Source of the DNA: a virus
Length of the DNA stretch: 44,026 nt
Virus record (IMG/VR): IMGVR_UViG_3300045120_000191
Location: 1 to 44,026 of that record
Direction: 5' to 3' (one strand)
The notes beneath the pieces are model-generated. The model was given only the letters and a program-made list of their open reading frames with translations. It ran no database searches and was not told the DNA's origin. Below, one piece after another: positions 1-44,026 of the stretch. The translations under genes and the position numbers were made by a program. Position 1 is the stretch's first letter. Every line of letters begins with the position of its first letter.

Positions 1-981
1 AACAAGTCGGAACAAACCAAGGGGGCTCTCCTCCTGAGCAAGGAATTTGCTTTCCGACGAGTGCTGAGTGGCAAACCAATTACTCAAGGCCCCCATGATC
101 TTTGGGGACAAATGCGCGCGATCGGGCTCCTTGACGGTAAGAATTATTACGCCTTCAAGACGGCGTTTTGCCGGATGGGCGGATATATGAATAAAAAGGT
201 GATCGGGGCTCAAAACGAAGACATCTTAGCTGAGTGGATCGACCACGCTATTTTCAGGGCGACGAAAGAAAAGTGGACTGATTTGCCGCCCAAGCTCTAT
301 ACGCAACGGAGGTACGACCTTACTTCCTACATGCGACAAACCTACCTCACCATGGAACGCGAATTTGTCGCATGGCTTGCAAGTGGTGATGATGTATCGG
401 TCGAGGCGGCCATCACAAAATATATCAAGCTCGCTCAAATAAGCTCTGGGTTTATCATCAAGGAAGATGGTAAAGTCGAAGAGTTGGTCTCGCCACTCTC
501 CAACCCCAAGATCGAGGCTATCAAAGAGATCATAGACAGCGAAGTCGTTGGAAAAACCATTATCTGTTACAACCATCGTTACGCCTTTGAGATTCTTGAA
601 AAAGCGCTCGAGAGTTACAACCCAGCTTTCATCCAAGGCGGGATGGATGAAAGCTCTCTCCGCTGCCAAAAAGATAGGTTCAACAATAGCCCAGAATGTC
701 GAGTGATGCTCGCTCAGATACGAGCGTCGAAGTATGGACACACCTTGCTCGGCGGGCCGGAGCCTGAAAACCGTTGTTCGACGATGATTTTCTTCGAAAA
801 CACTTATTCGCTCGACGATCGGAGCCAAGTTGAGGATAGGTGTCATCGGCACGGACAGGTCGCCGAAAATGTGACCTACATCGACCTTTCCGGAACCCCA
901 CTTGACCATAAGGTGAACAACGCCCTACAGATGAAAGAAAATATTTTCCAGGCTGTCTTTTCGGCGATCGGCAAGCGTTAA
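1..981 (+). CDS. SNF2-type DNA helicase, C-terminal part (gene split by window ends)
   Basis: This is an open frame from base 1 with no start of its own; it continues the gene that begins at 43607. Joined across the 9-base overlap the protein is about 463 aa. This part starts within the segment after motif II, then shows motif III (RRVLSGKPI, usually LSGTPI) and a clear motif VI (QVEDRCHRHGQ). That is the SF2/SNF2 helicase core that couples ATP hydrolysis to translocation on DNA; a role in phage replication or recombination is inferred from its position after the replication genes. The stop TAA (979-981) overlaps the stop of the convergent minus-strand gene by two bases, so no terminator fits between them. 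Confidence 0.9.
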   Translation, partial: NKSEQTKGALLLSKEFAFRRVLSGKPITQGPHDLWGQMRAIGLLDGKNYYAFKTAFCRMGGYMNKKVIGAQNEDILAEWIDHAIFRATKEKWTDLPPKLYTQRRYDLTSYMRQTYLTMEREFVAWLASGDDVSVEAAITKYIKLAQISSGFIIKEDGKVEELVSPLSNPKIEAIKEIIDSEVVGKTIICYNHRYAFEILEKALESYNPAFIQGGMDESSLRCQKDRFNNSPECRVMLAQIRASKYGHTLLGGPEPENRCSTMIFFENTYSLDDRSQVEDRCHRHGQVAENVTYIDLSGTPLDHKVNNALQMKENIFQAVFSAIGKR

Positions 982-2810
982 TAGCTGCCAACACCTCGTT
1001 TAGCCTTTTTCAACATAATCTCCCGCATCTTCTCCTTGTTAGCTTCCTGAGCCGCTTCTATAGCCCTCGGATCCTTGGTTTTATCTGCCTTTCTAGCCTC
1101 GCGAGCGGCCGCCTTTTTAGCAACACGCGGCTCCTTCGGAGTGGTTCTAGCCTCCGAGATGATACTTTTTGGCTTGACGATTGCAGCTTCTGGGACCGGT
1201 CCCTTAGAGAATGCCTTAGGATCGGGCAGCCAGCTTTCAGATTGCGGCGTCGTCTCAACCGCTTCTTTAGCAGTAGGCGGTCGGCCGGTCTTTTTCGGTG
1301 CAGATACAATACTTTTCGGCTTGACTGCCCTCGGTTCTTTCGGCGTAACCACAATGCCGGTCTTAACTGGCTTCGGCGCAGGCTTGGTTACAGTCCCGCC
1401 CTCTGCCAAGTATTTATCCATGGCCGCCTGCTCTTCCGGTCGTAACTTCACCGAAAGGGTAGGAGAAGTTGGCTTGGATATTACGCTCCGCGGTTCTTTC
1501 GGAGTGGTAACTGTTTCCGCAGGTTGCGCAACCCTAGATTCTATCTTGGGGGTTTTAACCGGGGGCTCCTCTTTCGGCGCGAGGCTACCCTTTCCCTTAA
1601 CTGAACGTTCCCCAATTTCCATCTGGATTGGACTAGATGCGTTACGCGCCAGCGAAATGGGGCCAGAAGGCTGTGTCGGCGGAGTGTATGGTTTCGGGGT
1701 GGTTGCAGCTGCCTCTTCTGCAGTAGGCGGTCGACCAGTTCGCGGCGCGGTGCCTTGGGATTCAAACGCCTTCCGTGTCGCTTCAACCTTTGCGGCACTG
1801 GAGGTGGTTGCTTTGCCCTTATAAGGAATAACTTTATTTAAATCGCGAATATCCTGATTAGTCATAGCTCTGCGGGCTGCTTTTGCTGCGAGGATACCCG
1901 CATTAGTAGCTGCCCCATAAGCCATCCGCAAACCCATATAAGCGCCGCTTAACTTTGGTAATGCGGATGCAGTTAAGCTTGTAGCAGCCAGATTGCCAGG
2001 ATCAAATCCCATTTTGGATAAAGGCGCGCCAGCAACTCTTTCAACTCTGCTACGAACCGGACCGGCTCCGCGCTGATATATTTCAGTAACAGCTTGAATA
2101 TCAGATGGCTTCATTTTGTCGCCATACTTTTGTGTGATTTTTAGCGCCTCGTCTCGCACTATTTGAGCCTTAGCTTTACCTGTGTTTCTGGCCATTTCAG
2201 TTTTAATATTACTTGCCAATTCATCTGCTATCCCGCCCTTAGCTGCCCTTGGGCCGCTGGACAGAACCGATTTGGCCGTATCCCAACCGAGAGGACCTTT
2301 CGCAGCCGCATCGGCAACAACAGATTTTCCAACACCGAAACCAGCCAGTCCTAACATCGAACTGATGTCTTCGTCGGTGTACGGATCGCCCGCCCAATGG
2401 GATCCTAGCGTGTTGACCTGCTGCGGAACATCAGCCAGCATTCCGGGAACAGCAGGATTAATTTCGCCAGTAAATTGCGGCTGTCCTTTATCGTCGACAA
2501 CATAAGGTCTGGATATTGGCAATATTGATCCGCGCTTCTCCCCTACGGTTCCAGCGGGTGGAGGCGCAGGCGAAACTGCCTGTACAGCCGAAGCTGCCTC
2601 CGCCTGGGCTCTTGGGTCTTGCATCCAAGCTGGTTCGCTCGGCGCAGTAGCAGGAATGTTTAAACGGGGCTGTTCCGGAGTGGAATAAGCTGGATTTGCC
2701 GGGGCAACAGGAGCAGCGGGTTGTATAGTCTTCATTGCCTCCGCGATATCCGCGTCAGTCGCGTTATCGTCGAATTCGGTCCATGTGCCGTCGGGGGCCT
2801 GAATCCACAT
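978..2810 (-). CDS. Large repeat-rich putative internal virion/ejection protein
   Basis: 610 aa, last gene of the late operon, start ATG overlapping the previous stop (TAATG) with GGAGA upstream. No enzyme motif is recognised. The N-terminal part begins with a motif (IQAPDGTWTEF) like the short domain that opens many podophage internal proteins. The middle (about residues 140-330) is Ala/Gly-rich and probably helical. The C-terminal 270 residues are low complexity, Pro/Lys-rich, with repeated TPKEPR (three copies) and TGRPPTA-E-A (two copies), ending in a very basic segment. Position beside the transglycosylase and the 711-aa protein suggests DNA ejection. This role is inferred, not shown. 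Confidence 0.8.
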   Translation of the reverse strand: MWIQAPDGTWTEFDDNATDADIAEAMKTIQPAAPVAPANPAYSTPEQPRLNIPATAPSEPAWMQDPRAQAEAASAVQAVSPAPPPAGTVGEKRGSILPISRPYVVDDKGQPQFTGEINPAVPGMLADVPQQVNTLGSHWAGDPYTDEDISSMLGLAGFGVGKSVVADAAAKGPLGWDTAKSVLSSGPRAAKGGIADELASNIKTEMARNTGKAKAQIVRDEALKITQKYGDKMKPSDIQAVTEIYQRGAGPVRSRVERVAGAPLSKMGFDPGNLAATSLTASALPKLSGAYMGLRMAYGAATNAGILAAKAARRAMTNQDIRDLNKVIPYKGKATTSSAAKVEATRKAFESQGTAPRTGRPPTAEEAAATTPKPYTPPTQPSGPISLARNASSPIQMEIGERSVKGKGSLAPKEEPPVKTPKIESRVAQPAETVTTPKEPRSVISKPTSPTLSVKLRPEEQAAMDKYLAEGGTVTKPAPKPVKTGIVVTPKEPRAVKPKSIVSAPKKTGRPPTAKEAVETTPQSESWLPDPKAFSKGPVPEAAIVKPKSIISEARTTPKEPRVAKKAAAREARKADKTKDPRAIEAAQEANKEKMREIMLKKAKRGVGSY

Positions 2811-4945
2811 TATTGGATCTCCACCCTTTGTTTCTTAACAGGGTCCCACCTGTATTTCTTTGCGCCCGGAGGCGGTTGGGCTGCAGCGGGTTGATCAGCG
2901 CCCGTCCCCTCTGGATTATATTTATTGCGCCATTTTTCCAAGGCTAACTTGGCCGGATTTTTGTCCCCCAATAAAGGATCGTCATTCATCAACCCCCTAA
3001 TCAATTCTAAATTTTCTTTCAAACTCTCATGGCTCTGGTTTGTATTAAAGCTACCCAAGGTGGAAGCAAGAAGATTAAGCTCTTCATTAGACACGTTGCC
3101 GAGAGCACCGCCGGTAGGCGAATTTGCCCGCATAGTAGCAAGATTATCAAACGCTACAATGGCCTTGATAGGGTTGAGAGCTTCTTGGAAATCAGCACTT
3201 CTCGATCCCGGCTTAATTGATGCAAGTGCTCCCATTGCCCCAGTAATTGGAGTAGTCCATGAATCTTCCTCCAATATCTTAGTAGCTTTATCAATCATTC
3301 CAGTAGCAACACCAATACTCTTCTTTTTGGACTCCGCCTGACCCGCCTTTTTCTCTTCCGCCGCCGTCTGTTCTCCTGCAAGTTTAGTTCCCGGCATAGC
3401 AACAGCAACTGGCGTATTAGTATTTGGGTCTATAACAAATGATCCATCTGGATTATGTTTATAAGTCATGTCCGGTGGAGGAGGATCATACTGAATGCCT
3501 GTCTTCGGATCTACATTTGCCGATGTAGCCTTCGGGTCACGCTTCTTCTCAAGCTCCTTCAACCACTGATCAAAATCAGGGAATGTATCGCCGCGAGCTG
3601 CAGCTGCCGCTCTGGCCGCTACCCAATTCTTCCTGTCCGCAGTTGATTCATCCTTTTTCGGTCCGTAAGGCTGGCCCATAGGCTTGCCAGTATTGTCATT
3701 GAATGGCTGAATAGTACCGTCGGAAAGTTCATGAAGACTAATTTTATCCGGACCCGGAACATCTTGATCTGGGATACGCTTACCTTGCGAGTCAAACGCA
3801 ACAAACCCGCCGCGACCATCTGGCTGATGCTCAATCTTGGCAGGAGCTTTAATGCTAGTTATTGGTTGACCATTGTCGATCCGAATATTGGTACCCTTCT
3901 TAACAGCAACCTTGCCACCCGCTCCCGACGGGTCATCAACCCAATCAACCTGATTACTCGGAATATCTTTGTCTCTAACACGATTACCCTGTGAATCCAA
4001 AGCGTAATACCCGCCAGTCCCATCTTCCTTGTACTCAATCTTTGTATCCGAAATGGAAGACGGTAGCTTCTCATTGGGATCAACCGGCGACTTGTCGTCC
4101 GAATATACGAGGACTTTCTTGCCGCCACCAACATCCTGATATTCGGTTCCGCGCGGCTTAGCAGGGCTGATCTCGCGAATAACATCCCCAGTCTTTTGGT
4201 CAATCAGAACTTTTGATCCGTCTGCCCTTTCGGTGATCACAGTATTTGGCTTGGCTGCGTCACTAATGAACGCATCGAGCGTCCCACCTTCGAACATGAC
4301 CTGAACATCCTGCAGCGAAAGGCCATGGGCCTTGGCAATCGCCGGAAGCTGAGTACGCATTGCTTGTTTGCGCGCCTCGTCAGCAGCCTTAGTCTGCAAC
4401 TCGAACATAGTCTTGAACATATCGCCTTGGCCAGTAGCGCCAGCAGTTTGCTCTGAGCTAGCCAAGTCAATTAATTTCTGCTTATTCTGATCCTGCGCCA
4501 GACCAGCTGCGATCAATGTTGCGCCCGAATTAAACATATTTTGGCGCTGAGTGCTCTGCATATAATCGAGATACATCTGCGAAAGGTCAGGAGGAGTCTT
4601 GTACGCATCCGGCAACTGTGCCGGGTCCAACGAAGAAGTCTTTATTGCATCTTCCGCTGGAGTAGTAGGCTGAACTCGATCAGGCTGAATAGGGGGCACA
4701 ACCGGCTGCTGAACAGGGGGCACTATCGGACCGTTCTGGGGCTGCACCACGTCGGGCTGAGTGGCGGCTACCGGGTCCCCGTGCACGGGCTGAACGCGCG
4801 GAGCGTCCGATGTTAAGTCCACAGTTGGCCGATTAGATGGAAGAGGAATTTTTCGATTCTGCGGCTTGATTATATCTCTTTTAGCCGCCGTGATCGGATC
4901 AATACCACCAACACTAAGCCCAAGAAGAGCGTCTAACAGGCTCAT
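2810..4945 (-). CDS. 711-aa putative internal virion protein with internal repeat
   Basis: 711 aa, start ATG at 4945, just after the transglycosylase stop. Residues about 20-110 are Pro/Gln-rich. A duplicated motif of about 30 residues is visible in the middle: one copy contains GGYYALDSQGNRVRDKDIP, the other GGFVAFDSQGKRIPDQDVP. The C-terminal third looks helical and resembles a phage structural or DNA-transfer segment. No catalytic motif is seen. It lies between the lytic transglycosylase and the 610-aa repeat protein, a layout common for injected core proteins of short-tailed phages. Function is inferred from context only. Confidence 0.8.
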   Translation of the reverse strand: MSLLDALLGLSVGGIDPITAAKRDIIKPQNRKIPLPSNRPTVDLTSDAPRVQPVHGDPVAATQPDVVQPQNGPIVPPVQQPVVPPIQPDRVQPTTPAEDAIKTSSLDPAQLPDAYKTPPDLSQMYLDYMQSTQRQNMFNSGATLIAAGLAQDQNKQKLIDLASSEQTAGATGQGDMFKTMFELQTKAADEARKQAMRTQLPAIAKAHGLSLQDVQVMFEGGTLDAFISDAAKPNTVITERADGSKVLIDQKTGDVIREISPAKPRGTEYQDVGGGKKVLVYSDDKSPVDPNEKLPSSISDTKIEYKEDGTGGYYALDSQGNRVRDKDIPSNQVDWVDDPSGAGGKVAVKKGTNIRIDNGQPITSIKAPAKIEHQPDGRGGFVAFDSQGKRIPDQDVPGPDKISLHELSDGTIQPFNDNTGKPMGQPYGPKKDESTADRKNWVAARAAAAARGDTFPDFDQWLKELEKKRDPKATSANVDPKTGIQYDPPPPDMTYKHNPDGSFVIDPNTNTPVAVAMPGTKLAGEQTAAEEKKAGQAESKKKSIGVATGMIDKATKILEEDSWTTPITGAMGALASIKPGSRSADFQEALNPIKAIVAFDNLATMRANSPTGGALGNVSNEELNLLASTLGSFNTNQSHESLKENLELIRGLMNDDPLLGDKNPAKLALEKWRNKYNPEGTGADQPAAAQPPPGAKKYRWDPVKKQRVEIQ

Positions 4946-4948
4946 AAT

Positions 4949-5764
4949 TTACCCCATGAATCCAGTAAGCGGCGGCATATCCATCCCCGGAGTATTCAGA
5001 GTCGTGCCGTATTTCTTGCGGTTGGCTATTATAGTAGACATTAGTGTCGCAGCAGCTTGTGCGCGACCAGCATCGGCGCTCATCGAAGCACTTAAACCAG
5101 ACGGCAGCAACTGATCAGCCCCTCCCTCTCGTGGAGCCACAGATTTAGCCACACTTTTGAGAGCATCGCCACCAAGAATACTTTTGACTTGATCGCCGAA
5201 AGTAGCCGGAGCGGCTTGAGCTGTAGTTGCTGCCGCCGCCGGGGCGGGAGGATAAGCCCCGGTATTTGCAACAGTTAGAGACGCCGGGTTTCCGTAAACT
5301 CCCGGACCAGATTCATTTGCCTGAGCGTTAACATTTTCGGTATACGCCCCCGTTCCCGGAACAACATTGCCAATGGGGGTACTATTCAAAGACACCCCCT
5401 TATTGGACATTTTATCCAATACGCCGCCAGCATCGCGAGCAAAACCAGTAAATGTTTCCCCGTTCATAGCGAGATTTTCGCCCAGAGTCTTATTGCGGTC
5501 AATGGGCCTGCCGGTAGCTCGCATTCTGGCAACAGTAGATTCGTCCCAACGCCTCAGCGGTATTTTCGACGCTATGTCCGCCTGCTGTTCAGGAGTCGCC
5601 TCTAGCGGGGTCCGAGCATATTTGCGACCCCCGAACTCATCCCAAGTGCCAGTAGTTATTTGAAAATACCCCTGCGCCTGCCCAGACGAAGTGCCTTGCG
5701 TGGTGTTGGGGATGTTTCGCCCACCACTTTCATTGGCGATCAGAGCTTGCAGAAGAGAAGGCAT
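4949..5764 (-). CDS. Virion-associated lytic transglycosylase
   Basis: 271 aa. The N-terminal 90 residues carry the SLT/lysozyme-like signature: ANESGG with the probable catalytic Glu12, then a GQAQGYFQIT segment followed by TW, matching the E-S-G-G ... A-x-G-x-x-Q-I pattern of Slt70-type enzymes that cleave peptidoglycan between MurNAc and GlcNAc. The remaining 180 residues are Ala/Gly-rich without a known domain. There is no signal peptide. Placement among the ejection-type genes, away from the endolysin at 11290, supports a virion enzyme that opens the wall during DNA entry rather than a lysis enzyme. Confidence 0.8.
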   Translation of the reverse strand: MPSLLQALIANESGGRNIPNTTQGTSSGQAQGYFQITTGTWDEFGGRKYARTPLEATPEQQADIASKIPLRRWDESTVARMRATGRPIDRNKTLGENLAMNGETFTGFARDAGGVLDKMSNKGVSLNSTPIGNVVPGTGAYTENVNAQANESGPGVYGNPASLTVANTGAYPPAPAAAATTAQAAPATFGDQVKSILGGDALKSVAKSVAPREGGADQLLPSGLSASMSADAGRAQAAATLMSTIIANRKKYGTTLNTPGMDMPPLTGFMG

Positions 5765-5765
5765 T

Positions 5766-6056
5766 TTATTTTCCCAATCCGCTGGTTCTCAGAGCTTTTA
5801 ATGCTTGCTGCAGCATCTTTGCCTGCTGCATGTTTATGTCAGCCTTCTGTGCAGTCCCGCTAAGCGGCATTCCTCCCCCCATCCCTACAACGGGGGACGC
5901 GCCGTAAGCACCACTCCAATCGGGAAGACCTCCCGCTACCGGCGTTACAGGAGCTTGCATCGGGGCAGAGTTCAAAGTCAAACCTTGAGGCGGTGATTGT
6001 TGCTGCATCAACATCTGCAACATTCTTGGATCAAATCTAGGCATGGGCATGGGCAT
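5766..6056 (-). CDS. Small Met/Gln/Pro-rich virion-region protein
   Basis: 96 aa. I chose ATG 6056 because AAGGGA lies a few bases upstream; the frame is open further 5' but without a ribosome site. The product begins with alternating Met-Pro and is rich in Met, Gln, Pro and Gly, with a short helical C-terminus. No family recognised. It sits one base from the transglycosylase gene and is probably translated with it, so a minor virion or chaperone-like role is possible. Confidence 0.6.
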   Translation of the reverse strand: MPMPMPRFDPRMLQMLMQQQSPPQGLTLNSAPMQAPVTPVAGGLPDWSGAYGASPVVGMGGGMPLSGTAQKADINMQQAKMLQQALKALRTSGLGK

Positions 6057-6067
6057 TTGTATGTCCC

Positions 6068-7162
6068 TTACTTTCGAGCAGCCCTTTGATACCTGTCTTC
6101 CATAATTTTGGCATACCAATCAGCGTTGCCCAAATCCCCCTCATTAAATTTAGGCAACGACTGAACAGCGTTCCATTTACGCGCAAGTATGCCCTCAGGG
6201 GAATATTCCGGCAATATAGTTCCCGGATCCATCACCATTGAAGCCAATCCAGGGTGACTGAAATCTACTGCAGGCCATTTGCTAAATATAGTAGCAGGAT
6301 CGTCCCCTCGCTTCAACGATTCAGCGATGCTCTGTATCTCGGGAGTCTGATCCTTAAGATGGCTTTCCAGAATATCGTTCATTTCTTTATCAGATTGATC
6401 ATAAATACTTGTATCCCCCGCACTCATTGACGCCTCTATAGGATCTTCTGCATCTGGATATTTTTCTTTAGCAATACGCTCAATTATAAATTGTTGTTCA
6501 TCAGCATTTACAACATTATCCGCCCACTTAGCGTAAGACATATACGGATCAGTCCAAGGACCAATGTCTTCTAACCCATGGCTTCTAGATAATATCCCGC
6601 CAGTAGATTGTATCATCGGATAACTACGAGGGGCTTCTTTGCCTGTATAGTCAATTATGCCATTACGCAGAGGATCAGAATAAGCATTAAACACTCTAGG
6701 CTCGTTGCTTACGTGAAGGCCTAAATCCTCCAAATTTCCTCGAGGAACATCGAAAGGAGTGCTGGAAGCAGTGGAATGAACCATTCTTCGAGCCATCTGA
6801 GGAGTAGTGGCGAGCGTAACCCCTGGCATATTCTGTTGAGTAGCAAACGGCCCCATGAAAAACCCCGGCTGCTCGCTATGAACCAATCTGTCTGATTTCG
6901 GCGTAGTTACAGTCTCACGCGGGTATCTAGCTGTCCTTCCCATTCCACTTATAACACTTTGCGGCATCTTAACTTCATGATTGGGCACTGGCAACTTAGG
7001 CAAGTTAGTATTGCGCTGACCTCCAGCAAATACATCTACATTAGCGGGAACATCCGGATCAGCAATGCGCGGCTCTATAGTATAGATGCCGCGCACAATT
7101 GCGTCGGGATCTTCCATATCCCACTTACCGAATCTGTTACGACTAAGCAGCCCGTTTACCAC
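6068..7162 (-). CDS. 364-aa conserved late protein of unknown function
   Basis: 364 aa, probable GTG start at 7162 overlapping the preceding gene by 20 nt, with GAGG upstream. No motif or membrane segment stands out. Composition is soluble, with many Pro and Asp. The gene lies between the S74-domain protein and the small Met-rich protein, so a minor virion or ejection component is the likely class. The start is not certain: the next in-frame ATG (at 7117) would remove 15 residues. Confidence 0.7.
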   Translation of the reverse strand: MVNGLLSRNRFGKWDMEDPDAIVRGIYTIEPRIADPDVPANVDVFAGGQRNTNLPKLPVPNHEVKMPQSVISGMGRTARYPRETVTTPKSDRLVHSEQPGFFMGPFATQQNMPGVTLATTPQMARRMVHSTASSTPFDVPRGNLEDLGLHVSNEPRVFNAYSDPLRNGIIDYTGKEAPRSYPMIQSTGGILSRSHGLEDIGPWTDPYMSYAKWADNVVNADEQQFIIERIAKEKYPDAEDPIEASMSAGDTSIYDQSDKEMNDILESHLKDQTPEIQSIAESLKRGDDPATIFSKWPAVDFSHPGLASMVMDPGTILPEYSPEGILARKWNAVQSLPKFNEGDLGNADWYAKIMEDRYQRAARK

Positions 7163-8267
7163 CAGCGATCCTCGTTGCAGCCATTATGGCGGGGCTAACT
7201 GCCAGCTTGCCACCCACTCTGGCAACATGCTCTGGGTATTTCTTTTCCACCTCTTGCGCCATCGGGCCTACCGCTTTCGGGTAAGTCTTCGGGTCACCCT
7301 TGTACCGATACGAATATATGCTCAGATTGGTTACTGGATCTTTGCCTATTCGCTTAATGTCCGTCTTCATGGTTTCATCGGAAAGAGCAAACAACGCCGG
7401 GAGCATCTGCAACACACCGAGGCCAGTAGTTGCCCAATCGGGACCCTTCTCCTCGCTGGTCGACGTCTTCTGGGTGCTCTCTGTCTTGCCGTAAGGCGAC
7501 ATTCCGAGAGACGATAGCAACAAGTTAAGATTGTCAATATCGTAGTTGCGAGGCTCGTCAAATTTCTGACGATTTGCATCAATAACCTTCTGAGCCTGAC
7601 CTTGGCGTTGTCCACCCGCCGAAAGGAGGCTAGAAACATCCATTAGAGATGATTTCTGTGCGGATTCGCCAAGCCCTTGATATTGGCCGCCCAAAGCGCC
7701 GTATCCAGCTGCAGTTTCGCGCTTATTGGTCATGTCGGCAATAGCATTCGCCGTCGCGGTATCCCAACCCTGAGCGCGGAGCTTCGCCGAAAGATCACCA
7801 GCAGCACGGGCACTTTCGGCGTTGGTGACACCCTCTTGAATACCATGCCGCGACCCGCCGAAAGCACCAGCGGAAGACGCCTGATCGGCGGTTTGCATAA
7901 TCGACTGCTGTCGCTGGCGGTCCAAATTCGACATAGCGTTCGACTCAACCTCGGAAGTCCACGGATTGAGGAATCGTTGAATGTCGAGCGGCCCAGAAGC
8001 TTGTTTAAGTAAGTCAGAGGCTGAATCAAACGCCCCGGAGGCTTTCTTGTTGTATGGATCAGCAACTCCGATATTTTTCTTGAGCAGATCATAAGCCTGC
8101 GTAGTCATCGCGTCTTCGCCAGCAACGCGCGGACCCTGAAACTGTTTGAATGGCTCGGAAGCTATCTTCTGCGCCTGAGCGTAATTGGATTGGGACGCCG
8201 CGTCAACCCACGCGGGCAGTTCAACTTTGCTTATCTGAGTAGTTGTAGCTGGTGTTTTAGGAGCCAT
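7143..8267 (-). CDS. Putative DNA-ejection/tail protein with C-terminal S74-like chaperone domain
   Basis: 374 aa. The N-terminal 290 residues are helical, Ala/Gln-rich, of the kind seen in podophage DNA-transfer proteins (FKQFQGPRVAGEDAM near residues 40-54). From about residue 295 the sequence LSDETMKTDIKRIG followed by a Y-x-Y-x-Y strand matches the intramolecular chaperone (peptidase S74) signature, which in tail spikes and fibres trimerises and then cleaves itself off. Here it ends a helical virion protein rather than a beta-helical fibre. Start ATG at 8267, one base after the upstream TGA. Confidence 0.7.
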   Translation of the reverse strand: MAPKTPATTTQISKVELPAWVDAASQSNYAQAQKIASEPFKQFQGPRVAGEDAMTTQAYDLLKKNIGVADPYNKKASGAFDSASDLLKQASGPLDIQRFLNPWTSEVESNAMSNLDRQRQQSIMQTADQASSAGAFGGSRHGIQEGVTNAESARAAGDLSAKLRAQGWDTATANAIADMTNKRETAAGYGALGGQYQGLGESAQKSSLMDVSSLLSAGGQRQGQAQKVIDANRQKFDEPRNYDIDNLNLLLSSLGMSPYGKTESTQKTSTSEEKGPDWATTGLGVLQMLPALFALSDETMKTDIKRIGKDPVTNLSIYSYRYKGDPKTYPKAVGPMAQEVEKKYPEHVARVGGKLAVSPAIMAATRIAGGKRAA

Positions 8268-8268
8268 A

Positions 8269-8637
8269 TCATAATTCCTTCGCGTAGACAGACCCGATCT
8301 TTCTCCAACCGGGCTGCGCGTAACTCCACCATCCGTCGCGAGCGTTAGAAGCCATCAACAGCGTCGCGCTAATCTTGTTTGCAAATTCGTACAGCTGCGG
8401 GAGAGCCTGAATAGCATCTGATATAAGCCCTACAACCGCTACTATCTCCAGCACCTTTCGGCGCGGAAACTCATTTACCTGCGTAATTACCCAAGTATTG
8501 CCTTGAACGAAGCTCTGCATCCTACCATCGTTTATGCGTTCCATCAAATCATCGAGCGTGTATAAATCACCACATTGATGCAGCATTCGCTCCAATTTCT
8601 TGGCCATTATCGAGTCTGTGATAACTGTCATATTCAT
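8269..8637 (-). CDS. 122-aa late protein of unknown function
   Basis: 122 aa, ATG 8637 overlapping the previous stop (ATGA); a second ATG two codons in is also possible. One moderately hydrophobic stretch (about residues 60-80, VLEIVAVVGLISDAIQAL) is bounded by charged residues and could be a helix or a membrane segment. No family recognised. It is translationally coupled to the 73-aa gene before it and the ejection-type gene after it. Confidence 0.7.
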   Translation of the reverse strand: MNMTVITDSIMAKKLERMLHQCGDLYTLDDLMERINDGRMQSFVQGNTWVITQVNEFPRRKVLEIVAVVGLISDAIQALPQLYEFANKISATLLMASNARDGWWSYAQPGWRKIGSVYAKEL

Positions 8638-8855
8638 ACTGAACTGGCCGTTCCTACTCTAGTAGTATGGAGAGTCCCATCATTCGCGGCTTGAACACTC
8701 CATACATTCCCGTCGGGGGAATATACTAAAACTGCGTGGTTCGCCGTTACCCTATCTAATTTATCAGCCGTGTCCTTATTGACAGCAATGATCATATCCT
8801 TCAAAAACTGCTGCAACCCAGGAACCCTATTAAACTCCGGAACATTCAGTATCAT
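8634..8855 (-). CDS. 73-aa late protein of unknown function
   Basis: 73 aa with start ATG overlapping the stop of the nozzle-like gene (ATGA). The N-terminal half is amphipathic helix, the C-terminal half probably beta (VLVYSPDGNVWSV). No known domain. Its coupling to the 499-aa gene suggests a small tail or neck component. Confidence 0.65.
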   Translation of the reverse strand: MILNVPEFNRVPGLQQFLKDMIIAVNKDTADKLDRVTANHAVLVYSPDGNVWSVQAANDGTLHTTRVGTASSV

Positions 8856-10351
8856 TTCTTACCTCGTTTTTTGACATCCATCAAGAACGGTCCAACCGTC
8901 CACGGGTCTTCTTCCATCATCTGGACTCGCAAACGAAAATCGCGAGATGTCTCGCGGAAATCGACGAACCCATCTCCAGTTACGTATCGCGGCGGCGACG
9001 TAGTTTCTACCGGGCTAGATCGATCCATTTTCTTGTATAGAGTAAATGACAAGCAATCCCGATCCGCCGCGACCAGTTCCGGGCGCATCTGATGGAACGT
9101 AGACCAATTGTCTCCACTATTCACGTTGATGGTGAATGTCTCTGCCCACGGCAAAGATTCTGGCAGATAGCTCCAGCCGTTCTCGTGAATATACACCTTC
9201 GTGCCATCCGACATGATAGGATGAGGGTCCGACCCGTACGACAAAGCACAGGTTCGACTAAGCTTCGCCATACTCCACACATTTCGGCGATAATCTAAGA
9301 TAGCGGCCCGAACATTTTTGCCAGAAGCGTCAGCGAAAAACCACCATGCCTCTGATTTATTAGTTAAATTTACCATAAATGCATTGTTGATGCAAGCTTG
9401 GACGTCAATATATTGCTTCACCCAATCCCAGATTAAACATGGAACCATGCCGGTTCTGGTACCGTCATAAATCCAATATCCGTCGTTTGACGCCCAAATA
9501 ACGCCCTCTGGTACTCGGATTATGGAATGCGAACCTAGAGGAAGTGGCGCATCAGCGATTTGCTCATAAGAATAAACGTAAGGGAGCCCGACTGATTTTA
9601 TGTGGTAATTGTTGTGAACACCAGCCATGTAGATGCCGCCGAAAAATAGCTCAGCAGTAACAATAGGAGTGGTCGGCTCGAGGTCGTAATACCCAGCCTT
9701 ACTATTCACATCTGTAAACAGCCAATCGGTGTCATCCTCTTGATCGCACCACCCGAATTTATCTGTCTTGCCGCCCATGCCAAATAGCATTATATGACGC
9801 TCGGGCGTAATCAGGAAAAATCGATTGTTCGTAGGGGCGTTTGGACGCGCTGTAAGCAGCGTTCCAGCCGCAGCAGCCGGGTCCCACCCCAACAACCTAC
9901 CATCGTAACTCCACATTACCCGGAGTTGGTCACCCCAATTGTCCAGTGAATATATCTCGCCGTATCCCTTGGTGCGAGGCGGCCTGCCAGTTCGCGGCGT
10001 CCCGTAATGACTATAACTATACTTAAAATCACCGTAGCCAGCATTCCCCGAGGGGGGTGTGATTCCGCCGGTTGGAGTTATATCAATGAAACTATCTTCA
10101 ATACTTACATAACAATGTTTTTCACATAAATATGCCGTGTAAGTAATACCACCATTCGTCAACCATCTATGAATTTTGCGGACAGGCGAGGCGAACACTA
10201 TAGTTTTCAGTGGAACCCAACCGCCGATAGGAGATATAGTATCCCCCTCCCAGCGAATCATGTGAACTTCGCGCCAATTCGAACTATTCTTCGCCTTTGA
10301 CGCCGTGTTTCTGACGCCAGCAGGAATGTCTACTGGAACCATATTACCCAT
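8852..10351 (-). CDS. Tail nozzle / hub-like beta-rich protein
   Basis: 499 aa. The protein is rich in Trp, Tyr and Gly with many short beta-type repeats (DGRLLGWD, DGYWIYDGT, DGTKVYIHE), as in the beta-propeller proteins that form the tail nozzle of short-tailed phages (P22 gp10 and SU10-nozzle-like class). It is the right size for that class and immediately follows the collar-type fibre gene. Start ATG 10351 abuts the fibre stop. Assignment rests on composition and position; I do not see a decisive motif. Confidence 0.7.
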   Translation of the reverse strand: MGNMVPVDIPAGVRNTASKAKNSSNWREVHMIRWEGDTISPIGGWVPLKTIVFASPVRKIHRWLTNGGITYTAYLCEKHCYVSIEDSFIDITPTGGITPPSGNAGYGDFKYSYSHYGTPRTGRPPRTKGYGEIYSLDNWGDQLRVMWSYDGRLLGWDPAAAAGTLLTARPNAPTNNRFFLITPERHIMLFGMGGKTDKFGWCDQEDDTDWLFTDVNSKAGYYDLEPTTPIVTAELFFGGIYMAGVHNNYHIKSVGLPYVYSYEQIADAPLPLGSHSIIRVPEGVIWASNDGYWIYDGTRTGMVPCLIWDWVKQYIDVQACINNAFMVNLTNKSEAWWFFADASGKNVRAAILDYRRNVWSMAKLSRTCALSYGSDPHPIMSDGTKVYIHENGWSYLPESLPWAETFTINVNSGDNWSTFHQMRPELVAADRDCLSFTLYKKMDRSSPVETTSPPRYVTGDGFVDFRETSRDFRLRVQMMEEDPWTVGPFLMDVKKRGKK

Positions 10352-11124
10352 TACAAACCTGTCTTAATCATGTACATGAACGCCACGTTGCGCGGCCTTG
10401 TTTCATCCACTCCGGTTGCGTTTATCGTAGAATTGTTGACAGTAATGGCATGGGTATGATTAGCGCTCTGAGCACCAGTTGTACCACTCACCGAAACAGT
10501 GTGGGTATGCGCTCCAGATGAACCCGTAACATTACCATCTGTAACGTAACCAGATCCGCTAGGAGCCAACCCATTACCAATAGTAGGCGTTACAGTAGAG
10601 CCGCCCATTGGGTGCGTGTGAGCGCCAGCAGATGAAGTAGTTGACGTTGTATCCGAAAATGGGTGGGTGTGGCCAACACTATTAATGCCGGAAGAAGCAG
10701 TATGATTGTGTTGCCTCATCCCATCAGCTTGCGGCACGCCGAGAGTGCGACCCGAATCGACACCCCTTCCACCATCAAAGCCGCGAGCAAATTCGCCGCG
10801 CATATCAGGTAAGTTAAACGTGTTAACTCCATCGCCAGCGCCGTAGTTTGCTCCGATTACAGCGAAAAGCAGGGCGTAAGTGGTTCTCGAGATGGCGGAC
10901 CCATTACACTCCAACCATCCGGCAGGAACTGCAGTTGCCGCTCGCATCGCCACAGTTCCGATCGGCATTGCGTTGCCGATATTGGTTTTGAACGTGTCGA
11001 AGTTGGTCTTAAGAATACCATCTATCGACGACCAGTTCGCATTGAGCTTGGTGCCCCACGTGTCGTCGGATGCCCCTATTTCGGGGAGTACGAATGAATA
11101 ATTAGCAGTTAAGCCGTCGGCCAT
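10351..11124 (-). CDS. Tail fibre with phage tail collar domain
   Basis: 257 aa. Residues 1-45 form an anchor (NY...PE-GAS-DTWG-KLN pattern) shared with the larger fibre at 13287-14534. Residues about 53-115 are a tail collar domain (PIGTVAMRA...PAGWLECNGSAISRTTYALLF...FNLPDMRGEF). The C-terminal half carries repeated H-x-H motifs (HNH, HTH, THTHAI), which in fibre tips bind metal ions along the trimer axis. GGAGG lies 8 nt before the ATG. Predicted to be a receptor-binding fibre. Confidence 0.9.
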   Translation of the reverse strand: MADGLTANYSFVLPEIGASDDTWGTKLNANWSSIDGILKTNFDTFKTNIGNAMPIGTVAMRAATAVPAGWLECNGSAISRTTYALLFAVIGANYGAGDGVNTFNLPDMRGEFARGFDGGRGVDSGRTLGVPQADGMRQHNHTASSGINSVGHTHPFSDTTSTTSSAGAHTHPMGGSTVTPTIGNGLAPSGSGYVTDGNVTGSSGAHTHTVSVSGTTGAQSANHTHAITVNNSTINATGVDETRPRNVAFMYMIKTGL

Positions 11125-11128
11125 CTCA

Positions 11129-11293
11129 TTACCTCCAAAACAATATCAATACCAATAATACAACGATGATTAAACCGATAGGAGCGCCGCCTCGCCAACC
11201 ATAGCCGAAATATGGTCCTCCGCCCCATGGGCCGATGCCACCAACCAATAATAGTATCAGCAACACAACCAGAACGACGTAGAGGATGTTCAT
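11129..11293 (-). CDS. 54-aa membrane protein, DUF3309-like, in lysis position
   Basis: 54 aa, ATG overlapping the endolysin stop (ATGA). The layout is a hydrophobic segment (residues 3-20), a short Gly/Trp/Tyr loop (GPWGGGPYFGYGW) and a second hydrophobic segment (39-53), ending in Trp-Arg. This matches the DUF3309 pattern of very small two-helix proteins. Directly downstream of the endolysin, it is the best candidate for a holin or other lysis membrane factor, but that is inference. The gene is easily missed because it is so short. Confidence 0.75.
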   Translation of the reverse strand: MNILYVVLVVLLILLLVGGIGPWGGGPYFGYGWRGGAPIGLIIVVLLVLILFWR

Positions 11294-11853
11294 GACGCCT
11301 CCTTGATTGCCGTTAGGAACTGGTCGTAATAGCCAGCAATCATTTCATCGCAGTCGTTACCGTTGATAATCTGCCGGGCATTAATGGGGTCATCGTCCTC
11401 GTCGTTGAAGTACTGGCCGAGCTTAGCGCCAGTGAACCATCCCTCGGCCATGCCGCGGAACATAATGCGCGCCGCGATTAGAGAATCCCTAGCCATCTCA
11501 GGATGCTTCACTAAATCTCGATCATCAATAAGGCCCAGAGCAGCGCTAGCGTTGCGGTAATTATCTTCCCACGTCAAGTGAACATCGCCGCGACCGTAAT
11601 ACGGGTAATAATCCTTGCTCTGGAGGTAATCTTCGCCGCCGCCCTCAATGTTTGGCCACATCTTTCGGCCAGTCTCGTGGTAAACAGTTGCCAGCATATA
11701 AGCGAGCCATCGAAAATCGGTCATGGGAGTACCAGTTGCCTGATATTCCCACAAGGCAAGTATGACGTTCTGGCCATCAACCTGTTGCTGAGTCAACGCA
11801 CCTTCGAACAGTGCGCCACGAACATTATTGAAATATATGTCGCGGTCGATCAT
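11290..11853 (-). CDS. Endolysin, GH19/lysozyme-like
   Basis: 187 aa. The sequence AYMLATVYHETG places a probable catalytic Glu at residue 60, and YYGRGDVHLTW with N-Y farther on matches the Y-x-G-R-G-x-x-Q/H-L-T-x-x-N-Y signature of chitinase-like (GH19) phage endolysins that cut peptidoglycan glycan strands. There is no signal peptide, so export would need a holin; the small membrane gene immediately downstream fits. ATG 11853 overlaps the preceding stop. Confidence 0.85.
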   Translation of the reverse strand: MIDRDIYFNNVRGALFEGALTQQQVDGQNVILALWEYQATGTPMTDFRWLAYMLATVYHETGRKMWPNIEGGGEDYLQSKDYYPYYGRGDVHLTWEDNYRNASAALGLIDDRDLVKHPEMARDSLIAARIMFRGMAEGWFTGAKLGQYFNDEDDDPINARQIINGNDCDEMIAGYYDQFLTAIKEAS

Positions 11854-12380
11854 TTGTATGTTCCGCCCGGTTCAAATAAACGGCGCACCAATTCAGGTGG
11901 CAACGTTCGCAATATTGACGCCATTGACATTGCAGGATTCGCAGGTACCGACGGCAATGATAACCCCTGTGTTGCTCCCGGCCAGCGCTCATGCTGAGGT
12001 GAAACAGCTAGATCAGGTGAGAACGAGGTAGGAGGTCCTGCAGTTGCTCCCGGCCACATCAAACTAGGATCACGCATTGGCGACGGCGGTGACGGTGGGT
12101 TCTGCCACATCTGATCAGGCGGACGCGCCGGAGACTGTGCATCCGGCCTTAGCTGTGGTCTTGGAATTATGTCCCCACCCCCGCCTCCACCCCCAGATGG
12201 CCTAGCCGCAGGTGTTGGAACATTATCCTGCGACAAAATTCCGCTATGCATAAATCGCTGCGCCGTAGAATTGCCGAATCCCCCAGCGATATTAGCACTT
12301 CGTATTGCACGATCGCGATCGCCGTTATAACGATCCATATTCAACTTAACTAGTTGATCATATTCGTCGCGGTTGATCAT
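11850..12380 (-). CDS. Proline/glycine-rich 176-aa late protein
   Basis: 176 aa. The N-terminal 55 residues are charged and probably helical (INRDEYDQLVKLNMDRYNGDRDRA). They are followed by a run of seven Gly and a long Pro-rich stretch with a repeated MWPGAT/RWPGAT motif. The C-terminal 25 residues are again helical. No known family. It lies between the FlbD-like protein and the endolysin with overlapping ends, and may be a linker or minor structural protein. Confidence 0.65.
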   Translation of the reverse strand: MINRDEYDQLVKLNMDRYNGDRDRAIRSANIAGGFGNSTAQRFMHSGILSQDNVPTPAARPSGGGGGGGDIIPRPQLRPDAQSPARPPDQMWQNPPSPPSPMRDPSLMWPGATAGPPTSFSPDLAVSPQHERWPGATQGLSLPSVPANPAMSMASILRTLPPELVRRLFEPGGTYK

Positions 12381-12595
12381 GGTTTACCTTCCATCATCTT
12401 GCGCACGGTGTCGCAGTTCTCCGCCACCGACAGGAAGCTGCCGTCGGTGAGGCGGACCACGCACTGCACGGCATCGGGCAGCACCTTGTTCGGGCCAGGG
12501 TTCGCCGATAGCAACTGTGTAACTTGCCTCGGATTGACCAGCACCACGCGGCCGTCAATCATATGCAACACAATTAAGGCAACAGCGATCGTCAT
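12377..12595 (-). CDS. Small FlbD-like-fold protein
   Basis: 72 aa. ATG 12595 overlaps the previous TGA (TGATG). The pattern IDGR-x-V-x-VNPRQV ... RLTDGSFLSVAE resembles the short beta proteins related to FlbD that are common in phages of alphaproteobacteria. Role unknown. It lies at the left edge of the GC-rich block that also covers the fibre C-terminus and the next gene. Confidence 0.65.
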   Translation of the reverse strand: MTIAVALIVLHMIDGRVVLVNPRQVTQLLSANPGPNKVLPDAVQCVVRLTDGSFLSVAENCDTVRKMMEGKP

Positions 12596-13287
12596 CAGTA
12601 AACCCACTCGACCTTGATCAGTGACCCGGCCGCCCAACTGCCTCCGCTGGGGATGATCTGGAAGGCCGGCAGCTGGGTGAGCGCCGTGAACGCTGCGGCG
12701 GCGAGATAGCCGTTGCCGAGGACATCGACATAGCCGGTCGCCGCGTTCGTGTTGTAGCTGCTGCCGTGCCAGCGCGCGCCGAACAGCGCCGGGCTGGCCG
12801 GCTTGCTGACCATCAGGTCGAGGTCGAACGTCACCGGGATGTTTGTCACGTCCGTAGTGGTAGCCAGCGGCATCCCGCTGGCTGCGGCGGCTACCGCCTT
12901 GGCCGGCGACGTGCCGGTCCCGGTGGGCAGCGTGGTGCTGGCGACGCTGTAGTCGGACGCGCCCGACAGGAAGGTCGAGCCGTCAGCGCTGGCGCGCAGC
13001 AGCGGAGCCGACGGCTGGGTGCCGAGGTAGATTTTGCCATAGACGCGCGCCGCCTTGGCCGGCACCGGCACCGTGATGTTTTGACCGGCTGCGCCGGTCG
13101 GGTTGAACATCTGGTGCTTCAGCCGCCAGACGCCGTTGACGCGGACGTACTCGTTGCCGTCGCTTGGTGCGTCGGCTATCGCTACCGACGACACCAGCTT
13201 CCAGACAGTGCCGTCCCACTGCCACGACGGCCCGCCGGCAGGCGAGTAAATCGCGCCGACGGTCGGGGCGTTGGGGAAGTCAAACAT
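12595..13287 (-). CDS. Fibre-associated putative receptor-binding protein
   Basis: 230 aa with ATG 13287 overlapping the stop of the long fibre gene (TGATG); the longer open frame upstream is Arg-rich and not credible. The N-terminus has Gly/Trp motifs typical of fibres (PSWQWDGTVWKL), and ADAPSDGNEYVR repeats a motif of the upstream fibre ([11 protein letters not shown]), suggesting shared module ancestry. The rest is predicted beta. High GC compared with the rest of the arm points to recent acquisition. A tail-tip or fibre-cap role is inferred. Confidence 0.7.
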   Translation of the reverse strand: MFDFPNAPTVGAIYSPAGGPSWQWDGTVWKLVSSVAIADAPSDGNEYVRVNGVWRLKHQMFNPTGAAGQNITVPVPAKAARVYGKIYLGTQPSAPLLRASADGSTFLSGASDYSVASTTLPTGTGTSPAKAVAAAASGMPLATTTDVTNIPVTFDLDLMVSKPASPALFGARWHGSSYNTNAATGYVDVLGNGYLAAAAFTALTQLPAFQIIPSGGSWAAGSLIKVEWVY

Positions 13288-14534
13288 CAGCGGTACTCCG
13301 TGATGATGACGACGCCCTGATAGCCGCTGCCGCCTACGGCGTTCGCACCGGCAACGTTGACCGCGTATCCGCCTCCGCCGCCAGCCCCATAGGACGTAGC
13401 AGCGGCCCCGTCGGCAAATGCCGCACCGGTACCGGCATTTACTGAAAAACCTCGTCCACCACCGCCCCAAGGACCGGGAGCGCCGTTGCCACCGCAGGCA
13501 CTGGCGTTGCTCGCCCCATTGGGGACCGAGCCAGCCGATAAGCCGGGTGCGCCTGTTGTGCCCTGAATGTTGATGTCACCACCAGTTCCTGCGCCGCCCG
13601 TGCCGCCATTGGCGAAGTTCAGCTGAGTACCCGGCGTCATTCCAGCGCCGGGACTACCGCCGACACCCTGCAGCGTATTGACGGTATCGGTATAGCTGCT
13701 GGCCCCGCCAGCCGTGATTGCGGGGCCAGCCGCGCCAATCGTTATCGTCTTGGTCGCGGCACGCACCGTCGCATCGACGGTGATCAGCTTCTTGGCGTAG
13801 CCGCCTGCACCGCCCCCAGCGGCAGCGCGTGCCGTACCGGCAGAGGACGATCCCGCCGTGGTGCCAGCGCCGCCACCGCCGCCGACGACCTCGATGTCGG
13901 CAGTGAGCGTCGTCGCGTCGAATTGGAACGATGTCGTCGTGCCGAGTGCGGTGATAACCGTGCGCTTGAAGGGCGAGGCCAGACCCTGCGGAGCGCCGCT
14001 GTTGATCTGCACCCACTGCGACGTGTTGCCGTCGTCGTACCAGATGTACAGGTTGCCGGTGTCGCTCTCCCACCATAACTGTCCCGGCTGCGGCGACGAC
14101 GGCGCATTATCTGAAACAGATGTTCCAGCAGGCACCGAAACAGGAGACCAATTCGAACTCTTACGAACGTATTGCGTTCCATCGTTAGGTGCTTCACCTA
14201 TTCCGGGAGGGGGTAACGTCTGCCAAGACTTATCACCACGCCAATATTGCGCCGTGGTTCCCGCCGAAATGGCAGGTTCTTTCCCGCCAATAGCTGTATC
14301 CTGCGCGGATTGTCCAGCCACAAGACCCGTTACATCTGACTGCGCAATCGGAAGCGTTGGAGGAAACGTAGCTGGCTTTCCCGGAAGTGTCGCCCAACTA
14401 GTCTTGTTGTCCGTAGCCTTTAACTGGGCATCGATAATATCCAAATCAGTGTTGAGCTTGGGTCCCCAAGTATCGCGGCTAGCGCCCGGTTCAGGTTTGG
14501 TAAGCCCATAATTGGGGGTTACAGTATCTACCAC
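13287..14534 (-). CDS. Glycine-rich tail fibre protein
   Basis: 415 aa. Residues 1-45 are the same anchor module as in the 257-aa fibre ([18 protein letters not shown] then KLN). Residues about 46-145 contain fibre motifs found in many phage tail proteins (WRGDKSW, then [18 protein letters not shown]). The C-terminal 200 residues are a Gly/Ala/Ser-rich domain with runs of five Gly, of the kind forming polyglycine sandwiches in phage adhesins. GC content rises sharply at about 14,100, inside the gene, so the C-terminal part appears to have been exchanged. Confidence 0.85.
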
Positions 14535-14923
14535 GACTTATTTGGCCTCATATCAGGACCTTCAGGAATCCATGGCCCTTCGCCATTATTTTCGGCGATC
14601 CACCCACCGTCCTCCGGAACATTGGGAATCCAATCAGAATCTCCAGAAATAGGATTCCAATATTTTCCGAGATATTCGTTAGAATCCACGCCGAAAAGAA
14701 TGGTGGTAGTTCCGTGCAATGAGCCAGTAATGTTTAGCCTGCTATAAACTCCGACAGGAATCTGAACCTGCCCGGTCATGGAAATAATGCCGACACGCAG
14801 CAGATCAGCATAAACACTTACCGGAATATATGCCTTAGCGTCAAATAGCCAAACAGGAAGATAGGAGTAAAACCCATCCCCGTAGTCCAACTTGCCGTAG
14901 TCAGATTCGCTAAAGTCAGCCAT
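14528..14923 (-). CDS. 131-aa putative tail protein
   Basis: 131 aa. I chose ATG 14923, which overlaps the preceding TAA (TAATG); the upstream extension overlaps the previous gene completely. The sequence is beta-rich with repeated V-Y-x-x-L motifs ([11 protein letters not shown]-like and [11 protein letters not shown]) and a C-terminus full of Trp, Pro and Gly. No family recognised with certainty. Position between the fibre-like 125-aa gene and the long fibre supports a tail or fibre-attachment part. Confidence 0.65.
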
Positions 14924-15300
14924 TACGGTAGCGGTTCGTCGGTCCCTATCTTGAGTGCCCCTACATTCCATCGAGCGGTATCTTCTATATCCACCGTCTT
15001 TGGTGTATTCACTGGCCACCCGCCATAAAACGTTCCAGCGGACGCGGCGCTCCATATCCCAAAAAATCCGATAATTCCCCAAGCAGCCGTCGCCGTGGGG
15101 AACTGGATCAAAGCACTGTTAGCCGCCACAGTAGGATTCGTGCCAGTCTTGGTGAATGCAGCAGACTGTCGAGCATAAGCTCCACCGGCTACTTCATTCA
15201 ACCCAGTATCGCCGGGATCAGCGGTGTGAAGGGAAATAAATCTCCCGGTAAGAAGAGTATCCAGAACCAAATTTTCGCCGTTGGGAGCCAGCCCGCTCAT
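14923..15300 (-). CDS. Tail-fibre-like protein (short phage fibre domain)
   Basis: 125 aa. The pattern L-D-x-L-L ... ISLHTADPGDTGLNEVAGG-YAR ... WG-I-GFFGIWSAASAG-FYGG ... PKTV---DTARW-VGAL is a widespread short phage protein annotated as a tail fibre or neck-type protein. It fills almost the whole length. It follows the adaptor gene with overlapping ends. Function as a head fibre, neck whisker or fibre base cannot be settled from sequence. Confidence 0.75.
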   Translation of the reverse strand: MSGLAPNGENLVLDTLLTGRFISLHTADPGDTGLNEVAGGAYARQSAAFTKTGTNPTVAANSALIQFPTATAAWGIIGFFGIWSAASAGTFYGGWPVNTPKTVDIEDTARWNVGALKIGTDEPLP

Positions 15301-15899
15301 CCGAATGTCGCCCTTTTCTTGGATACCAGCATCGATCCGCTTGCTTTGGAGAGCTGATTGGTAGTGTTGATAGCCGTAATGTAATCGTCAACGGCCTTCA
15401 GCCAAGTTCCTTCGCGTTCATCCTCAATAGCGTACAATGAAGCGTGCCAAAGTGTGGTCAGCGTAAATAGCCGATTATAAAATTTTGAGAGCCACGTTGG
15501 GTCGAGTTCAAGAGGAGGAATAGTCTGGTAATATGAAATTTCGACCTCAGTTCCATTTACTGTATCCACATTACCAACCAAAATATAATTACCCACAATA
15601 GTATAGTTACCAGAATTGTTGCTGCCGAGAGAATAGAAATAATCTCTGGGAGCGTAGATGAGCGGCTTGCCATTCCTGATCCGAACCGTGTCCAGTTCCA
15701 ACCAATCAGCCGGAAGCAACACGCGACCAAGCGATACCACCGACCAGTCAATTTGAACCATATGCTTGCAGCGGAGTTTTTCAGATAAGTACTCCTCAGA
15801 CATTCGAGCCCAAGATGTTACAACGCTATCCGAATATATCTCTTCGCCTAGGTTTAGCCACCCGCGAATAACGCTACAAAAATCTGAGATTGCGCTCAT
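15297..15899 (-). CDS. Head-tail adaptor-like protein
   Basis: 200 aa. The pattern of N-terminal helices (VIRGWLNLGEEIYSDSVVTSWARMSEEYLSEKL, here split over residues 10-42), a central beta segment with LPADWLELDTVRI, and C-terminal helices (FYNRLFTLTTLWHASLYAIEDE) is that of the adaptor that docks under the portal in SU10/P22-type short tails. It follows the capsid block in the expected place. Start ATG overlaps the preceding stop. Confidence 0.7.
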   Translation of the reverse strand: MSAISDFCSVIRGWLNLGEEIYSDSVVTSWARMSEEYLSEKLRCKHMVQIDWSVVSLGRVLLPADWLELDTVRIRNGKPLIYAPRDYFYSLGSNNSGNYTIVGNYILVGNVDTVNGTEVEISYYQTIPPLELDPTWLSKFYNRLFTLTTLWHASLYAIEDEREGTWLKAVDDYITAINTTNQLSKASGSMLVSKKRATFG

Positions 15900-16204
15900 T
15901 TACCCACTCGACCTTGCCAAACGCGAAAAACGGCGTTATCGGGATCGTCGAGCCATTTAGCCCAGTCTCGGTCATCCCATTGTTCGCGCATCGATTTCTC
16001 GACTACGGTGAGCGGCACCCCTCGGGCCAAGAGCTTGTTGGTCGATCGTCTAGGGTGCAATTCACGCATTATCTGGTTATTTTCGATAATGCGTCCCATA
16101 TCCATTTCAGTGTGCACGACGAGTCGATCGGGATACTCGTCGTCGGTTATCGAGGTCCTCCTAACCCCACCGCTATCGCGGTATACTCGTTTAATCTCAG
16201 CCAT
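15896..16204 (-). CDS. 102-aa late protein of unknown function
   Basis: 102 aa, basic N-terminus, two Trp/Asp motifs near the end (WDDRDWAKWLDDPDN). No known domain. Its ATG directly abuts the -10 box of a promoter on the same strand (16205-16233), so a transcript from that promoter would start inside the gene; the full protein would then depend on read-through from upstream. No good ribosome site precedes this ATG, so the start is uncertain. Confidence 0.6.
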   Translation of the reverse strand: MAEIKRVYRDSGGVRRTSITDDEYPDRLVVHTEMDMGRIIENNQIMRELHPRRSTNKLLARGVPLTVVEKSMREQWDDRDWAKWLDDPDNAVFRVWQGRVGK

Positions 16205-16233
16205 AGTATAACACTCCGGTGGGCGGCTGTCAA
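16205..16233 (-). promoter_or_regulatory. Sigma70-like promoter for the tail module
   Basis: On the minus strand: TTGACA (16233-16228), 17-base spacer, TATACT (16210-16205). The predicted start falls near 16198, a few bases inside the following reading frame. Confidence 0.6.
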
Positions 16234-16246
16234 GTACTAAGGCGAA

Positions 16247-16462
16247 TCACTTAAATAGCTTGCCCAGCTTTTTCTTCTTTTTCTGACGATTCTTCGAAAG
16301 GATGCCGGTATGCGATGGGGCATATTTCGGCAACTTTCCGCCGGGATCGTGCGCCGTAAATTTAGCAGCTACGTCCTGCGAAATTCCTGTCTTAGCCGCA
16401 ACCGCCGGGTCATTTTCGACCGCATGCATCAAGTTGCGTTGCTTTTGTGATTTGAAAGGCAT
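16247..16462 (-). CDS. Small basic head-region protein
   Basis: 71 aa with GGAGG before ATG 16462. Begins MPFKSQKQRNLMHAV, a pattern shared by short phage proteins of unknown function found near capsid genes. It ends in a Lys-rich tail (KKKKKLGKLFK) that could bind DNA or act in the capsid interior. Only three bases separate it from the 104-aa gene upstream. Confidence 0.7.
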   Translation of the reverse strand: MPFKSQKQRNLMHAVENDPAVAAKTGISQDVAAKFTAHDPGGKLPKYAPSHTGILSKNRQKKKKKLGKLFK

Positions 16463-16464
16463 AG

Positions 16465-16779
16465 TTACCTCCCTCGTATCTCGACATTCCCCCGAACCAC
16501 GATGATGTGATCCTCCCCTTTTTCGGTTCGGACGAATATGTCATCAGTAGGCTCGAGATTGTCGAACGTCATCGAAAGGCGGTGGCCAGTAAACTCATCG
16601 AGCCCGCTAGACACAGTGAAGAATTCCGGATTCGCATCCGTGGGGGAATCCCCGGTGCCGAGGAGAACAATGCGTAGCTTCGCGTTGAACTGGATGAACA
16701 ACGCCAGATGCGACTGAGCACCATCTGTTATCTTGACGTAATTTTCATCCACAGGTAGGTAGTCGGTCTTGACGGCCAT
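16465..16779 (-). CDS. 104-aa putative capsid-associated protein
   Basis: 104 aa from ATG 16779, supported by GGAGGTAAC just upstream; the longer frame runs through the terminator and is rejected. Mostly beta strands with LRIVLLGTGDSPTDANPEFF. No recognised domain. As the first gene after the major capsid gene and behind its terminator, a head decoration or completion role is possible. Confidence 0.65.
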   Translation of the reverse strand: MAVKTDYLPVDENYVKITDGAQSHLALFIQFNAKLRIVLLGTGDSPTDANPEFFTVSSGLDEFTGHRLSMTFDNLEPTDDIFVRTEKGEDHIIVVRGNVEIRGR

Positions 16780-16791
16780 CGTTACCTCCAG

Positions 16792-16819
16792 AAAAAGGGC
16801 GGCCTGCAGGAAGGCCGCC
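16792..16819 (-). terminator. Rho-independent terminator after the major capsid gene
   Basis: On the minus strand an 8-bp perfect stem (GGCGGCCT / AGGCCGCC, 16819-16812 with 16805-16798) with a 6-base loop is followed by C and TTTTT. It lies between the capsid stop (16884) and the next start (16779), a usual arrangement that lets capsid mRNA exceed downstream message. Confidence 0.8.
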
Positions 16820-16883
16820 AATCTAGATTTCCATCTCGTGCAGTCGGTTGAGTTACGGGGGAACCCCCGAAACGTGCCGCATT

Positions 16884-17876
16884 TTAGGTTACGACAGCGC
16901 CCTGCTTGATCCCGTTCATGAGAATATGGGCGAGCGGGTTACGCATCTCCACACCCCATTCAGCAAGAATCAGCCTAGTCTCGGCATCACCGATCTTCGC
17001 GATAGGATACTGGCGGAAATTCCGGTAGTACCCAAGAGCAACGAAATCAGGATCCAAGAGCAGGCCAACGTCCGACGGAATCCACAAAGATGGCATTACC
17101 TTGATCCTACCGAAATCGGTGGATATGATGTCAACCGTCTCAACGACTTCCGTCTTCCCAACAAGCACCTGCGTGCTTGCACGACCCTTGAAGGTAGATA
17201 CAGTGCGCTTGATTGCCGGCGGAACGATCCACGTATCCGGACGAGCACCGTTGCCGTAGGCGCGTTCCATTGCATCACCAAGCATTACCTCGGTAAGGGC
17301 AATCTGAGAAGCACCTGCGACAGCAGCAAAAGCACCCGTAGCAGTTACCGGAAGCCCAGTGATAACGCCGATAACGGCATCGCCAGCAACGGAGTTACGG
17401 TCAACAGCACGAGCAATCCAGTGACAAATCGCCTCAGTCTTACGAGCCGTAGCATCGTCGCCATCTGCACGAGCCTGTCTGCTCGACATAATGGTTTCAA
17501 TGTCCGACTTGAGGATCTTGGATTTCATTGCCATCTGGTGGCCCATTTCGGAGCCCTTACCAGCCGCATCCGCCGCTTCCTGCGAGCCAGAAACAGTCGC
17601 ATCGCGCGACGAAATCTGACATACGTTGGTCAGACGAACGGTCGGGGTTCCGGCAGCCCGGATCAGCTCGAAACCTTCGAGCTGCGCATTGTTCGGATCG
17701 ACGTTCGGCAGGTTTTCGGTCTGCCAATCGAAGGTCCGGTTCTTGACGTTCCTACGGCGAGCCAGTGACATGACCGGAGTGTCGAACGGATCAATATTGT
17801 AAATCGCGTTCGAAAGGTCTTCACGATTGCTCGTCGTGGAATACGTCGTATAGGCATTCGCAACTTTATTTGCCAT
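16884..17876 (-). CDS. Major capsid protein, SU10 / DUF5309-like
   Basis: 330 aa. The N-terminus NREDLSNAIYNIDPFDTPVM followed by a TFDWQTE segment is characteristic of the SU10-type (DUF5309) HK97-fold capsid proteins; length is normal for the family. It follows the scaffold gene and precedes a strong terminator, as expected for the most abundant virion protein. The ATG is preceded by GGAAGTGAGAAAACGTC, a moderate ribosome site. Confidence 0.88.
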   Translation of the reverse strand: MANKVANAYTTYSTTSNREDLSNAIYNIDPFDTPVMSLARRRNVKNRTFDWQTENLPNVDPNNAQLEGFELIRAAGTPTVRLTNVCQISSRDATVSGSQEAADAAGKGSEMGHQMAMKSKILKSDIETIMSSRQARADGDDATARKTEAICHWIARAVDRNSVAGDAVIGVITGLPVTATGAFAAVAGASQIALTEVMLGDAMERAYGNGARPDTWIVPPAIKRTVSTFKGRASTQVLVGKTEVVETVDIISTDFGRIKVMPSLWIPSDVGLLLDPDFVALGYYRNFRQYPIAKIGDAETRLILAEWGVEMRNPLAHILMNGIKQGAVVT

Positions 17877-17885
17877 GACGTTTTC

Positions 17886-18977
17886 TCACTTCCGACGAAT
17901 GATTTGATCGAAGACTGGACCAGCTGCTTCCAACGAGCCAGTCTTGGCGAGGGTTTTCATTGCGTCAGTGAAGCCTTTGTGACCAGTAGCGTTCACAGAA
18001 CGTTTTCCGGGTCCGGGTGTTACTGACTTAGTGGCCACCTGTTTGGGCCTTGGACGAGCCGCAACGATACGGTCGTACTTTGAGGCTTTCAACAGAATCT
18101 GAAGCATTCGGCTATCAAACACGCCGCTTAGCTCCTCTTCTGAGAAACCCTCTGAAAGCGCCGTTCGGCGCATTGCTTGGAGATCCTTTCCCTTACGAGC
18201 AGGGTCAGTCCCCCACATCTTTGAATTGATGCGATTAAACCGAGTTTCCTCGGTCTGCGCATATACCTTCAGCTGAGTAGAATCGTGTGCTGATTGCTGT
18301 CGGATTAGATCATTACGCTGCTCTTGCAGCTTCTGTTGAAACCCGGCAACCTGCTGATAATATTTCTGAAGCCCGCGAGCCCTGTTCGGATCCTTTTCAA
18401 ACTCCTTATCCCAATCCGGCTCAGGAGGAACCAATTCCTTCAACTGAGCTTCCATGGTCGTAATAAGCTGGTGGGCGTAGTTGTAATTATTCACAACCTC
18501 CGCAGCAGCGGCTTGGACGACTTTGTGATTTTCTGCGACCTCCGAAAGGCGGCGGTGGAAGGTTTCTGTGCGAATGTAGCCTTCGAGAGCTTCCTTGAGC
18601 GGAACGGAGGCTTCTTCCCCATCAACCATCACCTTTACTTTAGTGCTGAGATCTAAATCGCCCGCCTCGACGACTTTCTCATCGTCTTCTTCCGACTCTT
18701 CTTCCTCGTCGGGTTCCTCTTCCTCTACCTCTTCAGGCTCCCCATCGTCCTCAGGAGCATCCCGTTTGGCATATATCACCTCGTCTGGATCAGAATCATC
18801 ATCCCCACCGCCTTTATCGGGGGATTCGTCATCCACCTCCAAATTTCCGAGATTTTTAAACATGCGATCGGTGGGCTTCTCTGCCTTCTCCTCTTTCGGA
18901 GCAGGCGGATTGCCACGCTGTTCGCTAGAAATCTCTGCGTCGAATGCCTGTGCGGCTTCGTCCATATCATCCGGCAT
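17886..18977 (-). CDS. Scaffold protein
   Basis: 363 aa. Very acidic N-terminal region (about residues 45-105, with runs of Glu and Asp), central coiled-coil-type helices (about 140-270, QKLQEQRNDLIRQQS) and a basic C-terminus (RPRPKQ...GKRS). This acidic-to-basic polarity and the position between portal and capsid genes are typical of capsid scaffolds, which bind the coat through a basic tail. No protease motif is seen. Start ATG 18977 overlaps the preceding stop. Confidence 0.75.
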   Translation of the reverse strand: MPDDMDEAAQAFDAEISSEQRGNPPAPKEEKAEKPTDRMFKNLGNLEVDDESPDKGGGDDDSDPDEVIYAKRDAPEDDGEPEEVEEEEPDEEEESEEDDEKVVEAGDLDLSTKVKVMVDGEEASVPLKEALEGYIRTETFHRRLSEVAENHKVVQAAAAEVVNNYNYAHQLITTMEAQLKELVPPEPDWDKEFEKDPNRARGLQKYYQQVAGFQQKLQEQRNDLIRQQSAHDSTQLKVYAQTEETRFNRINSKMWGTDPARKGKDLQAMRRTALSEGFSEEELSGVFDSRMLQILLKASKYDRIVAARPRPKQVATKSVTPGPGKRSVNATGHKGFTDAMKTLAKTGSLEAAGPVFDQIIRRK

Positions 18978-19218
18978 GATAAGCTCTCTTCTGGGCCATC
19001 TTCTGATCGTTGATAATGCTGATAAAGTTCAACTCAAACTCCGCCAGCACTTTCAACATAGCGTGCGCGTTTTGAGAATCTTGTGAACCTATCGGCGCGT
19101 TGCGCATACGATCAGTGAAGTCCTGTTCCATCTTCTTTAATACCTCTTTGTATAAAGGACTACCAAGAATAGCCCTCGCCTCAGAGGCACGTTCATCAAG
19201 CTCCAGTTCCCTCGGCAC
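18967..19218 (-). CDS. 83-aa protein between portal and scaffold genes
   Basis: GTG 19218 is chosen as start because GGAGG lies 8 nt upstream inside the end of the portal gene; the longer frame has an implausible Arg-rich N-terminus. The protein is helical and charged (LGSPLYKEVLKKMEQDFTDRMRNAP), 23 bases overlapping the portal stop. Small genes in this position occur in many podophages; function unknown. Confidence 0.75.
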   Translation of the reverse strand: MPRELELDERASEARAILGSPLYKEVLKKMEQDFTDRMRNAPIGSQDSQNAHAMLKVLAEFELNFISIINDQKMAQKRAYHAG

Positions 19219-21319
19219 TCGCCGTTTCCTCCGCCTGATTTTGTTCCATGATGCGCATCTCATTAACATCCACTGAGAACTGCGCTTCGATCTTGGCTGC
19301 GTCTAGCATGCTTGTGACCATCAACTGATCGCGGCGGAAATCGTCATCCATCTTCAGCTTTTGCTGATCGGCAATCTGCTTAGTCTTATCCTTCAGCAGC
19401 TCAACCTTGCGCTTCTCCATCTCAGCCTGAGCGAGCACCAACGCCGGATCCGGCTCTTTCGGCTGCTGCGCAACCTGCATCATTACTTCCGGAGTGACCT
19501 CCTTGAAGTAGCGCTTGGTATTCTTGACATTGGCAATTGCCATCATGTCTTCAACTGTCGCCATAAACTCCTGTGGACCGACCACCGGGTTGCTCACCCC
19601 GAACTTCTCAATGACCATGATCTGAGTATTCTTAACCTCGGTCAGAGCCATTAGACGAGCAATATCTGTGCCCTTCCCGAGAGTCGGATTCACCGAAATG
19701 CGCATGCTGGGGTCATAAGTAGAGGGGTTAACATCGGCCCACTTGCCACGAAGCTGAACTGTGCGCTGCTGATTCGGATGCGCGGTAATCTCGCGCAAAA
19801 TGCCCTTAAACAGGGGCTTAAGAAGCGTTTCCGCCATCAGTCGCGCGATCAGCTCGATACGCTCTTGCGCCCCAGAAATGATCGCCTCAACGCCGGTCAG
19901 AGAAGTGCTCTGGAGGGCTTTGGGGTCAACACCTTTCGACGCGTCCGAAATGCCAGTACGAACTTGCCGTAGCCTCTCCATAGCTTCGAACATCGTAAAG
20001 ACCGGCTGGCCCACAAACTGGTGTTGAAGCGACATAAGGGTCTCTTGAGGAACCCCTCTCGTACGAATCCCAGCGCCGATTTCTTCGTTAAGAACATCAT
20101 CCACGTTCACCATCAATTCGTTGAAAACAGTTCGCGGCCAGATAGACTGCGCAAGCGAGTCGAGAGACCCCCGAAGCATATTAGTCTTAATTCTTTGGAT
20201 ATCTGTGACAAGATCAGCAGGACAATCGCCGATCAACGTGTGCGGCTTCGGATCGGGACAACCGACAGCAAAATTCGCCCACTGAACGGCTTTATCCGCC
20301 AATATCTCAAAGTTATCACCAACGACGCATATTTTCCGGAGTTCCTCGATCCCGTCACCATCTTTGTCGATTCGAATATAATACTCCCCATATCGAATTT
20401 CGTAATCCTCAAGCGGACTGCCCTCATCCAATCCGATATTTCGGAATATTCTGTCTGGGGAATATGGCTGCGTCGCTCCGGTGTGTTGGCGTAACGTAGT
20501 TTCATCATAGCCAGCCGCGATTAGTTCGCCAAGGCGCTTGATGGTGTCGAATCCGATCAACGCCGCATCGTCAACCGTCTTCGCCTTCCGGTCTATTCTG
20601 AATTCATCCAGCGGCACTCCGACGATCTTAATCATCGGCTTGCCCACTTCCCAACGCAGCGTTACCTCCATTAAGCCGGGTTGAGATTCAGATGGATTCG
20701 TCTCGACCACCTCTATGGATTCGTTCTCCGAAATGAGGAGCTGAATTTGTTCCTGAGTAATATTTTCAAATTCCTGCGTTACGACATCAGTTTCCGTGTC
20801 GTTATACCAATGCAGAACGCATGTCTTCGTCGAAAGGGCGTCCTTAAATGCGTCGTGGAGAAGCATGAACCCAGGATTGTCTTCCCAGAACACATACTCT
20901 ATATATTCCGTAGCCTGCTTAGCCATCTCCTCTTGACCATCGTGGTTCGGCGCGCAGAAAACAATGTGCTCAGGCGAGCAGAAAATGCGAATAAGTGACG
21001 GCATAATCGCCATGACGGTATCACGAACATCCGTTGATACAACTGTCGAAGTGGTCGGCACTCCATCTTCGTCAACCGATTCCACTGGTGGCAGATCGCC
21101 ATAAAAATATTGCAGCAAAGTATCCCGTTCAGGCTGCAACACACTTTCTTCGAACGTCTGGGAATCTTCGATCAGCGCACGAACCAGGAATGTGTATTGT
21201 TCCGGATCCTTGGCATCCGTTTCAGAGGTTCCGTAATCCGACCCCACCCCGCTGTTCTCAAAGACGCGATCATCCGGGAGCGGTTCAGGATTCAGGGGTT
21301 TATTAAAAACAACGTTCAC
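19196..21319 (-). CDS. Portal protein
   Basis: 707 aa, GTG start overlapping the TerL stop (GTGA). The size, the long acidic N-terminal region, the DFxxDxxA-type core and the long helical C-terminal barrel (Lys/Glu/Gln-rich from about residue 610) match the large P22-type portal proteins. It follows TerS and TerL directly, the standard order. It would form the dodecameric DNA gate at one capsid vertex. A segment with GISDASKGVDPKALQSTSLTG is typical of this family. Confidence 0.88.
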   Translation of the reverse strand: MNVVFNKPLNPEPLPDDRVFENSGVGSDYGTSETDAKDPEQYTFLVRALIEDSQTFEESVLQPERDTLLQYFYGDLPPVESVDEDGVPTTSTVVSTDVRDTVMAIMPSLIRIFCSPEHIVFCAPNHDGQEEMAKQATEYIEYVFWEDNPGFMLLHDAFKDALSTKTCVLHWYNDTETDVVTQEFENITQEQIQLLISENESIEVVETNPSESQPGLMEVTLRWEVGKPMIKIVGVPLDEFRIDRKAKTVDDAALIGFDTIKRLGELIAAGYDETTLRQHTGATQPYSPDRIFRNIGLDEGSPLEDYEIRYGEYYIRIDKDGDGIEELRKICVVGDNFEILADKAVQWANFAVGCPDPKPHTLIGDCPADLVTDIQRIKTNMLRGSLDSLAQSIWPRTVFNELMVNVDDVLNEEIGAGIRTRGVPQETLMSLQHQFVGQPVFTMFEAMERLRQVRTGISDASKGVDPKALQSTSLTGVEAIISGAQERIELIARLMAETLLKPLFKGILREITAHPNQQRTVQLRGKWADVNPSTYDPSMRISVNPTLGKGTDIARLMALTEVKNTQIMVIEKFGVSNPVVGPQEFMATVEDMMAIANVKNTKRYFKEVTPEVMMQVAQQPKEPDPALVLAQAEMEKRKVELLKDKTKQIADQQKLKMDDDFRRDQLMVTSMLDAAKIEAQFSVDVNEMRIMEQNQAEETASAEGTGA

Positions 21320-22653
21320 AGCCTGAGCCTCCGAATACGTCTACGCAACGGCCCATTGAGCGGTATTACATTGCTGCTCCTCCCCGAAAGGGTGCCCAGA
21401 GTCATGTTGAGAGCAACTGCACCAATACGAGCAGCGTCTGCGGCGTGCGACGCCCAGTTATGAATGGGTCTACCGGTCTTGCCCTTGGAATAGTTAATCA
21501 GGGCCTGTATTCCGGCTTCGCAACGAGTCTGATCAAACCAGCACATGCGCAAGGTGGAACGCAACGCGCTTATGCCATCTTCAACTGAAACCATCGGGCA
21601 TACTATTATGTCTTCGAGGAAATTGCTCAAAGTATCGTAACGTGTCTTCCCGGTGCTTTGTTCGCGCGCCTTGATGTCGTGAGGCAGAACGTGTCCACCG
21701 TAAACGTAGTTCTGGCGGTTCTTAAGCTGCAACGCGTAATATTCCAGCCCCTGCCCCGTGTTGTGGATGCAATCAATAATATGGAGTGACTTCCCCGCGC
21801 GTTGCACGAGCCATATGAACGTCTCGTCGTCTATTCCGAGGTCCCACCACGTGAACACTGGCTGGTCAGGCTGCCACGGAACACTGGTCATTCGGCCTTG
21901 AAGACGCAGCTCGTTCATTATCTCTGCGTAGTAAGCCCCTTCGATAGGTGCGTTGAAGTCGCACAGCATTTCGCGGGCATATTCGGCGGCGCTCATGTCC
22001 TCTGTCATCTCCCGGACTTCATCCGGATCGAGCGCGTCGGTTTCTGTGACAGGTATTACGTGTATCCCCCACTTCTCGGGATCGCGCTCAGCGCGTTTCT
22101 TAATTGCGTGGAAGTGGTCATCGCCGTTGCTAGTACCACTTACGATTGCCCAACCACGATAATCTGCCAAGCAAGGACGTACAACGCTACTCCAAGCAGA
22201 CGGGTTGAGCATAGGAAACTCATCGAGAGCAGCGCCGTCGAAATATAACCCGCGCATACGTTCATAAGCGCCCGAACCACCGTAAAGAGATATCTTTGCT
22301 TCATTCGGTAATACGCAGAATAGATCACCCTCCGAAAACTTAACCCCTGGAATGGGCGCTGTGTAGTGTTTCAAATATCCCCAGACCAGATCTTTGGCCT
22401 GCGCGAAGCTTGGCCCAATATATGCGTAACGCGGCGGCGGGCTTTTGCGGGTATTTTCGAGCGCCTTCTTAATCAGATGATTTATGATTCCTACCGTCTT
22501 CCCCGCGCGGCGATGCATAGTCACAAACAGGAAGCGCTTATCAGATTGGTGAATGGGTTGTACGTGTTTCCTCGGCACGTAAGGAATAATTATCTGCTGC
22601 GGCTCTACGGGGTCGCCAACATCTACATCTATTTGAGCAGCGTCAAGAATCAT
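21316..22653 (-). CDS. terL: Terminase large subunit
   Basis: 445 aa. ATPase domain with Walker A-type HRRAGKT (residues 47-53) and Walker B ALDEF (Asp144, Glu145), then an RNase H-like nuclease domain whose first acidic residue is probably Asp271 in WWDLGIDD. It cuts concatemers and pumps DNA through the portal. The start overlaps the small-subunit stop by 11 nt. The headful or cohesive-end mode cannot be decided from the protein alone. Confidence 0.93.
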   Translation of the reverse strand: MILDAAQIDVDVGDPVEPQQIIIPYVPRKHVQPIHQSDKRFLFVTMHRRAGKTVGIINHLIKKALENTRKSPPPRYAYIGPSFAQAKDLVWGYLKHYTAPIPGVKFSEGDLFCVLPNEAKISLYGGSGAYERMRGLYFDGAALDEFPMLNPSAWSSVVRPCLADYRGWAIVSGTSNGDDHFHAIKKRAERDPEKWGIHVIPVTETDALDPDEVREMTEDMSAAEYAREMLCDFNAPIEGAYYAEIMNELRLQGRMTSVPWQPDQPVFTWWDLGIDDETFIWLVQRAGKSLHIIDCIHNTGQGLEYYALQLKNRQNYVYGGHVLPHDIKAREQSTGKTRYDTLSNFLEDIIVCPMVSVEDGISALRSTLRMCWFDQTRCEAGIQALINYSKGKTGRPIHNWASHAADAARIGAVALNMTLGTLSGRSSNVIPLNGPLRRRIRRLRL

Positions 22654-23149
22654 TATCGTCGACTATTTCCCCCTCGATAGTCTTTGGTTCGTCGGGCTTG
22701 AACTGCGTTCCGTCGGCCCACCCGACTATCATTGTACCTGATCCGGTATTCTTCACCGAAAGGGAGGGGTTAGAACCCGCCCCCCAGCCTCTCTTCTTTG
22801 CTTTCGACGAGCTGAGAACAAATTTCGCCATCTGGTCCTGTCGGCTCTTGTCGTCCTCATCGTCGAGCGCTTCTGATACGATCACCTCGGCGCGATCGAT
22901 CAGCTGTTCCGTGGCCTCTTCTACTTCCCGAGACAGATATTGGGACTTTACAACAAAATTTCGTAGACGGGCGGACGGGACTTTGAGTATGGAAGCAGCT
23001 TGAGTAATATTTCCACGCGCATACCAAATCGCGGTCCTACATTCTTCCACATCAAGGGGTAGCTCGACTGGCCGTTGTGAATACGGCATCGTTGGTAGCG
23101 GGAGCAAGTCCAGCGGTATTCGCGGATCAAGGGTCGCGACGTCATTCAC
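22643..23149 (-). CDS. terS: Terminase small subunit
   Basis: 168 aa, GTG start at 23149. Residues about 43-70 form a helix-turn-helix of TerS type (ARGNITQAASILKVPSARLR). The remainder has a helical oligomerisation segment and a C-terminal tail ending in acidic residues (EIVDDNDS). It would recognise the packaging site and hand DNA to TerL, encoded immediately downstream. Confidence 0.82.
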   Translation of the reverse strand: MNDVATLDPRIPLDLLPLPTMPYSQRPVELPLDVEECRTAIWYARGNITQAASILKVPSARLRNFVVKSQYLSREVEEATEQLIDRAEVIVSEALDDEDDKSRQDQMAKFVLSSSKAKKRGWGAGSNPSLSVKNTGSGTMIVGWADGTQFKPDEPKTIEGEIVDDNDS

Positions 23150-23158
23150 CGAAAGGAC

Positions 23159-23353
23159 CTATTCAATGCCGAATGCGTCCTTCATTTCTCCGAGGTTCAC
23201 CTTGACGCCACCGTAACCGAAAAGGGTAAACTCATTGGGGGCGTCTCTCGGGTATCCGCGAAGCAGTTTTACTATTTTAGCCTTGCTCGCGGCCACTCTC
23301 TGTTCTCTAGCATCGGCGAGCGCGTCGAGACGCTCCATTTCTGTCTGCGCCAT
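23159..23353 (-). CDS. 64-aa late-operon protein of unknown function
   Basis: 64 aa with AGGAG 7 nt before ATG 23353. N-terminal helix with many Arg, Ala and Glu (LDALADAREQRVAASKAKIV), then a short beta part (FTLFGYGGVKVNLGE). No known family. It ends just before the TerS start. Confidence 0.65.
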   Translation of the reverse strand: MAQTEMERLDALADAREQRVAASKAKIVKLLRGYPRDAPNEFTLFGYGGVKVNLGEMKDAFGIE

Positions 23354-23412
23354 AGTTTTCTCCTAGTGGTTCTGCAGTGCTCCAACAAGTTGAAGCGTCA
23401 CCGAAAAGGGGG

Positions 23413-24006
23413 CTAGGCCGCCTTTGGTGCTGGTATAATCAGGCTGTCCCGTTCGGCAACCTGTTCCGCGATAGTGCTATAATCGCGGTTATATGCCGGG
23501 GAGGAGTATTTGTACACTTGCGGGGATGGGTTCATGCCCGCTTCTGTCAGGTATGCCCCGGCTGGCGTCGAAAGTACAACGGGCGGTGCTACAATGGTCG
23601 CCGAAACGGGGGCAGCAGGTTTATTCACGGGGGGTATGTTCGTTGCTGTTCCCACTGGGGAACCTACTTCGTCGAGCTCAATCCAGCCCTGCTCTCCCGA
23701 CTTGAGTTCGCCCTTGAGTGATTCCTGCTCCGCCGCGTCAAGGGGAACCGGTCTGACCAGATTGACGCGCGGGTCGGACGGATCCATCTTTCCTATGGGC
23801 TGCAGGTTAGAATCAATCGCCCTCCCGTCCAGAAACATTTGTTCCATTGGGTCTGCCAGCCGGGAACCGAAAGGGGCTATCACAGGGCGGGCTTCAGGGG
23901 CTGCTTTGCCCGCAGCCGCGTGCTGTTTAGCCTGTTCACGCTTCGCAGCTTCTTGCTTCTGCTTCTCAGCATCATTCGGTGCTGCTGGCTTCTGCGGGTC
24001 CGACAT
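23413..24006 (-). CDS. 197-aa Ala/Pro-rich protein of unknown function
   Basis: 197 aa with CAGGAG upstream of ATG 24006, overlapping the preceding gene by 35 nt. N-terminal 45 residues are a charged helix rich in Lys, Gln, Ala (KQKQEAAKREQAKQHAAA). The middle is Pro-rich and the end contains YNRDYSTIAEQVAERD. No family recognised. Second gene of the late operon, so possibly involved in packaging or head assembly. Confidence 0.65.
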   Translation of the reverse strand: MSDPQKPAAPNDAEKQKQEAAKREQAKQHAAAGKAAPEARPVIAPFGSRLADPMEQMFLDGRAIDSNLQPIGKMDPSDPRVNLVRPVPLDAAEQESLKGELKSGEQGWIELDEVGSPVGTATNIPPVNKPAAPVSATIVAPPVVLSTPAGAYLTEAGMNPSPQVYKYSSPAYNRDYSTIAEQVAERDSLIIPAPKAA

Positions 24007-24223
24007 CCTGATTCTCCTGATTAGTCGCCGAAAGGGAGGAAGGGGGCGCTACCGCCTTCGTGAACCAGTGTCGTGCTAGGTCCAATGCTGATATGAAGCT
24101 AGACTTGTACTCGCTATCCGGCAATGAAGAGGTTCTCGCCGAAAGGGTATCCAAGTCGGAATGGCCAAGCTTCATCAAACGTTCCTGTTGCGGGGTGAGC
24201 GAGGGAACGTCTTCATCTAACAT
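23972..24223 (-). CDS. 83-aa first gene of the late operon, unknown function
   Basis: ATG 24223 is preferred because the upstream in-frame ATGs lie within or before the -10 box of the late promoter. 83 aa, helical N-terminus (LTPQQERLMKLGHSDLDTL), polar C-terminus. The ribosome site is weak, so this start is not firm. No known domain. Confidence 0.55.
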   Translation of the reverse strand: MLDEDVPSLTPQQERLMKLGHSDLDTLSARTSSLPDSEYKSSFISALDLARHWFTKAVAPPSSLSATNQENQDVGPAEASSTE

Positions 24224-24269
24224 ATGGTGTATCTTCGCCGAAAGAGGAAAAGGAGGCGGTAGCGAAATG

Positions 24270-24298
24270 AGCATAGCACGCGCGCGTGGGGCTGTCAA
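24270..24298 (-). promoter_or_regulatory. Main leftward (late) promoter
   Basis: Minus strand: TTGACA (24298-24293), 17-base spacer ending in TGC (extended -10), TATGCT (24275-24270). It precedes the whole structural operon and stands back to back with the rightward promoter at 24501. Confidence 0.7.
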
Positions 24299-24600
24299 GT
24301 AGGAAGGGGACGTTCGGAACGCGAGGAACTAGGGGGCGGGAATGTGGGGTAGTGACTTTCGAAGAAATCACGTAGTAGCATACGCTAAGCGGAAAATGAC
24401 GCGCGTCGAACGGGTCCCCTCAACTTCCGGTTGCACAACGCGCAGTTGTGCACGGGGGAGTTGCAAAACGCCCGCCGGGCGAGCCACAACTCCGGGTTGA
24501 TTGACCCGGCCGGCTCGCCGTGGTAGGATGAGAGATCGGCGCGGCTCGCGTCGAGGCGGCCCGGCGCAACCGGGGGTTGCACAACTCAAGGAACGCAACC
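24299..24600. other. Divergent control region with inverted repeats
   Basis: This gene-free stretch separates the two arms. It holds a hairpin TGCACAAC-5 nt-GTTGTGCA (24432-24452), a nested structure with outer GAGTTG/CAACTC (24458-24463, 24487-24492) around inner CGCCC/GGGCG (24469-24481), the rightward promoter 24501-24529, and a second TTGCACAAC at 24578. Such symmetry suits an operator or replication origin; which one is not shown. Confidence 0.6.
24501..24529 (+). promoter_or_regulatory. Rightward (early) promoter, first of the arm
   Basis: TTGACC (24501-24506), 17-base spacer, TAGGAT (24524-24529). Predicted start near 24536, leaving a 65-nt leader before ATG 24601. Confidence 0.65.
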
Positions 24601-25188
24601 ATGGCACGTAAGCACAAGACCATCCTCGACAACTCTAAGTTGCAGGAGGATACCACCATCGAAACCACAACCACCAATAGTGAGGCCATTATGACCACAA
24701 CCACCGATACCCCTCGCGTCCTCGAGGATCTGACCCAGCAGCTGAACGGCACGACCGCTCCGAGCGAGGAGCAGCAGAAGCGCGACGACGAGGAGATCGA
24801 ATACCAGATCGCGCTGCCGCGTTCGGTCGTCGCCAAGAAGTTCAAGATCCGCTACAAGCTGCTCGCGAAGGAGCGCGGCGACACGACGAAGGCGGCGAAG
24901 CGGAGCAAGTGGGACTGGCTCGCGCAGCAGATGGCTGAGCTGACTCTCACCGACAAGGCGAAACTCAAGGTCGCCGAGTTCGAAGAGCTGATGGCAGCCA
25001 ACGGCATCGATTGCAGCCGCTGGCCGAATCGCGCTCCGGGCTGGGAAGGCCGGCTGAGGATGACCGCCTGCTTGGTCCTGCGCAAGCAGATGGCAGACGC
25101 CGCCGATGGCGTTCTCTTCCTCGCAGACGGCACGACTCGCCAGATGCCGGAAGCACAGCTGGCCGAGCTGGTCGCAAAGTACGCCTAG
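24601..25188 (+). CDS. First early gene; carries the three-copy NGID domain
   Basis: 195 aa from ATG 24601, with AAGGA 8 nt upstream; ATG 24691 is an alternative. Residues 1-60 are Thr-rich and polar. Residues about 75-185 contain a domain also found in the proteins at 32594 and 37223: a Y-K-x-x-x-x-x-RG segment, DWLA, then F-E-E-L-M-x-A-NGID, G-W-E-GR-x-RMT and an L-A-x-K hydrophobic end. Function of the domain is unknown. Codon use is GC-rich, as in the two paralogues. The stop TAG overlaps stem II of hammerhead ribozyme 1. Confidence 0.8.
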   Translation: MARKHKTILDNSKLQEDTTIETTTTNSEAIMTTTTDTPRVLEDLTQQLNGTTAPSEEQQKRDDEEIEYQIALPRSVVAKKFKIRYKLLAKERGDTTKAAKRSKWDWLAQQMAELTLTDKAKLKVAEFEELMAANGIDCSRWPNRAPGWEGRLRMTACLVLRKQMADAADGVLFLADGTTRQMPEAQLAELVAKYA

Positions 25189-25251
25189 GCCGAAAGGGAG
25201 GGCGCGCGAATGCGCCCAACCTCCAACCGTGAAGCGGTTGCTGATGAGGCC
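25188..25251 (+). ncRNA. Type II hammerhead ribozyme 1
   Basis: All core elements are present in circular order with stem II open: GGCC (25188-25191), GAAA (25192-25195), stem III (25196-25221, 2 bp, a 2x2 internal loop, then 6 bp), U-C cleavage dinucleotide (25222-25223), stem I of 6 bp (25224-25229/25235-25240) with loop UGAAG, CUGAUGA (25241-25247), GGCC (25248-25251). Predicted self-cleavage after C25223. It begins in the stop codon of the preceding gene and ends 24 nt before the next ATG. Confidence 0.85.
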
Positions 25252-25275
25252 AGTTCGCACTCAAGGACGAAGACA

Positions 25276-25458
25276 ATGAAAATGCAGACACGTGAATTCC
25301 ATGCGAAGCGATTCGCAGGGTTGCGCGAAATGAAGCGCGAGCGCGAAGAGTCGAAGCGCTGGGAACGATTCCTCGTGGATCGTGCCGAATTCGACGAACA
25401 CCTTAAGCGTACGCTCGATGTGTGGGAAGAAATGATGAAAAATGCAGGAGACAGGTGA
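25276..25458 (+). CDS. 60-aa charged helical early protein
   Basis: ATG 25276 with AAGGA upstream, directly after hammerhead 1; the upstream in-frame extension is inside the ribozyme and is rejected. The product is almost all Lys/Arg/Glu helix (LREMKREREESKRWERFLVDRAEFDE). No family recognised. Confidence 0.65.
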   Translation: MKMQTREFHAKRFAGLREMKREREESKRWERFLVDRAEFDEHLKRTLDVWEEMMKNAGDR

Positions 25459-25460
25459 GC

Positions 25461-25742
25461 ATGGAAAAGATGTGGATCGAAATTGATAAATGGTTCGGCA
25501 ACCAGTTGCGTGGAACAATTAAATGCGCAACGCTAGCTGAATGCGAAGCACTTGTGTATGAACGATTCGGCTCAGACATCAACTGGGGCGATACGCAAAT
25601 GGGCTTCCATATAACGGAAGAGAATGCTGATTACGAAATGGTGTTTGCTGAAGGAGGACCAGAACTATGGGAAATATCCATGTTTGATGATGATGGCATC
25701 ATAGAATGGAACGAAGAGCTTCTGATAGGAGAAATGAAATGA
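25461..25742 (+). CDS. 93-aa acidic early protein
   Basis: ATG 25461, two bases after the previous stop. Acidic, rich in Glu, Trp and Met, beta-alpha appearance (GFHITEENADYEMVF, ELWEISMFDDDG). No known domain; many phage early proteins that act on host enzymes have this size and charge, but that is only a parallel. The stop overlaps the next ATG (ATGA). Confidence 0.7.
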   Translation: MEKMWIEIDKWFGNQLRGTIKCATLAECEALVYERFGSDINWGDTQMGFHITEENADYEMVFAEGGPELWEISMFDDDGIIEWNEELLIGEMK

Positions 25743-26026
25743 CCCTACTAGCAACACTATTCCCTGCCTATTCAGCAGAGGATTTCGACCTAGAAATAGC
25801 AGTCGAAACGCCGAAACGCCTCGTGCTGAATTGGGAACAGGCGAAGGAATGGGTCGAAGCCGAAATACGCGAAGGGAGAGACCCAGAGAACGAATGGACG
25901 TTCGAAGAGTTCGACGATGGACGAAGGCGTTCGGCCACTTGGACTCAGGAGTGCAATGAGTTCGGCAGCAGCGAAGAGTGGTTCCTGTTCATCGAAGATG
26001 TTCCGTTCTGGAAGGCATCGAAATGA
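25739..26026 (+). CDS. 95-aa acidic early protein
   Basis: ATG overlaps the previous stop. Acidic (WVEAEIREGRDPENEWTFEEFDDG) with many Trp. No family recognised. It ends in an ATGA overlap with the membrane peptide gene, so the three genes 25461-26094 form one translationally coupled unit. Confidence 0.7.
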   Translation: MTLLATLFPAYSAEDFDLEIAVETPKRLVLNWEQAKEWVEAEIREGRDPENEWTFEEFDDGRRRSATWTQECNEFGSSEEWFLFIEDVPFWKASK

Positions 26027-26094
26027 GTCACATGCTGTTCATGTTTGGAATCGTGATGTTTATCATCTGGTACGAAGAAAGGAAGAAGAAATAG
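26023..26094 (+). CDS. 23-aa membrane peptide
   Basis: M-S-H then a hydrophobic stretch (MLFMFGIVMFIIW), followed by YEERKKK. A single transmembrane helix with a positive cytoplasmic tail. ATGA overlap with the upstream gene supports translation. Too short for family assignment. Confidence 0.5.
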   Translation: MSHMLFMFGIVMFIIWYEERKKK

Positions 26095-26583
26095 GCGAAT
26101 AGCTTCGCCGAGTGAGAAGCATTCCGAATAGCTTCGTCGAACGCCGAACACCACGAAGGGGTTCGGCGTTCGGAACACCCCGCGAAGGGGCTCAATGTAT
26201 CTACGAATCGGTTCGCCAAGGAGAAGGAGTGTGCCGCGAAGCGGTTCGCCAAGGGAGAAATATGGCTGTGAAAACGTGTTCGGAACGGGGTGTAAGTACG
26301 TGCGAAACGTCGCGCGCCGAAAGGGGTATGGATGTCGAAACGCTTCGACGAAAAGAAAGGAGGGTACGCCATAGTCGATTACTACCGGCATACCTCGCGT
26401 TTTCACTCAGGGGGCCGCAGTCCCCCCCCCCGTCACAGTATGACGACATTGCACCCCCCTCTCCTCGCCCGCGTAGCCCTCCCCCCTGTGAAAAAAAGGA
26501 GTATTAGAGAAGTAATAACGTACGAAGGTATGGGAGGCGTTCCGAACGTCCTTTCAGCGCCCATTTCGGCGGGGAAAAATTAC
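26095..26583. other. Gene-poor repeat-rich stretch
   Basis: No convincing gene. It contains a 12-bp perfect hairpin (CGAACGCCGAAC 26138-26149 with its complement 26161-26172), two copies of CGAATAGCTTCG (26096, 26125) and two copies of CGGTTCGCCAAGG (near 26207 and 26242). A GGGGG/CCCCC hairpin ends in ten consecutive C (26422-26431). Frames open here have atypical composition. It may be untranslated RNA, a decayed gene, or a regulatory region. Confidence 0.5.
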
Positions 26584-26613
26584 TTGACGCGTATGCCTCC
26601 CCTGTGCTATCCT
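26584..26613 (+). promoter_or_regulatory. Sigma70-like promoter
   Basis: TTGACG (26584-26589), 18-base spacer with TGTGC before the -10, TATCCT (26608-26613). Drives 26664 onward. Confidence 0.6.
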
Positions 26614-26663
26614 TCGGTGCGCGCCCCACACAGAGGTCGCTATTGCATAGGAAAACACAGGGT

Positions 26664-26936
26664 ATGGAAGATCGCGACACAAGAAATTACTGGGCCGAGC
26701 TTCAACGCGAGAAGCAGCTGCGTGGAAACATCGCCTACGAGTTGAAAATCTTGGAAGAGAGGTATAAAAATCTTCAAATAAGCAACAAATCGAACTGTAC
26801 CAAACTGTTACTAGCCAGAGGGAGATGTGAGCAGCTTCAACACGAGAACGACAGACTTCAAAACCAACTGAATCGCCAACGTGAAGTGATTGAATCACTT
26901 TCGGCGGATCTGAACAAGCTAAGGAACATCAAATGA
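26664..26936 (+). CDS. 90-aa coiled-coil early protein
   Basis: ATG 26664 lies downstream of the promoter; the longer frame begins at or before the -10 box. Nearly the whole protein is predicted coiled coil (heptad-like ELQREKQLRGNIAYELKIL and NDRLQNQLNRQREVIESL). Two Cys in the middle. Ends in an ATGA overlap with the next gene. Function unknown. Confidence 0.7.
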   Translation: MEDRDTRNYWAELQREKQLRGNIAYELKILEERYKNLQISNKSNCTKLLLARGRCEQLQHENDRLQNQLNRQREVIESLSADLNKLRNIK

Positions 26937-27154
26937 AAACGATTGAACTCACCGACGACCAGTGCGAACTGATCTCGAAAATGCTCGACATGCTTGATCG
27001 CACTTACGAATGCCTCTCCATTTCGGAGGCGCTGAGCAGAGAACACATCGACAAAGACTGGGAACGCCGAATGCTGGAAGCATCACAGGAACTCGCCGAA
27101 GAGTTCCCCAGCACGGGATTCGAAGAAGGAGAAAGGCTGAGGATGCCGAAATAA
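26933..27154 (+). CDS. 73-aa early protein of unknown function
   Basis: ATG overlaps the previous stop. Starts KTIELTDDQCELISKMLDML, a compact beta-alpha pattern seen in small phage proteins; the rest is charged helix. No named family. Confidence 0.7.
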   Translation: MKTIELTDDQCELISKMLDMLDRTYECLSISEALSREHIDKDWERRMLEASQELAEEFPSTGFEEGERLRMPK

Positions 27155-27175
27155 ACGCGGCGGCTGAAGACTACC

Positions 27176-27204
27176 TTGACACGAACGCGCCGCTGTGCTA
27201 CGAT
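27176..27204 (+). promoter_or_regulatory. Sigma70-like promoter
   Basis: TTGACA (27176-27181), 17-base spacer ending TGC, TACGAT (27199-27204). Confidence 0.7.
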
Positions 27205-27246
27205 ACCAATGGGCCGATCCCGGACCCGAACACAGGAGATATGAAC

Positions 27247-27444
27247 ATGGCTCTTTCCTCTTTTTCGCTGACCTCGCGCGTCGCGGGTGAAACCAAAGGA
27301 GAATATGCGAGACGCCTCATAGCCCGAAAAGATGAACTAACTGCGAAGTGGCCCACAGCGGAATGGACCCCCGCTTTCGATGGGGTTGTGCTGACATACG
27401 AAGATGGAAAACCGCTCGCATACGTTTCCTATCGCGGCGCGTAA
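27247..27444 (+). CDS. 65-aa early protein of unknown function
   Basis: ATG 27247 is 8 nt after AGGAG; ATG 27241 is only 2 nt away and less likely. Contains SRVAGETKGEYARRLIARKDEL and a C-terminal beta part (GVVLTYEDGKPLAYVSY). No known family. The stop is 2 bases before stem II of hammerhead 2. Confidence 0.65.
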   Translation: MALSSFSLTSRVAGETKGEYARRLIARKDELTAKWPTAEWTPAFDGVVLTYEDGKPLAYVSYRGA

Positions 27445-27446
27445 CA

Positions 27447-27504
27447 GGTCGAAACCCGCCCCCTTTCGGCGGGTCTGCTGGTGAAGCCAGCACTGAAGAT
27501 GACC
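27447..27504 (+). ncRNA. Type II hammerhead ribozyme 2 (variant)
   Basis: GGUC (27447-27450), GAAA (27451-27454), stem III CCCGCC/GGCGGG (27455-27460, 27468-27473) with a 7-nt loop, U-C (27474-27475), stem I UGCUGG/CCAGCA with loop UGAAG (27476-27492), CUGAAGA core (27493-27499, N7 = A), one extra U (27500), GACC (27501-27504). Stem II has changed on both sides relative to copies 1 and 3 (GGUC/GACC against GGCC/GGCC), which is covariation. The extra U next to stem II may lower activity. Confidence 0.68.
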
Positions 27505-27523
27505 AACACAAGGAACATAGCAA

Positions 27524-27745
27524 ATGGAATACCCGAACTTCGATCACCACGTGAATAACCGCGTGTATTTCATCAATAAGGGGAACACCTACTGGGCGGT
27601 GAACGACGTCACCGCGGCTCGAAACGCCCCAGCCAGTGTGAAGGGTGCGGCTGAAATGATGCGAAAATACCCCTCCCGGTGGGTGGCTTTCGCTGACACC
27701 CGAGAACAGGCCATCGAAATGGCGAACAAAGACGCGAACAGCTAG
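27524..27745 (+). CDS. 73-aa early protein of unknown function
   Basis: AAGGA upstream of ATG 27524. Compact, with NRVYFINKGNTYWAVNDV and RWVAFADTREQAIEMA. No known family. Its TAG stop donates the first base of stem II of hammerhead 3. Confidence 0.7.
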   Translation: MEYPNFDHHVNNRVYFINKGNTYWAVNDVTAARNAPASVKGAAEMMRKYPSRWVAFADTREQAIEMANKDANS

Positions 27746-27798
27746 GCCGAAACCCGCCTTTCGGCGGGTCCGCTGGTGAAGCCAGCGCTGATGAGGCC
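27745..27798 (+). ncRNA. Type II hammerhead ribozyme 3
   Basis: GGCC (27745-27748), GAAA (27749-27752), stem III CCCGCC/GGCGGG with loop UUUC (27753-27768), U-C (27769-27770), stem I CGCUGG/CCAGCG with loop UGAAG (27771-27787), CUGAUGA (27788-27794), GGCC (27795-27798). Every conserved core base is present; stem III adds the A15.1-U16.1 pair. Predicted cleavage after C27770. A ribosome site (AAGGA) and ATG follow 13-23 nt downstream. Confidence 0.88.
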
Positions 27799-27820
27799 AG
27801 TTGAACTCAAGGAACATATC

Positions 27821-28138
27821 ATGAAGAAGATCAAGTGGGAAGAGCTAGCAGACTTAGTTCTGCTGCAAGCCGAAACGGTGCGCTGGCTGGAACAATGCCC
27901 GCAGCCGCGAGCAGACGGAATATTCGAAACGGTACAAACACTTGTCGACCGTCAGCGCGAAGAGATCGTACTCCTTTCGATGGAGTCAAAAGACGAGGCG
28001 CTGGTCGAAACGGTGCGCGGCTTCGTAGATGAAGGCGAGCTGCCCCTGAAGAACAACTGCACTGAATACATGGAAGAGGCAGAATTCTGGGACGCCGTTC
28101 TAGAAATGGTGAAAGAACGCATCGAAAGGATCAAGTAA
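27821..28138 (+). CDS. 105-aa acidic helical early protein
   Basis: ATG 27821 with AAGGA upstream, after hammerhead 3; the frame is open through the ribozyme but that part is not coding. Helical and acidic (ADLVLLQAETVRWLEQCPQP, EEAEFWDAVLEMVKERIERI). No family recognised. Confidence 0.68.
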   Translation: MKKIKWEELADLVLLQAETVRWLEQCPQPRADGIFETVQTLVDRQREEIVLLSMESKDEALVETVRGFVDEGELPLKNNCTEYMEEAEFWDAVLEMVKERIERIK

Positions 28139-28139
28139 G

Positions 28140-28361
28140 ATGACATACAACGAAGCATGTAAAGCGATTTACGACAATCGCCATGATAAAGCCCTGAGCT
28201 GGGCTGTGGGCTATGCAATTGAAGGTATGAAGTATGCCAACAATAGCGATGCAGCAATTTGCCAGTCGCTCTACATCCTCAACAACATTTCGGGGTGGCG
28301 TGGCGACGTAGCTAAGGAAGTGCGTGCAACCCTGAAGGCCACCGTAGCGAAAGGACGCTAA
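28140..28361 (+). CDS. 73-aa early protein of unknown function
   Basis: ATG one base after the previous stop, with AAGGA inside the end of that gene. Begins TYNEACKAIYDNRHDKAL; several short helices with Ala and Asn. No known domain. Confidence 0.68.
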   Translation: MTYNEACKAIYDNRHDKALSWAVGYAIEGMKYANNSDAAICQSLYILNNISGWRGDVAKEVRATLKATVAKGR

Positions 28362-28362
28362 C

Positions 28363-28629
28363 ATGATACATTTTCACGCGGTTATGATCGACGAAACCGG
28401 ATGCGAATTCGGCGTGTCGCTCGAAGCGAAGAGCCGTGCAGACGCTTACGAACAGCTGCGCGAAGACTACCCAGAGTCGAGATGCGACCAGCTCGAATCG
28501 CGCCAAGACACCGAAGAGCGCGAGCAGCGAATGTATGAACACATCTCGCGCGGCGGCGACTGGGACGAAGATGGTAGGCCCATTTTCGGCGCAGACTACG
28601 AATATGACGAAGAGGAAGACGACGAGTAG
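28363..28629 (+). CDS. 88-aa acidic early protein
   Basis: AAGGA upstream of ATG 28363. Beta start (HFHAVMIDETGCEFGVSL), then EAKSRADAYEQLREDYPES, and a strongly acidic tail of Asp and Glu. Resembles in layout many small phage proteins of unknown function. Confidence 0.68.
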   Translation: MIHFHAVMIDETGCEFGVSLEAKSRADAYEQLREDYPESRCDQLESRQDTEEREQRMYEHISRGGDWDEDGRPIFGADYEYDEEEDDE

Positions 28630-28638
28630 AAAACTACC

Positions 28639-28667
28639 TTGACAAGAACGATCGCCCGTGCTACGAT
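28639..28667 (+). promoter_or_regulatory. Sigma70-like promoter
   Basis: TTGACA (28639-28644), 17-base spacer ending TGC, TACGAT (28662-28667); almost the same sequence as the promoter at 27176. Confidence 0.7.
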
Positions 28668-28710
28668 ACCAGTATGGGCGATCCTAGCCCGAACACAAGG
28701 AACAGGCGAA

Positions 28711-29697
28711 ATGAGTGATAACGGAACAGACATCGAAAAGATAGTGGAGCGGGTCAGAAAGCTGCTCGCCCTAGCCAAGAACAATCCGAACGAGGCGGAG
28801 GCGGCGAGCGCCGCAGCCAAGGCGCAGGAACTGCTCGAGGCGTATAATCTCGAAATGAGCGACACACACAAAGATGCTCGCGGACCACAGCGTTCAGATC
28901 GCCGAAAGGATGGCGGGCTGTACAAGTGGCAGCGAAACATCTGGAACGGCGTGGCGAGGCTCAATTTCTGCCACTACATCTCCATCCGCGGTCTTTCGGC
29001 GGGGTCGCAGTACGAACACCGAGTGATCGGTTCTCATGCCAACGTGCTGACGACCGAACTGATGGCGCAGTACCTTCAGGACACGGTTGAACAACTGGCT
29101 CAGCGATGGGCCAATGACAACCGGCTCAAGTCGGTGTTCGTCAGGGAGGCGATCGCTTACCGCGAGGGAATGGCTGACCGAATTAGCAATAAGCTCTGGG
29201 AGCGCCGAAATAAGATCCTAGAAGAGGAGCAGACGCGGATACGAGAAGAGGCGGCGCAGCGGCACGCTCGCAACGAAGCCGACCCCGGCACAAGCGCTCT
29301 CACGCTGGTGGAAATCATCAGCACCGAGGCCGATTTCAACAATGACTACCTGAACGGGTGGGAACTTGGGACGACGGCGAAAAACCGACATGACAGCGAA
29401 ATTCGATGGAAGGCTTATCAAGCTGAGCAAGAGAAGAAAAGGGCGGCCTACGAAGAGTGGGCCAAGCTCCACCCAGAAGAAGCAGCCCGGCTCGAGGCGA
29501 AGGCGCTGCGTGAGGAACTCGAGCGGGAAGCTCGGGATGCCAAGCGTAGATCCAAGTTCCGCAGCGTCAGATCACGGAAGCTGACGCCGGAGGAGGAACG
29601 CGCCCGGCTGCCGAGCTACGACGAAGGGTACGACAAGGGCCGCGAGGTAGGAATCGACCGGCAAGTGAATGAAACGAAGCAGGAAAGGATCGGATGA
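28711..29697 (+). CDS. DUF2786-type protein
   Basis: 328 aa from ATG 28711 (AAGGA upstream); the open frame starts earlier, inside the promoter. Residues 8-50 match DUF2786 (VRKLLALAKNNPNEAEAASA, KAQELLEAYNL), a domain found in phage and bacterial proteins of unknown biochemical role. The middle contains KWQRNIWNGVARLNFCHY, typical of the same proteins. The C-terminal 150 residues are charged coiled coil with a DEGYDKGREVG motif. Ends in an ATGA overlap with the next gene. Confidence 0.82.
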   Translation: MSDNGTDIEKIVERVRKLLALAKNNPNEAEAASAAAKAQELLEAYNLEMSDTHKDARGPQRSDRRKDGGLYKWQRNIWNGVARLNFCHYISIRGLSAGSQYEHRVIGSHANVLTTELMAQYLQDTVEQLAQRWANDNRLKSVFVREAIAYREGMADRISNKLWERRNKILEEEQTRIREEAAQRHARNEADPGTSALTLVEIISTEADFNNDYLNGWELGTTAKNRHDSEIRWKAYQAEQEKKRAAYEEWAKLHPEEAARLEAKALREELEREARDAKRRSKFRSVRSRKLTPEEERARLPSYDEGYDKGREVGIDRQVNETKQERIG

Positions 29698-29837
29698 GCA
29701 GATTAGTACACATTCTTGCGCGCGCCGCGACGAAAGGCGCGCGCAAGGAAGACTTCACCGAGTTGGTCGCCCTCCTTTCGATGAAGGCGATCCACTTCAC
29801 TTGGCACCAGATAAAGAAATGGAGAAAAAAGAAATGA
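29694..29837 (+). CDS. 47-aa basic early peptide
   Basis: ATG overlaps the DUF2786 stop and its own stop overlaps the next ATG, so it is probably translated by coupling. Basic, with a Trp/Lys-rich end (WHQIKKWRKKK). No family. Confidence 0.55.
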   Translation: MSRLVHILARAATKGARKEDFTELVALLSMKAIHFTWHQIKKWRKKK

Positions 29838-30046
29838 GCCTACATATGAAATGCCCGTGCGGCAGCGGCGAAAATAGCTGGTGGGAACATGATGCGCGGG
29901 GCATTCCCCTCGCGCGCATATGCGACAAATGTTACGAAGAGCGCATCACTAAGACGTACCGCCCCGATGTGTTAACCGATTCACAATACTGGGCAGACGA
30001 ACCCATCGACGGCGACTACAACGAATATCAACCGGAAGACTACTGA
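29834..30046 (+). CDS. 70-aa zinc-ribbon-like protein
   Basis: ATG 29834 with GGAG upstream. Two cysteine pairs, CPC near residue 7 and CDKC near residue 36, with His between, suggest a zinc-binding ribbon. The C-terminus is acidic with Tyr. Could bind nucleic acid or a host protein; not established. Confidence 0.68.
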   Translation: MSLHMKCPCGSGENSWWEHDARGIPLARICDKCYEERITKTYRPDVLTDSQYWADEPIDGDYNEYQPEDY

Positions 30047-30058
30047 TAGAAACATACC

Positions 30059-30088
30059 TTGACAGGTACGCCACCCGTGTGTTATCAT
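30059..30088 (+). promoter_or_regulatory. Sigma70-like promoter
   Basis: TTGACA (30059-30064), 18-base spacer, TATCAT (30083-30088), with a TGT upstream of the -10. Confidence 0.65.
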
Positions 30089-30111
30089 GCGGGTGGCGAT
30101 CAGGAGACCGT

Positions 30112-30276
30112 ATGGAAGACAAAGTGAAATACTGGGCGGAACGCGCCTCAATGGACGCAACAGACGTTGCGATCCTGTTCCTCCACGGGCGATATGAAGA
30201 GGCGCTGAAAGCGATGCGCCAACTGAACAACACCGTGGATAACTTCAAAAAGGAGAACCAAAATGCAAATCACTAG
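30112..30276 (+). CDS. 54-aa early protein of unknown function
   Basis: ATG 30112 with CAGGAG 5 nt upstream, following the promoter. Helical (VKYWAERASMDATDVAILFL, YEEALKAMRQLNN). No family recognised. Overlaps the next gene by 14 nt. Confidence 0.62.
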   Translation: MEDKVKYWAERASMDATDVAILFLHGRYEEALKAMRQLNNTVDNFKKENQNANH

Positions 30277-30481
30277 GAAGTCGATGATATCGGGGAAGAT
30301 TCACACGCTTGACCTGCCCATCACCGAAAGGGAGGCGCTGGCATACGAACGCGGCGCTCTCATTCAGGACGCGTTTCCCAACTTGTCGGCAGCGGAGCGC
30401 GAATTCATCAAGACCGGAATCACCGCCGAGGAGTGGCAGGCTACTTTCGGCGAGGATGATGAAAAGGGCGTGGGGGTGTAA
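30263..30481 (+). CDS. 72-aa early protein of unknown function
   Basis: AAGGAG 7 nt before ATG 30263. Sequence ISGKIHTLDLPITEREALAY followed by NLSAAEREFIKTGITAEEW resembles a short helical protein common in phage early regions; function not known. Acidic C-terminus. Confidence 0.7.
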   Translation: MQITRKSMISGKIHTLDLPITEREALAYERGALIQDAFPNLSAAEREFIKTGITAEEWQATFGEDDEKGVGV

Positions 30482-30670
30482 ATGGAACATTACGCGATGT
30501 GCCCCATTTGTAATAAAACATTCAACACCATGGTGGAGAAGGCGGTAAAGATCACGCTGGACAGGACTGTTCGCTACGTTCATTATTCGTGCGCGCAGCC
30601 CATCTTACTGGCGGATAATGCCCCGCCTCCACTGAAACCCAACGGGGATGCCCAAGGAGCACTGAAATGA
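30482..30670 (+). CDS. 62-aa putative zinc-binding protein
   Basis: ATG immediately after the previous stop. CPIC at residues 7-10 and a later HYSC suggest a small zinc finger. Pro-rich tail. Ends in an ATGA overlap with the regulator gene. Confidence 0.65.
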   Translation: MEHYAMCPICNKTFNTMVEKAVKITLDRTVRYVHYSCAQPILLADNAPPPLKPNGDAQGALK

Positions 30671-30918
30671 AAGTAGTTCAACTACGTCACGCGAGGCCGC
30701 TCGCCTTGCTGACCGATTCGTTTGCGTCGATGAAGTTGATACAGGATGAGCTTCTGCGCTCGAAGCTTACCTATACGGAATTAGCTAAGCGAGCGTCTGT
30801 TGCGAACTCCACGGTGTCAAACATAGCGATCGGCCATACGAAATACCCGCGCATCGAAACTATTATTCGCATCCTCGGTGCGCTGGGTTGGACCATTCAG
30901 GCGGTGCGGAAGGAATAA
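30667..30918 (+). CDS. Xre/Cro-type HTH regulator
   Basis: 83 aa. Residues about 33-75 form a Cro/CI-type helix-turn-helix (LTYTELAKRASVANSTVSNI followed by RIETIIRILGALGW). It probably binds DNA as a small repressor or activator of early genes. There is no integrase or second repressor in the window, so control of lysogeny is unlikely. A promoter begins at its stop codon. Confidence 0.85.
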   Translation: MKVVQLRHARPLALLTDSFASMKLIQDELLRSKLTYTELAKRASVANSTVSNIAIGHTKYPRIETIIRILGALGWTIQAVRKE

Positions 30919-30948
30919 TTGACACGGTGCCACCGTACGTGGTAAAAT
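30919..30948 (+). promoter_or_regulatory. Sigma70-like promoter
   Basis: TTGACA (30919-30924), 18-base spacer, TAAAAT (30943-30948), directly after the HTH gene. Confidence 0.65.
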
Positions 30949-30977
30949 GAAGGCGCAGTAAAACCTAGGAGAGAAAT

Positions 30978-31217
30978 ATGCCGACTGTAACTCTGATCGA
31001 AGCCGTATCTGGCGGAGACGACACCATAAAGGTTTCGAAGGACGGGACCGACACTATATTTGAAAGCATCGAGGATGCGGCTCGATTCCTCGGCGAAGAC
31101 GAGGACTGGCTCGAATCGCTGCTCGATGATGCTGATTACAATCGCGAAATAGACATCGATTCGGCCCACGACTTGGACGATGCAGAAGAATCTGAGGAGG
31201 AAGAGGAAGAGGAATAG
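30978..31217 (+). CDS. 79-aa highly acidic protein ending at an in-repeat amber codon
   Basis: AGGAG upstream of ATG 30978. N-terminus beta-alpha (TVTLIEAVSGGDDTIKVSKD), then Asp/Glu-rich, ending in a run of Glu encoded by GAG/GAA repeats. The TAG stop (31215-31217) interrupts that repeat: the same frame continues for 15 more mostly acidic codons to TAA at 31263-31265. DNA mimicry is a typical role of such phage proteins, but is not shown here. Confidence 0.72.
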   Translation: MPTVTLIEAVSGGDDTIKVSKDGTDTIFESIEDAARFLGEDEDWLESLLDDADYNREIDIDSAHDLDDAEESEEEEEEE

Positions 31218-31271
31218 GAAGAGGAAGAGGAAGACGAAGACGAAGAAAACAAAGATCCCGCGTAACGCGCG

Positions 31272-31469
31272 GTGAGGAAGGGACCGATTCAAACCCGGCA
31301 ATGCACTTGCGGACAGGTCTTCGCGTCCCGCAAGGACATGCTTAGACATGTCGAAGAGCTAAACCCGAATACGGATCGGTCCCAACCCCCACCATTGAAA
31401 TGGCCCCACCGGGACCCTTTCGATGCTAGGGAGATTCCTAATGAAGAAATACGCGGGTGCGGTGATTGA
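31272..31469 (+). CDS. 65-aa putative zinc-finger protein
   Basis: Probable GTG start at 31272, without a clear ribosome site. CTCGQVFASRKDMLRHVEEL is a C-x-C...H finger-like segment. The rest is Pro-rich. It overlaps the next gene by 29 nt. Start and reality are less certain than for its neighbours. Confidence 0.5.
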   Translation: MRKGPIQTRQCTCGQVFASRKDMLRHVEELNPNTDRSQPPPLKWPHRDPFDAREIPNEEIRGCGD

Positions 31470-31632
31470 CGGCCCTTTGATGGGGCAAAACATCATTAAA
31501 GAACATAAAACGTTCAAAGCTGTATACGTCTCGAGGAAAGAATTTCTTAAATCGGATATTGAGGAGTTAAATCCGACGAGAGTCGTGTACGAGTTTGATA
31601 ATAAAATGCAAGTGTGGAAGGTACAAAAATGA
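31441..31632 (+). CDS. 63-aa early protein of unknown function
   Basis: AGGGAG 7 nt before ATG 31441. Pattern YAGAVIDGPLMGQ ... VVYEFDNKMQVWKV suggests a small beta protein. No family name can be given. Overlaps the next gene. Confidence 0.65.
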   Translation: MKKYAGAVIDGPLMGQNIIKEHKTFKAVYVSRKEFLKSDIEELNPTRVVYEFDNKMQVWKVQK

Positions 31633-31883
31633 ACCGAAATGAACCTGAGTTAGTCGTCGTTCCAAAAGAATTGTACTACCACGAAGTTGCGTATGTTCGT
31701 GGCTTGGAGGCTGCTCTCGCAAAGGCCGAAGCCGTGCTCTCCCGTATGAGCGCAGAGCAAAGCAGAGATAATATCGCCGCTTTTGATGCAGCGGTCGCGC
31801 ATGGCGAAACGAAGCTTGCTCTCGCAAAGGCTGAGGCGCGCATCGCCGAATTAGAGAAAAAGTGTGGAGAACATGAGAAATGA
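31629..31883 (+). CDS. 84-aa coiled-coil protein
   Basis: ATG 31629 overlaps the previous stop, with AAGGT upstream. Repeated Ala/Glu/Lys helices (ALAKAEAVLSRM, LALAKAEARIAELEKKC) form a coiled coil with one terminal Cys. ATGA overlap with the next gene. Confidence 0.68.
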   Translation: MNRNEPELVVVPKELYYHEVAYVRGLEAALAKAEAVLSRMSAEQSRDNIAAFDAAVAHGETKLALAKAEARIAELEKKCGEHEK

Positions 31884-32500
31884 GTGATGTCGTTGAACTA
31901 CTCAAGACGCTCAACCCGTCTTCGCTGCGGGCTGATGCGGGCAAATTTGAGGCGAAACTAACGTTTGCAGAACGATGTGCTGTTCTGGGATGCCACAAGG
32001 TAGGCGTGAACCGACGTCTTCTTGCTATCGCTTTCGGCGTCAACCGACGAACGGTAACGCACATCTATAATGAAAAATCGCCTCATTATCGCTCAGTGCG
32101 AAGTGAATATACACAAATGGGTCATGACGCTTTCGTCGAAAAGTACGTGACCGACTACATTTACAAGAAACTGAAATCTGTGGAGGAAGCCGCCGAAAAT
32201 CAGGCCATCCTAAATGCTAAGGATGGCGAAGCAACGGTGATGGATACGAATCTGCGCGAGCCATCCAAGATGCGAACCCGCCACGAGGGGTTTCATACGA
32301 TCCAGCCATCGCATTGTAGCTATTCGCATCGCATCGAAATCAAGTGGGTGAATAGCTACCTAGGCGAGGGGTGGTATTTCCGCGACATGGATGGGCCTAA
32401 TCCCAATGAGTGGATGAACAATGGGCCAGAATCTATTCTATCGAGCACGGCATCGCTTCACGGCGCAGAGCAAGAAGTAGTCGATGTCATTAAGCCCTGA
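31880..32500 (+). CDS. HTH-containing early protein
   Basis: 206 aa. Residues 27-60 contain a resolvase-like helix-turn-helix (FAERCAVLGCHKVGVNRRLL then AFGVNRRTVTHIYN). The C-terminal half has Trp-rich beta segments (IEIKWVNSYLGEGWYF). No known full-length family. Probably a DNA-binding protein; whether regulatory or replicative is unclear. Confidence 0.72.
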   Translation: MSDVVELLKTLNPSSLRADAGKFEAKLTFAERCAVLGCHKVGVNRRLLAIAFGVNRRTVTHIYNEKSPHYRSVRSEYTQMGHDAFVEKYVTDYIYKKLKSVEEAAENQAILNAKDGEATVMDTNLREPSKMRTRHEGFHTIQPSHCSYSHRIEIKWVNSYLGEGWYFRDMDGPNPNEWMNNGPESILSSTASLHGAEQEVVDVIKP

Positions 32501-32524
32501 ACACATCGCTGAACGAAAAGGGGA

Positions 32525-32553
32525 TTGACAGGGCCAGCCCGACGTGTTAAGAT
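32525..32553 (+). promoter_or_regulatory. Sigma70-like promoter
   Basis: TTGACA (32525-32530), 17-base spacer with TGT before the -10, TAAGAT (32548-32553). Confidence 0.68.
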
Positions 32554-32593
32554 ACGTGCGTAGCTAAGGGCTACGTCAACTAGGAGAACTGAA

Positions 32594-33538
32594 ATGCCGA
32601 TCACGAAGTCACTGGCCAAGAAGGCGCACCGGATGGTAGTCGCGCTCGAAGAGCAAGACGGTCTTGGAGTCGCTTATTGGGAGCCATACAAGCTCACCAT
32701 TTGGGGCATAAATCCGGCCGAGGCCCTCGAACAGATGGCGGCAGCACAGGAACTACTCGGCCGTGTTCCTGACGCTAAATTCCACCACTCGCCCGACAAC
32801 AAGCGGCTGGTGAACGCTGAATATGGCGGCGATTGGCTCAGCGATGCATACAGAACGCCGCACGAGCTGCTAACCGAATACCGCGAGGAGCAGGTATTTG
32901 GACACGCGTTCGACCCCAGCGCAGAGGAGGAACTGCCCGGCATCGAGACGATCGCTCCGGACGAAACGCCGACCATCATGAATATTGAGGTAGAACGTAT
33001 CGGCGGCGTTCCGGTCAGCGGTGCAATCGCCTACAAGGAGGGGATCGCCTCTGCCGACTGCCCGTACGATAGCGAAGAGCAGTACGACGAGTTCGAGCGC
33101 TGGAACAGGGAGTGGGACGAGGCGGCCGATCTCCACGAGGAAGAGGAGGAGAAGCCAAGCGGGTCCGTGGTGAAGGACAAGTATCGAGCCATCTACGCCG
33201 AAAGGGGGCACCCCGCCCATTGCGGCGACTGGCTCGCGGAGATCCTCAACAATCTGTGCATCGCGAACGGCCAGACGGACATCGGGCGGTTCAAGGCGAT
33301 CATGGATGCCAACGGGATCGACATGAGCAAGTACAAGACCACCGGGAATGGCTGGCAGGGGCGATACAGAATGACCGGCCGCAACCTGCTCGCCCGCCGT
33401 CTCTTTTCGGCGGAGTTCCTGCTTGCACCTGACATGAACGGGGACATACAATCTTACCCCGTCCCGCAGGAATGGAAGAACGCACAGACGTTCGTCCGGG
33501 AGGCCCCGCGTGTCCAAGAAGCCCAAGCCACCGCTTGA
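32594..33538 (+). CDS. 314-aa protein with C-terminal NGID domain (paralogue 2)
   Basis: AGGAG before ATG 32594. Residues 1-190 are of unknown type, acidic towards the middle. Residues about 192-300 repeat the domain of the first early gene: VVKDKYRAIYAERG, CGDWLAEILNNL, FKAIMDANGID, NGWQGRYRMTGRN-LA. The GW-GR-RMT motif is the best conserved part in all copies. High GC relative to neighbours. Function of the domain unknown; its recurrence in three early or middle genes suggests binding to a common partner. Confidence 0.78.
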   Translation: MPITKSLAKKAHRMVVALEEQDGLGVAYWEPYKLTIWGINPAEALEQMAAAQELLGRVPDAKFHHSPDNKRLVNAEYGGDWLSDAYRTPHELLTEYREEQVFGHAFDPSAEEELPGIETIAPDETPTIMNIEVERIGGVPVSGAIAYKEGIASADCPYDSEEQYDEFERWNREWDEAADLHEEEEEKPSGSVVKDKYRAIYAERGHPAHCGDWLAEILNNLCIANGQTDIGRFKAIMDANGIDMSKYKTTGNGWQGRYRMTGRNLLARRLFSAEFLLAPDMNGDIQSYPVPQEWKNAQTFVREAPRVQEAQATA

Positions 33539-33692
33539 GTCGAAGGCTGAGCTGACGAAAGAGATACTGCGCCTCGTTGAGGCGCAGTTTATCTGTGCGA
33601 GCGAATCAGCTGAGTATCTACTCCAATACTTCTCTACTTTTGACCTGCTTCTGATCAGGCGGGAACTCAAGGAACATGAAAATGAAAAATAA
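33510..33692 (+). CDS. 60-aa helical protein of unknown function
   Basis: GTG 33510 with GGAGG 6 nt upstream, inside the end of the previous gene. Basic start, then helices (ELTKEILRLVEAQFICASES). No family. Confidence 0.6.
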   Translation: MSKKPKPPLESKAELTKEILRLVEAQFICASESAEYLLQYFSTFDLLLIRRELKEHENEK

Positions 33693-34101
33693 AATGACTG
33701 AGGAACAGATCGACGTTCACGTAAATGAAATGATAGCGGGGACGATACGAGGTACCAAGGACCCAAAAGAATATGTGCACACCGTTAGAATGCTGGACAA
33801 AGTTTACAGGCCGTTCTGTAAATTGGCCTACGACATAGGCGATCAAGCGTGGGACGGAAAGATACCCATGCCCAAGTTGTTCGACGCGGTGGTCGATTTG
33901 ACTATTTTGCAGATTTATCATACCAGTGGTTATGTTACGGGACGCGAACAGCTAGATTTGAAAATCCGGTTCATTAACTCGTTTTTTGTTCACATGGCCG
34001 AGCGCATGGGCGAATTGCTCGAGGAAGCTTACCCCGGCGAAGGGGTAGCGAAGATTGATATTAAGGATATAATTAAGAAGCTTGGGGAAACCACCCATTG
34101 A
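33676..34101 (+). CDS. 141-aa protein of unknown function
   Basis: AAGGA before ATG 33676; ATG 33682 is equally possible. All-helical, with VYRPFCKLAYDIGDQAWDG and KIRFINSFFVHMAERMGEL. It has no HD dyad, so it is not an obvious candidate for the missing dATP hydrolase. No family recognised. Confidence 0.7.
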   Translation: MKMKNKMTEEQIDVHVNEMIAGTIRGTKDPKEYVHTVRMLDKVYRPFCKLAYDIGDQAWDGKIPMPKLFDAVVDLTILQIYHTSGYVTGREQLDLKIRFINSFFVHMAERMGELLEEAYPGEGVAKIDIKDIIKKLGETTH

Positions 34102-34303
34102 ACCGCATGGCGGCCAGCGCCTCACTGCAGGGCAGCTGGCCGCGCGCTATGGCTACGCCTGTCAGCGGCGTACGTACGCCACGACGGTCAGCACGCAGGC
34201 GGCCCAGTAGGGCCTACCAGCCCTAGCGCCGCTGGCGTACGGGTCCCCGGCCACGGCATAAGTTGCTTCAATAACGGACACCTTCGGAACCAACTGTCTA
34301 TAC
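34102..34303. other. Highly structured gene-free region
   Basis: GC-rich stretch between gene 33676-34101 and a promoter. It holds a 9-bp stem GCGGCCAGC/GCTGGCCGC (34110-34118, 34135-34143), a perfect 14-bp palindrome GGCGTACGTACGCC (34167-34180) nested within GCCTG/CAGGC (34157-34161, 34196-34200), and further AGGGC/GCCCT and CGCC/GGCG hairpins at 34209-34236. No reading frame is credible. Immediately upstream of the PrimPol-helicase, it could be a replication origin or a structured RNA. Confidence 0.6.
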
Positions 34304-34332
34304 TTGACACGCGGGGCGGGCCATGCTATAAT
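34304..34332 (+). promoter_or_regulatory. Strong sigma70 promoter for the PrimPol-helicase gene
   Basis: TTGACA (34304-34309), 17-base spacer ending TGC, consensus TATAAT (34327-34332). Confidence 0.8.
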
Positions 34333-34415
34333 GGAGCCCTCCTAGTGGTTAAGGCGGCGGCCCGCGCGCGAAATTGGGTCGCCGTCTCTTCTGGGAGGTC
34401 GGCCACGAGGGAATA

Positions 34416-36956
34416 ATGTTCAATAAGATCGCGGGCGGGTTTGTGCTCAAACCCGAAGACGAGGTTATTCTAAATGTCCAACGCGCCATCACCAAACAAA
34501 TAAATGAAAGCTTCATCCAAGTCGGCGCTATTTTTCTTAAAACCTCCTCCAAGAATCCGTACGATTCAGATTGGTTCAATCGCAACTTCCGCGACACGAA
34601 CCTTCAAGAATGGATCGACGACCCAGAAGCTCAGTTATACAACGTAGGATTTAACCTTCAGCTCGGCTGGGTCGATATTGACATCGACGCGGACGATCCA
34701 GAATATAACGAATGTATCGTGGCTGCCCTTTCGGTGTGTGGCATCGACACTCGTTTCAAATTCGGTCGCCTTTCGGCGGGGAGAGCAACCCACGTAATGG
34801 TTCAGCTCAACGAGGATGAAGCGACGAACTATGACTTTTTGAAGAAATTTGAGCCTAACGAATTTGTGTTGGGGAAAAAGCGATTTAAGACGCAAATACG
34901 TTCATACTCCATGAATACAAATAAGGCTAATGTTGCTAAGGAAGCCAAGCAAACAGTTATGCCCGGTTCAGTGTATGTCCATAAAACGCAGGACAACATT
35001 TACGACATGTCTGTTTGGTACTCATCGAAAGGGGGAGTGGCCAAGATGGTGTCGGAAGTAGCTGCAACTACGCCGCGCCGCGCCACATTTAACTACATCA
35101 TTCGGGCTATAGCATTCGGGACGATGCTTTACATAGTGCGCCCCCATTGGGTGTCAGGAAGCAGACAAATAGTGGCACAGAAGGTGGCGGGTTGGCTGGC
35201 CCGAGTGGTGCGCGAAGGTCAGGCGCTGAATAACCATGAAGGTGTCGCCGACGACGTGTTCTGCCCAATTGATTCCGACGGGATCGCCGAAAGCCTGCTG
35301 GGATTCATCTGCGACCAGTGCGGCGATGATGAAAAGCACATGCGCATTCGCACCTACGGCGATGCGTGCGACAAGATCGAGCGAAACCCCGACGCGAAGA
35401 TACCCGGCTGGCCCTCTATCGAGCAGCTTTTCGGTGGAGAGGCTGTCGCCGCGTTACGCACAGTGTTCATGCCGGGATCAGACGTATCCGTCTTAACCAA
35501 GCTAGCTGAAAGGTATGTTTATGACGAGAGTGACAATAAGTATATTGATCGAACTAGATTCTTCACTTCCGGAGGCTTTGTCCACGAAGGGAGCGACCTG
35601 GAAAGACGTCACAAAGGGGATAAAATTAGAATTGCTGGAAAGCCTAAAGAAGCTTTCAAAATATATGAATCCAGCGACATGCGACGAAGAATCGGAGCCC
35701 GTGACTTATATCCCGACTACCCGGCAGGGGGAATATATCGCATTTCATCACTCGGACAAATACTATCCGATGACGATGACAGTGATCGGACGGCCCTTAC
35801 CACCTTCAACACGTGGCGAGGATGGCCAATCGCCAGAGCTGCCACCGTTGATACCGGATTACTCACAAAATGCGTTATTTATATCGACCAACTCCTAGGG
35901 TATTTAAGCCGCGATAATGTGCATCAAGTGGAATGGTGGAAAAAGTGGTTTGCTTGGATCATTCAGCATCCTGGAATGAAGCAGCAAATTGCTCCCGTGA
36001 TCGTTGGCGGACAAGGAGTGGGCAAGTCGTTCCTAGGCAACGTATTTGTGAAAGCTTTGCTGCGGAGCCTCTGGGGAACAGCATCGCCGAAATTACTGGA
36101 GGGACAGTTCAGCGTCGAGCCATTCATAGACAAAATGGTTGTGTTCATCGACGAGGCACGGTTCCATGGCGATGCGAGCACCGACGAAATAAAGAAGCTA
36201 ATCCGTAACGTCGAGATGGGTGGAGCCGAAAAGTACCAGTCGGCGCGGACCTATCGTATTTTTAGCCGAGTCATGTTTGCTAGCAACCGATTTGACATGA
36301 ACATAGGACAAGCTAACGTTCAAGATCGCGCTCTGTTTTATATGAAGGCATACGATCGGGATTTCCTCCGCATGTCCGCTGTCGAATTTCGGCGATGGGC
36401 AGAAGGACTCAAGCCTTGGTTTGACGAGTTCATGGGTATGCTTGAACATAAGACGGTGCTTGAGCATTACATGCATTACTTTCTCGAGCTACCCGTGTCG
36501 CGGCACGAAGTAGAGAGCGTCGAGCATTCTAGCAGTCTTGACCCTGACATCGTTTCGTCTAACATGTCGTGGGCGCGTCGAGTCGCGAAATATATCATCG
36601 AAGATGGCCGCATTCACGAGGACCTCGATATATCGTTCCCATTTGCCATGACCGATCTGAATCGCCGCGTCGTAGAGATATGCAAAGAGCTTGGAATGCA
36701 GCCAATCAACGGGCAACGTGTTTTAGCGGAGTTTCAAGAGGCAGATCTTATCGAAACCTACGCCGAAAAAGGGAGAAATCATTTTAGGTTCACACACCGC
36801 ATTGGAACTATCACTGAGGTTTTCGGCGATACGATATCTGTGAAGCTGGAGCCTAGGTTTGAATTTGCCCCCGACGATTATGGGAAGAATACGTGTACAT
36901 TGGAGGATAGACCATTATGGCGCGGCGCAAACAGCAGGTTGATGCAGAAATTCTGA
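34416..36956 (+). CDS. PrimPol-helicase (primase-polymerase fused to SF3-type helicase)
   Basis: 846 aa from ATG 34416 with GAGGGA upstream. N-terminal primase-polymerase domain: a K-x-P ... W segment, then GWVDIDIDADD with the metal-binding aspartates at 87, 89 and 91, and an RATH segment (His126). A central linker is followed by the helicase: Walker A GGQGVGKS (531-538), Walker B VVFIDEA (Asp579, Glu580) and sensor-like VMFASN. This is the D5/VirE-type architecture that starts and unwinds phage DNA replication forks. Position upstream of the polymerase gene agrees. Confidence 0.87.
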   Translation: MFNKIAGGFVLKPEDEVILNVQRAITKQINESFIQVGAIFLKTSSKNPYDSDWFNRNFRDTNLQEWIDDPEAQLYNVGFNLQLGWVDIDIDADDPEYNECIVAALSVCGIDTRFKFGRLSAGRATHVMVQLNEDEATNYDFLKKFEPNEFVLGKKRFKTQIRSYSMNTNKANVAKEAKQTVMPGSVYVHKTQDNIYDMSVWYSSKGGVAKMVSEVAATTPRRATFNYIIRAIAFGTMLYIVRPHWVSGSRQIVAQKVAGWLARVVREGQALNNHEGVADDVFCPIDSDGIAESLLGFICDQCGDDEKHMRIRTYGDACDKIERNPDAKIPGWPSIEQLFGGEAVAALRTVFMPGSDVSVLTKLAERYVYDESDNKYIDRTRFFTSGGFVHEGSDLERRHKGDKIRIAGKPKEAFKIYESSDMRRRIGARDLYPDYPAGGIYRISSLGQILSDDDDSDRTALTTFNTWRGWPIARAATVDTGLLTKCVIYIDQLLGYLSRDNVHQVEWWKKWFAWIIQHPGMKQQIAPVIVGGQGVGKSFLGNVFVKALLRSLWGTASPKLLEGQFSVEPFIDKMVVFIDEARFHGDASTDEIKKLIRNVEMGGAEKYQSARTYRIFSRVMFASNRFDMNIGQANVQDRALFYMKAYDRDFLRMSAVEFRRWAEGLKPWFDEFMGMLEHKTVLEHYMHYFLELPVSRHEVESVEHSSSLDPDIVSSNMSWARRVAKYIIEDGRIHEDLDISFPFAMTDLNRRVVEICKELGMQPINGQRVLAEFQEADLIETYAEKGRNHFRFTHRIGTITEVFGDTISVKLEPRFEFAPDDYGKNTCTLEDRPLWRGANSRLMQKF

Positions 36957-37165
36957 GCGACGAGGTTAAAGATATTATCGATTTCCAAAAAGAGTCCGCT
37001 TTTGACCACCACGAAATGGCAGATTGGCGTGACTCATGGATGGCTAAAAAACGGGATAACATACAAGCTATTTCAATGTTTATGGACCGTGCAAGACGTT
37101 CTAGCAGAATAGCCCGCACACTGCTGTTCGCTCTCCTGAACACCCCAGGTGGAAGGGGTACTTGA
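36917..37165 (+). CDS. 82-aa basic protein of unknown function
   Basis: GGAGG 10 nt before ATG 36917; overlaps the helicase gene by 40 nt. Basic ends, helical centre (DEVKDIIDFQKESAFDHHEM). No recognised family; a DNA-binding accessory factor is possible from charge and location. Confidence 0.62.
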   Translation: MARRKQQVDAEILSDEVKDIIDFQKESAFDHHEMADWRDSWMAKKRDNIQAISMFMDRARRSSRIARTLLFALLNTPGGRGT

Positions 37166-37190
37166 CAGCGTATCGACCACGTGATATAGT
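37162..37190 (+). promoter_or_regulatory. Sigma70-like promoter
   Basis: TTGACA (37162-37167), 17-base spacer, TATAGT (37185-37190). Confidence 0.7.
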
Positions 37191-37222
37191 CATGGTCGGC
37201 ATCCAGTAAAGGAGTAACCAAG

Positions 37223-37669
37223 ATGACCGAAGAGACCGTGAATACCGAGACTACCGAAAACACAGCCCCGGCCGAGCCGAAGTCCACTAAGTCGATCGTT
37301 CCAGCGAAATACGCTGGTCGATACAAGGCCGGTGGTTCCGACGCCCTCGCCTCGTTCATCAACGAGAACTGCAAGGGCAAGGACGGGTTCGAATACCCAG
37401 CCTTTTTTGAACTGTGCAAGAAGAACGGAATCGACGCCGCGAAGGTCGACCACTACGCCGAGCAGGTTGGAGCCAACCGGCACGGTTCGCAGGGTCGGTC
37501 GCGGATGACGCTCCGAAATATGCTGGCGACCATCGCCCGCAAGAACGGCAAACTTCTGAACCTCAAGGGCGAGGAAGTTGCCATCAATCTGCCGAAGCCA
37601 GCTCTTAGCGGAGCCGCCGCCAACGTAGCCGCGAAGGCTGAAACTTCGGCAGAACCCAGCCAGTTCTGA
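37223..37669 (+). CDS. 148-aa protein, NGID domain (paralogue 3)
   Basis: AAGGAG before ATG 37223. After a Thr/Glu-rich start, residues 26-130 carry the shared domain with small insertions: VPAKYAGRYKAGG, FFELCKKNGIDAAKV, GSQGRSRMTLRNMLATIA. Own promoter and a hairpin after the gene make it a single-gene unit, suggesting high or separate expression. Alone it is nearly just the domain, so it may be a small nucleic-acid or protein-binding factor. Confidence 0.75.
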   Translation: MTEETVNTETTENTAPAEPKSTKSIVPAKYAGRYKAGGSDALASFINENCKGKDGFEYPAFFELCKKNGIDAAKVDHYAEQVGANRHGSQGRSRMTLRNMLATIARKNGKLLNLKGEEVAINLPKPALSGAAANVAAKAETSAEPSQF

Positions 37670-37704
37670 TCCTGTCCCCTCCGGATTACAGGACTGTTCT
37701 GGTA

Positions 37705-37736
37705 GCGGGGACCTCGAGAGCATTCGGGGTCCCCGC
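37705..37736 (+). terminator. Possible terminator hairpin
   Basis: 9-bp perfect stem GCGGGGACC/GGTCCCCGC (37705-37713, 37728-37736) just after the paralogue-3 gene. The following T content is low, so it may be a weak terminator or an RNA-stabilising hairpin. Confidence 0.5.
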
Positions 37737-37763
37737 ATCTGTATTCAGGGTATGAAGGGGGAC

Positions 37764-37792
37764 TTGACAGCGTAGCGCCGCCGTGCTATAAT
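37764..37792 (+). promoter_or_regulatory. Consensus sigma70 promoter
   Basis: TTGACA (37764-37769), 17-base spacer ending TGC, TATAAT (37787-37792): a perfect match in both boxes. Precedes the replication gene set. Confidence 0.85.
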
Positions 37793-37837
37793 AAAAGCAC
37801 GATCGGGGCTGTCCCTTTCGGTTAGAGAGCAAGAGCA

Positions 37838-38332
37838 ATGCAACAAGAAACTTTAGAACGCCTAGAATTCGCGTGCGGTTACCTCTCCGGCCTTGCAGGC
37901 GCAGTGAGAGTGGATACCGAAGCAGCGATCGCCTCGCACGATCACGTAGAACTCATCCGACATTACAATCACCTCCGCCTCGCCACAGCTCGCATCAAGC
38001 TAGCCCGCGAAGCCCTCAATGATATGGAGGAAGATCTGTCGCGGGTGAAGGTACCTGAGATCATGAAAGAGCACAACATCAAGACCATCCATATCGAAGA
38101 TGTGGGCCGCGTAACAGTGTCGTACAGATTTTCGTGCAGCATGTTAGACAAAGATGCGGGCCTTGATTGGTTGCGAACAAACGGTCATGGGGGGATTATC
38201 ATCGAAACGGTGAATTCATCAACGCTCAGTGCTTTCGCTAAATCTCAACTAGAAGAGAAGGGCGAAGATTTGCCAGATCTCATCTTCAAGACCGGCACCA
38301 GCCCCTACACAAGCATTACAAAGGTGAAATGA
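37838..38332 (+). CDS. 164-aa conserved replication-region protein
   Basis: N-terminal half is helical (VELIRHYNHLRLATARIKLA). The C-terminal half (EIMKEHNIKTIHIEDVGRVT then DWLRTNGHGGIIIETVNSSTL) is a pattern often seen in phage genes beside single-strand-binding or annealing proteins; biochemical function not known. Stop overlaps the next ATG (ATGA). Confidence 0.72.
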   Translation: MQQETLERLEFACGYLSGLAGAVRVDTEAAIASHDHVELIRHYNHLRLATARIKLAREALNDMEEDLSRVKVPEIMKEHNIKTIHIEDVGRVTVSYRFSCSMLDKDAGLDWLRTNGHGGIIIETVNSSTLSAFAKSQLEEKGEDLPDLIFKTGTSPYTSITKVK

Positions 38333-39180
38333 TGAGCAACGATCTGACCAATCCGCTGAACGCGGGTGTTCCTGACTATCTGCGGGACATGACTAAGCAC
38401 GAGAAGATCGGCAATTTGGACGAGTCCGATCGTATAGTTCCCCGAGTACAGTTGCTGCAGGCCATATCGCCCGAAGTGACTGAGTACGACAACGCTAAGC
38501 CGGGGAATTTCTGGCACAACCTCGCCGCCGAAAATCTGGGGCCGAAATTGGTGGCGGTCCCGATCATAATGCGCAAATCGATGGTGCTTTGGGCTCCGCG
38601 CGGCGACGAGCGTGGCATTCTAGCGCGCAGCAATGACTGTGCCCATTGGGACCAGCCCAACATGGAATGGACCGTGAAGCCGAAGAACTCCCCCAAGCCG
38701 GTGATCTGGCGAACTAGGGGATCGGTCGCCGAAAGTGGGCTGGATAAGTTTGGGTCCAGTGTTCCTGAGGACCCCAATTCGGTGCCAGCCGCGAGCCTAA
38801 CGTACAACACGCTGTGGGTTCTGCCGGAGTTTATACACTACTCCCCGGTGGTCATCATTAACACACGTTCCAGCCTCAAGCCGACGCAGCAGCTATACAA
38901 TCGGATCGATCTTCGGCCGGTTGCGCATTACGCGCAGCAATGGGAGGTCGGCATTGTACAGGAAAAGGGCGCAGAAGGCCCGTACTTTAATTACACATAC
39001 AAGGCTGCCGGATACCCGACACAGGAAATAGCCGAGTACTGCAGAGCGCTATACAATAGGTACCGCGAGATGAACTGGGTGCCGAGCGACGAGCGCGAAA
39101 CCGACCCGACAGATGGTCGAAACGGCGGCGGCGGCGGCACCACGAAACACGTAGATCCCGACATGGCCTCAAAATTCTAG
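38329..39180 (+). CDS. Conserved phage protein, possible ssDNA-binding role
   Basis: 283 aa; ATG 38329 or 38332. Contains RIVPRVQLLQAISPEV, FWHNLAAENLGPKLVAVPI and GPYFNYTYKAAGYPTQE, a pattern of a phage family usually lying among replication genes. The C-terminal tail has five Gly and ends DPDMASKF, somewhat like the flexible acidic tails of single-strand-binding proteins. That function is an inference from position and tail only. Confidence 0.65.
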   Translation: MMSNDLTNPLNAGVPDYLRDMTKHEKIGNLDESDRIVPRVQLLQAISPEVTEYDNAKPGNFWHNLAAENLGPKLVAVPIIMRKSMVLWAPRGDERGILARSNDCAHWDQPNMEWTVKPKNSPKPVIWRTRGSVAESGLDKFGSSVPEDPNSVPAASLTYNTLWVLPEFIHYSPVVIINTRSSLKPTQQLYNRIDLRPVAHYAQQWEVGIVQEKGAEGPYFNYTYKAAGYPTQEIAEYCRALYNRYREMNWVPSDERETDPTDGRNGGGGGTTKHVDPDMASKF

Positions 39181-39190
39181 TGTTGGGATA

Positions 39191-39235
39191 GGGGTGGGCG
39201 GCGGTTTGTTCCTTGACGTCGCCCACTCCGCTTTT
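39191..39235 (+). terminator. Likely Rho-independent terminator
   Basis: 10-bp stem with one G-U pair (GGGGTGGGCG 39191-39200 with CGCCCACTCC 39220-39229), loop of 19 nt, then GCTTTT. It separates the 283-aa gene from the HTH gene. Confidence 0.5.
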
Positions 39236-39237
39236 CG

Positions 39238-39438
39238 ATGGTTGAATTAATCATACTGCAGAAGTTATCCGAAAATGGCGCTACCAGTTATCAACTGGCC
39301 AATTACGCGCAATGTTCAGTGCGCTCCGTTTATCGGTATATCAAAAAATTGCGAGACAAAGGACACAACATAGTATCCCATAATGGGTATGGAGGTGGAT
39401 TTTGGCTAAGAGAGGCTCGCCATGGCAAACGAAATTAA
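39238..39438 (+). CDS. Small winged-helix/HTH protein
   Basis: 66 aa. Sequence YQLANYAQCSVRSVYRYIKK followed by LRDKGHNIVSHNGYGGGFWL is a DeoR/HTH_11-type winged helix with its beta wing, and little else. Probably a DNA-binding regulator or replication accessory. Overlaps the polymerase start by 17 nt. Confidence 0.8.
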   Translation: MVELIILQKLSENGATSYQLANYAQCSVRSVYRYIKKLRDKGHNIVSHNGYGGGFWLREARHGKRN

Positions 39439-41221
39439 CCCGGAACTCGCGCTTCGTATCGTTCGTGAGAGCCCCCTTATGGCGTACGACACAGAAACCA
39501 CGGGTCTTGGGGTTACGGATACAATATGCGGATATGTTGTCACGGATAAAGACAATTCAATTTACGTTCCCGTCCGTCATGAAGGAGGGGGAAACGTTCC
39601 CGATCCGGGAGCATTCGACGCTGCGATCGCTGCGGCCTTTCGCGATAGGGCTCGCCTTGGCTATCATACTGTGGGCCATCATCTGGGTTTCGATTTACGT
39701 GCTTCTCTACGCCACGGAGTTGCGATAACCGGCCCGTGCGAAGACACGATGATCAACGAATCCCTAACCAACGATTTAACTGTGGGTTACAGCCTTGATG
39801 AATGCGCCCCCCGGTGGGGCGTTCAGGCTAAGAAAGGCGCTGAGCTGTACCAACTACTCGCGTCCCGTTTCGGCGGTCTGCCCGACAAAAAGACAATGGG
39901 AAAATTCCATAAGCTCGAAGGTGACCACCCGTTAGTTGTAGATTATGCAACCGGTGACGGTATTTCGACGCTCCAACTGCGAGAGGCACAACAATCTAGA
40001 ATTGATGAAATGAATCTGCGCAAGGTGTGGAAGCTTGAATGCGACCTACTCCCTTATCTGGCACGAATGCATCATCGCGGCGTCAAGATCGATATGGAAT
40101 ATGCCGTGAAGGTCAATGCCGACCTAGCAGAAGCCATCACGGAGATGGGAAAGAAGTTCACGCCGGGGTTCAACGTGCGCTCGCCGAAAGAGGTAGAGGC
40201 CCTCTACCGCGCGAATGGCTACACAGACAGTATGTTCAACCGCACCGAAAAAGGAGCGGTATCCTTTACAGAGAGTTGGCTCGAGACTAATGAAATCGGG
40301 GATGCCATCCTTTCGGTGAGAAGACTGGAGAAGGCTCGTGATTCATTCGTCGCTCCACTCATTGATACCAACAACGTGGAAGGCCGTGTCCACGCAATCC
40401 TCAACCAATCTAAATCAGACGATTATGGAGTCGCTGGAGCAAGGCTATCATGCTCTGAGCCCAACTTGCAGGCTATTCCTAAGCGACGTATTGAGATTGG
40501 GAGAATTGTTCGCCGATTGGTCGTTCCTGATACAGGAATGCTTATTGAAGAAGCCGATGCTAAACAACAAGAACCTAGATTATTTACGCACTACTCGGAG
40601 GATCCTGCCCTTATTCACGGCTATCGAACCGGAGAATTTGACATCCATGACCGATCTAATGAGGTCCTTGGGCTTAAAGATCGTGAAAGAGCGAAAAGAC
40701 TAGGAATGGGGATGCTGACAATGATGTCGGCCCGAACCCTATCAATCCATATGAGATGCTCGTATGACGAAGCACTGGTTCTCCATAGGATGTTCCTTCA
40801 TGACGCCTTCCCCAAAATTAAAGATTTCCAGGACACCGCAGTTAGTGTATATCGAAATCGAGGATATGTTCGTTCAATCCTCGGACGGGTTGCTAACTGT
40901 GATAGTCCAAAGTTCGGATATCGAGCCGTATCTCGAATTATTCAGAACTCTGGAGGAGATCATATCAAGACCTGCATGCTCCGAGCCAACCAGTATGAAG
41001 ATGCCTATCCTGATAAAATTCAAATGCTCCTCAGCATCCATGACAGCATGATATGGCAACGCCAGCCTGACTTCGATAACGCCGAAATGGTGAAGGTACT
41101 AGAAAACGTACCCAACGAGCCCGATTTCAAGCTAGTCGTTCCGATACCGTTCGAAGTAGGGTCCGGAACCGACTGGGCCAGAGCTTCCTACGGTTCCAAG
41201 CTAGATAAGTTCAACGACTGA
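39422..41221 (+). CDS. Family A DNA polymerase with 3'-5' exonuclease, DpoZ candidate
   Basis: 599 aa; GAGAGG before ATG 39422. Exonuclease: DTE (Asp23, Glu25), GFD (Asp91), YATGD (Tyr175, Asp179). Polymerase: GARLS...PNLQAIP (339-353), motif A EADAKQQEPR (Asp379, Glu384; the usual Tyr-Ser after the Asp is Ala-Lys), motif B R421/K425 followed by Met429, Thr433 and Met434 where Pol I has Phe762, Tyr766 and Gly767, motif C HDS (His540, Asp541; Ser for the usual Glu). Replicative polymerase of the phage. Linkage to purZ and the changed O-helix suggest the DpoZ subgroup that prefers 2-aminoadenine, which needs testing. Confidence 0.88.
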   Translation: MANEINPELALRIVRESPLMAYDTETTGLGVTDTICGYVVTDKDNSIYVPVRHEGGGNVPDPGAFDAAIAAAFRDRARLGYHTVGHHLGFDLRASLRHGVAITGPCEDTMINESLTNDLTVGYSLDECAPRWGVQAKKGAELYQLLASRFGGLPDKKTMGKFHKLEGDHPLVVDYATGDGISTLQLREAQQSRIDEMNLRKVWKLECDLLPYLARMHHRGVKIDMEYAVKVNADLAEAITEMGKKFTPGFNVRSPKEVEALYRANGYTDSMFNRTEKGAVSFTESWLETNEIGDAILSVRRLEKARDSFVAPLIDTNNVEGRVHAILNQSKSDDYGVAGARLSCSEPNLQAIPKRRIEIGRIVRRLVVPDTGMLIEEADAKQQEPRLFTHYSEDPALIHGYRTGEFDIHDRSNEVLGLKDRERAKRLGMGMLTMMSARTLSIHMRCSYDEALVLHRMFLHDAFPKIKDFQDTAVSVYRNRGYVRSILGRVANCDSPKFGYRAVSRIIQNSGGDHIKTCMLRANQYEDAYPDKIQMLLSIHDSMIWQRQPDFDNAEMVKVLENVPNEPDFKLVVPIPFEVGSGTDWARASYGSKLDKFND

Positions 41222-41229
41222 AGTACTAC

Positions 41230-41258
41230 TTGACAGCACGCATCGCGCGTGGTAGGAT
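41230..41258 (+). promoter_or_regulatory. Sigma70-like promoter of the nucleotide-modification block
   Basis: TTGACA (41230-41235), 17-base spacer, TAGGAT (41253-41258). Predicted start near 41265, one base before ATG 41266. Confidence 0.7.
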
Positions 41259-41265
41259 GGATCAG

Positions 41266-41499
41266 ATGGCGTACCGCGAAGAAAGCTACAGTGAATTTGA
41301 GGGGAAGATAAAGTGGACAGGCGACAAGTCTCGCATGATAGAGTTCACATTACCAATAGAGGACGGGCATCATCTTTATTTCGTTCCCAAGAAATGCATA
41401 CAAGATTACAACGAAACCGACGGGTCTGGCAATTTTTTATTCCGTATATCCGACTGGTGGGTCAAGCGTGCTCACGATTTCCGAGCAGATGAGAAATGA
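41266..41499 (+). CDS. 77-aa protein of unknown function, possibly from leaderless mRNA
   Basis: ATG 41266 lies at the predicted transcription start, so the message would have no leader. ATG 41257 falls inside the -10 box, and ATG 41335 would shorten the product to 54 aa. Contains GKIKWTGDKSRMIEFTLPIE and RISDWWVKRAHDF; no known domain. Stop overlaps the nuclease ATG. Confidence 0.6.
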   Translation: MAYREESYSEFEGKIKWTGDKSRMIEFTLPIEDGHHLYFVPKKCIQDYNETDGSGNFLFRISDWWVKRAHDFRADEK

Positions 41500-41888
41500 T
41501 AGACGAATCCTTCTATAAGACCCACATGGTCAAAAACGTTCGTGCGAACGGCGGATACGCGCGACGATTAGAAGATAAATACGCTGTCGGCCTGCCCGAC
41601 ACAATGTTCATCCCGAAGGGGTACCCGGTATTTATCGCCGAGGTGAAGCTAATTAAAGGCACCATATTCCGTCCAACCAGCCGCCAGTACATTGAATTGC
41701 GCCGCATCAACGACGCGGGCGGCGAGCACGTCTACGGAATCATGATTGGTGTCATGAGCGGAGTATTTTTCTTCCACGAGAACTCCGGCGAATGTGTCGT
41801 CCGCGACTGCTTTTCGGTTACGAGCGGCGCTCCAATGTCGTTCCATGACCAACTAATTCAATTTTTCAACGGGAGACTGAAGAAGTGA
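41496..41888 (+). CDS. VRR-NUC-type nuclease
   Basis: 130 aa. Small PD-(D/E)XK nuclease pattern: YARRLEDKYAVGLPDTMFI followed by FIAEVKLIKGT and RQYIELRRINDAG, matching VRR-NUC proteins of phages (E ... G-x-PD ... E-x-K). It probably cleaves structured DNA during replication or recombination. Coupled to both neighbours by overlapping stop and start codons. Confidence 0.85.
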   Translation: MIDESFYKTHMVKNVRANGGYARRLEDKYAVGLPDTMFIPKGYPVFIAEVKLIKGTIFRPTSRQYIELRRINDAGGEHVYGIMIGVMSGVFFFHENSGECVVRDCFSVTSGAPMSFHDQLIQFFNGRLKK

Positions 41889-42262
41889 GTAACAATTTAG
41901 ACATAGCCAAGAACATAATTCTCGACGCGGGCCGAACCGTAGTTAAAGAACGGCCTGGGGTTCACGGATCCGCTGAAAATTCGTTCCAAATGATAGCCGA
42001 CATGTGGTCGACTTACATCAACCACGCACATTATGCGCGAACGTTATCAGTTGTTAAAATACAATTGCGTCCTGCCGATGTGGCGCAGATGATGGTTTTG
42101 CTGAAGCAATCGAGATCGATTTATGGGAATCCTCAAAATCGTGATAATTTCATTGACGCTACTGGCTATTCTGCTCTCGCCGGGATGCTGCAACTCACTG
42201 AATCCAATCTAGCCGAAAATAATAAGGAGGATGACGAAGATGAAGGCCCTGATAGAAAATAG
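41885..42262 (+). CDS. DUF6378-like phage protein
   Basis: 125 aa, GTG start overlapping the nuclease stop (GTGA). Pattern NIILDAGRTV-x(11)-SFQMIADMWSTYI ... ADVAQMMVLLKQSR ... DNFIDATGYSALAG matches the DUF6378 family of phage proteins, all-helical and of unknown role. Acidic tail. It overlaps the purZ start; operon membership makes a role near nucleotide metabolism possible but unproven. Confidence 0.75.
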   Translation: MSNNLDIAKNIILDAGRTVVKERPGVHGSAENSFQMIADMWSTYINHAHYARTLSVVKIQLRPADVAQMMVLLKQSRSIYGNPQNRDNFIDATGYSALAGMLQLTESNLAENNKEDDEDEGPDRK

Positions 42263-43337
42263 AGGCATCCATGCCATCGTAGACGGCCAGTTCGGATCGA
42301 CCGGCAAAGGTACGTTTGCATATTGGCTGGCTAAGCAGATCGCCGCGAATAATGTGTACTGCGAAGGCACCATATATTCTGGCGGCCCCAATTCCGGCCA
42401 CACGTTCTACCACGAGGGGGAGAAGCACGTCAATAAACAGCTCCCCACCATCCCGGTCGCGTTGAGCCTGATTACCAACCGTATTCAGGCCGCCTACCTT
42501 TCGGCGGGGGCAGTTATTAATCCCGCAGAGCTGTTTTCCGAGGCGCATAGATATTACAAGGTGCAAATATTTGTGCATCCTAATGCAGCCGTTATTCTAC
42601 CCGGAGATCAAGCCGCCGAAAGTGTAGGGTCAGTTGCGGAAGTGGCAGGAACCCGATCAGGAACTGGGGTTGCCATTGCCGGTAAGGTGTTGCGCGAACC
42701 AAATAGGATATGGCGCAATTTTGATAAGGCTGGGATGCCTCCGAACGTTGTGACGTTGAACCACCGCATCAAGCCTGAAGATAGGGCGTATTTTATGGAG
42801 GTTGCCCAGGGTTTTTCGCTGGGTATCAATCAGCCATTTTATCCGAAGGTAACATCCCGTGAGTGCACCGTCGCCCAAGGGATGGCTGATGCTGGCCTGT
42901 CGCCGTATCACCTTAAACGCGTTTATATGTGCATCCGCACATTCCCAATCAGGGTAGCCAACGTGGATGGGTATTCATCGGGTGATTGGTATCCTGATCA
43001 GCGCGAAACCAGCTGGGAAGAGTTGGGACAGGAGCCCGAGATTACAACCGTGACCAAACGTATTCGGCGCGTGGCCACGTTCAGTCAGAATCAGATGGAC
43101 GATGCTCTATACGCCAACCATCCAGACTTTGTGTTCGTCAATTTTCTCAACTATTTGTCGCTAGAAGCGCAAAAGGAGTTCCTAGATGACCTCAAAACAA
43201 ACAGACCGTTTGGAGTCCAACCCTTTAGCGTCATTGAGGGAAGAGGGCCTGGATACGAGGACATCACTGCCCCTGCCGATTTACAAACCATTCAGTACCA
43301 CAACGCTGGATCTGCCGCCAGCGCTGGAGATATTTGA
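42240..43337 (+). CDS. purZ: PurZ-type adenylosuccinate synthetase homologue
   Basis: 365 aa. ATG 42240 is 9 nt after AGGAGG; ATG 42231 directly abuts it and is unlikely. PurA landmarks are present: first phosphate loop QFGSTGKG (17-24), NSGHT with His54, AQGFSLGINQPFYPKVTSRE (189-208), and TTVTKRIRRV (269-278). The loop has Ser20-Thr21 where PurA has the catalytic Asp-Glu. This Asp-to-Ser change defines PurZ, which joins aspartate to dGMP to make the precursor of 2-aminoadenine nucleotides. The C-terminal half (YPDQ...WE-LGQ-PE-TTVTK) also resembles known phage PurZ. At 365 aa it is shorter than bacterial PurA (about 430). The last 50 residues overlap the MazG frame. Confidence 0.9.
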   Translation: MKALIENRGIHAIVDGQFGSTGKGTFAYWLAKQIAANNVYCEGTIYSGGPNSGHTFYHEGEKHVNKQLPTIPVALSLITNRIQAAYLSAGAVINPAELFSEAHRYYKVQIFVHPNAAVILPGDQAAESVGSVAEVAGTRSGTGVAIAGKVLREPNRIWRNFDKAGMPPNVVTLNHRIKPEDRAYFMEVAQGFSLGINQPFYPKVTSRECTVAQGMADAGLSPYHLKRVYMCIRTFPIRVANVDGYSSGDWYPDQRETSWEELGQEPEITTVTKRIRRVATFSQNQMDDALYANHPDFVFVNFLNYLSLEAQKEFLDDLKTNRPFGVQPFSVIEGRGPGYEDITAPADLQTIQYHNAGSAASAGDI

Positions 43338-43620
43338 AGAACGCCTCCGGGAGTTCTTCCAAGGGATGGTATACAAGCTGGACTTAAACGCGCACAAGAG
43401 AACGCCAGATGTCACCGACATCCCAAGCATGGTAATTCTATTAGTGGAGGAGTTAACTGAATTCACCAAGCAATTCAAGCAAGACAAGGATGACGCAAAC
43501 ACTCTGATCGAGCTGTTCGACACCGCGAATTTTGCGTTCCTTATATTTTTGGCGCTGCGCAACAGAGGCGCAGCCGACTGGAGAAGTGGGCCGAGGGGAA
43601 TGTCAAATGAATCTACTTGA
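43186..43620 (+). CDS. MazG-like nucleotide pyrophosphohydrolase, MazZ candidate
   Basis: 144 aa from ATG 43186 (AGGAG 7 nt upstream), overlapping purZ by 152 nt; ATG 43367 would give only the core. Residues 60-115 contain the MazG metal site EELTE ... ELFD (Glu88, Glu89, Glu92, Glu109, Asp112) and the preceding N-A-H-K. In Z-DNA phages a MazG-like enzyme (MazZ) turns dGTP/GTP to the monophosphate used by PurZ, and its place directly after purZ fits. Generic MazG housekeeping is the alternative. Confidence 0.82.
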   Translation: MTSKQTDRLESNPLASLREEGLDTRTSLPLPIYKPFSTTTLDLPPALEIFEERLREFFQGMVYKLDLNAHKRTPDVTDIPSMVILLVEELTEFTKQFKQDKDDANTLIELFDTANFAFLIFLALRNRGAADWRSGPRGMSNEST

Positions 43621-44026
43621 AGTACAAAAAGCAGCGTTAAAGGCATCCGATGGTAAGCATGGATTCGCTTTTTTCCTAGAAATGGGGCTCGGTAAAACGC
43701 TCGTAACATATATGGACTTTCTGAGGGAAGTAGAGCGGGGACGAGTGAAGCGAATGGTGGTCGTGTGCCCTAACTCATTCAAAGGAGGCTGGGTCGACGA
43801 AGCGGATAAACACGAACTACGCGTTTCCCCATACGTTTTTAATTCCGGAGATAATTACAACAACGACCGGTTCATCAAGGGTCCTTTCGATAGGCCACCA
43901 GTGCTCATCGTAAACTACGAAGCTATCCGGTCCAGGCACGTTCAGAATTACATCTATAAGTTCATCAATGGCAGACCCTGCTTTATCACTTTCGACGAAA
44001 GTATACAGCTTAAAAACAACAAGTCG
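43607..44026 (+). CDS. SNF2-type DNA helicase, N-terminal part (continues at base 1)
   Basis: 140 codons to the window end, start ATG 43607 overlapping the MazG gene by 14 nt. Helicase motif I LEMGLGKT, motif Ia VVVCPNSFKGGW, and motif II FITFDES are in the expected order, so this is the first RecA-like lobe; the second lobe is at 1-981. The gene is intact once the ends are joined. Confidence 0.92.
   Translation, partial: MNLLEVQKAALKASDGKHGFAFFLEMGLGKTLVTYMDFLREVERGRVKRMVVVCPNSFKGGWVDEADKHELRVSPYVFNSGDNYNNDRFIKGPFDRPPVLIVNYEAIRSRHVQNYIYKFINGRPCFITFDESIQLKNNKS
44018..44026. repeat. 9-base terminal repeat of the window start
   Basis: AACAAGTCG at the right end equals bases 1-9. Removing one copy gives helicase text LKNNKSEQTKGAL, a natural SNF2 motif; keeping both would insert a repeated NKS. 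Most simply an overlap left by linearising a circular assembly. Confidence 0.75.

Follow-up and report, generated by a model that had tools for sequence, protein, structure and literature searches.

A stretch of 44,026 nucleotides of viral DNA (IMG/VR record IMGVR_UViG_3300045120_000191, here termed the window) carries hammerhead ribozymes among its small early genes. This arrangement raises the question of what a self-cleaving RNA does between two genes of a phage: whether it parts a polycistronic transcript into separate messages, responds to translation, marks the boundary of a mobile unit, or gives rise to a circular RNA.

Three type II hammerheads in the early region

The window represents a podophage-like genome whose plus strand carries the early and replication genes, the head genes being on the minus strand. 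Among the encoded proteins are a portal, a head protein, a terminase, a primase, a DNA polymerase A and an adenylosuccinate synthetase of PurZ-like type, and the nearest named phage, judged by the portal (38% identity), is Ochrobactrum phage vB_OspP_OH. The synthetase gene (42231-43337; phrog_1211, PF00709) adjoins that of the family A DNA polymerase, and given this pairing the phage may use 2-aminoadenine DNA.

The element at 27745-27798 (H3) is a hammerhead of 54 nt (GGCC-GAAA-CCCGCC(UUUC)GGCGGG-UC-CGCUGG(UGAAG)CCAGCG-CUGAUGA-GGCC) in which all of the core bases are present. Folding by computation gives precisely the hammerhead secondary structure as the minimum free energy (MFE) fold (-29.3 kcal/mol, z -3.3), and the element's score of 37.2 bits just passes the gathering threshold (37) of the Rfam model RF02276 (Hammerhead_II). 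Stems I and III are closed, the latter by UUUC, and stem II is open, which is the type II permutation. The first-pass annotation had placed a 54-nt hammerhead with a complete core here, and its coordinates and stems are borne out by the sequence, the Rfam match and the MFE fold; its name, "Hammerhead ribozyme 3," is apt as to the hammerhead, and wrong if type III was meant (RF00008, with stem III open and stems I and II closed), which is ruled out by the closed stem III and the open stem II. That annotation covered two elements, and a further core-perfect copy (H1) is present in the window. The ribozymes and the parts of H3 are as follows.

25188..25251, plus strand: type II hammerhead H1 (structure scan; fold; model R1, 46.9 bits, E 1.9e-13); predicted cleavage 25223/25224
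27447..27504, plus strand: type II hammerhead H2 (Rfam, 31.1 bits, below gathering; R1, 53.8 bits); predicted cleavage 27475/27476
27745..27798, plus strand: type II hammerhead H3 (Rfam RF02276, 37.2 bits; independent model R1, 72.7 bits; MFE fold)
27745-27748/27795-27798, plus strand: H3 stem II
27749-27752, plus strand: H3 GAAA
27752-27758/27763-27769, plus strand: H3 stem III
27770, plus strand: H3 C17; predicted cleavage 27770/27771 (after H17)
27771-27776/27782-27787, plus strand: H3 stem I, with UGAAG loop
27788-27794, plus strand: H3 CUGAUGA

R1 is a covariance model for which 57 ribozymes were taken from other phages and none from the window, and everything in the window other than the three elements scores at most 9.2 bits with it. 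The MFE folds of H1, H2 and H3 all have stems I and III closed and stem II open. H2, which lies 295 nt upstream of H3 and is 90% identical to it over 41 nt, retains every core base, but a single U (27500) is inserted between A9 and stem II, and this extra core nucleotide may make the ribozyme slow or inactive. H1 has a perfect core, and its stem III is broken by a GA/AA internal loop; relaxing the threshold to E<=5 still does not bring it into the Rfam listing for RF02276, for which the length and the interruption of its stem III are the probable cause. A role of the three elements as terminators was rejected, as their stems have no trailing U-run and a terminator scan reports no site there.

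All three ribozymes are on the same strand in the early arm, among the following genes and candidate promoters.

24501..24529, plus strand: promoter-like TTGACC-17-TAGGAT, reading into the gene before H1 (consensus match only)
24600..25188, plus strand: first early gene (ATG 24600; ORF 24577-25188), with a UAG stop that runs into the first base of H1
25276..25458, plus strand: 60-aa gene downstream of H1 (from the sequence)
27176..27204, plus strand: extended -10 sigma70-type promoter TTGACA-17-TACGAT, reading into the genes of H2 and H3 (consensus match only)
27241..27444, plus strand: 67-aa gene upstream of H2 (in-frame ATG within ORF 27010-27444), whose stop ends 2 nt before H2
27524..27745, plus strand: 73-aa ORF between H2 and H3 (ORF list), with a UAG stop that runs into the first base of H3
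27821..28138, plus strand: 105-aa gene downstream of H3 (ORF 27776-28138), starting 22 nt after stem II, with AAGGA

The first series thus runs from the promoter-like site at 24501 through the gene at 24600-25188 and H1 to the gene at 25276-25458, and the second from the promoter at 27176 through the gene at 27241-27444, H2, the 73-aa gene at 27524-27745 and H3 to the gene at 27821-28138. Promoter-like sites with TG before the -10 element stand ahead of genes at 24501, 26584, 27176 and 28639 (10 found in the region, 3.5 expected). Two 43-bp repeats (27166-27208 and 28629-28671; 84% identical), each with TTGACA-17-TACGAT and TG before the -10 element, have the appearance of repeated early promoters. 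The scans found no relatives of the 73-aa and 105-aa proteins, although the 105-aa product resembles, by eye, a gene of a related contig (L224), and no phage relatives of the locus were found at the nucleotide level.

A compact ribozyme family beside stop codons

The wider occurrence of these elements was surveyed with a pattern that fixed the core bases together with some of stem II and the initial stem III pairs, and left stem I and the remainder of stem III free; an earlier, looser viral pattern was dropped, about one fifth of its loci having passed the structure scan. Because the survey pattern left stem I free, its pairing represents covariation: of the 142 distinct viral sites among the matches listed, 116 have a perfect 5-bp stem I, where shuffling of the partners leads one to expect 8.4 (maximum 17), and 81 different stem I sequences are represented. 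Pair counts from the structure-scanned sites provide no independent evidence, since the scanner selected those sites for pairing. A chance origin was also rejected, as none of 300 dinucleotide shuffles of the window produced an element with a stem I of at least 6 bp and a stem II of at least 4 bp, and the covariation likewise speaks against it.

With the window counted in, a strict structure scan of public viral contigs yielded at least 180 unique ribozymes on at least 121 loci. Among the matches listed, two or more ribozymes occur on 30 of 122 locus-strands at a median spacing of 484 nt, which is about one gene, and only one locus has ribozymes on both strands. Searches of whole records found eleven ribozymes in one record of 67.6 kb, eight in another and seven in each of two more; in the record with eleven (L107, 67,627 bases), the type II hammerheads stand at intervals of approximately one gene, and some of the intervals hold paralogous genes. 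Across 84,980 genomes of bacteria and archaea the same pattern matched 58 stretches, and the chromosome of the planctomycete Singulisphaera sp. GP187 (L281) has four matches to the type II hammerhead pattern within 8 kb.

H1, H2 and H3 belong to a compact form of the family, which has a stem I segment of 17 nt (6 bp, with a loop that is often U-NNN-G) and a stem II that is usually 4 bp long. A longer form has a stem I segment of 20-24 nt, mostly a 3-bp stem II and often 4-7 loop-tail pairs, in which it resembles the published pseudoknotted type II ribozymes (PMC3088659); the ratio of compact to longer forms gives no estimate of their abundance, because the pattern favours a short stem I. In the compact form, pairing of at least 4 bp between loop I and the 3′-tail was found at 18 of 110 sites (20.9 expected), which is not above chance. 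The corresponding pairing is 3 bp in H3, 2 bp in H2 and 4 bp including a wobble in H1, which falls short of a pseudoknot; such a pseudoknot is common but not universal in RF02276, and its absence is no bar to type II membership. The compact phage form is undercounted by RF02276, with many copies scoring below its cut-off. Of the 10 copies that cmscan lists for this model in L107, three pass the cut-off.

The position of the ribozymes relative to genes was computed with a simple ORF caller for 163 phage sites among the matches listed. The upstream stop codon ends -4 to +12 nt from stem II in 77% of these sites (7% for random positions), with a peak at -1 to +2 nt, and the downstream start, nearly always an ATG with a Shine-Dalgarno match, lies at a median of 26.5 nt past stem II among the matches listed. 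Since the stop abuts the ribozyme and the start with its Shine-Dalgarno sequence follows shortly after, the ribozyme fills the gap between the stop codon and the ribosome-binding site. In bacterial genome contigs, the rule is followed by 15 of 22 sites with an intact stem I versus 9 of 37 with a broken one; in 20 of those 37 the reading frame is open across the whole element, and these 20 are probably chance matches. A gene-specific role was rejected, given that 149 downstream proteins have no common family and are mostly of unknown function.

Fate of the early transcript

We consider it probable that the three type II hammerheads cut a polycistronic early transcript between its genes, so that separate and individually stable messages arise. 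Each ribozyme, with a stop codon on one side and the next gene's Shine-Dalgarno sequence on the other, would cleave itself after C17; the upstream message would then end shortly past its stop codon, closed by the stem III hairpin and bearing a 2′,3′-cyclic phosphate, and the downstream message would begin with the stem I hairpin and a 5′-OH. In the computed folds of the products, the stem III hairpin is one base from the upstream 3′ end and the stem I hairpin is at the very 5′ end, and both are stable. Ends with a 2′,3′-cyclic phosphate or a 5′-OH slow host exonucleases and RNase E, and by extension both of the new ends should resist the exonucleases and the 5′-end-dependent RNase E of the host; resistant ends would give the neighbouring genes separate and individually stable messages. 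The fold, the core, the family membership, the position rule and the covariation are computed results; we infer that the ribozymes cleave in the cell, that the ends would be protected and that expression would benefit. Synthetic insulators of the RiboJ type cut ahead of a gene and thereby give it a standardised leader with a 5′ hairpin; the predicted products share the 5′ hairpin with these, but RiboJ is engineered and is a single ribozyme before a gene rather than one between successive genes.

The cleavage sites proposed in the first-pass annotation, 27475/27476 and 27770/27771, coincide with those predicted after H17 and are 295 nt apart. The 73-aa ORF does lie between them, as that annotation said of two flanking elements, although only the downstream element is canonical, the upstream one having the extra U. 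Its suggestion that the gene is released as a monocistronic RNA gains support from the ribozymes placed between stop and Shine-Dalgarno sequence on both sides, the promoter at 27176-27204, the many analogous sites in other phages and the published cleavage of similar arrays (PMC3088659).

The same annotation also allowed for circularisation of a small RNA. In such a reading the RNA of the 73-aa gene (27476-27770) would be excised and its ends resealed by a hybrid hammerhead or by the host RtcB; repeated ribozymes with the capacity for both steps would characterise a viroid-like or retrozyme circular RNA. The released RNA would indeed hold both halves of a hammerhead, with stem I and CUGANGA at its 5′ end and GAAA and stem III at its 3′ end. 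However, the hybrid ribozyme of this 295-nt RNA would have a stem II of GGCC/GACC with three of four pairs (a C-A mismatch) and a core with the extra U. In other phages, neighbouring copies are cross-compatible in 33 of 58 cases (57%) versus 44% of random pairs, which is weakly higher and possibly explained by the likeness of copies within a genome. Spliced or circular products were sought for similar arrays and none was found (PMC3088659). A circle is thus unsupported, and we regard it as highly improbable.

The position of the stop codon invites another reading, in which stem II and the GAAA strand would be shielded by a ribosome that terminates at the adjoining stop; cleavage would then be held back, and cutting would serve as a readout of upstream-gene translation. 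In most of the phage sites the stop overlaps or abuts stem II, and from the general extent of a ribosome footprint the 5′ strand of the ribozyme would lie within that of the terminating ribosome. Tight packing of phage genes and a short 3′ UTR, however, would lead to the same position without regulation, and such a translation-coupled switch seems unlikely.

Comparison with the closest relatives counts against the processing account and also bears on the age of the elements. No hammerhead was found in the available sequences of L220-L224 and Ochrobactrum phage OH, so the elements are dispensable in this lineage and their gain or loss is fast. In L224, whose portal is 79% identical to that of the window, the junction orthologous to H1 (near the 5′ end, on the reverse strand) has after the stop codon a plain hairpin, GGGCGGC-GCGAAU-GCCGCCC, without a ribozyme core; the corresponding place in H1 is occupied by its stem III, GGGCGC-GCGAAU-GCGCCC. 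These sequences are consistent with a 3′ hairpin that is older and of which the ribozyme is an elaboration, or else with loss of the ribozyme, and the presence of the hairpin alone in L224 implies that it may do part of the job of the ribozyme.

Absence from close relatives would also be expected if the ribozymes were mobile or recombination-prone boundaries that travel with small gene cassettes, processing being secondary or neutral. Copies are more alike within a contig than between contigs (0.69 vs 0.53), as are H2 and H3, and of the 12 inter-contig pairs in which a flank is homologous, 9 have homology detected on one side of the ribozyme only, a count uncontrolled for ordinary shuffling of accessory genes. 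The core and the stems are nevertheless under clear selection, and we find this explanation quite unlikely. One-sided DNA homology at ribozymes is seen in L113/L148, L153/L181, L169/L204 and other pairs, as if units of ribozyme plus gene had been exchanged.

Relation to known phage hammerheads

Perreault et al. (2011) described several prophage hammerheads that flank single genes or short blocks and proposed a function in the processing of long phage RNA; tandem phage hammerheads were shown to cleave in vitro and in E. coli (PMC3088659). A review repeats this account (PMC6155905), and a later paper reports that hammerheads are enriched in the vicinity of other ribozymes and of Mu-like phage genes (PMC10085705). 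The copies in the window share with the type II ribozymes of RF02276 the permutation, the core, the location in a phage gene cluster and the occurrence of multiple copies flanking single genes, but they are compact, with a 4-bp stem II, a 6-bp stem I and a U-NNN-G-like pentaloop, in a form that shows no pseudoknot between loop I and the 3′-tail above chance, whereas most published type II ribozymes have a pseudoknot (PMC3088659). As a set of ribozymes flanking small genes, they are a further case of the tandem phage hammerheads reported in 2011 (PMC3088659). The triple hammerhead flanking ardA in Agrobacterium tumefaciens likewise comprises three ribozymes that part small phage-type genes; that array cleaves in vitro and in E. 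coli (PMC3088659), and the genes differ, no ardA having been found beside the window ribozymes. The hammerhead of Haloviruses HF1 and HF2, upstream of a helicase gene, similarly precedes a start codon closely, and the 5′ end of its transcript was mapped near the cleavage site, but it is a single copy with a variant core (PMC3088659).

Stop codons go unmentioned in the main text of the 2011 paper (PMC3088659). As far as the mainly open-access literature shows, the stop-codon rule, the arrays of up to 11 ribozymes and the poor Rfam coverage of the compact form are new. It is tempting to speculate that phage early operons are generally punctuated by compact type II hammerheads, which would stand at the stop codon in series of up to about ten, cut the gene junctions, respond to the terminating ribosome and be swapped between phages together with a gene as cassettes; we advance this only tentatively and hold it doubtful as a whole. 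Since 2011 it has been a standing question what hammerheads do in bacteria and phages, and one specific answer, the cutting of polycistronic phage RNA between genes, becomes directly testable through the strict placement at the stop codon, the hairpins that cleavage would leave at both new ends and the long arrays.
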